DNA of 64,000 bases. It comes from Bugula neritina (Eukaryota > Bryozoa > Gymnolaemata > Cheilostomatida > Bugulidae). The stretch spans positions 5,638,429 to 5,702,428 of the forward strand of contig OZ037769.1 of NCBI GenBank assembly GCA_964035545.1, given 5' to 3'. Below are positions 1 through 64,000 of this stretch, one piece after another (the first letter of the stretch is position 1; the number at the start of each line of letters is the position of its first letter). A model generated the notes under the pieces. That model made no database searches and was not told where the DNA came from. It saw nothing but the letters and a program-made list of their open reading frames with translations. The translations under genes and the position numbers were made by a program.

Positions 1-1336
1 AGAATAAAGACGGTATCTCTGCTCAGAAACATCTCATTATTAGCTAATTCCTTGATCAAGTCTTGGCTCTTCTATGATGTTAACATCTAATAATATGTCT
101 AGGAATGATGCTTTATGACCCAAAAAGTTTAATAATAAATCTGAATGGATAAGAAGGATTATAGTTCTGAAAGGGCAAACTGATTTTAGAGTCTTAGAAT
201 TAAAGCAACAGTGACCTAGTAGTGGGGGATCCCAGTCAGTGACTCGAACTTATTCAGTGAGTATCCGATGTCACTGGGTCTTAATGGCAAACCCAATTCT
301 ACTAACACTCTACCTAAAAAATAGCTGAAAATATACGATTTTAGGTAAAGTAACTAAGTGTTTTGCCTACAGAGTAAGACAGTAGATGTAAAACTATGGG
401 TATTTCCAGAACAAATAATTTATCAGCAAGATTTCCAGCTATACACAAACGTCTGCTGATGGGAGTTTGATGTCTAACCTGGATTTGATAGGCAGTGTTT
501 CCAGCAGTATTGTATACAGCTTCAACATCAATGACAAAACAGTTTCAATAATTAAGTTTTTCCGTTCTGGGAATCATGTATGCCATGTGAAGATTTATGG
601 TATTGGTGCCATTAGCGAATGCACACTGACATAGTTTGCTACTTGCACCTGAGAAAGAATGTTGTTGACTAGAACCTGCCTGCCTATAGTGGTAAACATG
701 TATTTCGTGGTAAGTGGTGCATACAACCATACACCAGAGCAAATAAAGGAAAGTAATGCATACAATTTAACAACACAGCCATTCGAAATACCTGTGGCCA
801 TAGATGAGCTTTCTTTTGAATTTGAAGGTGTATATAAATTATGTATGTTGATCGATCAGATTGCAATGGAATGAAGAATGTGTTAGAATGTCATCGATAA
901 GTTCTCTTAAGATCAGACTTCTAACAGTTAAGTTTATGAGCTGTCAAAGTGAAGAAAACTATAGGTATTGGTGATAGAAAATATTGATGGAATGAAGACT
1001 AACGCCTATGATTTTCATCTTCATGGTAAAACATTTTTTCTTTCACTGTATCAATTTCAAAAAGTAGCAATAGCAGTATATTATTGCCACAGTTTTGTAG
1101 CAATAATTACAATCATCTAATTGCTGTAAGAAACAATAACAAAAGTGGCTATATATTTTTGTTACGTAACAACTTTTTTAAAATATTTAATTAGTTTTTA
1201 GTGTTTTGGGTTTCATCACACGCTGGCCGATAGCTCAGTTTACAGATAATACCAAATGCAAAAACACAGATTCAAGATAATCTCATCAAACAAAAAATGA
1301 ACTTTTTAAATCTAAAATAATTCACACAAGTTTATA

Positions 1337-1515
1337 GTCACTACCCCGGTGAGACCCCCTGATGGAAGGGCTAAGGACTTATTCAGATAAGGCACAGGAG
1401 CAATTATGACTGAATGCTCTTTCTAACATCACCAATGACCTTTGTCGGCTTCGAACCCATGACTTCGTGTTTACTATGCAAATGCTCTAACCCCTAGACC
1501 ACGGCTGCTCTCTAT
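1337..1515 (-). repeat. tRNA-derived SINE copy A
   Basis: Read on the minus strand, the right end starts with a tRNA-like head: an A-box-like TGGTCTAGGGGTTAGAGCA and a B-box-like GGGTTCGAAGCC about 35 bases later. A body follows containing GAGCATTCAGTCATAATTGC and a tail ending TAGTGACTATAAAC. The body and tail match the plus-strand copy at 50965-51187, which supports a shared SINE family. I see no clear target-site duplication here. Confidence 0.7.
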
Positions 1516-2081
1516 CTTTTAATCTCAACTCAATCAAAGAAGATGAACATGTTCAAACTTGCCTGGCTTGAACTGCTGACAGTTGGAAATGACGCAGTCA
1601 AATGCAGATAACTAGAATAACTATTAATTTGCACGCAAGTTGATTCAATATTGCAAGATCAACAGTTTACTTAGGTAAAATTTAAGAGTAATCACTTGGT
1701 AGTAATTCTGCTACAAATTCCTTTAAAGCCTAATCTCGAGTATTGTTTCATCATGAAAGATGCCAAAAGACGACAAATTAAACGCAAGTTTCCCAGCCTT
1801 TTATTGTAAAGTCAGCATGTTATTATATGATCTAAATATGAAATAGATAGAGTTTTAAAGGAAACTTAGTAGATTATACATGTGTTAAAGAGTAAGCTGT
1901 AGTAACACACCCTAATTTATTCCAGATTAGTGTGTGCTAGGTCAAGGTGAAACATACACAGAAGGATTATCTGAAGGAATCTTTACTAGTTTGTGTGATT
2001 TACAAGTAGTTTCGCAATAATTTACTGATTAAGATGTGAATTTTCAACTAAGTGGATTATTCATCAGATAAATATAACATG

Positions 2082-2156
2082 TATAGTAAGTAGAGTAAGT
2101 ATAGTAAGTAGAGTAAGGGTAGGGTAGAGTAGAGTAGGGTAGGGTACAGTAGAGTA
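2082..2156. repeat. Degenerate AGTAAGT / GGGTAGAGTA array
   Basis: A short run of 5-10-base units drifts from GTATAGTAAGTAGAGTAA to GGGTAGAGTAGAGTAGGGTA. The second half superficially resembles telomere-like G-rich repeats but is only about 40 bases long and irregular. Confidence 0.6.
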
Positions 2157-4427
2157 AAATATACCTAGCATGCCATTTACAAGATGATGGTAGAATAATA
2201 ATTAGTTAGTTAGTCTCAAACCCTGCTTAATTGACAATTGTGGTAAAATACTATTAGTTCAAACATAGCTTTAATGTTTGTTGAAAAATGAGGCTAATAC
2301 ACTAACTATTTATCTAGTATATACAACAGAAATAACTGTTTAAGGTTAGAAAAAGGTTTTTGCATTAAGTTAAGCTGTATGTGAGTGTGATTCCCTGCAT
2401 TACATTTTTAACAAAATAACTTTTTCTGCATTAAGCAGTTCAGCATGGCTGATTAATCACAGTTTACCATACTTTTTGAACTGATAGAGCTATTCATTTC
2501 GCCAGTCTCTTGTTTGAAAACAAATATAATGCGAAGTTGATATAGGTATATAAGCAAACAATAAACAATGTTTTTTTTTAATAAAAAACTGGCTTCTACT
2601 TAAAAGCTAACTTTAAAATTCTACTTAAATACTTATACTTATTTGTTGTAAGGAAATATGAAAATAAAAGCTTACTTTGAATAATTTGAAGTGATAAAAG
2701 ACACATTTGTCTTGAGTCGTCATGAAACATTTCAACAACATATTCCAGAAAATATTGTTGACGAATTCAGTTATCCCTTAAATATTCAAAATAATTAAAG
2801 AAAATATCAAGTTTTGCCTACTTAAGAGATTATGAAATGTGAAAGTCATTGGATTAATTGAAATTAGATGTGACAAAGCCAAACCCTGTTATGAAGTGAA
2901 GTGAAACTTTCAATAGATGTTACAGAAGTGCACGAAGATTATGCAGATTACAGGTTTCAGACTCAGTGAACAGCTGCAGCACAGTATCTGTTTGCTGAAT
3001 TTAGGACAATGAAGCGTATAGCCAATTGCTATCAAATATTATGAAAATTTATTGAGTTTTGATAGCACTTTTCTTTGCTTACTAATTTTTACAAAATTAC
3101 AGAGAAAAAATTATATTACTTTTGGTTAAACAGATTAAAAAGTGATGCTTATACCGTTGATTTGAAGCTGTCAGTTTTGTATAAGTCAAGAATGCATTTG
3201 CAAAATAAAACTGCCAATAAATTTATTTCGCAATAGTGGCAGTGATTGAAAGCGTGCTGGTAAGATATTTATTTTCAAAATATTTTCATTTATCTTGTAT
3301 AGCCAAAGAACACAATCAATTAAGAAGATGAAATAATTCAGTTGGCATTTTGTGGTCAAGAATAAAAAAAGTGATTGTGTATTTGTGATGGTGACTTACA
3401 AGGTTTTTTAGTATGAAACAACGCTTTAATAACTGGTTAACTGAGAGCTTGCAGGTATGTTTGTGCGAGTTTTTTATGTTAAGCTCATCTTATATGAAAA
3501 GTAACACCAGCAACTATATATACAGAAAACCCCAACTTCATACAATTGGATGCGCTACATGTATATCAAACATAAAACAGTTGCAAGTTGCCTAAACCAA
3601 CCACTTTGTGGTTTTACTCCTATACAAAACCATATTGATGGACCTAATACACTTGTGCCAGTGTTTTCATAGATTTTAGAGCTTCTGATGGTGATGTAAG
3701 GTGCTGCCTCACCACAAGGAGACAGCAACTAAGTCTTGTCACTGTGATATAGATGAAGTCCGCATACATGTTCTACAGTCTACACAGTTTAACTTACAGA
3801 CACATTTTACTTCAAATATATTTACCAGTTATAATAATTTCCCCCAACTACCAGAAAAGTATTTTCATGAGTCATAAAGAAAATTTTAGAATTTAAACTT
3901 TAAACACCTGGTAAAATGTAATTTAAAATTGAATTGGAACGAGCATATGCCATAGGAGCTGAATAGCCATTGCCAACTTCTAGACTATAAACATGAGCTT
4001 ACTGGCTACTTGTTATGAAATGCCGCATACTTCTCTCACTCTACATATCATTAACGCTTATTTAAAAAACAACTTAAGCTACCAGGTTTTGTGGCATTTG
4101 CAGTCACATTTTTTAAATCAATAGACATAAATCAGCCACTTCCTTTACTAAACGATAGAATGCTATGAGTAAGCAATGGTGGTTGCAGGATATGGATAAC
4201 AAGCTTGCATAACTCTATGTTAAATACATGTGAAATGTTACTAATATTTTGATATTCAAAACTATAATTTTTTTAAACACTGTAGAGCCACAGGTCTGAA
4301 ATTGATAAGCTGGGGTGTCAATTCGCAGCTTGTGCTGCATCTTTAATAGATAGTAATTACTTGGTTTTATACTGGTAAAAAGATGTTCTACGCTGAAACG
4401 GAAATTCCTGTTTCAGAGATAAGAAAC

Positions 4428-5915
4428 TTAAGTCAAAATAAACTTCAGTTTGATAGACAAGGTACTAACTCTCACCTTTTTAGATTCTTTCGAGGCAGAT
4501 TTAGTCCGATCTTTACTCCAAGATGGCGATGGATCTACATAAGCATGATTGGCCAAATTACTGTCGGATCTGTACATGAATTGATCAGGATGATACTGTG
4601 TGTATAAAGGTTGTTGGCGCATATAATATTGTCTCTCAACTCTTCCGTCAGAGAGAGTGGAGCCAGTGGGTGCTTGACTGTAGACAACTTGTCTTGGAAT
4701 GCAGTGAGCATTCCGGGATTCAACTGTAGGAGCGATTCTTACTTTTTGGTATCGCTGATCACTGTTGTAGGAGTTAAGAGTTGACTGACTCAACGACAAT
4801 GATTTTAATGATTCCAAAGGAGCCATGTTAATTATGTTCCCGTTTGTGTGCAAAGAGTTCTGATTTCCTATTTGGTGTCTTGATCTAGACAATGGTGAGT
4901 TGACTCTATGAACAATAGTAGCTGTTGGAGTGATGTCACAGTCAGCTGTAGCCAATGAAGAGTCTCGACTTAATGGGTATCCTGATGAAATACTTGTAGA
5001 TTTATTTGAGAGTGTGCTGTCTTCCTCGTCTTCTGAATTTGCTGAAAGTAGATCCGACTGAAACTCGGAACCTGATGCTGATGTCTGGGAACTTTTTGGA
5101 GATGATTGTAAAGAAGCGCCAGTTTTGCTTGATATAGTTTGATTTTTAGACACTTTGATGTTTATACCATAAGGATGTCTTGCCAATGCAGAGGTGTGAT
5201 TGTCTAGCATGTAGCCTTCTATAGAGTTGTCTGTAGATAACTCGGAGGAGCGCGGAGATTGTTCCCCTTTCAGGGAACATTCATCATGGTCGCTGTAACC
5301 AGAGTCTGTATGTGTGTCGTCAGCAATGTTCAGCGTGTACCCACATTTTATATTTCTAAAATTCAAGCTGTGAAGAGGCTGATTCCACCCTGCCTCATCA
5401 CGATATGCTAATGCCGTCGCTTGCACCAATAACTGTGCTATTTCTTTTCTGGTTACAGCAAAAGCATGGCATTGTAAAACTTTTTTCTGTACAGTCTCTC
5501 TAATTACCATAGCAAATATCGGCTTTAATGTCGATTTTCCACCTGCTTTTTGTTCTAAACTGTAAAACTCCATTTTTCCATTTTTAGTTTTTAATGGTTG
5601 CAGTCCAGCAGAGCAGTAAAGATTCTGAATTGGGTACCAAACTGCTTCCCCACTGTGCTTACCAAAGAGAAGCTCTATAAGTACTCCACTGTGAAATACG
5701 TAGAGCATAACAGGCTTTTTCGGTGTATTTGTTAATGAAGGCAAACTTTCTCTCTCGCATATTTTCTCTAGAGGTTCATGAATTATTCCAGGAGGTTGTG
5801 TAGTTCTAGTTGGAAGTGCAGCACCCAAATATGTTGCCTCACATCGTACTAATGCTCGGACATTGTAGGCTGCAGGATTGTCAAAGTATTTTCTCTCTGC
5901 CATGTCTGAAGGCAT
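4428..5915 (-). CDS. PTB/PID-domain adaptor-like protein with long Ser-rich tail
   Basis: The open frame encodes 495 residues. About residues 20-190 look like a phosphotyrosine-binding (PTB/PID) fold: an opening strand with EATYLGAAL, central strands (VMLYVFHSGVLIELLFG), MEFYSLEQ, a FAMV/CHAFAV strand pair and a closing amphipathic helix (RKEIAQLLVQATALAY). The rest, about 200-480, is Ser/Thr-rich and probably disordered. PTB domains bind NPxY-type peptides or phosphoinositides; no specific partner can be named. The start at 5915 is preceded by a good acceptor (exon edge 5942), and a candidate upstream exon carries an in-frame stop. At the 3' end a strong donor (AAG|GTGAGAG) at 4475 gives a 480-residue first coding exon ending at 4476 in phase 0. 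Without splicing the frame runs 15 more residues to a stop. I could not find the next exon. Orthology is not recognised. Confidence 0.8.
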   Translation of the reverse strand: MPSDMAERKYFDNPAAYNVRALVRCEATYLGAALPTRTTQPPGIIHEPLEKICERESLPSLTNTPKKPVMLYVFHSGVLIELLFGKHSGEAVWYPIQNLYCSAGLQPLKTKNGKMEFYSLEQKAGGKSTLKPIFAMVIRETVQKKVLQCHAFAVTRKEIAQLLVQATALAYRDEAGWNQPLHSLNFRNIKCGYTLNIADDTHTDSGYSDHDECSLKGEQSPRSSELSTDNSIEGYMLDNHTSALARHPYGINIKVSKNQTISSKTGASLQSSPKSSQTSASGSEFQSDLLSANSEDEEDSTLSNKSTSISSGYPLSRDSSLATADCDITPTATIVHRVNSPLSRSRHQIGNQNSLHTNGNIINMAPLESLKSLSLSQSTLNSYNSDQRYQKVRIAPTVESRNAHCIPRQVVYSQAPTGSTLSDGRVERQYYMRQQPLYTQYHPDQFMYRSDSNLANHAYVDPSPSWSKDRTKSASKESKKVRVSTLSIKLKFILT

Positions 5916-6242
5916 CTCTACTCGATGAGTGACTGATACGCACTAAGAAAAACTATCCATACAGGCTCATGTTTATTCATGTCAGATGAAATATGTGATG
6001 TGAAAATACCTGCAACAACATTGTATAAACTGTAACGTTGACATTACAACCAGTTGACAACCGAATGATTAGCATGATCAGAAAACAGCTCAGTGCAAAT
6101 CATGCTAATTATATTCTGTGAGTGTCAGTTCTTAGCAATAATTTATCATTTCTTAGTCTTGTTTTCAAAGCAGCATCGTCATGTATGTACACAACAGCGT
6201 GATATATTAGCATTATTATAGAACATTACCTCTTGTACTTAC

Positions 6243-6400
6243 CTTTATTGCACCATCTTACATTTTAAGTAAGTTTTCCAACATAAAGTAATACTCAGAC
6301 TTAATCTCTGCACTTTCACCAACTTAACGTACACATAAACACATTGACACTGCAGTGCTTATAGAAAAGGTTGATAATAAATGCCTTTTGCCAACTGTCG
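6243..6400 (-). other. Candidate 5' untranslated exon of the PTB gene at 4.4-5.9 kb
   Basis: On the minus strand a strong donor (AAAG|GTAAGT) sits at 6242, upstream of the acceptor at 5943-5944. The sequence before the donor contains an in-frame stop and no in-frame ATG after it, so it would be non-coding and the first usable start would be 5915. The outer boundary at 6400 is arbitrary because the transcription start is not visible. Confidence 0.35.
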
Positions 6401-8368
6401 CTACAACCAAGTAGTCTTTAGATGTGCGCTGAGTGTACTGAATCACTTTTAATCATACATCTAGCTCTTGGTTTTGGCAGTAGCACGTAGCTATAGCAAC
6501 CAATTTGCTTTTATAATGAACTGAAATAGAATTTATGTTGAATGACCATGACACGATTGTATGGTATTATGCATCAACATGTTGCTTAATCACATTCTGA
6601 TTTACATCCAGGTAGGTTACAGCAAGCATTGGCCAATATAATGTAGTATTAATCTGAGAATAAACAGGGAATCCTCAGGTAACTTAGATTAATGCAAATA
6701 AATTACATCTAATCTTCTTTACGTTTCATCAATGGTACGGTGACAGTTACTTCTAGTAGCTTTTTGCAAAGCGTATAATACTGTTGCGACAGTTTTACTG
6801 TTTTATATAGTTTATGCACTTCATTAGCGTATGTTGATACTCCTAACAGTTTTTAGTACACTGAATAAAGTAAATAATACATTATTTCTGCCTTTCATCA
6901 GCAGGTGTTTCATTAAACAGAAGGTTTTCTTTATAGGTTTATGAGTTGTTACAGAAATTCATATTATTGAACTATTTAATAAAATCAATGTAAATCTTGA
7001 TATTACTACTGGTAGGTTAAAAGTTATATATCAGTGTGGCTAGTTGAAGTAGATAACCTGTTGGCTAATCCGTAGGAATTGTATGGTACCTAACGGTAAA
7101 TTAAAGTTAGCAAATTGGAAAAACGAGCAGCTATGGAAAAGATTCATTCTATTTAAAGAAAGTCTGGTCACTTGACCTATAAATTTCTTTTTGTAAAATA
7201 AATATTTTTTTATGTAAGATCCTCTGGATAAGTGGAAACTATTAGATCATCTATATTATGTATATGTAACATTTAATAGCAAGGGTGCCAGTTTTGTATG
7301 AATATCATACTACTATGAAACCATCACGCCCTTACAGTGCTATGTTAAGCTTAGGAAAACAAGCCAGTTATAAAAATTGTCTACTTGCATTACAGTGAGT
7401 GGACAATTCCTAACTAATTGAAACTGATTTTAGTTCAATTGTCATGTAATCTGAAAATAAATTTTGTCACTTAGCTTCATTGGTTTCTTAAGAGCACAGT
7501 CTAAAAGCAACTACCTTGGTTCTAAGCAGAAACCATGCTGTTTTACATACTGTTTGCATGTTCCGTCGCAAGAGCAGACAATTACTCAGATTATTTATTT
7601 AAAAGAGACATAAGTGTTTCCATACACACCCTTAAAAGAGACCACTAAACTTCTCCATTATTTACACTTATTACTTATTGCTTGTACAAGCTGGAGGTTA
7701 TCAGTTTTATTGCTTTTGCACAAGGAAGACAACTTTAGTTTCATTCATTGTCAAAAGAAGATAACTCTTTGACCATGAATACCGAGAGTCAACTGAAAAG
7801 GAAATGACTGTAGATTGCAAGTTTAAGTTTTTATGGATTTATGCATGTATAAATATATGTAGAACATTATCAAAATACTTATATGAGTTTTATGTACATT
7901 AAATAATTATTAAAAAAATGATGCAATTAATATATTGGCAGGCTAAACATTGCTAGTATAAAGGTCGGGTACACAAAGCAAATATGATATGACTTGTTAT
8001 AGATTTTACACTGGAAAAAGTATACATAAAAAACAAATTTATCTTTTGCAGTCAAAAGTTCTCTGTATAAGTTATATTAAAACTAACCAATAAAAAAGTA
8101 CAATAAGTTACATGATTATGTATATTCAATAACAACATACAGCTTTTCATTCAACAAATTAAATGGATGAAAGTTTGAGATGCAAACTTTTCATCGTTGA
8201 ATAGCAATCATCTATTCCCTGTATGATGACACTCCTGTAGCTCTACTAATAAATATAGACTGGAGTAATCTGCTCCTGTTATGTTTTACACGAAGAGCAC
8301 GCAGCTCTCAAATATATTCAGTGTTTTAGTTTTTGTGGTTTTTGCAACTAGCTACAGCAAGTTAACAA

Positions 8369-8998
8369 GATAACATTTCACAACTTTATTATTTCTAAGA
8401 ACATTGTAGTACCAATTTTGTTAACAAGTGCATCCTTAATACTAAACTCAGCATTCATTGAGAGCAAAATTATGATAAGGACGATTTCAGTTACTAGTAT
8501 TAAGTATAGCAAGGCAACTGAACTTAGAATGAAATAACGGAAATAAGATATTTCAAATTGCTTATCGTGTGAGTTAAATGAATGTAATAGGTGCAGCAGT
8601 AAAGTGGGTGAATCCGGTAAAACGAGTTAAGTGGGTAAAGTAGGCTGTAAAACCCTGTTATAAAGTTATATACTATTAGTAACCATTATATAGCTTGGTG
8701 AGTCTAAATTTCTTTGACAACAACATAGTATGTTATCATTTGATAATCAGAGTAGCTATATAACCAGTTTACATAATAGAGTTACGACATGTGATGTTTG
8801 ATACTCAGTGAAATACAAACATTGCATGCTACTTTCCGTAAGCTGCCAAGATAACATTTCACAACTTTATTATTTCTAAGAACATTGTAGTACCAATTTT
8901 GTTAACAAGTGCATCCTTAATACTAAACTCATGCATTCATTGAGAGCAAAATTATGATAAGGATGATTGCAATTACTAGTATTAAGTATAGCAAGTCA
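8369..8998. repeat. Direct segmental duplication, two ~150-base copies
   Basis: Copy 1 (about 8369-8525) and copy 2 (about 8850-8998) are nearly identical, from AAGATAACATTTCACAAC through AGTATTAAGTATAGCAAG. They differ by a one-base insertion (CTCAGC versus CTCATGC) and a few substitutions. About 330 bases of unrelated sequence separate them. The high identity implies a recent local duplication or two insertions of one element; I see no terminal inverted repeats. Confidence 0.85.
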
Positions 8999-9857
8999 AA
9001 CTGTGATTGTGATCTGAAAATTATAGCAAAAACATAATTTGTATTATTATGTTTATTATTTATGTTATGTAATGATAAGAAAACTATCCAATTCTGCTTT
9101 TTAGATTCTGATACAGAAACCTGTTTGCAAATTAATACTTTTTTGTAATTGTTAGTATTTTGGCTTGGAATGCTATAACAACTGCATAAATAAATTCTTT
9201 ATTTTAGTCATAATAATTTATTATTTTGTTTATAATGGGAATTACAGTATATGTTTTTAGTTTTACCCATAGCTTAAAGTTTTGGTACACCCGATATTAA
9301 AATAGGCTGAATTCTTTGCACACAAGTGTCATGCTAAAACGAAGAATCATTGTTTAGAATTCTATAACTTTTGCATCATTTGGAATTAGAAGAATGCTGA
9401 TGTTAGTTGCTGATAAAAAAGTCGTGAGTTTGCGACACACTCAGTCATGACTATTTTTAAAACTTGTTTATCATACATCTATCAAATGCATCAAGTTTAA
9501 AAACAACATACCTTACGAAACGGTGTGATATATTGCCATTGTCCACAAAGCCTATGCATGATGTCATCACACCACAGTAATTGTTTATGTGAGCGTGCTT
9601 AAAATCCTTGTTTACAAAATCCAATAACAATATAACTATCACAATACCTTTTGATAGGCAGGTGTATTTGTAAAAACATGTCATGTGACCTAATTAAATG
9701 AAGTGCAAACTTTGTCTATATGAAACCTTCTGTTTGTAAGAAATATTTTGTTTGTTGGAATAATATTTGCTGACAAAAACTTGTTAATCAAAGTTGTTTT
9801 AAAGAAATCATTTTGGAAGAAGTGTTTGAACATTATTATTTATGTTTCTATAACTGC

Positions 9858-9878
9858 GGGGGGGGGGGGGGGGGGGGG
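9858..9878. repeat. Homopolymer of 21 G
   Basis: An uninterrupted run of 21 guanines in otherwise AT-rich intergenic DNA. It could form a G-quadruplex, but it is also the kind of tract where assembly length is unreliable. Confidence 0.95.
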
Positions 9879-11844
9879 TACTTGGAAAAACATATTTCTA
9901 GCTAATGATATATTGTGGCTGTAGCTTCAATTTAATGGCTTTAGCTTTTATACATTTTTTTATTTTGAAGTGACCGATAACTTGGATTAGGCATTAAATT
10001 ATCAGTAATTAGCAGTTTATGTTTGTGTGATGCTTTTGTTTTAATTAGGGAACAAATAACTTCCTTCACTACACACTAATGCTTAGTAGAGTGCACTGGA
10101 AATAACTGTCTACAAGTGCATTTCATGAGAAACAACAAACCATGTGTTTCAGTAAAATCTGACATCTACAGAACAGTTGCAGCTTATGGAATCATTTAAC
10201 TACCGTGTCTAACACCGACACAATAAATTCTAATTCAGTATAAATAAAATTTTGAGTTCTATAAACATTAAAATCCTTGCACATAAATGTCACGGAACTG
10301 GCTACAAAGAGCTTAAACTCATCAAATTTTTTAACGGTTTTGATTGGCTGAGAAATCAACAGCTCTGAAATTCCATGTCTTGTAAGCATTTCTGACATTT
10401 TGGTTGTGCAATTTAACCACAAGCATGAAATGTTGCTTATTTGAAAGATGGAACATGTCACTACCTGACCATTGCCACAGCTGTTCAAAATATCTCATAT
10501 GACTGGAGAACTTTAAACAGCCTTGGTTTTTTATTGTATTGTAATTGTATATTGTAGCATTGTAGCGCATCATCACTGATACCTGTTGACTCATACTAAG
10601 CTATTTGACAGCCTATTTTGGTCCCTGCATTTGGTGACACTAGGGTATGCTCATGGTAAACCTTTTCAAAGGTAGCCAAGTGAATGGAAACAAGCATTTA
10701 TATGACTACCATATGTCAACAACTCATCCAAACCTTGTCCAAGAGGCTGGATTAAAAGTAATATGCAAAAGTAACTCTCTTGCATCGAGGTAGGCTGTCT
10801 AAAATGTTCAACCACAAAAATAGCCTTTTCAAGTTATGTCAATGTTACAGATAAAACATCAGCTTTCAAAAAAAGAAATTTTTTGAAGCACTTTTTGCAA
10901 AATTGATTTGTACAGAATTAGACTTTACGTTCATTGGTTGCTAACTTGACGATTTTTTGGAACTCATTGTTTGATCAACTTGGATGCAATTCCTTGTAGT
11001 ACCTTTACACTGCAACTTGCATAGTCGGTTGCTTTTATTACTGAAGACTCGCGTGAGTTTGCTGATTTGATTGGTCAAGCCTAAAAACTCCTAATCTCCG
11101 AAGAAACTGTTATCAGGAGTCGAAAAGTCTCAATTCCCTTGTTAGAGTGTGAACTTAGCTTAATTCCATTTCCAAATATTACGCAACTAAGGAACCCGAT
11201 ATTGTTATGAAAGAGCTGACATTTGGCTGCACATTGACTCATTCATGCAGCTTTCGTAGGACTCAAAGCTTTCCCTGTCTTGGATCAGGTTCTTCAGTCC
11301 CCAAACACAAGCATCATTCATGCGGACTATTACTTCTTCCAATTAGTCACAATCTGTTCTTTGAATATGAGCTCGTTAGAATAGTTTTCTAAGCTGAATG
11401 ATGAGTCAATGAGTCGGCAGCTAAATTCAAATCTCTTAATTGATGTCAAAAATGTTGGCATCAACTTGGATGTTTTTAGAAAAGCCTTTGGTAAAACTTG
11501 GGATACCAATTTTTTATTCAACTTAATGAAACATGAATCTACCTGGGCTATAGAGATCTGGCTTATACTAAGCAGGCTGTAATTAAAACAAATATGTATT
11601 TTCTTACGCGTAAATTATAAAAAGCTGACTATTGCTGTTAAGAGCTCAACAGCAGATTTTCACTTTGTATGAATTCCTAATGTAGTTTCACGTTTGGATT
11701 CAGGGATACAATTGCTGTATTTTACTGATTAGCAACTTCAAATGCTACAAATATACTTGGGCACTCCTCGTCTGCCATGTTTTTGACATGACTTACAAAT
11801 TTGTTGATCTACAATTCACTAAGTGTGCTTTCTCTGATTTTAAG

Positions 11845-12029
11845 TAAAAATGGCACAGGTAATAATGGCACAGGTAATAATGGCACAAATGAAAAGGTTA
11901 TAGATAAAAGTGGCACACTGATGTTAAATTTTCCCAACCCTCAAACCCTTACCTCAAGCGCCAATCTTGAAAATGTGCTACTTTTACCGACTTTTACATT
12001 TGTGCCATTACTACCTGTGTCATTTTTAA
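11845..12029. repeat. Foldback MITE, copy 1 (GGCACAGGTAATAATGGCAC family)
   Basis: The left end AAAAATGGCACAGGTAATAA and the right end are imperfect inverted repeats: the right end reverse-complemented reads AAAATGACACAGGTAGTAAT. The inner arms also pair (AAAAGTGGCACA against TGTGCTACTTTT). The left arm holds an extra copy of the 15-base unit GGCACAGGTAATAAT. No coding capacity. Related copies lie at 21304-21409 and 22236-22371, so this is a dispersed non-autonomous element. Whether it is a DNA-transposon MITE or another foldback type cannot be decided without target-site evidence. Confidence 0.75.
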
Positions 12030-12186
12030 CACAAATATCGCTTTTTCTATATTTGTCTGCTTTTCCTGGCTCAAGTTGTATCAAATAAAAGGCATATATA
12101 TATATATAAGTGAGGGCATCAATGACACAGCTATTAATAAGTGAATGCTTAGTCGGCCATGTTTCCTGACTTGGAGAAGCCTTAGC

Positions 12187-12228
12187 GGAATAGCTTATGA
12201 TTATAGATGGAAAAGCTTATGATTATAG
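12187..12228. repeat. 21-base tandem duplication
   Basis: GCTTATGATTATAGATGGAA appears twice in succession with one extra A between the copies. A minor recent slippage or duplication product. Confidence 0.8.
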
Positions 12229-13430
12229 ATGGAATCAATGCATGTGTAAGAAATATTACGAGACTATTCAAGACACACTGCGTCATAACACTGTCATGTG
12301 GTTATGATTTCAATTATGTAGTAATATGTAGGTTGATCAACTTACAAAGGGAGTGATATAATATCAGCTAATATTTAATAGGCAGTGTACTATGACATAC
12401 AGTCGTATGTCCAATCATTTGATATCAATAATGCAGTTACAGTACCGTGTCAAATAGTTTATATTCTCAGTGAAAGCTGTTTTCTTTTCATTAGCCTTTT
12501 ATGCATTTGATTCACTATCACTTTAATCAATATTTCAAACACCCCTAGTTCATATGCAGCAAGGCAGCATGTAGAATGGTGGCTTGGGCATTTAAATTAT
12601 CACATAAGTTTTAAAGAAATTTACTCATTAAGGTGTAATATACTAAAAAGGGTACATGGCTATATGGTTTTAAAATAACTTGAAATTTACTATTACATCT
12701 TATGCCTCTAACAATTATTAAATCTGAAATTACTTCATAAGTTATGAATGAACAGGCTCGAGGACATGAATTTGGGGTGTTTAGAAGTTGTTTAGCTGCG
12801 TCTTCCTTATTTGGCAATAACTAGAAAGGTATCAGCATTTTTCATCTTTCTAAAAACCAATCAGAAAAAATAAAGTAATAATTTTTTTTAGTAAAAACTA
12901 TAATATGATGTGATTTGCAGGCCACAGAATAGAACAGATTTTCCTTTATTTTAGAAACTTCTAAGTGGAGATGGCAAATCAGAAAAGAAATGAGAAAGTC
13001 AGCATTGCTATTAGTCAGCATACATTCTGCAGCTGTGTATGATTGTTACAGTTATTGTAGGCGTAAGTAGCGTGCACTACTCGTAAACACTGCAATTTTT
13101 CAATTAACACAATCTGTAGAAAGCATACATATAGTTCAATGATGACATGCTTATTTTGAATAGTTTTTCGTCAGATGAATGCCTATGACCCACTATTTTT
13201 CTATAAATATCTCCTTGCACACCTTTTCATCTCTTGTTTATTTGTATCATGCCCACGCACCTATAATCATAGCTTTGCATTTGCTGCATTACAAAAATTG
13301 AGCAAAAGTCAGATGCAATGACTTCATCAGTAGTGTTTTCTGTTTGAAATGCTGCCAATTTTTATTTAATAATGGATACCTCACCAGTGCTGCTACACAG
13401 TTCTTGGCACAGTATGCAGTATAACCAAGC

Positions 13431-13615
13431 AACTGGTATACTAGCTGGTAACTAATATACTGATATACTGGTTACTGATCACTGGTTACTGATATATTAA
13501 TATACTGGTCACTGGTATACTGGTAACTGGTAACTGGATATATAGTGGTAACTGGTAACTGGATATATATAGTGGTAACTGGTAACCGATGAGCTGACAA
13601 CCAGTAACTGGTATG
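13431..13615. repeat. ACTGGTA-based irregular minisatellite
   Basis: About 185 bases are built from variants of ACTGGTAACTGG, ACTGGTATACTGG and GGATATATAGTGGTA, including a nearly exact double copy of GGTAACTGGTAACTGGATAT. Intergenic, no coding implication. Confidence 0.85.
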
Positions 13616-15724
13616 TTACAGTTATATACCAGGTCTTGTAGGAGTGAGTGAGCAAACATTACTTAGTCAGGAGTTTCTCAAATGCCCATACACCTTGTGG
13701 TGTGAGCCAGACTCTAGCCAACAATGCAAAAGCATGGGCAGAGTTTGAACTGGGGCGATGCCATGTTGTGTTTTTGAAGTAAGTTTCTTCATTGAGTGAA
13801 ATTTCTGGATTACAGCCAAGACCACCAACAGCCAAAGTGTTAAATACTAAAATGGAACGGATGGTTGTAGTGAGAAAGTCTTTTATAAACAAAAGTCACA
13901 CTTAATATGTTCATTAGCATGTTTTGAAACAAAACTGTATCATGCGATAGAAATGTTTATTTAAACATATTTCTAAACGCCTATTGTTATGTATATCCGT
14001 ACTCATAACCCGAGTTTCTAACTTACGCTGTATGCCACTAAGGGAGCTTTCTAGTTGTGCACTCACTTCCCACAAAGGAAAAGAAATGATGAATAATATG
14101 AAGTTCGTGAGAACCTGCATGCTTTACTGGAATACATTGTTTGTTTCTTCCATCTCATTATATCAACTTAAAAGCAGCTCAGCGACATGTTTGTAGTGTT
14201 TAGCGTAACATTGCACATTGGTGTGTTCAGCAATTATCCCATGAAACATATTTCATTGTAAGACATTCTTGTAATTGTTTCTAATTTCCATTGACTTACC
14301 AGATAAGAAGGTACAAAACCGAGCAGTAGATTACTGTTCAATGTGATCATATATTGTGGTAGTTTAATATATGCATAACTAACTCATGCTTTCATATCAA
14401 CAAACTATATAGATAAATATAGAAACTAATTTCTCACATTTGCTTACATTCCCGTAGTTAGCTAGACACGGGCATTGATCTATAAATCTTTAAGCCTGTA
14501 ATATTTAAAATATTTCATTTTCTATTCATTCATACATGGCAATGGTATTCCATGTATGCATTGTGTTAATGTGACATTTTATCAACACATTAGTTGAATA
14601 CATATGCATAATGGAGTCAAAGGAAGAGTTCATCCTTTTAAATTACAGCTTTGAGTGTTGATATGTTAAGTTATAGCCTTAAGGATTTAGTATTATGATA
14701 TAAATACTCCTGTTTTCGTTACATATTATGCAATAAGTTACAAAATAGAAAATGTTAAGCATATTTATAAAATAGTTGCTTGGAGCATGAAGCTGGTTTT
14801 CCAAATCTTGTTTGGGTGTTTAGTGAAGGTTTACATCAAATGTGCAGTTCAGCGCTAACTTAAAGTAAACTAATTTTTATGCTTTTAGCTACAACATAAA
14901 GCTTTTAATACTCCACTGATAATCAATATAAGCACAAAACCAATGAAGACATCGTTGCAGTAGTATGATGGATGTTTTGGTAGTTTATATTGGACATCCC
15001 AGACAAATTCTTGCAGAAGAATAGAGAAACAGGCTGATTAGAGTAGTGTTTATTACCAACTATATTCAATTTCATATTCATAACAAACTAAAAAAATCTT
15101 AACATATTATGTAATTGAAACTCATATATTCTAAAGAGCATAGCATAATCAATACAATTTTTTATTCCTGAAGGCATGCATATCAGTAAAAGCAGCAGTC
15201 CAACATTCAAGTACGATATACTTGAAATAACACTGAATTTATCTTTCTTAAGGAAAGGGTTTGCTCACACAAAAAATGATAAGATAAAAATATCAACTGT
15301 AAGCTAGCATTTATATTTGTCATGTAGTTACGTATGTTAGCTCTTGTCAACAAAACTTCACCACTGCATGAGTCTGATAAGATATGCTATATACTACATC
15401 AGCTCAAAGAAAATGAAGCAAGCTGAACAGCTGAAACTAAACAGTATAAGCGAATAATGTCCAATAAGTAAAAAGTAAAATAATCATAATACTTAAAAAT
15501 TACTTCGTTAATAACAACACTTGAAGCTATCTACATGTAATTTGCAAAAAGGGTAAATAAGTTAGAAGGAGTATACAATTGCATGAGCAGCATAACATAT
15601 AGCACCAGAACCTAGTGTAATTTCCAAAGACATTGTGGGCTGGTGCCGATCCAGCAGTATAAGGTTCGACTAGATAATAACATCAATGATCAGTAGGTAA
15701 TTCAGATATTAAATAAGTTTTCCG

Positions 15725-17165
15725 TTATGCTATTTTCATTCTTCTCAGTCCAGAAGTTGAATGACTTTCAACTCCCGACGAGGACGAGGAATTTGACTGA
15801 TGACCAAAGCTGAATTCAGGGGACCACATAGCCATCTCCTGTGGCACTGAGTTATTGTTCAATCCCTTATACAGTCCAAATACACTTGGCTCATCTCCAA
15901 TACTGGAGTGGGTGCTGCCGGTGTCAGCATCCTGATCGGCAGCAGTTGATTCCGGTTCAGCGGATTTTACTGCCTATAAAAACGAAATCACATACTGCAT
16001 AATTTATTCTGATAATAGTCTTACATTGCTTTTATAGGACACTATTTCAATATTGACAAAATATCAAAAAACACCAAAGAGAAGCTAATACACTTGGATT
16101 ATACTCTTTAAACTAGTGTTCCTGGTATTTGCATAAATTTTGTCAGGTCTATAACCTGCTTACAGGATAAATAGATTGGCAATGATATAAACAATACTAA
16201 ACATATTATTATTGTAGATGAAGTCATACATATGACCCAAGTTTTGAAGACAGTTTTCTGTCATTTTATCATACCTTAGTGTTGTTGTTAGCTGAATCTG
16301 CCCGGCTTAGGGTAGGACTTTTGAAAATGCTCTCTGCTCCAACAATAGATCTCTGCTTGACTTTCGCTCGAATAGACAAGTGGCCGTGCTTTCGCAGAAT
16401 CGTGTCGTAATCTTTGGGAGGAAGTAGAATTGGTGCTTCTTTCTGCTCCTGGAGCGTTAATTTGTGGCTTAGCTCATCTTGGATTGTTGTGAACAATCGT
16501 TGCTGGTTGGGCTGTTTGTCTTTTTGTGAAGGAGTTCTTTTGATAATAACAATGTCCTTTCTCTGTTTAAGTGCTTCGTCTGCGGTAGGAAAGCTTCGGG
16601 CCAAGCCACTGTCCGAGCTGTTTGGAGAATGTGAGCCATAAGACCCGGCATCTGACCCCATTGTGTCATGGTTTACAGATAGAGGCTCCCTTTTCACTAT
16701 CTGCCCCAGTTTCACTAAGTCTTGCTCTATTGCCACAATTCTATCCTTGTAGTCAGGGTGGGAAATGATGGAACTGACCAGGTTGGTGAACACTCGAGCT
16801 GTTTCTTCAGAATCAAATCTGTAAGCATGGACATGAGCAGCACACTGTGTCTGCATGTTGTACCCAAGAAATATGCAGCCTACGATGTCCGAGTATGGGC
16901 GTGAACATTGAGATACAAATGTTACGTCCTCCATCAACTGAGCAGGATATCGAACTTTTTGACTTTTACCGTGTGAGTCAACCTTGACCTGTGAAATTTG
17001 CATCTCATATTTACCAACTTTGATTGTCATACGGTGCAAGCGTCTAGCAGATTCTCGTTTACTAATCAACTTTCTAAGAATAGGGTCGATAAATTCGTTC
17101 CCTTGAATTCCCCGAGTTTCTTTCCATCCCAAGTACTCCACGTAGAATCTTCCTTCTTTAGGCAT
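15725..17165 (-). CDS. Two-exon PTB-domain protein, 379 aa
   Basis: Exons 17165-16275 (297 codons) and 15973-15725 (82 codons plus stop) join in phase 0 across a donor AAG|GTATGA and an acceptor TTTTTATAG|GCA. Residues about 5-150 look like a PTB domain: FYVEYLGW at the first strand, a basic helical stretch with KLISKRESARRLHRM, a strand with KYEMQISQVKV, CIFLGYNMQTQCAAHVHAYRF and a C-terminal helix (SEETARVFTNLVSSII). A short helix (DRIVAIEQDLVKLGQIV) and a Ser-rich tail ending in SSSSSGVES follow. In-frame stops precede the ATG, supporting the start. This is an adaptor-like protein of unknown partner. It is not an obvious paralogue of the PTB protein at 4.4-5.9 kb beyond the shared fold. 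I do not recognise a named orthologue. Confidence 0.85.
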
Positions 17166-18056
17166 AGCTAATTAGGTCAGAGTTGCTTATCGGTAGTCTG
17201 CAAACACCTGCTAAATTGAGAGTGGCTTTATTGAAAATGAAAGTACGAAATATGAGCATATATAATTTATAAAGCTAGCAATGCACACTTGAATGACTGC
17301 ATTCCATAGAAAACAAAAAGTTGCACACGTTGTTTCACAAGATCAAGTAACAAAAGAGTAAATAAGAATACACAGTCTACAATGAACATTGGCTTGGCTG
17401 AGGCAACGTTTTCTTCCGAAACAAATCAGTGTTCTCAACCGTGTAATTGGAGTGATCAGATATAAAAGACTGTAACAATGCATACCAACTAATTGGTCTA
17501 TCAATACTTCAGGTTTTACGAAATGGTGACAATTGCCTAATCGGTTAAATCAGCTGGCGACAAACTCAGGCGCATATCAAATCGATTTGGTTTGCATATA
17601 TTATACTGCTGTGCACATTGATTACTCAACGTTAAAACCTGTCAAGTAGTTTAGCCAAAATCTACTTGTATAAATATTATTTTTACTAAAAAAAGTTATT
17701 CCCATGCAGGGGGTGCTTATTAAGTGAACAGCTGCAAAATTCATATTCATTAAGCAACTTCAACTGATTGCCGGAAAAGCCGGCAAAGCCATCGAATTGA
17801 ATTTTCAATTAATATATAGTTTAGTAAAAAACTTATTCTTATGCATAAACTTGGGATATGATGAAATAGCAGCTAGAAGTTATTGCAGAACAAGTTGAAT
17901 AGCAATAAAATAAGTTTGGTTGTTTCTTTAGTATGTTTTTCTCTCTTATTGCATAAAATACAAACGACAAAAACTTTGAAATTTAGCAAAAAACATTTCA
18001 CATAAACATTTTGCTTAGAATAATGTAATTTTAATTTTGTCAATACCAAGACTTAC

Positions 18057-18400
18057 CTAACACAATGGTAGATTCAAATAAGTTATTGCGATTTGAGCAA
18101 GAATAAAAATGCAGCGTCAACAACCGTCTTCCAGCTAGTCATATCTTAAAATGAAGATAAGCCGTTACTAGGGCTGGTCAAACCTCTTAAGGGTAGAAGT
18201 GTTGTTTAACATATTATCAGCTGAAAGTAGATAATTAAACTGCTGTGAGGCTACGGCCAGGCTAATGCAAGGTAATACACATCCAACTCCTGCTTGATCA
18301 AAATGCTATCGCTGTTGAGCATGGAAGAAAACACGTTTTGTCAACTTGCCCACATTTGTTTGTATACGGCAGTTTGTTGTTTTTGTTTTTCATGAAAATG
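18057..18400 (-). other. Candidate 5' untranslated exon of the PTB gene at 15.7-17.2 kb
   Basis: A strong minus-strand donor (GTTAG|GTAAGT) lies at 18056. A matching acceptor (TTTGCAG) just upstream of the start codon gives an exon edge at 17197. Together they suggest an intron of about 860 bases in the 5' untranslated region. The outer limit at 18400 is arbitrary. Confidence 0.3.
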
Positions 18401-18954
18401 AAGCTATGCAGCTATACATTAGGATGATAAAAGGCTTAGCAAAAGACATCTTAACATTTTTCTTATGGCAATAAGTACAAATATTTCATCTTACATTACT
18501 AGTGTGTTTTTAAGCATTATATGCTACTTAAAACTTTATTTACTTTGATGTGTCCTCAAGAGATTTGACGACTGAATGTGCAGCTGCCATAGATGTGTTG
18601 TCTTGTAATGTATATTGTTTGTCACACAGCATATGTGCAACGCCCTGTGACATCTAATTAAAATCAATTCATTGGCACTGTCAATATTTTAATGACACTG
18701 ATAACTAGTTATTTTTTCATTAATATAGTCTTGGTATCAAGCATGTATTACATTGACTTAGCTTACCAATAGCTACATAATACTATACTGTGTTGAATAC
18801 TCTTGCTGCACTCACTTTATTGTATATGATAGACACAGTATGTTGGTATAGGCGAGGGGCTATTTAAAGCAACCCAAATAAAGGCTTACTATAACACTTA
18901 GCATTCACTGGTTAGAGATTGCTGTAAGTGAATATTGCTAGATGCAGCACGTAT

Positions 18955-19075
18955 TAGGGGGAGGAGATTGGGTGCAGAATTTGTATAGCCATCAATATAT
19001 CCAAACTCCGAACTCAAGACCTCCAAACAATGCACTCAGTGACCACTAACTCGGTGCTGCTTCAAACAAGAACAT
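18955..19075 (-). repeat. Probable SINE fragment, copy B
   Basis: On the minus strand, GTCACTGAGTGCATTG is followed by GAGGTCTTGAGTTCGGAGT, an A/B-box-like arrangement. The same words occur in the hairpin at 58122-58243 (GTGACTGAGTGCAGTGGC, GACCTCAAACT on the other arm). The left boundary is uncertain. Confidence 0.45.
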
Positions 19076-19658
19076 TCATAATAAAATTTTATTAGACACT
19101 CAAGTAGGTCATTATTTAGCAGACGAATTGAATATCAGTATACAGTAGGAGTGACAGCTTACTGAGCCTCACAATTTCATCATGTCTTGCCATGTGTAAA
19201 CATACAGCACTCGAAAAGAAGAGGTTACATATAAGTTGCAAGTTATTTTAGAACCGGATTTAGGATACTTCAACATGCATAAAACTAAAGAGAATTACGC
19301 AACACCTGTGTCATATTACACAGAGCAACATGCGATCTTGAGTTTCATTGGCTCACTACCCTGTCACCACTCACTACTGAATAATGTATGTTTCACAAAG
19401 CTACCCTAATGAATACAATGTCACACATCATTGTGCGTAAACATGTTGATGTGCTATTTTAGTGCATGAGCAGAAACAATGTGCCAGAGAGTGGGGATAT
19501 TGTGTGCTTAGCACAAATACATGTTATAACTTAGTATAAGTCATCACAATACAATTTGCAGGTCCCAAAATCTGCAGGTGCAATTCGTTCATTATTACGA
19601 TTAAGACTGCTTTGTAATTAAACCAAGTAAAGCAACCGGCCACTGAAGATTCTGACTA

Positions 19659-19662
<4 letters not shown>

Positions 19663-19717
<55 letters not shown>
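19663..19717. repeat. (TA)n microsatellite
   Basis: About 55 bases of uninterrupted TA dinucleotides. Confidence 0.95.
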
Positions 19718-19721
<4 letters not shown>

Positions 19722-21303
19722 CGACATGTGTACAGCAGCTGTCTTGGGATTTGTCCCCTCATCAGTACAGTACAGAGTACCATGACCCACACCTTCGCAA
19801 TAGTAGAAACTTATGTTTCCCCTAATGCAGATTTAAAAGGTGTGTCAACTTAACTCAGAGAGCTTAAGTAATTCTAGGAGTTACGAGCCTAGCACAACAC
19901 CAGCAGCTTGGGTTTATTACCATATTGATATATATATAATTGCATTGTACTTTACTTAGAAAATGTAACAATAAGGGGGAGTATACTCTCAACAGATAAG
20001 AAAAGCCAGCAAGTAGCATCTGCGTTGATGTAAACAAGATAAGTGCTTTTTTACACAGCTTCAAAGCCAACATAAACGAGAAAATCTTGAAGAGTTTATC
20101 TGATAGAATGATAATTTCTGGGTAAGATATAAAAGAGCATAGCGCAAAGTCATAAAACTATACATATTACATATTCCTATCATAACGGTACTCTGCATTA
20201 TGGCCCCCAAGAGTACTTGTCTTATCAATAGAATGCTGAGTGTACGAAACATGACATTTCATTTTTAACACAGCAACATGACAACTATAAAATTATTACA
20301 TTTTTTCACTCGTGTTGCATATGCAGGCTTTGATAAAAGTAATTTTCTTGTTAATGGCCATTTTTATATTAGTCTTTGCATCTGCATGCAGTTGTTTTAA
20401 ACTTCAGTTTGAAAATTATGAGCATTGCATAAACACACGTGGCCATTATAAATACTCCAACTAACTGTTGGAGAGTAGCTTTAGGCAAGAAAATAATTCC
20501 AAGTCTGAAGAATATTATAAATGAAAACTTACGAGATTAAGGCAATTTGTTGCATCTACCAAGACAACTGTACACGCAGTTAATGATTGATGAAATAATA
20601 TGATGTATATAACTTGCAGTTTCCCCCAAGAGAATCCACAGTCAACGTTAGTTGAGGTTGAAATTAGAATCATGAGGTCACCATTACAAGTAGTCAGCGT
20701 GCAGCTGTCACCAGGACATGAACCAGGTTCAAGGTCAGTTACTCGTTGATGCATTGCATAAGTTACTTGGTGCAGGATACTTAATGTTCTCAAGTGTCTA
20801 GCAATTACCCCCCCCCCTCAACTTCTCTCCACATTGTTTGACCTGATTTAAGAAGATTGATTTCGAAAACATCAAGTATTTACCTATGTTTAGTTTTTTA
20901 TGTTATTTAAGTTGGTAAATCTTACCTATTGCATCTAGAAAGTAAAGCTACTGCTGTTAATCATTTTTATCTACAAGTTATTTGGTTCTGGTTATACTAC
21001 TTGAGATTTGTCTTCTCTTAAAGTATGCACAAACTTGCCAATGTTGCATGCTAGTGTTCAACAGGTTTAGGGCCTTTTATATTGGAAAGTTTTTCCGAAA
21101 ACACGACGTGGTTGTTTTAGGCCATCACCATTATAGAAAATTGAGCATCTAAAACGTGGTACGTTTTGCACAAATGACCAGAAATTTCTCAAAACCTGTA
21201 TACCTTGAACAGATGAGCAAGTGGAAAAATACATAACAATTATACATGATGAACAAGTATTTATGATTTTATGCAATACTTTGTATAATATTTATTGTAA
21301 TAC

Positions 21304-21409
21304 TGGTGTTAAATTTGCCCAAACCCAAAGCCCTCACCTCTATATTGACAATGTGCCATTTTACTTACTTTTCAATTTTTGCCATTATTACTTGTGATAT
21401 TTTTACCGT
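21304..21409. repeat. Foldback MITE, copy 2 (half element)
   Basis: TGGTGTTAAATTTGCCCAAA through TTTTGCCATTATTACTTGTG matches the right half of the element at 11845-12029 at about 75-80% by eye. The left arm is missing, so this is a truncated, older copy. Confidence 0.65.
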
Positions 21410-21600
21410 ATGTGAACAAGCCCGTTACTTTAAGTGACTCCATGTAAACATAATTTTACAATGACACAAATGACATTTTACCATTTTCTTAATACACCAA
21501 CTTGCCGTCCCAATGTAGATAGGCCTTTATGCAAAAAAGCTGTGTGATGTTGCATGAAATTAGAAAATAAATAACCATATTGTAACTTCTACAATTCTAA

Positions 21601-21606
21601 TTTATT
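21601..21606 (-). other. Poly(A) signal for SQOR
   Basis: AATAAA on the minus strand, 256 bases past the SQOR stop codon; the first canonical hexamer I see downstream. Confidence 0.5.
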
Positions 21607-21861
21607 ATTTATATGCGCTTCAACCAGCTCCACATTAAAAAATCATTCTTTCAAAATAATATGAAAGCAATAAATGCATATTCAAGTTGCATAGGCAATA
21701 ATTTTAATAAAAATAAATTGATTTCAAACATGAAAATAACATTTAAAATATCCCACTGACGAAATATCACATTAATAGACTATAGTGACATCATCAAGCA
21801 AAATATCATATATTAAATCACAACAGTTTACGTGCACTGCTTGCGTTGACCAGCACCATCA

Positions 21862-28701
<6,840 letters not shown>

Positions 28702-28721
28702 GGTTATTTTGCTCTTTAAAC

Positions 28722-29456
28722 TCTACAAGATTGATGAAATACACTAATAAGAAATTATTAACTATTTGTATTTGTGATTGTAATTGTAATATTTGTAATT
28801 GCAATTACTATCCACTTTCCTAACCATTAACATAATTATCGACTGAAATATTTCACTAAGACTAGTGTCTAGCACTATCAATAATACTAATACTATTATG
28901 ATTTAGTGCCATCAGACTCACTAATAAATCAAATGCATGTTAAGTTCATAAAATTTAAAAAAAATAAGACAGCACACTAAAAATTACTAGACTATATCAA
29001 TTATCATAACCATTACCCAACCTTGATATTACAGTTACTAATAGTAATAGTACTTAGCTATTAGCAGTAGCTGTAAGTATGATTCAGATTTAGATTGATC
29101 GTAGCAAGTGTGAAATATTATTACTACTACTACTACTACTACTAGTACTAGTAGTAGACGTAGTTACTATAATTATTTATATTAGTATAACTTACCCTTA
29201 GTCTTATAAAATATAACTAATAAACTATAAGTATAAGTAAATGTAATACTATTACTAATAGTATTACTGTAATAGTATCAACATCACCATCAGTATCACT
29301 AAGACTTAGACTAAGACAGTATCACTATGACTATCAGTATGAGCAAGAGTAGGAGTAAATCTTTTTATCAAAGACCCAGAGGCCAGACTGCTCGTGGCCG
29401 TTCAACTTTCTATAATTAACAAAGTAAAAGATTAAGGTACTATGGTTAGCACTCAC
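28722..29456. other. Low-complexity stretch between SQOR first coding exon and its upstream exon
   Basis: This stretch is dominated by degenerate ACTAT, TAGTAAT and ATTACTA words, including a TAC/TAG trinucleotide run near 29120-29160. It is probably the intron in the SQOR 5' region. A very similar low-complexity texture recurs at 47340-48010, upstream of the golgin gene. Confidence 0.6.
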
Positions 29457-29600
29457 CAGCTTGACCAAATACCGTTCAACAGCTTTTCCAAATAAAACCT
29501 CTTGCAAGAAGCTCTGCACTGACTGCCAGTGACCGTGGGTCGGTCCTCATATACATTCAGCAAGCGGAAATACTGTCTACAAAACCGTCGTATAGAACGT
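29457..29600 (-). other. Upstream SQOR exon, probably 5' untranslated
   Basis: A donor CTG|GTGAGTGC at 29456 pairs with a pyrimidine-rich acceptor (CAATCTTGTAG) that begins the exon at 28722, 21 bases before the SQOR start. The sequence upstream (29530-29680) is noticeably GC-richer, as expected near a promoter. An ATG at 29519 is in frame with the SQOR start through this splice and would add 28 residues. I treat the exon as untranslated because the canonical start gives the better mitochondrial presequence. The outer edge is arbitrary. Confidence 0.5.
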
Positions 29601-30327
29601 CCTCGGTAACCACGCTGTGCTCAGCGTGTTGTATTTACTACCTTTGCAGAAGCGTGTTGATTACCCGCGCAAAGCGGAAGCACTGCATTTCGCAAATGGC
29701 AGCATTCAACAATGTTAAAGCTGCATAACAAAACTCCTACGTTTTTACAACAATTATTTAAGCCATGTTGAGTTTCTAACATGAAATAAGTGAGTTATCC
29801 TGTTATACATAAAGTAAAAGCTAATGAGTGACACAAAACTTATAATATAAGACAGTTTTTGAACTCTTGCTCTTATGCTTAGAAATCATTACACCCTATG
29901 CTGCAACCAAGGCCCACCTAACATCGTGTCGGAAACAATATAAATTTCTGTACTTACGTTGATTTTATGTGGTCGAAGGTGCAATTATGTTATTTTTGCA
30001 GCAAAAACATAACTATAACTGTATTAATTTCTAACAGAACTTAACAGTGCTGTGTTTTTACACCTATTGATTGGCATTATGCGTTTTTAGTAAAAAAAAC
30101 TCCCCTATTGCATCAGACAAAAATTCTGACAGAAAACTTGCTTTGTATTTATCAGATAAAGGTGTTGCAAGTTGCCTTTCGTTTGCTAGTATTCTCTAAT
30201 GCTTATGTAGTGCAACACTCTGTTAAACATGCTTACCTAGTGTATGTGATTTTCTATATATATAGAGCATTTGTGGTCAATTTCCCACACAATTTCATAT
30301 GGCACAAGAAGGGCTTGGACCATCATT

Positions 30328-30329
<2 letters not shown>

Positions 30330-30361
<32 letters not shown>
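30330..30361. repeat. (TG)n microsatellite
   Basis: About 32 bases of TG/GT dinucleotide repeat, intergenic. Confidence 0.95.
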
Positions 30362-30364
<3 letters not shown>

Positions 30365-31644
30365 GTGTATAGAAACAAAATTTCTTTCTCACCTTTCTCG
30401 GCCATTTCCTGATCGGGTGGCGGTGTATAGAGACAAAATGGCCAATTTAACAAATTCGTGAGCTAACTCTGGTACTCTATTATGTCCCGAATTGAGGTTT
30501 CGGGACCCACAGCTTAGTCAGATACAGAATAATCTTGAAGTTATTAATAAATATTACCTACAATTGTTGGGGAGAAAACCCCCAAAATTTGACACTTTGT
30601 ATCACAAAGCTGACAACACATCTAATAGGCGATGAAAATTTATTTTTATAATCAGAAAGGGAGAGATTAAACTTTATTTTGAAAAATAAATTATTAAAAT
30701 GAAAGCTGAAATTTGGAGTTTTTAATAACTATCACAAAAGAATTTATCGTATCTTTTAAATGCCAATAAAAGCATATACATAACTGTAGTACAGAAAGTT
30801 GTACTAGAAGCATTGGCAGATGTGTAATTCTAAAAATTTATATTTAATGTTTATAAATTATTTACTTTATTTTCAGAATTAGGCTGAAAGAACTGCAAGT
30901 CCTTACAAGTGCGATACAAATTCAACAATGCTTCGAATACAACTCCCTATAACATGTCTTATGATTATATAACTAATATCATAGAAATGTTTAATAAAGT
31001 ATATTGTAATAAATACTAGCGAAAAAATGGTAAACATACTATCTAGGCTATTACAGTCAATAACTAGATCAGGTAAATCAAAAGCACTATTAGTGACAAC
31101 AGCAAAATTTGTGTACAGTGTATGTCTTCAGCCACCTAGTAAAAAGTAAAGTGTAGGTATTACACACCTCTGCACACATATGCACCTGCATTTCAAAATG
31201 CCATTCCAATTATAGAATATAACGAAGAAATAAAAATCCCACCACCGGATCCTAATATTTCGGCAGAGATTGAGCACCCAAAATAATTTGACCCAATTAG
31301 CACTAATAGTCTATAATTCTATACAGTAGGTAAAGCGTGGACACCACTTATTACCAGAGTAGATAAATCTTTGTGACTTCTTAAATAATCATCACTGTAA
31401 AGAGAGACATAGAGTAATTTTATAGTTCATCAGCTTCCCATTAGCCAACTATTGCCCATCTAAAACAGGTAGGGGGAAACAACTCATAGGTTACAGTTTT
31501 AGCAAGAAGAACAGGCAATCTTCTATTGAAAGTTATTTCTGCAAACAATCGTAAATTCTTGAAATATGTTGAGTATAAGGATTACTTTGTCCACAGTCAA
31601 GCCCAGTAAATCGCTGCCAGTTAGTCATCAATAGTGAGTCATCA

Positions 31645-31920
31645 GTGCAGAAAGTTATGCAGATAGCAGTGCAGACAGTAGTGCAAATAGTTGTGCAGAC
31701 AGTAGTGCAGATAGTGGTGCAGACAGTAGTGCAGATAGTTGTGCAGACAGTAGTGCAGACAGTAATGCAGACAATAGTGCAGACAGTGGTGCAGACAGTA
31801 GTGCAGATAGTAGTGCAGACAGTAGTGCATATAGTAGTGCAGACAGTAATGCAGACAGTAGTGCAGACAGTAGTGCAGACAGTAGTGCAGACAGTAATGC
31901 AGACAGTAATGCAGACAGCA
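31645..31920. repeat. 12-bp minisatellite, about 23 units
   Basis: Consensus GTGCAGACAGTA, with variants GTGCAGATAGTG and ATGCAGACAGTA. Because 12 is a multiple of 3 and no unit contains a stop in several frames, it yields spurious open frames on both strands (Val-Gln-Thr-Val, Leu-Ser-Ala-Leu and Tyr-Cys-Leu-His patterns). It lies about 400 bases beyond the golgin stop, outside any gene model. Confidence 0.95.
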
Positions 31921-32315
31921 AGCTAATTATAAAGAGTAAACTAATTAGACAGTAAGTTAATCATAAAGCACTGCATATCTTCTAATTATATCCAGCAGAA
32001 AGTCAAATAGCTCAAGTGGGTTTCAATTTTTAGGATATGGCATTTTTCATCATATCAGCTGTTCAATGCTTTTTAACACTCCTCATTGGTTTTTAATAAA
32101 ATCGCAACGAAAACTCATATATATCAGTGTAAGGCCGATATATGCCAAAAATGCACAGCTGTATTGCTGTAGCAAATAAATTTTTGAAAGAAATCTACAG
32201 AGACACTGCAAAAGCAAAAATTACAATAAATAGTTATCTTCTATACCATTCCACTACTTGGAAGACAGGAAGTATGAAAGAACAGCATCAGCAGTAGTAA
32301 AGTTAGTAACTGAAA

Positions 32316-35300
32316 TTAATATACCTTCTCCTCTTCCTTAGTGATTACATTTATCGTCTGCTCCTTAGAGAACTTCATGACCGAAGCTATGACCTTGGCC
32401 AGCGTCTGTGTGAAACATAACAGCAGTTAGCTTAAGCCAGGTACCACACTCAAAATAACATACAATCAAGTTTAATGCCTATACTTCAGTTCATTTCAGG
32501 ACGTTGGCTTAATATATGTGTTGAAGTATTTCATTCAAGTATAATATAGATATCTCAGATCAAATTATGAAATTTCTATTTTACTTTGTTTAATCAAATG
32601 TTGCTATTTACAACATATTCCATTTTCATTTACTGGTAAGTTCAGAAAGTGAAAACCCGTTTCATATGGTTGAAATAAAATGGACATCATTAACTTTAAT
32701 CTGTCCAGAGTTTAGCAATGTAAGATGAGTACAGTTGTGAGAGACCAGAAGATATGGTAAACCACCAGAGAATCTGTTAAAAACCACCAGAGAATCTGAT
32801 AAACCACCACAGAATCTGGTAAACCACCAGAAAGTCTGGTAAACTACCAGAAGATATGGTATAACACTGACCTGGGTCTGTTTGCCCATCATGTACTCAT
32901 ACAGGACATTTTTAAGATACTCCAGCTCCGTTGGTTCAGCCAGAACTGTTGAGGAATGATTTTCGGAAGTGGAATGAGTGGAGTTGAGGTCCACAGTGTG
33001 CAGGTCATCACTGAAGTGAACAGCTTTCTTAGAGCGTGGAACTGGTGTAGATGCTGTGCTAACATGTGAGTTGTATGGGGGGCTACCCTGGGGGCTCTCA
33101 CTAGCTGACTTGTTGAATGTTATGTTCTCTTGAAGAAGTGCAATCTGCAAAATGTATTAACTACAAACAACAACATAACAGGCAACACAAAAGGCAACAC
33201 CAAAGGCAATATAACAAGCAATATAACTAGCAATGTAACTAGCAATGTAGCTAGCAAAATAATTATCAACATGACTAGCAATGTAACTAGCAATTTAAGT
33301 AGCAATATAACAAGCAATATAACTAGCAATATAACTAATAGTATAATAGACAACTCATTAGGTACTAAAACAGACTATGAGCATACATTCTAAATCTACA
33401 CAACACATGTTGTTTTTATCAACAAAACTATTTAACTTATTAACATCACAGCCTGAAATAGAAGAAAACATAAGAGAACTTTAAAGTAAAAACGGCAATC
33501 ATGATGATTTAACGTAATAAAACTTAATCAGACCTGTGCAAGTAGCTCCGTTTCTCTCTGCTTCAACAGTTCACCTGACGAGTTGAGTTTCTCTTCATAC
33601 TCGGCAATGACATCATGGAGTTGTCTATCTTTTTCAGCGACTATAGATTCCAGATGAGGGTTGTGGCCTTCCAACAAAGACTGTAGTCTTTGAATTTCAG
33701 CTGCAGTTCGTTCTTCTTCAGCCCGGCTTTTTGCTGGATAGAAAAAGTTTCACTAATTACAACATATTTAGTTACATTGCTAATCAACATGTAAGAAAAT
33801 GTTTAAAAGTTGAGAAAAATAGAATATAAACAGCGAACTATACAAACACTGTAGATAGATACTGGCGCAATGACTTACCATAAGCTTCAGAAAACATCTT
33901 CTCAAATTCCTCTTCTTTCTCCTTCATCTTCTGCTCGAACTGAGAATAAAGCTGCTTCATCTCAGACTTGTGTTCTGCAGATAAATGAGTCATCTCTTCC
34001 TCGTGTTTCTACGAAGAAAGGAAAACTAGTAAGGATAGAAGACAACTATATAAGAAAAATAGGAAACATTTTTATTTCACTTTTGTGATCTAACATCAAC
34101 TGGCTTCAACACACATATTTTTTTCTATTTTAAAACTTTGCTTTCAAACAAAATTCCAGGAAAAATTAAAAATAGGGGTCTACTTCCGTGTATTATGAAA
34201 AAAACAGAAATAATAATTAGGTACAGCTTCTAAATTGAGATGCCATCTACGGCCAACTGACCAGGTGGCTTAGAGTAACAAGGCAACTACTCTTTTCGTA
34301 CAATCAGCTTTGATTATTTTCATGAACAATAATTTTCAAGTTTAGAAAAACTAACTAAGTACGAGAATACATGTTTGTAAATATATAAATATCAGATGAA
34401 ATTGAAACTTTGAGTAAAGTTGCATTTATACCTTCACGGTTTTCAGTCAGAAATTCAATTTGGCAGGGTTGAAATTTCTCCGAGATGCATTGCATTGTAA
34501 AAGCCACTCGTAAAAATTTTTGTGCTGTGATAACTTAATCAGCCGAGTTCAGAATAATACTCAAAAGGAGTAATAGCTCCTTGTAAATGTCGCTATTTAA
34601 TTATGACTTTGGCGATTAGATGACGTACTTATATGTTAATAATTATCTCGCCTGTGCCTTCTCAATTATTACTTTTATTGCTGCCAACTTTACTAATTCA
34701 CGGCGTTTTCAAAGGGCATCAGATAGCCATTACACGAGTCAGATTTCAATTTTAGAAATTAAGCTTCTAAATCAATATGATAAACTCACTGAGTTTCAGT
34801 TTGACTATAAAGGGTTACTAGGACGAGTGTTATTAACTGAAACTCGGCACTTATTTTCAGCAGAGGTATAAACGCAACTTTAGAATTTCACCAAACTCTC
34901 AATCACAACTCACGACTTTCAGCAGCAATATGGAAGGCAGGCATTGCTGCCGGTAATAACTCAGTGCTCAGCCGAACCAACCTTGATAAGATCTTCCTGT
35001 TCCACAGAATTCGACTCTTTACCACGCATCGAATTAACCTCAAGCTGCAACTCTTCCGCCAAGTCTTTCTCTTTGACAACATCATGTTCTAATCTTGTAA
35101 TATTTTCTTTAAGACTAGTAATTTCTTTTTGGTGAGAAATTATAATGGCTTCCATTTCCTGTTCGTGAGAATTGCTAGCATCTTCAAGCTGATTTGACAA
35201 CCCTGCCAACTCTGTTCTCAGTGAAGCCAGTTCTGCTGCTTTGCCCTGTGAATTCTCTTCGTTATCTCGATCAAGTTGAGCCATTTGAGTTTCCAATGCC

Positions 35301-38300
35301 GCAACTTTCTTCTGCAATTCTTCAGCTTCAGCAGTATGAGCTGCTTTGGAGGCCTCCAGCGTTGAACTGAGGCGATCCGAATCTTCTTTTGTGGTGTTCA
35401 ATGACTCTGTCAGATTCTCTATAGTCTTGGATTTTTCAATGTTTTGGGTCTTAAGTTGAGACATTCGCCCTTTGACCTTGTCTTCCCATTCCTTTAGCTT
35501 AGCATTAGCTTTATCTTGAACTTCAACTAATCGTTCGTTATGTTTCTTGTCTAAACTAGATAGCTCCGCATTGTGTGACTGCACAAGCGTTTCCTGTGCA
35601 CTTTTAGACTCGGTAAGTTGCTCCTTTAGAACGCTCAACTCTGCCATAGTTGACTGAAGTTTCTCGTGTAACTCTGCTAATTCTTTTTCTTTTTGACTCA
35701 GACATTCCTCTTGCTCAGCTGTTTGCTTCTCATTTGTATTGGAACTGGCCAATAGCGTCGTATGCTCCACCCTGACCGTCTCCAATTGGCCAACAACTGA
35801 CTGATGTTGATCCAACAGGGAGGAGTGATCTTCTTCCAATTTTTCTTTAATCCTTCTCAACTCAACTACTTGTTTCTCTGAAGACAACAATTTTTCATTT
35901 AGTGATGTCACTTCCTCTTTATACTCCGACTCTAGAGACGAAATTTTAGCCTCTGATTCCTGTAGGTCGGTTAACAGTTTATTGTTATCTGAGAACAGAG
36001 TGTTTTTCTCTTCGATTAGTTTAGTCAAACTGTCTTTAGCTTCAGATAGTTCTTTCTCAGTCACAGATACTCGTTCCTGCAATTCCTTCTCTCTTTCTTC
36101 ATAAGTCATCTTCAAGTTCTCCACTGCTTCATTACTGCCCTGTAAGACATATCAGTTAAATTGAATGTTACTCTACCCACTCCTGCAATATTAGACATCC
36201 AGAAACTTGTATCAAACACTGGTAAAAGATATACACAATAAAAATGAAATTACATTGCTTGAATCCTAATACATAGCTTAACGCACAAGCATCACAATAG
36301 CTAATAGCTACATTACTGAGCCTGCTTGTAGGCTATGAGAGAAAATAAATAATCAGAGAGAATAATGCCGTTACACATCATTGTGAGCAGAGTTTGACTT
36401 GAAACATAGCTACTCGAGAGTCAGACGTCACCTGTTCGCTGGAGGCTAGCAATGCAGTCTTCTCATCGAGGCTCTTCTTCAATTCGTGGAGTTTCTTTTG
36501 AGCCTTCTCTTTCAAGAGTTCATACCTGGACTCTTGCTCTTCCAACTCCTGCTTTGCTTTATTCAGCTCAGCCGTGACATCATCATACTTCCGGTCACTT
36601 TCCGCCTTCTGCTCAGAGTAAGTCTGCTGGACTACAATTTAGCATTAAGAGATAGTAAGTACAGACAGAACGGTATTGAATACACAGCATATTAACAATA
36701 CAATAGCTAGTATCATTCACGCATGATAACAAATTTTGCATTAAAACTGAATATAAAACAAAAGTCGACTATTTAGTTTTTTAAAAAGCAAACTAATAAT
36801 TTATAGCATTAAAAACACAACTCTGTCTTGATAAGCCACAAAGAGTTGTATGTGGTAATAGAACCCGTACACGAGATATCAAGACTAAAAATCCCTAACT
36901 GAGTGAGTGAAATCCTGTTAATATAGTATCTACTGCAACACCATCAGCCTACACGTGCTAGCAACTCCTCAAGTAGGAATACCAACGTACTCTCAAGTAA
37001 CTCTGTCCTCAGCTGAGTTACAACTTCCTGTGACTCAGTAGCCTGCTCCGTCAGACTGGCTATCTTCCTATTGAGAGAGCTGGTTTCACTTTGGTGTTCC
37101 TCCTCCGCCAGGTTGTATTTCTCGTCCAGCGCCTGCGCCATGGCACCAGCTTCTGTTAACTTACTCATCAGCCCGTCTAGCTTCGACTGGTATGTGTCTA
37201 GAATCGTAAAGTTTAAGATTTTACTTACATGATATGATTAATTCATGCCGGAAACTGCTTAGGAGATTTCAAAAACTAAGCCATTCTAGCTTTATAGTTT
37301 TGTAATGGAGAGTTACATTCCATTAACTAGTTTCTCTAAACTGTAATGTACTGTAGTTGCAAGAGTGTGAATTTAAGTTTCATTGAATAAAACTTTTTTT
37401 CTAACAAACCATTTTTTGTCTTGCATACTTAGCTGTTTGAGAATAAACTATAATATGTCAGGTAAATAACTCAACAATTATATAACAGCGCACTTCTTTA
37501 CTACACATATCATACTTCAGGACATTAGATCACCAATTAGCTCCAGTAACTTACTTTAATATTTAAATGCTGTACAAATTATATCGAAATGAACAGCAAT
37601 GATTATAATAATAACAATAGGAGAAGCAGCAAGAGCTAAGGACACTATATCATATACATGTATGTGCATACTAAGAAATATAAATCCTACTCTCTTTCTG
37701 TGGTAAAAGGAGAATGATGTTGTAATTATAATGCAGGTTTACTCTAACCATAGAACACTGAATGCTGAATATGGAAATAAAGTGAAAATAAAATTCCAGT
37801 TCTAGGCCTACCAATAGTATTCCTGTGCTCTTCTGTTATCCTTGCTATAGCCTCCTCATGACGTGCCCTAATATCTTCTATGGAAACCAGGTTATCCTCT
37901 GAGGCTATTACTTTCTCATTCAGCTCCTCATTTTTTGATTTCAATTCTGAAACTTCTTTTTCTGCTTCGTCCAGTTTCTACATAACAGAAGCATCAGTTC
38001 CTGTATAAATTCCTCTAACAACCACACGATTTAAATCAGATTTATGTCTAAGAAAGATGTATGTAAATGAGCAACAAAACATGGGTCAAACTTGATGCGA
38101 AACACCAAAGATTTTGCAAATTTATCGAATACCACAATAAACTTTACCAAAAAATGACTAATAACGAAAAGATTTCAAATTACAAGACTGTGATTAAGAA
38201 AAATTTTGTCCCCGCAGTAAAACTCAATCCACATCTAAAAAGTAAGTTATGCAACTTCGTAATATGAACAGTAAACTCGCTAGAGACATATGCTTTCTTC

Positions 38301-41300
38301 CTTGCCTTCTGCAACTCTGCCTGCACAGCTTCCAGTTCATTTGTTTTCAGTTGAATTTGACCTTGACACTCTACTTGTTGCTGCTGCAGGTCACTCACTT
38401 GTTGACTAAGTGAGTCAGAGTGCTCCTTAGAAAGTTCTAGAGCTCGCTCCTTCTCTAATCTCAACGACTCTAACCTAAAAGGAGTGTTTACAGACATGTT
38501 TGCAGGTCACATGTAGCCATTTTCAGCTTTTCTATTCGAGTTAAGTTCAGAACAATTTATAAAACATGTGGTAAAAGTCACTTGTACTACAGTCTCACAA
38601 AATGCAGAGTTACAGGAGAACATAACTTGTAATAACCCACAAAGTAGTTTGATTACTTGTACAAGCAACCTTCTTATTGGGAGAACAACTCCAGAAACAT
38701 GATTACTAGCTATAAAAAAGAAATAGATTGTAATACAGTGTGCCCTCAGTATCTCACCAAGTTATGAATCCATCTAGCTAGTTCATTAATGAAAATTTTG
38801 TACAACAGCTAGCATATAATTAAAGCGGTCTTAACACAAACTAAATAGCACGGTGTCATCAAACTGTGTTACTAGTTCACACCTTTCACTAAGATCAGCC
38901 ACTGTTTGTTCATGGCTTCTCTTCTCTTCTGCTATTTCCTTGTCTTTCTGCGATAACCTTTCTCCCCAGTCTTCTAGTAGCTTATCGTGATCAGTAGACT
39001 TTGCTTCAGCCTGTTAACATGTACAAACTAGGATTTAAATATTGTCAAACCTATAACAACTACAACATGGGGTATAGACGCAGCACATGCTCACATGTTG
39101 GCTGAAATAGGTAGGTAAAGATCAGCTAGATAGTTGAAAAATTACCTGCATAACAGCTGATTGATGTTCATTTTCAAGATGATGCAACTTTTTAGTGTGA
39201 GAATCTATTAACTCAGCTATTTGTTTAGAAGATTCTTCCCTAAGGGCAGACAACTCTTGATCATGAGAAGCTTTAAGTTCTGATAACTCCTGCTCCTGAG
39301 TAACGAGAATATTGTCAAACTTTTCTTTAGAATCCTCAGTCGCCTTTTCCAGCTCATCTCTGACTTTGGAAAGCTGAACTTCAAGCAGCTTTTTGGCATT
39401 TTCCTCCTCGTATATTCTGTTTTCAAGTTGATCCTGAACGTCCTTCACCTTTTGCTGATGAGCAATTTCAAGCCTATCCATCTCTTCGCCATGCTTTTTA
39501 TTCAAGCCGTTGGTTATTTCTTCCAGCTGCTCATGGATTTGCCCAGTTGATTCTGATTTTAGCAAGGTGATAGCCTGATCATGCTGATCTCTCAAGTTAT
39601 CCAGCTCGCTAGAATGGCGCTCAATCAATTCCTGCATTTTTCTGCCATTTTCTTCAGTCAGTACGGCTAGTTTCTCCTCATATGTTTTAGTAAGATTCTG
39701 GACTTCTGATTTACTTCTGCTTACGGCATCAGCCAAAGAAACTTCGTGAGCTTCAGTGATTTCAGCTAACTTAACTTCATGCTGCTTGCCTAAATCTGCT
39801 ACTGCATCTGTAACTGCAACTTGAGTATTCTTCTCATGCTGAGACTGAAGCTTGCTTTTCTCCTTCTCAAAATCCGAACTCATTTCTGATTGGATATTTT
39901 CAATTTCCTGTCGATGCTGTAGAGTGAGGTTGGCCATCTCTTCCTGGTGCAGACGAACTAAATTCTGAGACGTTGTGTCTTGAGTCTCACTCCAATCCTC
40001 TTTGACTTTACTAAAATAAAAAGACTTACATTATGTACAGGGAGTAACCGACACTGCTAATTATCAAACTATAAGCATTTAAATAGCTTGTCCATTTTAT
40101 CACAGCAACTCACTTAATAGCCTGCTGGTGGGTATTCTCAAGTTCCAGTTTCATTTTCTCCCAACCTTGTTTTAGTTTTGCTGCCTGTTCCTCCAACTCA
40201 TTCTGGTGGGAAGTAGCGAGTTCCTCCAACCTTCTAGAAGCTTCCAAATGTAACGATTCTTTGGTAGCGACTAAATCAGCGTCTGACTTTTCTTGCATAG
40301 CCTTCATCTTGTCTGCTGCTGCCGCATTGAGATCTGACAACTGTGTCTGGTGCTCTGTTGACAGTTTACTCTCCAAATCTGACAGCTGTGTCTGGTGCTC
40401 TGTTGACAGTTTACTCTCCAAATCTGACAGCTGTGTCTGGTGCTCTGTTGACAGTTTACTCTCCAAATCTGACAGCTGTGTCTGGTGCTCTTTTGACAGC
40501 TTAATCTCTAAATCTGACAGCTGTGTCTGGTGCTCTGTTGACAGCTTACTCTCTAAATCTGACAGCTGTGTCTGGTGCTCTGTTGACAGTTTACTCTCCA
40601 AATCTGACAGCTGCGTCTGGTGCTCTGTTGACAGCTTACTCTCTAAATCTGACAGCTGTGTCTGGTGCTCTTTTGACAGCTTACTTTCTAAACCTGACAG
40701 CTGTGTCTGGTGCTCTGCTGACAGTTTACTCTCTAAATCTGACAGCTGTGTCTGGTGCTCTGCTAACTGTGCTTCCTTCGACTGTTGATGATCCATCTCA
40801 AGCAAATCTATCCTTTGCTGAAACTCTGTTTGAAGTGTTGTTTTTTGTTCCGAAAGTTGGCGCTCATGCTCGGAAATAAGTTCATCTTGCAATCTAGTAA
40901 AAGCCTGTAATTACGCAAAGAAATAAACAGTTCTATGTGCATGCGTACATTGGCCTGCCTTAAGTTTTCAAATTCTTACATGAAACCTGGGTTAACTCTA
41001 GCATAGACTGCTTAAACTGACAGGTTAGTTGAACTAAGAATAGAAACTCATACCTGACTCTGATTCTCCTCGTTCTGCTTGTTGGCTTCTACTGAAACTT
41101 CCCTGACTCGATGCAGCGTCTCCGATTCCTTTTCGGCGAGTTTTCTCTCATGTTCAGCTTGAACCTCGGCCAATTGCTGCAAGTGTAAATAAATAGACAA
41201 CTATTTGTTATATATGAGAACCTACTTTAATACAGTCATCAAATATTTTATATAGTAGATGGAATGTGGACGGTAGAAGTTCTGTGCTTAACTCAAAACA

Positions 41301-44300
41301 TTAAAGCATTCTAGTATAAAGACAGTGAGCAGCTTTACTTAAATACCAGAATTCATTTCAAAACATTATTAGTTCATTCTAGAAAACGATTCTTTTAATT
41401 TTTAGTAGCACGTCAACATACAAACATATAACTTTTGTTTAATTTCATTAACTAAGATATACCAAAATTTCAGCTCCATTGTCAAAAAACCAATACACTC
41501 AATTGAATCAAAGTGATAGCAGTGAAAGAATTTATCTTAAGCAAAGGGATTACGAGTACATCCACAAAGATTTCACTTCATCACTCGTATGGTTGGCTGT
41601 TATCTATTGATCACATGACACCTGCGTACATTTTCTAGAGAGGATATCTTCAGCTGCAGCTCTTCCTCCTGATTGGCTGACTGAGCCACCATAGACGTTC
41701 TCTGTAACTCTGCTGCCTCCAGGGCCAGCTGCATCTCCGCTGTCTTCTCTAACAGCAGATCATTCTTCTCATTATCCTTCCTCTCAGCTAAGAGAGCAAG
41801 CTCACTCTCCTACAAACAGCAGCGACCGACTCTTACCAATAATTTCAATGCAAAAGCTTTCAACAGTTCAAATCAAATATAACTAACTTAGTTTTTACCA
41901 AGACTTTAAGGTATCTGGAAAACATGAAAGAAAAAAAAATTACTAGCAGTTCACAGTATTTGATTCTTTTTCATCAACAATACAAAAAAAAACTGGTGCC
42001 CAGAAAGCTTTTAACATTTCAAATCAAATACAAATAATTCAGTTTTTACAAAGCTTTTGAGTTACATAGAAAACATTCAACAGTAAAAATAAATTGAAAA
42101 AAATCAATATGGAGAAAAAACGATTTAAATGTGTTGAAGCCTGTCAGAATCTCAACTAGAAAAGCTGCCCTGTCTATTCCTAAAATGGGTATTGAATCAA
42201 CCAGTATAATAATGGGTAGGACTGAACAGGAAGCATACTTTGCTAGCGAGTTTCTGAGCAAGCTCGTCCTCCATGCTGCTTAGCCTCTCCTCCCACATCT
42301 TGTCTCTGGCGGAGACAGCCTTCTGCTGCTCCTTCTCGCTCTCCTCCTGCACTAAAGTCAGCGTCTCTGTCTTCACTTTAGAGACTTGCTGCATGAACAC
42401 AGCCTTCTCCTCATCTTGCTGAGTCCGCAGGGCCTCCAGCTTCTACAAGTGAAGCGTGGATAGTGAATAAACTATTCTTATATAGCATAATAAGAGTTGT
42501 TTTCCTTTCAGGAAACAAAAAGTCGAAATATCAAAAAGGTAAGGTCAAAAGTTAAACCAACAAAGTAGCATATGTATTATCTAATAAGAAATCATTTTAC
42601 TTGATAACTAAAATCTGTACGAATAAAGCCTGGATAGTGGATATGCTGGCAAAACTGCTCTCATGAATAGGAGTTGCCTTCTTCTTTAGGGACAAAAAGC
42701 CAAGTTAAAACAAGTGTAGTTCATGGAATAACAGAATTAACAGATTCACTGTCAAAATTTAAACTAACCAAGTAACATTATATGTATTACCGAGTAAGAA
42801 AACTCAATAACTAAAATCTGTACTGCCCAAATTTAGAAGATAACTCTTGATAAATTTTAAATAAAAGTTTATAAAAGTTGCTTATCTATAATACAGTTGA
42901 ATAGTGATAGTGAGCATGGTTACTCTAACCTGCTGATGCTCACTAATCTCCTTCTCTAATGTTTCCTGAGCTTCTAGTAATTTACCAGCCAGACTCTTCT
43001 TCTCCTCTGTTAGTTTCTTAATGATTTCACGAGATTTAGTCAGCTGGTCTTGAACTGAAACATGTGCCAGCATAATACTATACTTAAAACTGAGGTGCAG
43101 TTACAACATTATAAACATAGGCTAACAAATACAATATTGTAAATAATTCGTACAACATATGAACATTTTTATAAGTCGCTAACTTTTGGTTCAGATAAAA
43201 TCACAAATTGTCCAAGAACTGGGCAGTGCATATTTCATCAGTTGTTTTATTGTTTGTATAGTATATGTAATGAATTCAACATAAATTTATTTATTAGTTT
43301 GTTTTTATTCTCTTTAGCGTCTTTTCAGCATGTATGTAGAAGTATAAATATAGGTCCTATCGGCCCTATATATTCAACATTTCATCAATATAATATTTAA
43401 ATTGATCTGTTACCAATATCTATTAATAAGAAGACACCAGGTTAGATGTTATAAATCAAAAGCACAGCACAATTTTATTTTATTTTTGATTATTTGTTTA
43501 AAAGAGTGACTATTTCAAGCCAGATAACGTGTTTGTGATGTTTATAAATCAAAGTTGCATTTGATATAAGATATATAATGATAAAATCATTACTTTTAGC
43601 CTGAAGCTCTGCATTTTCTGAGGTGAGGGAGGTGACTTGCTGTCCCTTCTTGTCTAAGTCAGTTTGTAGATCGTGTAGTTGTTGACTAAACATCTCTTTC
43701 AGCGTCGCCATCTATAATATAGAAGATTGAGAAACAATCTAAATATGTAAACAACCATATCCAGGAGAATCCTACAATGAGTCTGGCCACAAAAAGTTAC
43801 TGTTTTGCCACTCAAAAATCTGAACAAAACCCAGTAAGCAGTATATATAAACCCAACATAGTAACCTGTCAATAATAGTAGAAACTATAAAAATAAGATA
43901 AAGATGACAAGTCTAACTGAAATTGAGCTCGCTAAGTTCCTTGTATAAAACAATTTGGTATATATTTTGTATACTGTGCAAGGTTGAATAAAACCTATTT
44001 CAACATTTCCGCTTTAATAAGTTATAAAATATTCCTAGTGAGTAAAGTATTATATTAGTTAAACTAGAGAAGTCTTAAAACTTTTTAACATTTAATACGG
44101 AAAGATGAGAGAAAAGCTTCGGCTAAAAAGAGGCACAAGCTCACCTCTTCATCTCGTCTGCTGACATTGCGTCGGAGTGCCTCAGCCTCTTCACTCAGCA
44201 ATGACGTCTTCTCAGCCTCTAAGGTTTTCAAGGTAGAAGTGGTTTGCTCAAGTTGAGTCTTCAACGCATCTCTTTCATTGGACAATGCCAACTGCTTTTC

Positions 44301-47027
44301 CTGTAATAAATGCAGTTATGTTGACGTAGTTTCATCATCTCATCAAGCAGTAAAGTTGCCCCACTAGAACGGGACTCATCACATATAATGAGCAGATTTT
44401 CGTATCAAGACATAAAATATGCAGTTTGCAGGAAAGCAGCTTTTCTAAAATCAAAATCAAAAACCAATAACCGTAGCTACAGTAGCGGTTTGCTAACAGA
44501 GTTTTTGGTGAAATCCACCAAAAGAATAACCTGGCATACATATTCTTGAGTATGAAATCACCTTATTAGCTTTAATAGTCTCTTTGCATTTAGTGAGTAA
44601 CTGCTCCTGACGTTTAACCTTCTCCTTGAGAGTAGCCAACTCCTCGGCGTTATGTTGTGGTGACGTGGAACTCGAGTCCTGCTCTTGTAGAAAGCTTATC
44701 TGATAACAAAAAGCACACATTACAGAAGGGGAACATAATTGGCACATATAGTGATGACAACTCCAAATTTGGCACGGCTTTTCACTTTTAGTACAAATGT
44801 CACATGACAACATTTACCTTAGTTTTCAGAGTTGATATTTCTGTATCTTTCTCCTCAATAGTAGACTGGAGGCTGGTTTCCAGGTGCTGTTTGCTCTTCC
44901 GCTCCAACTCAGACTGCTCTCTGAGCTCGGAAATCCTGCGGAATGATTTATCTTGCGATTGAGTGAGCAACTCACTAAGTTTAGCTCTCTCGTTCTCAGC
45001 TTGATTGAATGCAGTAAAAACCTGTATCACAATTATTATGTAGCAAATAAACAGCCAGCTCAGCATAAATGCCTTGATATATAAAATTAGATCGAAAAGA
45101 AACAGTCACTTGTTGCATAAAAAAGTGAGAAGATTCAATTTTTAAAGTTCAGTTTGCCTTGTTTTATTTCAGTTACATTGTTGCAGTGTACTAAATTACT
45201 TTACATTTAGTAAATACACTTCATACATAGTAAATGCGCAAGTTCATTCATAGCAAATGTATTTCATATGTAACAAACATACTTCACATATAGCACTTAT
45301 GCAGCTACTATATAACGAATATATATTTCTATTACATGTAGTAAATATGCTAGTTTTCCTATTAGTGTAGCGTCAAAACTGCACTAGCAAAAAGCATTGC
45401 ACTAGTAGAAATCACTGCCCACTTTAGTGGATGATGAATTTCAGTGAATCTATTACATCAATGACAGAAATAGAATTACCAGTAAACTGTATTGGTATAG
45501 GTACAATCACAAAAGCTACTGTATAAACCATATTTTTAACATAAACTTTGCAACATCCATGTCATTATTTGTTAAACTATTCAGCAAAATACTCAATTTT
45601 AAAATCAAATAGGAGTAGAGAGGTGAGAGCTAGCATACATACACACCTGTTTGTACTTGTTCTTGTACTTGACAGACGTCCTCTCTACAGCCCGGAACCT
45701 TTGGAACAACTCTTCTTTGCTGAAAGCTTGCAAGTTGACGACTGTTTCTGTTTCTGCTTCACTTTCATTATCACTGGGAATGATATACGAGGGCTTAGTA
45801 GGAGTTATCATCACATCGAGGGAGTTGTTGGCTGACATTGCAGTAGCAGTAGAGTCGTTGGCTGTGACATAAGAGTCGTCTACTGCTGATGTAGCACTGG
45901 CAGCACCCTACAAGGTAAATAAACATTTCCTTCACATTTCTGCTTAAAAAATGCACATCAAAACCAAATAGATAAATCATTTTAATTTGTTATTTGAATT
46001 CAAATGCGATTTAAGAAAATAAGTTTAATATTTCATAACAATAAAAATATAATTCTAACTAAAGGTTATCAAATAATGTTTCAAAGGAGAAACTTTCGCT
46101 GTTTGCAGCTTCATGCATATAAATGCAATTTATTTCATGCATCAACAAATAAAATAATAAGTAAAGAAGTTACAAACACATCTGATGGGCTATTACTGTG
46201 AAGCCATACTGTTTTTAAATGCCAAAAAGTAATTTTTACAACAAAAACTTCAGCAGCTACTATGTCTATCCAAAGTAATCCAGCAACATCAAATGCATGT
46301 TGCCAAAAGAGCTAAGAATTGTTTCACAAACATTTGCTAGTTTACTACCTGATTTAAAAGTTGGTTATTCAAGTTTTCAGTTATTACAAAAATATACTGA
46401 ACAGAGAGCAAGATGAAACTTTTATGATAACTGAAATAGCAATCAATCACTTCTTTGATAATCTCTATTCGAACAAAACGTCTAAGTGAAAAATTAATTA
46501 CAAGAAGCACAACAAAGTTTTTACAACGTATTAAAATAAAAGTGTATAAAGGTATCAGTGTAGTGTCAGTGAGGTGTCATCTAGCTTCACACCATGCATT
46601 CAGAGAACATTTTTGCTAGTCTATAAAAATAGTTTCTACAACACATGCACCTCATACTAAGAAATTTTAATGGCTGCTAAATTTCTTAAAAGTGCAAAAA
46701 ACCTTAGAGAATTAATAGAAATTACATATAAAATTACAAGCATGCTAGCTTCGCAACAAGTTTAATGGTGTTAACGGCTATCAGTCGACACAGCTCTAAC
46801 TGACTTCACTGTTTTAGAGTCAACTTGCTCTTTATTTAAGCAACTGATGTGTTTACCTTAACATCTTCATTGGGTTTTATTGGAGTGGACTGAGTAGAGG
46901 GTTCATCAATGTCAATTAGGCTTCCTTCCTTGACATCTGGTTTTTTAGCCAATGAGGTGCTTGCATTTACCTGCTGGGCAACCTTTTCAGCACCAACTTC
47001 AATTTTTTGCTTCAGTTTTTTAAACAT
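32316..47027 (-). CDS. GOLGA4: Golgin-245/GOLGA4-type trans-Golgi golgin with GRIP domain (22 exons, 2018 aa)
   Basis: A long coiled-coil tether of the trans-Golgi, recruited by ARL1 through its C-terminal GRIP domain. Coding exons: 47027-46857, 45907-45647, 45021-44818, 44699-44562, 44300-44145, 43711-43594, 43054-42930, 42442-42239, 41809-41630, 41176-41054, 40904-40114, 40010-39146, 39010-38883, 38474-38306, 37977-37812, 37197-36991, 36631-36432, 36139-34982, 34008-33879, 33733-33534, 33144-32872, 32405-32316. All phases agree. The N terminus MFKKLKQKI is identical to vertebrate GOLGA4. QSQDKSFRRISELRE and LLTKCKETIKANK in exons 3-4 match conserved golgin-245 blocks. Nearly everything between is heptad-rich coiled coil. 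GRIP core LEYLKNVLYEYMMG is at about residues 1972-1985, continuing into exon 22 (TLAKVIASVMKFS). The stop at 32316 comes from reading past a weak donor-like GTATAT; an extra 3' exon cannot be fully excluded. Exon 14 uses a probable GC donor, and exon 11 carries a 15-residue repeat array. Confidence 0.95.
32742..32862. repeat. 20-bp minisatellite beside the golgin exon 21 donor
   Basis: Six units of consensus AAACCACCAGAGAATCTGGT (one is 22 bases). The array ends at 32862, nine bases inside the intron from the exon 21 donor (exon edge 32872). Confidence 0.9.
33160..33355. repeat. 12-bp minisatellite beside the golgin exon 21 acceptor
   Basis: Units of AGCAATGTAACT and variants (AGCAATATAACT, GGCAACACAAAA) run for about 190 bases and start roughly 15-25 bases from the acceptor of exon 21 (exon edge 33144). 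Like the other 12-bp array it produces a meaningless open frame, here rich in Asn, Thr and Ser. Confidence 0.9.
40329..40760 (-). repeat. 45-bp in-frame coding repeat in golgin exon 11 (15-residue units)
   Basis: Nine full and one partial copies of the 15-residue unit EHQTQLSDLESKLST, at about residues 609-752 of the golgin. Units differ at few positions (D/G, S/I, A/K/T at the last position), so the array is recent compared with the flanking coiled coil. Sense-strand DNA units are nearly identical. Antisense open frames over the array are by-products. Confidence 0.97.
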
Positions 47028-47339
47028 AGTGGTTTTTGTGTCGTCACTCCACAGCTATGTGCTACAGTTTAGTTACTTCATCAATTTCACAATTAATTTC
47101 AGCAAATAGAAGGTGAGGAGCCTAAATAAATTGAACAAAATTGAACTACAAATCAAGGACTAAACTCAAGTTTGGTTCAAATTCAACTAAAATTGCGTTT
47201 AACCTATTACTTAAAAATAGAAAACAAAAAATTGATAAACTTATGAAGTATAGAATTGCTCTAATAATTATCTAAATACTTAATATTCAATAACTAAATT
47301 CACTTATCAATTTAAAGTAGTTGAGTTTTACCATATAAT

Positions 47340-48010
47340 GATATATACTAGCCAACTAGGTACTGCTCAAGCCTAAGGAGTAAAGACAGTACCACTATAA
47401 GTATGATTATGATAGTAAGCATGACGATAACTATAAGTTTAACTTTATGTAACAAGTAGTATCAGTATCAGTATGGGACCCAGACAATCATAAAATTCAA
47501 TCAGTATCAGTATGAGTAGCTACTTAAAGCTCTTAGTATAACTAAGTCTAATAACTATAAGTATAGCTAGAAAATTAAATAAGTTAAAGCTATCGAGAAT
47601 GAGAATCGTTACTAAATTAAAATTGACTAAAGTTTAATCAACTAAAAGTATTACTATTACTATAACATCAGTATAAGTATAAGTATTATTATTACTATTA
47701 CGTCTATTAGATTTAACATATACTGTAAATCTGTGATATAGTAATTACTATATTCAAATTTTAATTCATAGTCATACTCATAGTGAATGATACTGAGTCT
47801 AATAGTAATAGTCATACTGATACTCTGATACTCATGCCCATGGTCATACTCACTTACAGTTACACTTACAGTTAGTGTTACTGCATAACTATAAGTTTAG
47901 GACAATCAATTAAAAGTATAACTTAGTTATACTTATAATTGATTGTCTTGTTATTAACTATAACTTATAACTTATAAGAAATAAAACTAACATTAAGTCA
48001 ATACTAACAG
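47340..48010. repeat. Degenerate ACTAT / AGTATCAGTA low-complexity tract
   Basis: About 670 bases of loosely periodic words such as AGTATCAGTATGAGTA, ACTATAAGTATA and ACTTACAGTTACAC. No fixed unit length. The texture resembles that at 28800-29340. Confidence 0.6.
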
Positions 48011-48083
48011 TAATTCACTGAATGATAAAAAAAAATTAGCTTCAAGATAGTTATATTAATATTATTATTTAAAAGCCAAAACC

Positions 48084-48137
48084 AATTTGAAATTGAAGTT
48101 CAACTTCAAGTTGAAATTCAAATTGAAGTTCAAGTTG
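48084..48137. repeat. TTGAAGTTCAA palindromic array
   Basis: Successive TTGAA and TTCAA words (AATTGAAGTTCAACTTCAAG, TTGAAATTCAAATTGAAGTT) make a stretch that is both tandem and self-complementary. No associated gene feature. Confidence 0.7.
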
Positions 48138-50283
48138 TTCACTTTGACATTGTGATTGACTTTCAGAATGAGAATTGTTTTAGTTTCAGTTTACATTACT
48201 TACCTCTGTTGGGCATAATCGGCTAATTCACACTATGTAATTTATGGTTGAAGCCTTGAGAAGCTACTTGTTCTTGTCATATACTAAATCATTATGGTTA
48301 TTTATTGTATTTAGTAATTAATTATATTAATATATTAATTATCATTATGAATTAATCAATTGAATACGTGGAAATTGGACTCAGGAAACTGCCGAGAAGA
48401 AAAAATATTTGGCACTGGCTCAATAGTCTTAGTATTAGTATGCCTGTAAATCTTATCCAGTTTCTATATTCGACTTTCTATAAAAAGCAGGCGATTTTTA
48501 GGCAAGCTTTTGTACTGATAACTCCTCGTAGCACTTCCTCATTTTCCATGAAATTTAAACTTTACTGTCTCTACAAGACAATAACTATTTTATGGATATT
48601 CACAGAGGTTATAATTTAAAAATTATAACTGATATAGTATACTGCTTTATGATTTTTATTATATAATAGTTTATATATACTGATCACATATAAACTTGAT
48701 ACTTGTATTAAGATGCTTCGTTACTGTATAATAGTATATAATTTAATAATCCTACTAGCATTGTGAAGAAGGAACTAGTGAACAAAGTTTTAATACTGCT
48801 ACACGGACACACCCCCATATAAATAGTTAAAGTAATGGTAATGCCAGTGTCCATAACTTGATATTGAGCATTTTGTATGCGTACTGATGGTGGTAAGCAA
48901 TAATTTAATAAAACTCAGTTCCTCACTTTTGCATGCTTTCATAAATTTGTTTTAGGATAAGTTTATTCTAATTCCAAGATGGCTAGTACATGCAATGAGA
49001 GATTAAAATTGTTAGCAACTCTGAGACAAGTGAAACTGCATGTACAACTATAAAGAAGTATGCTGCCTGCAGAATCCTATATACCACAGCCTGACAGCAA
49101 TAGTTATGCCTGAGCAATGATGCCAAGATGCATACGGCTGCTGCCTCCTTGATAACTTCAATGGATGCTCAAGTTTATGAGATTCTAAAGTAAAAAACAT
49201 AGTACATTAATTATTGATCCAACCATATCCATTTTCAAACTTAAAGTCAATATTTTCATTATATAGACAAATAGTTTGAAGCTAAAACTTATATGGGATA
49301 AAGTCCTAAAGACAAACTTTTCAAATTTCACAACTGTTTTGCAGTTTACATTAGGATAAAAGCAATAATGATATATATGATGATTAAATGCCTATAAAAT
49401 TTGTATAGCAATGAAACATTTAGTAACTTTTAAAAAGCAATCATCGATTTATTATTTAAGGAGGTGTTATTATGTCATGCATGTACTTTTAAAAAAATTT
49501 AGTAAATCCTAAGGAAACTGTGCAATTTATAAAATGAACAAATTAAGTTAAATAATACTCATGGTGTGTCTGGCCTACAGGTTAATAGAATCTGAGTGCA
49601 ATGCTGTATAACTAGCTAGCTATTCAAGGTCTTTATAGGGAAACATAACAAAGCGTGTGAATTTAAAAAGGATATTGGGTTATCATTAGTGTATGGTCGA
49701 GTGGTGATAAATGGAACTATTTTAGGTTACGGCGACGTTACGAGTCTCCCGGGATGAACATCAAAAATAATATTATTGATTTCTCTAAACTTGTCCTAAC
49801 TTTACAATATATATACACTTGCATAAACATTATTTGAACTCCATCAATATTGGTATGCATTTTTTTAAAACACTCAACACAATAAACTTAAAAATTATCT
49901 TCTACTTGATCAGGTATGTAAATTCATTTTCTTATATATCAACTATATAAAATATTTGTTATAAAACGAAATTTTTCTTAAATCTAATTACAAAGTAAGT
50001 ATGGTAAATATTTTCAAGTGTTTTATATCAAGAAAAACTTGCTTGTTTTAAAAAAATAGATTTATATTATATTAGCAGTTAAAGAATATTTCATTTATAA
50101 ATTATAGATATCTAATATATTTTACTTTTAGTTTGCACGCAATAAACAATTAATTGTATAGAGTTATTTTAAAGACAGTGAATTTTACACCAACTAGTTT
50201 AAATTGCATCTGAACATACAAGCAGCTAGTCACCCATCTATTCTATACAACCACGATCAATGCAGGGAAACAGATAGTTAATC

Positions 50284-51680
50284 ATGTCACTAAGAAGAAG
50301 CAAGTACCAGAGATTAGTCTCAGCTCCACGTTATCTGAATGGGAGGGCATGTGGATACACCTACTCTGTAGAATCGAGAAACCAGTCTTGCAAGAGAATA
50401 TCAGAGCGTTTCACCAAACACGCCTTGGCACAAAACAATAGTTTAAAGTGCAATTTGAATGATGAACAGAAGAGAATAACCAGGAAGGCTCAATGGCAGC
50501 TAGGTAACAAAATATGAGTCTTTTCGGAAAGCTTAAGACCTCACAGAAAATAAATTCTTTCATTTTATACAAAATTTATATTAAATTATTAAAGTTACCG
50601 TTTTATTCATTTGTTCAAAAAGTGTTAGTCGAAGTTTCCAAGAAAAATATCAACTATAAAAATTGTTTGTGGCATAGCTTTGTGTCATTAAACGAATTAA
50701 CTATATAAACCATGTAAAGTTTTTTAGTCGGTCCTCTCAGTCTTTGAGCCTCTGTGTTCCAAGATATTCTATGTTACATTTGCAACACCTGCTATAAACC
50801 TAGAACCTTGTTTTTATATACTTAATTATCATAAATAACAGACTAAAACATACTAACAATACTACCCTAAGCACATTAAAAGTAATATTTTTCTAGTTTG
50901 CTCTCATCAGTCTGAATGGCTGAGACATGACATAAGGATGGGGTTTATTATATAGTATAGAATGATCAGCAGTGGCCTAGAGGTTTGAACACTGGCTTAG
51001 TAAACATAAAGTCAGCAGTTTGATTTCCAGTAAAAGCTACTATACTGATTTTAGAAAGGGCATTCAGTAATAATTGCTCCTTTGCCCTAATAGTGAAAAG
51101 GTGCTTAGCTATACTTGGCAAATCCCTTTCCTTTAGAGGTTGTCACAGGGATGGCGACTATAAACCCACATGGGTGAGTTTATAAATTATAGAATGTTTT
51201 ATAGACGCACATGACATATAACTATCTATGTCATTAGATATCTTACAGTAATTATTTATATTCCTAGGTAAATTAGAAGAGGCCATTCTGACAGAAAAAA
51301 GTACGTTATGTCAACATCGATCTTATCAAATTGTCTTAAAAGCTGTGCAGCAGCAAGAATTGTCTTCGTCCTTATCTCAAATAACTTCATTGCGAGGGGT
51401 GACAACATCAGCCCTAATTACTCAGCTAACGGATGAGGATACTAGTCTATATGGTAACTATGGTGATACCTGCTATGAGAAGTTACTGCCTGAGATTGAG
51501 AGTGTGCGTGCCATCAGTACAAACAGTTCAAAGAGGAGGCAACTTCGAAGTAGAGCTCTGTTGAGCACAGTCAAACCTATCCCATATCTTGACACAGCTC
51601 TTTCAGATTCCAAATACTTTGCGTTGGCTAAAGAGACTATTTATAGAACAGATAGGTCTGTCTGCAAGCTGGCAACATAG
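50284..51680 (+). CDS. Unrecognised two-exon protein, 210 aa
   Basis: Exons 50284-50503 and 51268-51680 join in phase 1 through a donor G|GTAACA and an acceptor TTCCTAG|GT. In-frame stops precede the ATG. A stop at 51678 and an AATAAA at 51946 follow. The first exon is basic (Arg/Lys-rich, several Cys). The second opens with a probable helix (KLEEAILTEKSTLCQHRSYQ, LKAVQQQELSSSLSQ) and ends with a mixed, basic stretch (TNSSKRRQLRSRALL). No signal peptide, transmembrane segment or known motif is visible. Codon use and splice borders look genuine, but I do not recognise a family. It is divergent from the golgin and convergent with the lectin gene. The intron contains a SINE. Confidence 0.7.
50965..51187 (+). 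repeat. tRNA-derived SINE copy C with target-site duplication
   Basis: A tRNA-like head (CAGTGGCCTAGAGGTTTGAAC, then GTCAGCAGTTTGATTTCC) is followed by the body GGGCATTCAGTAATAATTGC and a tail GCGACTATAAACCCACATGG. It is flanked by the 9-base direct repeat TATAGAATG at 50956-50964 and 51188-51196, a plausible target-site duplication. The body matches copy A at 1337-1515 on the opposite strand. It lies inside the intron of the 210-aa gene. Confidence 0.85.
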
Positions 51681-51945
51681 TTTTTATCATCAGTTTAGGT
51701 TGAAAATAGGTGCAATAATGAAGAAATTGAGAAAATAGCCTACATGTGTTCTAGATTAGAAATTTAGCATAAGAAGTTATGTTCTCGCGAGAATTTCAAC
51801 CAGTGCCAGAACCAAAATTTAACAACAAAATTAAAGAACTTGGGCTATCTTAATTTCTCAACTACTGCTCCTAAATGTTAGGTTGTTTGTTGCGATGTAC
51901 GTCAAGTTAGTCAGCTGCTTCGATAGATCGAACAGTAACCAATAC

Positions 51946-51951
51946 AATAAA
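51946..51951 (+). other. Poly(A) signal of the 210-aa gene
   Basis: AATAAA 266 bases after the stop codon; a second one lies near 52371. Confidence 0.5.
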
Positions 51952-52249
51952 ATAATGCTTATTAATTATGATTTTAGCTTTTGGTTATTATAGCAATTTA
52001 ATTTTTATCAAGTTGATTTCCTTTGGAATCTGCTCCAATTATATGATATCTACCACTGCCTTCTAGCTAATCAGGTTGCACTAAGAAATCAATTTAAGCC
52101 CAGTGAGCCATGGCTGAAATAAATTTGCATGATGCTAAAGAGCAAAAATAGACAGCAATTACTGGAAATAAAATAACTGCATCTCACACAACCAATCACT
52201 GTGCTGGCTGCTAGATGTAATGGCTATTATATGTAACAATCATTCTTTC

Positions 52250-52255
52250 TTTATT
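52250..52255 (-). other. Poly(A) signal of the CCP/CTLD gene
   Basis: Minus-strand AATAAA, 300 bases beyond the stop at 52555. The 3' ends of this gene and the plus-strand 210-aa gene converge, so their untranslated regions may overlap. Confidence 0.45.
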
Positions 52256-52554
52256 ATATAAAGTTATTGAATTTACTATAATGAATTGGTGCGACATAAT
52301 TTGTGTTTAAACATCACAAACTTATTGATATGTAATTTTTCCTTGATGAATTAATTTAGTATATATTGCTAATAAAGAAAGTTGTTTTGCTTGGTATGCT
52401 TATTTGTTGAGTTTAATACATGAAAGTATTTCTAGCAAATGAAATAAGTGCCTATAATCTTTCTATATCAATTATTAATTATCGGTAACTGGTAAAAGTT
52501 GTTACATTAAGTTTTCTAAAACTTAAAAAGCACATCCTGTTGATAAAAGTTCTT

Positions 52555-55139
52555 TTAGATGGTTGAGTTACCAACTGCTGTAGTCATAGTGCTGTTTACA
52601 CTTGGGATTACAGTATTGTTCATAGAACTACCCTGATTGGCTGAAAGTGTAGTTCTTGTACCCACATGGCTACTTGATGGAACACTACCAGATGAGACGT
52701 GTGTAGATGAAGCCATTGGAGAGGGTAAACTTGCTGTTGTAGGGCTACTTTCAGTCGTACCCTCACTAGTAGTGGAGTTGGTCTCAGAACTATTTGCTGC
52801 CGTAGAGATGACAGCAGATGCAGGTAATGCAGAGGTAGTTTGAGTTGCTGTAGGTGTGTTGGGTAGTGAGAATAGAGTACTTGAGAGTAGATTAGCCAAA
52901 GTTGTAGTTGAGCTTGTTACTGCATCTATAAATAAAAATCTGAAAAAATAAAACTTACAGTTTTGTGCATAGTTGATGCAGATATTCCAAGCATGAGAAG
53001 TTCTCTTTTAATAAATTAAAGCAAATTTACCCTTTAAGTATACCATAGCAAACTATTTTATTCTATTAAAGTAACAGTTAACAGAGACTTAAAATAAGTT
53101 ACGATGGCAGAGAAAACAATACTATAATACTTTTAGGAAAGGATACAATTTTCACTATCTTGTTAGAAGACTTTTAATTTTTGACACAAATGCTGTAATT
53201 ATTTATGAATGAGCATCTTTGAAAGCTGTATGCATTGTCAACAACTATTTTTGGCTCCACTTTAGCATTATTAAGTAGCTTTTCCAAATTTACATTAATT
53301 TTGAAAAATTAAAAGTAACTGAAGATCAAGTATTATATTTTCTAGTGCAGACTATAAATTAAATATAGAAAGATTACTTGAAATACTTGCCTGGTGAAAT
53401 GGAGTTATTTGATGTGGAAGGAGATGTAGGTGTAGTAGTAGGATTTGCTACAAGATAAACTCAAGCTCAAAATTGGTGAAAAACTGTTACATACATGAGG
53501 CAACAGAGATGGTCTCATTATATAATATTATATAATATACTAGTCATAAATATTACTATAATATGTTTATAATAATAGGTATGCTGCAACAACACATTTG
53601 AAAAAAAGATATAAATATTTTGATATGCATTGTTTGAGATCAGAACATTACCCTGGATTACCAAATGTTATACAAGGACTGTTCAATATTTCACTCAGCT
53701 ATATATATAATATAACTGTACATATTAATTTGTTACCTATACACTGTATACTGTAGTCATAAGTGTGCATTGTATTATGTATACTAAGACATAGCCATGC
53801 CTATACGCTGTGTTATATACACTATATACTCTAGTCATACCTCTACATTGTATGCTGGAAGCACACAATGGATCCCATCTCCCTGACGGATAGCAGTAAC
53901 ACCGAATACCAGTTGTAGAAGAATAGCCATCAGCACACTCTTGCCGTATCGTCTCCCCAGGGTATACAGGGTGAGAAAAACTTACCACTCGTGTGTTTGG
54001 AGCTTGAGGTGGTGTGCCGCATTGTACTCTAGATTTGCTTATTTCTAAAAATCCCACCATCAATTTGATTAGAAATATGTTTTGTAAACCATAGTTAGTT
54101 TGAAAAAAAGCAACTTATAAATTTTATATGTTGTATGTACCTAATGCTATGTGTAATTTTTGTTAAACATTTTTTTACAAAAACCTTGAGAATTATATTT
54201 TGCTTAGTTTTCTTATTTTCACTACTAAAAAACTTGATGAGTATACAATGTACATGGCAATATTCATAATATGAAACTAGTACCTTGGTGAAAAGATTAT
54301 GACCAGTGTAAAACTAACAGTATAGATATATTCATATATTCTATGATATATATTTTTCTTTCATAGGAAGGCCAGGCTAGCATAAGCAATGCATTAAATT
54401 GAACTGGTACAGTCATAAGTTCCGTTTATAATTGCATCTTAGAGAGATAAAAATAACCTCCTATGGGTACTTGTGATGTTAAAGTTTACAATTAAAGTTT
54501 ACAATTCAATATAAACATAAAGTTTTTCCCAAACCTCTTTCACAGAGAAATGATGGCAGCAACCAGTTTTTGTTATCTCCACACTTGATGGTCTCAATGG
54601 CACCATCTCTGGTCAAATAGCCACATTCTTCTGATACAGAAGAGTTGGTAGGCACTGGTAGAGTTGAAACTACAAGGTAACAAACACAAGAGATGGATGT
54701 GCAGAAGTTAGTCATTAAAGGACCGTGAATAACATGGCTACCTGGCACTAATAAACTGTGATGGTAAGCAGTAAGTTGTAGAGGTGAACACACCTAGATT
54801 CATATAACGCTAAGTTGTTGAAAAATAGTGACAAATGTGGTTGTTAGGAGAAAAACATTTTAGTGTCTAAATTAAACTGTTCAACTTGACGTGGTTCCAG
54901 GTAAAACTGTGAAAAGTATATTATCAAAATAAAAATAGTTGCTATGCGCATCGCCAGCAGGTAAAAAGAATAATATTATTAGGTAAACCTGCATCATTGT
55001 CTCCCCATTTCCATTTTATTTGATAGCCATAACTGCCACCAATCCAATAGTTTCCTGCAAACCTTCTCTCTTGGCCAGCCTCTCGTATTATGTATTCCGT
55101 CAATGAGCTTATCAGGTACTACATTAGATAAAGAAATAA

Positions 55140-55188
<49 letters not shown>

Positions 55189-58100
55189 CTAAAAACATGA
55201 AATTAATAACTTGCTTTGTATTCAGTTAGACTGTGTAGTACTAGAATAGATTTACCTGTGAGTCTGGTTGTGCCAGGTTCCCTCCTGATGTTTCGCATGC
55301 CGTGTTGGCATCATTCCAACTTATTCCTCTCCCCCTGCAGTATGTAGTCCAGTAGTTGTTGTCTTGATGACCAGGTCTCTCCTATCAACAGCAATTTGAC
55401 TTTTGTTTTACCAATTTGTAAACAAACCACGGAGATTTACATTCAAATCTACACATTCCACACATCAAACAGCGTTGAGAACTCATTTCACGTGTTAAAT
55501 TATTTAATTATAAATACCCGGGACTGCTGATACAAAACTTTACATTGTAAAAAGTCTCATCAGGTAAAATTCCAACTATTCTAGTGATCAACCATTGAAT
55601 TATGTTCAAATGCTGTTAATTAAAACAATAAGTTTTCTATACATGTGAGTCACTTTGTTCCACTAACCTCATTCCAGGAAGTACACTTGCCATCGTGATC
55701 TTCGTGATAGCCTTTGGTCTTGTATTCAAAGCAAGATCCATTGAGAAAGATATGAGGATTCACAGTCTGTGCACAATTTCCAACATCTAACATAAATACA
55801 CTCCACTGTACAGCACATTTAGATAATTTATTTTTTAGCAGTTTAATATAATATTTTTCTAGCTGGCTTATGCAAATGATGCAAGAGCTGTTGTGCAAGG
55901 AAGATTATGAGTTTAATGAGGCAGAGGTGCAGTATAAAGAAAAATCGACAATAATATAACGAAAAAAAAAATGGTTTCTTTATATTTTCAACCAGCACAC
56001 CAAACCAAATTTCATAAAAAAACACCTAAAACACTAAGTTATTAAAATTCTTCCCGTAACCTCCTGGTGTCAGTAAATGCCTCTTTTCTATCTCATTTCC
56101 TGGTTTATAATACTTTATAATAATAGTATATTGAGAGTGCATGCTTTTTAGCAAATATTGTGAAACAAAATAAATTTATACAAAGTGTTAAAAAGAAATT
56201 ATAGTAATTTTAATTGCACTAATTGCAATGTTACTGCAACAGTTGTTAACAGCTTAATTGATAGTGTGCAGAAATGCAGTGAATTCTGCTTAGCTTAAGG
56301 TTATAACTCACACTGACAGATATATATACTCTCTGTATTACTCACACTGACAGATATATACTCTCTGTACTACTCACACTGACAGATATATACTCTCTGT
56401 ACTACTCACACTGACAGATATATATACTCTCTGTATTACTCACACTGACAGATATATATACTCTCTGTATTACTCACACTGACAGATATATATACTCTCT
56501 GTATTACTCACACTGACAGATATATATACTCTCTGTATTACTCACACTGACAGATATATATAGATATATATACTCTCTGTACTACTCACACTGGCAGATA
56601 TACTTGTTGACAGACCAGCCATCAGGATCTTCATACACATTAGAGGCGGACGAGATTCTCCATTTATAGCCGTCTGCTTTCCTCAACTGTATGCGATCCG
56701 TTTTCTTGACCGGGTTTGGGGGTTGATGGGCTGCCCAAGAAAACTCTTTGATTTCTGAATTATCTGGAGTTTAATTACATGGTGAAATAATAACATGGTG
56801 TAATAATATAACAGTATTAATAAATAAATGCATTTGAAATCAAAAGTAACATATGCCTATAAAAACAAAGCAAGTCTAGCATAAAGAATATATTGTGTTA
56901 AAACATTTAAGTACATATTTGCTTTCTTTTAATAATCATGCTATTCAAACTCTAGCTGTCATTTATACTTTTCATATAATTCCTAACTTCAAAATGGCAT
57001 GCATTCTTGTCTTTTCTTACATAATTTAATTAAAATTAAATTAATTTAATTACAACACATTGCATAATTGCTATGCATTGAGTTATTAATTTATAGCAAT
57101 ATTTATATTTCAAGCTAGTATATCTCTATTTAAAGGTAGTATATTTATGTTTGTAGTTATTCATCTATAACTATTGCTAATATAATATCTATACTTGTAG
57201 CTATTATAGCTATATTTCACCTGCCCAAAGCCAAGCATATTCATATTCACTGTGACCCCCAATCCATGCCCTGTCCATGTAATTATTTACCAGCAAATTC
57301 TTAGCGTTTCTTACCACAGAGTCATCTATAAAACATATTTGTATGCAGGTACAAGGCACAAGGAAATTTTTATTTCACTACTGCAGTCATCTATTTTGAT
57401 GAGGATTCAATATGATGCAAAATATAGAGAACATAGCATAACAGTATAATAAAGAAAGGGTGATGTTTTACTATTTGTGAACATTGAAAATAAATTTGTT
57501 AACTTTTTCCCTCTTTTAAAGTGTTATTTGTGCAAAAAGGATATACAATAATAACATATTACAGTAATACGCAGCTACGGTTACCGGTGTAAAACTATAG
57601 CTTGTCTGGATGAGAAAGTAATACTCAACTAACCTACTAGTGTGACCAGAGTAGAGTTGTCTCCACATTGTTTGGTAGCGTCTTCCCATGACGCAACAGT
57701 TTGTCTCAATGTTAGACATTTATCATTGTTAAGAATTTCGCCAGAGCATATCTCTAGTCTCGCTATTTTAGGAAATAAAATGTTTATCCTCTGTTATATA
57801 AGAGTGCACATGGAAATATGATAAATGGTATCTTCAACTGCACACTCAAAATGGTTATATACAAACTTTCAGGGCCAAAATGTTTTAAATAATTAGAAAT
57901 TCTCAGTGACTGAGATAATAAAAATTTAGCAACTTGATCATATGATGATCTCAATATTTTACTGTACAATTATTAAACTATTTTTACTTTGTTCTCAAGG
58001 CATAAACATAGGAAGTGGTTCAAGTCAAAACAACAGCATTGATAATGTTAGGAAATCATTCAGTCATAAATGTTCCTGTGCTACATTAGAAACAGAATTA

Positions 58101-59443
58101 TTCTATAAGCAGCTCCAAGTTGGGGGTGACTGAGTGCAGTGGCTTGAGGTTCTTAAGCTTAGAGTTGGAAATATAGGTTGCAACTTTTACCTCCAACTCC
58201 GAACTTGAGACCTCAAACTATATTTCACTCAGTCACCCCCTGACTCTGGACTGCCTTTAGATGATTTCTTAGAAACAAGTTCTTGGTCCAAACCCTTATC
58301 ACCGAGGGGTAGTGACTGTAAACCTGAAAAATAATTGCCCCCACTGGGAATCGAACCCAAGACCTCTGGCTTGCAAGCAAGTGTGCTAATCATTACACCA
58401 CGGGGACCACTGGGTAAACTCAACACTGTAAACCCACATGAGTTTATGCTCTCAACATTTGTAAGAACATGGGAGAATGAGACTCACATTTACAAAGAGG
58501 AGGGGTTCCGCTCCAAGTTCTGCTTCCACAAGTTCTGACAGGGTCTCCTCCGTCCAACACATAGCCACTCTTACACATGTATGTCACTGTAGAGTTCTTA
58601 GAGTACACCAGACTGTCTGGTGTTATCTTGGAAAATGCTGGAATTTCTGGTCGGTAGCATAGCCTAGCAGATTCTGTAACATTTAGCCCAGATTTATTAA
58701 TATTGATATAGTGTACTAGCTGTATAGGTATAGTGTACTAGCTGTATAGGTATAATGTACTAGCTGTATAGGTATAGTGTACTAGCTGTGTAGGTATAGT
58801 GTAATAGCTGTGTAGGTATAGTGTAATAGCTGTATATATAAGTATAGTGTATATTAGAAGTATAGGTATAACATGTAGCTGTATACTGGAATACTAGTAT
58901 AGCTGGTGCAGCTTTATATTGTAATGCAATAGGTTCCATTCTACACTTTATATATAGCATAATTATTGTTGAAATCTGTTGAAACTAAACATACAAATTC
59001 ACATTATTGGTTTGATTTGTGTTCTTGTTGCATGGTAAACTATGTAGCTAAAATATAGCGACCATGCCCCTGTTAATATATTACACCAGAAGTGAAATCA
59101 ATGAAGTGGGAATCAATGAGTAGGTTTTATGAACAATTACAGAAACGATTTTAAGTTGATGTTGAAATGAAAAGTGAAGCATGAAATATTACTACTCTGT
59201 TTTCATGTTAATATATGATGAGTTTGGGTAAGTAATTTAACAGTAGCAAGTATTTGACTCTCTGTTTCTGAAGCAAAGAAAATTCACTATTTTCAGAATG
59301 AAATCAACAGATGGAACGAACACAAATAGCCAGTGTTACAAATTATAATATGTTTCACAGAAGATATACTTACCGACAGAATGTTTAACACAAATAACTA
59401 GGAAAAAGACCAAAACGCTGATGGTAACTGATTGAGACGCCAT
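52555..59443 (-). CDS. Secreted CCP-CTLD-CTLD-CCP-mucin protein (12 exons, 601 aa)
   Basis: Coding exons: 59443-59374, 58673-58488, 57762-57634, 57325-57221, 56763-56590, 55786-55668, 55381-55256, 55118-54989, 54669-54535, 54044-53841, 53447-53391, 52925-52555; phases agree throughout. Residues 1-23 are a signal peptide (VTISVLVFFLVICV core); the ATG is in good context and is preferred to an in-frame upstream ATG at 59569. CCP/sushi 1 is at about 24-85 (CYRPEIPAFS ... YMCKSGYVLDGGD ... TWSGTPPLCK). CTLD 1 is at 86-221 (SWEDATKQC, AWIGG, KYICQ). CTLD 2 is at 222-391 (SWNDANTACETSGGNLAQ, YWIGGSYGY, LPSFLCE). CCP 2 is at 392-459. The remaining ~140 residues are Ser/Thr-rich and mucin-like, with no membrane anchor. 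It is likely a secreted recognition or matrix protein; ligand unknown. Intron 11 has a probable GC donor. Confidence 0.9.
55145..55186. repeat. (TA)n microsatellite in the CCP/CTLD gene
   Basis: About 42 bases of TA repeat, starting some 26 bases upstream of the exon 8 acceptor (exon edge 55118). Confidence 0.95.
56308..56589 (-). repeat. Minisatellite re-copying the CTLD exon 5 splice donor (8 units)
   Basis: On the minus strand each 32-34-base unit reads ATATATCTGTCAGTGTGAGT followed by AnTACAGAGAGTAT. This is a copy of the last bases of exon 5 plus its donor (ATATCTGCCAGT|GTGAGTA). Eight tandem copies follow the real donor, so nine GTGAGT donors stand in a row. One unit has an extra internal ATAGATATAT. 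Confidence 0.95.
58122..58243. repeat. Long imperfect inverted repeat (hairpin) in a CTLD-gene intron
   Basis: GGGGGTGACTGAGTG at the left pairs with CACTCAGTCACCCCC at the right. Inner arms GGCTTGAGGTTCTTAAGC and GAACTTGAGACCTCAAAC also pair imperfectly, with the loop around 58180. The right arm resembles the SINE fragment at 18955-19075, so the hairpin may be two SINE heads inserted head to head. Confidence 0.8.
58244..58445 (-). repeat. SINE copy D, composite, with tRNA-like head at 58337-58407
   Basis: On the minus strand, 58407-58337 folds approximately as a tRNA: a seven-pair acceptor stem (GTCCCCG against TGGGGGC, two G-U), a D arm, a T arm with TTCGATT, and a seven-base anticodon loop TTGCAAG (GCA, Cys-like). 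Only about three of five anticodon-stem pairs form, so it looks like a SINE head or pseudogene, not a working tRNA. On the plus strand, GGGTAGTGACTGTAAACC (58307-58324) and CTGTAAACCCACATGAG near 58425 are tail sequences like those of copies A and C, so at least two insertions are nested here. Confidence 0.6.
58712..58860. repeat. 22-bp minisatellite upstream of the CCP 1 exon
   Basis: About six units of AGTGTACTAGCTGTATAGGT with small changes (TAATAGCTGTGTAGG), in intron 1 of the CCP/CTLD gene, starting about 40 bases from the exon 2 acceptor (exon edge 58673). Confidence 0.9.
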
Positions 59444-61478
59444 TTTGATATCACCTGAAGAATCAGAAGATGTGAAGTCTAGTCTAATCTCCGTTCCTAT
59501 CTCTAGGGCATGTATAACTTGCTTATAGTGTAGCATATAGGGTATACACTTATCAGAGAGAGATAGCAAAGTATGAAAGTCACAATACAGATATGACTCA
59601 ACGTATCACCATAGCACTGTCTAAAGACCAAACTTTGCAGTCCAATATTAATTATAATATTCAGTCTATAGAATATTATAATAACTTATTTTTTCTCGTT
59701 CTAACAAATTACTGAGAATATATGAGTTGCATATGGATGTTATGCAATAAGCAGCCAGGATTACCTACTTAAACACAAAACATGATGTTAAAAGCATTTC
59801 CTGTATCTTTTACAAGTAAATTCAAATATAGTGATTAATTCAATCATAGTAATACAATGCAATATAATGCAATATAATGAGATATGCTTGTCTACATTAA
59901 CAGGTAATGAAAATAAATCCTGGCTATTGTATCTTTAAACAGAAGTTATCATTCCTTATATAAGTAAACACTAATAAGCTTAACGGATCTTGTCCCAGTG
60001 ACCAGGTGCCTTGTGAATAGATTTGCATATACTCACAGGTCAAATAATGTTGTCTGCATATTCAACTTACAGCTTGGAAGCTGAAAATGCTGCAGGCCGT
60101 AGCATATATTAAAAAGAATTTATTCGAAAGTGCAACAAGTGGGTTGCAGGCAGTCTATGTTGTAGCAAAATATAAAGTAAATATGATCAGAGGCACGTCC
60201 TGACATCACCAATAATTCTGGCAAGGTTCAAACACACGATTTAAAACTTCTACTTGACCACAGCTTCTTTCTGAGCTAGACAATATATTGAACTATGGAT
60301 TTTTATTTTTATTATTTAATGAACACTCCTCTAATTCAAAGGTATATATCACCTAAATTGGTTGGAATATGGATTTAGACAATGTTGGAATGTTGCATGC
60401 GCTACTTAATTATCCATGTAGTATTTCATTCCACAACAAAAAACAGGTTCCATTTCTAGTTTAAGCAACAGAAAAATAGGAGTTGTGGTCTCATGAATAT
60501 ATCAGTTTTGTATAATATTCTGTACCATAAATGCCATAGATTTGTGTATTGTGTACCAGCATTTGAGACTCGTAATCACATGATGAAAGTTGACTACAGA
60601 TGATCTTTAATTGCATGAGTCAATATGTTTAAGAGTTTTTATATAATAATATAACAGTGTGGAACTGTTACAGTTAGGTAAAGGAATAGAATTGTTAGAG
60701 AAATTATGTTCATGGAAAGGCAGTGTTTTGTAAGATCTTACTCTTTTGTTAAATGAGTGATATCAATGTTTGCTGTTGTGTGGACATATTTAGATGAAAC
60801 TGTTAATTAAGCAGCTTAAGGCTTTGAAATTTTATGTCGTAGTGTTGGATTGTTAAAATATTTAGAATGGTTAGCATTTATACAGGCTCTTTGATAATTG
60901 GTTGGAAGAGTTGGACAGTGACTCAGTGATGCTGATATTATGTGCAGAATTGTCAGAATGGTAGGTTTCTAATCATTTTATGTTAAAGAGAGCTCCTAAC
61001 AGAATATTTTCATTTTCTAACTGCAATGTGATATAATGTTAGCAATTCATCAATTGAGAATTAACTCTTGTGACACTGCTTTGCTATTTCAATATAAATG
61101 CTATTTGGTAATATCTTTTACTTCTAAATTTATAACACAATCCAGTGACCATAATATAACATCAGGTCACAATTTTTTACTTTACTTTTCTTTGGTCCTT
61201 TTGGTTCAAGCGCAGTATAACAAATATACTATAACAAATAGACTTTTATTAATAGTGTCGGCAATCATTGCTTATGTAGAAACCCCTTCAAGATTGCACG
61301 TAGCTGTATGTATTATATTATGTAGTTGATTAAAGCAATTTATAAACTATTATCGCTCTACATTACACCGTATTATAATATATACATGCTATTGTATTGT
61401 CTTATCTACAGTTGAACCCTAGAAACTGTTTCATATAAAACACTTAGCGCTGTTCACTGCTTACCATTCAATGCAAGT
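59444..61478. other. Intergenic stretch between divergent secreted-protein genes
   Basis: The CCP/CTLD gene (minus) and the Tg-1 gene (plus) diverge from here, so their promoters should lie in this 2 kb. I can defend no core promoter element. It holds a minus-strand SINE-like fragment (60180-60275: a B-box-like GTGTTTGAACCTTG and GCTGTGGTCAAG head) and a short ATGCAATATA tandem near 59855-59880. Confidence 0.45.
60180..60275 (-). repeat. SINE fragment, copy E
   Basis: On the minus strand GCTGTGGTCAAGTAGAAG is followed by ATCGTGTGTTTGAACCTTGC and ATTATTGGTGATGTCAGGA. The last part matches copy A (CATTGGTGATGTTAGAAAG). The 3' body is truncated. Confidence 0.6.
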
Positions 61479-63979
61479 ATGTTGAAGGAAGTTGCAGTCG
61501 CTCTCTGCTTTATAGCGCTGACACAGGCAGCAGCATCGTGAGTTTTTATTATTGAAATATCTTTAAAACATTTTCCAGAAAAAACCTGTTAATAATATTG
61601 AGAAAGCTGCTTTCAAATCATGTTATGCAACTTAATACTGTTTTACGCTAAGAACCAGTAAACTGTGTTAAGCTGACACAAATAATTGTTAATTCAAATT
61701 TCATGATTCATTTTATAGGTGACCAGAGAAATTTACCAGCGCAATTTGTTTTAAAGTGTAGAAGTTTAAATTCATGTCTAAAAATCATTATTTTTCATAT
61801 TAACATAATTATTCCTGCTATATCCAATCAACTTCTTATAAACGTTTTACATTTTGTCGTAAAGGTGCCCCAAGAATGCCTGTGACAAAATAACATGTGG
61901 CGACAAGCTGACAAAAGACAGCTGTCTTCTGAATGGAGGAAGATACATTCCAAACGGTGGGCCCTGTGGGTGCTGTGACCACTGCGTACAGCTTCTAGGT
62001 ATGTACAGTTTCTTTTCTTGTAACCAGAAGTCAACACTCTGACAGTTGATTCTTGGCATAGACTCTTAAGGCCTCTGACAAGCTTTCCTACTGTGATACT
62101 AGACATGGTTAGGCTAGTTTCAAGATGCTTAAGATTTTCAACAAAAATGTATTGCTAAAGTTACATCAAGTAATAGCTAGCACACATATAATTGTGGACA
62201 TCAACCTTTGTGATACTTTAATATAGTTGTGTTATCTAATTGTGTACGTCAACCTTTATCCCCAACTATCTCCTCTGATCTAGCTGGAAGGACATCAACC
62301 TTTATGATGCTTTAATATCCTATAGGAGAAGGAGAGGCATGCACCAGTAGTGGATCTGGACTCGCTACATCTGAATGTGGAGATGATCTATATTGCTCTG
62401 ACACCACAAACCAGTGCACTAAACGTAAGTATGATTTATGATTCGTTAAATTTTATTTTAGATTCTATATTCACTCATATTATATTATTATACACGGAAA
62501 TTGAGCAATGTCTATTCAGTATATCTTTCAAAATAGGTGTGATGATTATTTGAATTACAGCTAAAATGTGTACTATTTGTTAAAATTACATTTTTCAAAG
62601 TAGATAAGATGATTTTTAAAATACTGTTGTGTAGTTTTATGTTCTACATTCAATTGTTTTCATTAGTTTGACTTATATAATGGAATTTGTTGAAAAAATA
62701 ATTAAAATCTTTTAGACAAGACTAGTTTTAAATGATCATGATTAACAAAAATTAGATTTCGGTTTTCTACAACTATAAATTACAGAGCTGCTATAATTTA
62801 TAATGCACAATATTCTATGCTTTATCTTTTAGCAAACTGTGCCATGATCAAGAAAGAGAAAGAAGAGTTTCTGGCCACTGTGCCTAAGCCACCAGGGTTT
62901 ATTGTCCCAACATGTGATGCTGATGGAACCTATACAGGCAAACAATGCTCGGAAAATGAGTAAGAATATTGCAACATGCCTATATAAGCTCATTATTATA
63001 TGCTTATAACTATATGCTTATAAATATATGCTTATAGCTATATGCTTATAAATATATGCTTATAGCTATATGCTTATAAATATATGCTTATAACAATATG
63101 CTTATAACTATATGCTTATGTTTATAAGTTTATACTTATTTGCTTACAACTATCTGCTTAAAAGCATGTGCTTATGATTATATATGTTTATAACTATATG
63201 CCTAAAGCTATAATATGCTTACAGCTGTATTTAAAATTATATATGCTTACAACTATAATTATGCTTATATGACTCTGTACTTACAAAGTGAGTCAATATA
63301 GATTGGTAACTTATAATTGTAGCCTACATTTAAAAGCTATTTTCTTACTGAGGGTAGACAAATTGTGATCCAAGTGGATTGATGTTTCAAGCACTTTACC
63401 TATGAGTAGTTAAAGAAAATGATGTCACAGAAGGCTAAAGTACTTGTAAATGAGTATTAACTGTTATAGAGCAAGCCTATTCACAATATGACAAGCGAGT
63501 GCAGGTTCATAATATGACATGCAAGTGCAGGTTCATGATATGACATGCGAGTGCAGGTTATCCACAAGTCGTTTTTATTTGCATGAATATTTTTGGTATT
63601 ACTAAACTAGAATTTCAAATTTCAAAATTCTTTCGTTTATATAATATCTATACTAGATGCATGCAACTGTAATGGAGATCTATTTTACACAATTCTGCAA
63701 AATATTAGATAATTCAAATATTGAGGACTTTCAACAGAGTAGCAGTGACAATATTCGTAGGAGAAACATATGTAGATCATCACTCAGATCATGCCACCAG
63801 CTTAAGTATAAAAATAAAAGCAGAAAAAACAAGCAGTACTAAATTCAACTTAATGTACAATTTGCAGATGCTACTGTGTAGATGTCCATGGAAAACTTAT
63901 CGACGGTTATTCTCATGACATTTCGCAGACGGATAACAGAATCACTTGCCGTAAGAGTCACCTGCACATATCAATATGA
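61479..63979 (+). CDS. Secreted protein: 12-Cys IGFBP/FPI-like domain plus thyroglobulin type-1 domain
   Basis: Exons 61479-61537, 61865-61998, 62326-62424, 62833-62959 and 63868-63979 (stop at 63977) give 176 aa with all phases in agreement. Residues 1-19 are a signal peptide (VAVALCFIALTQAAA). Residues 21-95 contain exactly 12 cysteines with a GGPCGCCDHC core and CGDDLYC, as in IGFBP N-terminal domains and arthropod fungal-protease-inhibitor-like domains. Residues 98-167 are a thyroglobulin type-1 repeat with six cysteines (100, 125, 136, 141, 143, 167), DGTYTGKQC and CYCVD (usual CWCVD). Tg-1 domains often inhibit cysteine or aspartic proteases. After ITC a good donor (C|GTAAGA at 63951) offers splicing to exons beyond the window, so the C terminus and total length are uncertain. 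A four-codon upstream frame overlaps the start. Confidence 0.85.
62985..63265. repeat. ATATGCTTATAACT minisatellite in the Tg-1 gene intron
   Basis: Units of TATATGCTTATAACTATATG and TATGCTTATAAATA run irregularly for about 270 bases. The array starts about 25 bases after the exon 4 donor (exon edge 62959). Confidence 0.9.
63481..63560. repeat. Triplicated 31-base unit in the Tg-1 gene intron
   Basis: ATATGACAAGCGAGTGCAGG, ATATGACATGCAAGTGCAGG and ATATGACATGCGAGTGCAGG, each followed by TTCAT or TTATC. A short tandem repeat with no coding role. Confidence 0.8.
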
Positions 63980-64000
63980 ATATAGAATAACAGGAGAAGG

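What the first reader, a model, noticed from the sequence alone, without database searches (positions are those of the whole stretch)
56308..56763. Minisatellite that re-copies a 5' splice site eight times
The real exon 5 donor of the CCP/CTLD gene (ATATCTGCCAGT|GTGAGTA) is followed by eight tandem 32-34-base units, each carrying ATATCTGTCAGT GTGAGTA. Nine near-identical donors therefore stand in series, and the repeat was born from the exon-intron junction itself. Reading past the true donor gives Cys-Glu-stop (TGT GAG TAG), so using any decoy or retaining the intron would end the protein as ICQCE, a secreted CCP-CTLD1 isoform with a canonical lectin C terminus. The array could sequester U1 snRNP or set isoform ratio by copy number.
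Basis: partly seen in the sequence, partly recalled or inferred. Interest (0 to 1): 0.8.

Follow-up and report, generated by a model that had tools for sequence, protein, structure and literature searches.

The report
Minisatellite copied from a splice donor
In what looks like a bryozoan (moss animal) genome, the short stretch where a lectin-like gene's exon meets its intron has been copied eight more times in a row, giving nine matching splice-start signals; repeats of this kind are known from lancelets and one human gene and are probably mostly harmless, but they offer a natural test of how cells choose among equal splice sites.

Summary
On the minus strand, the phase-1 donor of exon 5 (56763-56590) of a CCP/C-type-lectin-like gene is followed by eight near-identical junction copies. 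Positions -3 to +6 (AGT|GTGAGT) are the same in all nine donors. Seven copies are exact 19-mers; the eighth ends GTGAGTT. Spacings are 44, 34x4, 32x2, 34. Shuffles give 0.05 such matches; the window has 9. Units include 12-13 exonic bases, so the array was born from the junction. The one other relative of this exon found has the same donor once and no array.

It is a 'mirage' in the amphioxus sense and resembles the human IFI6 donor minisatellite. Published amphioxus mirages reportedly do not disturb splicing. The proposed secreted isoform is weak: the stop is the generic outcome of a phase-1 T|GTGAGTAR donor, seven of eight decoys would be NMD-prone by the usual rule, and the full-length protein looks secreted too.

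New here: at eight loci picked for tandem GTGAGTA, arrays lie close to coding-like sequence more than chance, and one C2H2 zinc-finger exon is bracketed by arrays copying its acceptor and its donor.

The parts
56590..56763 (-). Exon 5 (174 bp), end of first C-type-lectin-like domain, ...DGWSVNKYICQ; phase-1 donor after T
   Evidence: 173 of its 174 bases align end to end, without length change, to the paralogous exon at G000:C5:9539801-9539973
56581..56592 (-). Authentic 5' splice site AGT|GTGAGTAGT (intron +1 = 56589)
   Evidence: the Bugula neritina gene model P0001 joins KYICQ to Y at the homologous site
56582..56584 (-). In-frame TAG at intron +6 to +8 reached by reading past the donor (ICQ-CE-stop)
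56302..56602 (-). Minisatellite made of copies of the exon-intron junction: 8 extra donors, spacings 44, 34x4, 32x2, 34
56305..56557 (-). Eight decoy junctions ATATCTGTCAGT|GTGAGT[A/T], first intron-like bases at 56545, 56511, 56477, 56443, 56409, 56377, 56345, 56311
56598..56604 (-). Exonic AGTATAT (-15 to -9), possible microhomology seed
   Evidence: Sequence; inference
56568..56574 (-). Intronic AGTATAT (+16 to +22), 30 bp from the exonic one; units = 30 bp + one or two TA
   Evidence: Sequence; inference
55787..56589 (-). Intron 5 (803 bp) that contains the array
   Evidence: (acceptor TTAG|AT before exon 6), by eye
55668..55786 (-). Exon 6, start of the second C-type-lectin-like domain
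   Evidence: Pfam Lectin_C best stretch at residues 258-321 of the conceptual protein
58488..58673 (-). Exon 2, CCP/Sushi domain of the same gene
59374..59443 (-). Exon 1, MASQSVTISVLVFFLVICVKHSV, signal-peptide-like
   Evidence: similar to the N terminus of P0001

Best explanation
The array is a 'mirage': a young intronic minisatellite made by tandem duplication of a stretch that spans a 5' splice site. Shown: the unit carries the last 12-13 exon bases and the first intron bases, and the array abuts the authentic donor. Inferred: the first duplication arose by slippage or unequal exchange between two AGTATAT stretches 30 bp apart (exon -15 and intron +16), and TA gain made 32- and 34-bp units; the array then grew and homogenised. 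Inferred: the spliceosome mostly joins exon 5 at the authentic donor, as reported for amphioxus mirages; occasional use of a decoy adds the same stop codon and yields an mRNA that is mostly degraded, so the array is close to neutral, at most a mild drag on expression. It may belong to a wider habit of this bryozoan genome: minisatellites that nearly fill introns and lie close to splice sites.
For: Junction copies with exonic bases. Exact 19-mer found only in the array and once at a paralogue, which has no TRF array there. All copies and the paralogue have TGT where the exon has TGC, as expected if the exon changed after copying. No unusual RNA fold (z 0.27). The Bugula gene model splices at the homologous donor. 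Same genome: tandem GTGAGTA triples 6279 vs 373 for the reversed pattern (overlapping matches); in eight loci on C1 chosen for such arrays (21 arrays of any kind), array edges lie within 20 bp of coding-like sequence 11 times vs 3.25 by random placement, 0 of 1000; a zinc-finger exon (Pfam zf-C2H2 28.6 bits, cut-off 25.2) has 15 copies of its acceptor junction and 3 of its donor start, authentic ones included. Amphioxus mirages reported not to disturb splicing: PMC3087553 and PMC3902484, passages.
Against: No transcript data, so donor choice is inferred. All nine donors have the same -3..+6 9-mer, so strength does not protect the authentic one; a passage in PMC6002489 says the intron-proximal site is favoured between comparable donors, which would favour decoys. 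The array's right edge lies inside a donor copy (GTGAGT then TATAACC), which the simple AGTATAT model does not explain. In arrays not chosen by motif, and with this array left out, closeness to coding-like sequence is not convincing (35 arrays; 41-348 of 1000 placements reach the observed count over three thresholds and two distances), and GTGAGT is not a favoured word (2 of 41 arrays, one of them this array; rank 104). GTGAGTA lay on the gene's sense strand in 4 and antisense in 4 of 8 C1 arrays by my reading; only four strands are firm (3 sense, 1 antisense). The motif count alone therefore does not prove descent from donors, and its planned controls did not complete.
Confidence: 0.72

Rival explanations
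1. Decoy donors are used at an appreciable rate and work as unproductive splicing: each adds a stop codon and most products are degraded, so array length tunes mRNA level.
For: All nine sites share the -3..+6 9-mer, with equal predicted U1 pairing for eight of them; stop-to-junction distances 70-270 nt for decoys 2-8; intron-proximal preference between comparable donors cited in PMC6002489 (passage); in human IFI6 downstream repeat units are used as donors (PMC4526556 passage).
Against: Amphioxus mirages reported without aberrant mRNAs (passages); the Bugula gene model uses the authentic junction, though a model is not a read count; the NMD rule is untested in bryozoans.
Confidence: 0.18
2. 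One reading: the array sets the ratio of a secreted CCP-CTLD1 isoform (ICQCE end) to full length, through decoy use, intron retention or U1 sequestration.
For: Reading on gives ICQ-CE-stop after a complete-looking CTLD end; decoy 1 leaves the stop only 36 nt from the junction, so it could escape NMD.
Against: The stop is generic to T|GTGAGTAR phase-1 donors and is present in the array-less paralogue; the full-length protein also looks secreted; seven of eight decoys are NMD-prone by the usual rule.
Confidence: 0.06
3. The array is an ordinary intronic minisatellite that grew up to the exon; its likeness to the junction comes from the exon end having been captured from the repeat.
For: Other arrays here lie at intron ends without evident exonic bases.
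Against: The exonic bases encode the KYICQ end that the paralogue shares without any array, so the exon end came first.
Confidence: 0.03
4. Assembly artefact (false tandem expansion).
For: Not excluded: no reads available.
Against: Units differ (44/34/32 bp, A or G at +8, GTGAGTT in the last), unlike a simple mis-joined duplicate; comparable arrays occur elsewhere.
Confidence: 0.04

Closest known systems
Amphioxus 'mirages' (Adh3, troponin C, globins BflGb6/BflGb9, PGBD5)
   Same: Minisatellite-like tandem duplications of an exon-intron boundary next to the authentic one, at 5' and 3' boundaries, many copies carrying splice signals (PMC3087553 and PMC3902484 passages).
   Different: Different phylum; amphioxus arrays are length-unstable and splicing was checked by RT-PCR for globins, neither testable here; unit here 32-44 bp versus 10-72 (Adh3) and 150-160 bp (globins).
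Human IFI6 (6-16, G1P3) splice-donor minisatellite
   Same: [quoted passage not shown] 1995, seen in reference lists).
   Different: There two downstream repeat units serve as donors, giving three mRNA species (PMC4526556 passage). Use here is unknown. Repeat size and frame details of IFI6 are recalled only and were not compared.
Intronic minisatellites in C. elegans (CeRep25B, linked to alternative splicing) and in earthworm metallothionein intron 1
   Same: Invertebrate intronic minisatellites (PMC4039745 and PMC12783039, passages).
   Different: The passages seen do not describe copies of a splice junction.

Membership tests
Mirage (tandemly duplicated exon-intron boundary) | Tandem repeat with minisatellite-size unit | tested here: met
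   units 32-44 bp
Mirage (tandemly duplicated exon-intron boundary) | Unit contains both exonic and intronic bases of the adjoining junction | tested here: met
   12 of 13 exonic bases plus GTGAGTA...
Mirage (tandemly duplicated exon-intron boundary) | Array adjoins the authentic boundary of a real coding exon | tested here: met
   exon conserved in a paralogue and in a Bugula protein
Mirage (tandemly duplicated exon-intron boundary) | Regular splicing is not disturbed | not testable with these tools
   No transcripts held; only a gene model
Mirage (tandemly duplicated exon-intron boundary) | Length instability between haplotypes or cells | not testable with these tools
   One assembly; one search found the locus once, plus the paralogue
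IFI6-type donor minisatellite | Downstream repeats used as alternative donors in mRNA | not testable with these tools
   No RNA data
Dispersed or mobile repeat | Unit occurs at many unrelated places | tested here: not met
   exact matches only: the 19-mer at 7 array sites and one paralogue

The most novel reading that the evidence does not exclude
This bryozoan lineage has a continuing, genome-wide process that turns splice junctions into minisatellites, at both 5' and 3' splice sites, so that many introns are built of tandem copies of their own ends; its spliceosome must then choose the outermost of many equal sites, and the arrays provide ready-made sites for intron sliding and intron gain.
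Probability: 0.3. Interest if true: 0.65.

Novelty: new member of a known kind. Interest (0 to 1): 0.45.

Why it matters
Nine donors with identical -3..+6 sequence in series, in a natural gene, is a clean natural test of how a spliceosome chooses among equal 5' splice sites. If many introns of this genome are built this way, bryozoans become another animal group, beside amphioxus, in which intron growth and gain from duplicated splice sites can be studied directly.

Tried and rejected
Rejected: dispersed repeat; RNA hairpin function (fold z 0.27, 58 of 100 shuffles at least as stable; the nine donors about equally accessible, mean unpaired 0.50-0.56). Assembly duplicate: disfavoured because units differ, not excluded.

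Led nowhere: controls for the genome-wide motif count. AGGTGAGT x3, AGGTAAGT x3 (sent once) and GTAGTGA x3 did not complete, so the only control for 6279 is the reversed motif, 373. Of 30 Sushi loci fetched, one (L062) has an array starting within 10 bp after a predicted Sushi donor (simple PWM with typed frequencies); 8 of 30 had no donor over the threshold, and some loci overlap. A first permutation run used overlapping loci and undercounted arrays with two coding edges; one search replaces it and uses 17 of the 30 Sushi loci, L041 and the window, and separately the eight motif-chosen loci. The coding score is crude (2084 training codons) and prefers a wrong frame in places; random placement could overlap other arrays.

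Not obtainable: DNA of the Bugula neritina orthologue, reads, transcripts, other individuals. Cañestro 2002 and Turri 1995 are not held.

Full report
WHAT IS THERE. The gene lies on the minus strand. Conceptual exons 1-8 read signal-peptide-like leader, one CCP/Sushi domain, and two C-type-lectin-like domains; further open stretches with another CCP-like segment and a Ser/Thr-rich end follow. Pfam gives Sushi (35.8 bits) and Lectin_C (30.1 bits) for the joined exons; each lectin-like domain alone is just below the Lectin_C cut-off (20.7 and 20.3 vs 22.6). The single protein with E <= 0.001 (446 candidates scored) is a hypothetical protein of the bryozoan Bugula neritina (EB796_007307, 80% identity over 24% of the query). 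The genome (216 Mb in 295 contigs) is therefore most likely that of a bryozoan near Bugula. Exon 5 is 56763-56590, 174 bp, phase 1 at both ends by eye.

THE ARRAY. After the authentic donor AGT|GTGAGTAG come eight more junction copies, with first intron-like bases at 56545, 56511, 56477, 56443, 56409, 56377, 56345 and 56311. Nine matches to the junction pattern at up to 3 mismatches all lie here; 0.05 are expected. Each copy has 12 of the last 13 exon bases ungapped; allowing for an extra TA the likeness extends to AGTATAT at exon -15 (by eye). In the whole genome the exact 19-mer ATATCTGTCAGTGTGAGTA occurs seven times in the array and once elsewhere: at the donor of a paralogous exon, 73% identical over the 173 bases searched, in a locus with relatives of exons 2-5 in order. 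That donor stands alone, TRF finds no array within 1.6 kb after it, and reading past it also gives Cys-Glu-stop. DNA and protein searches with the exon found no third copy (each scored 2 candidates).

ORIGIN. Because the shared exonic bases encode a KYICQ end that the paralogue has without an array, the junction came first. All copies and the paralogue have TGT where the exon has TGC, so the exon probably changed after it was copied. AGTATAT occurs at exon -15 to -9 and intron +16 to +22, 30 bp apart, and the units are 30 bp plus one or two TA; this fits slippage or unequal exchange between those stretches (inference). The first spacing, 44, has ten extra bases. The right edge of the array, inside a donor copy, is not explained by this alone.

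DOES IT ACT? The nine donors have the same -3..+6 sequence. Predicted pairing to a U1 5' end is equal for eight (-8.1) and weaker for the last (-6.5), within the range of seven other donors of the gene (-5.5 to -11.9). The transcript of the array does not fold better than shuffles. Any decoy, or retention, ends the protein at ICQCE. The stop would lie 36 nt before the junction for decoy 1 and 70-270 nt for decoys 2-8. Under the usual exon-junction rule (recalled) most such mRNAs would be degraded. The stop itself is generic: T|GTGAGTAR in phase 1 always reads Cys-Glu-stop. The Bugula gene model joins KYICQ to Y, which fits the authentic donor followed by an AT-starting exon; it is a model, not a count of reads, and it lacks several exons of the window gene. 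In amphioxus, published mirages duplicate splice sites yet were reported not to interfere with splicing (PMC3087553 and PMC3902484, passages), while in human IFI6 downstream repeat units do serve as donors (PMC4526556 passage). Between comparable donors the intron-proximal one is said to be favoured (PMC6002489 passage), which is the main reason to keep decoy use open.

A WIDER HABIT? A genome-wide search for three GTGAGTA within 5-35-base gaps gave 6279 overlapping matches against 373 for the reversed motif. I looked at the first eight clusters listed, all on contig C1. In four (L014, L017, L018, L074) coding-like sequence lies within 60 bp of both array ends, so the array nearly fills an intron; L018 lies between two halves of an SH3 domain (SH3_1 35.1 bits for the joined halves) and is flush with the acceptor. 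In L072 a C2H2 zinc-finger exon (zf-C2H2 28.6 bits) is bracketed: 15 copies of AATGTA[AG]GTGTG at 28-bp spacing end with its own acceptor AATGTAG|GTGTG, and GTGAGTAAGCA stands three times at 21-bp spacing, starting with its own donor. L040, L073 and L075 have coding-like sequence within 50 bp on one side (scores for L014 and L040 are weak). For these eight loci (21 arrays of any kind) array edges lie within 20 bp of coding-like sequence 11 times against 3.25 by random placement, 0 of 1000 (threshold 6; 0-1 of 1000 over the three thresholds for 20 bp, 0-2 for 40 bp). In a sample not chosen by motif (window, L041, 17 Sushi loci; 127,778 bases, 36 arrays) the figures are 5 against 1.62, 21 of 1000; leaving out the finding's own array, 4 against 1.67, 82 of 1000, and 348 of 1000 at the strictest setting, so the general trend is only suggestive. 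GTGAGT is not a favoured word in motif-unselected arrays (2 of 41, one of them the finding's). In the eight C1 clusters the motif was sense to the gene in four and antisense in four by my reading; four strands are firm (L017, L072, L074 sense, L018 antisense) and four are not. Motif frequency therefore does not by itself show descent from donors. In this window other arrays also sit at intron ends: one from intron +3 after an exon matching sulfide:quinone oxidoreductase (23966-24249) and one from about +11 after an exon with a sub-threshold GRIP match (32744-32861; 21.9 vs 24.4 bits). Neither shows evident exonic bases in its unit.

VERDICT. A real junction-born donor array, a new member of the mirage kind, probably near-neutral. 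I found no report in bryozoans: one search for bryozoan, genome, tandem repeats, minisatellite gave 0 papers, and one search listed four bryozoan papers, none on this by title. The isoform story is unlikely. The possible genome-wide habit is the part worth pursuing.

Noticed in passing
G000 small contigs, e.g. C188:3952-4716, C64:2494-3273, C166:13490-14260: Many protein-kinase matches on small contigs read through several in-frame TAA and TAG but almost no TGA, while those on large contigs mostly have none: the assembly probably includes a ciliate-like (TAA/TAG = Gln) cobiont or contaminant.
   Followed up: no
L072:153-556 and 760-819 (G000:C1:586700-588300): A C2H2 zinc-finger exon bracketed by arrays copying its acceptor junction (15 copies with the authentic one) and its donor start (3 with the authentic one).
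   Followed up: partly
23966-24249: 20-bp minisatellite starting at intron +3 after an exon matching sulfide:quinone oxidoreductase (minus strand).
   Followed up: partly
32744-32861 and 33163-33337: Two minisatellites hugging a golgin-like exon (GRIP match below cut-off) on the minus strand: one from about +11 after its donor, one about 18 bp before its acceptor.
   Followed up: partly
58701-58870: Another minisatellite in intron 1 of the same gene, about 27 bp before the CCP exon.
   Followed up: no
62997-63261: 14-bp minisatellite about 37 bp after a possible donor of an exon matching Pfam Thyroglobulin_1 (26.3 bits, cut-off 20.6) on the plus strand.
   Followed up: partly
40332-40762: 45-bp repeat, 9.6 copies; the period is a multiple of three and it may be a coding repeat, not checked.
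   Followed up: no
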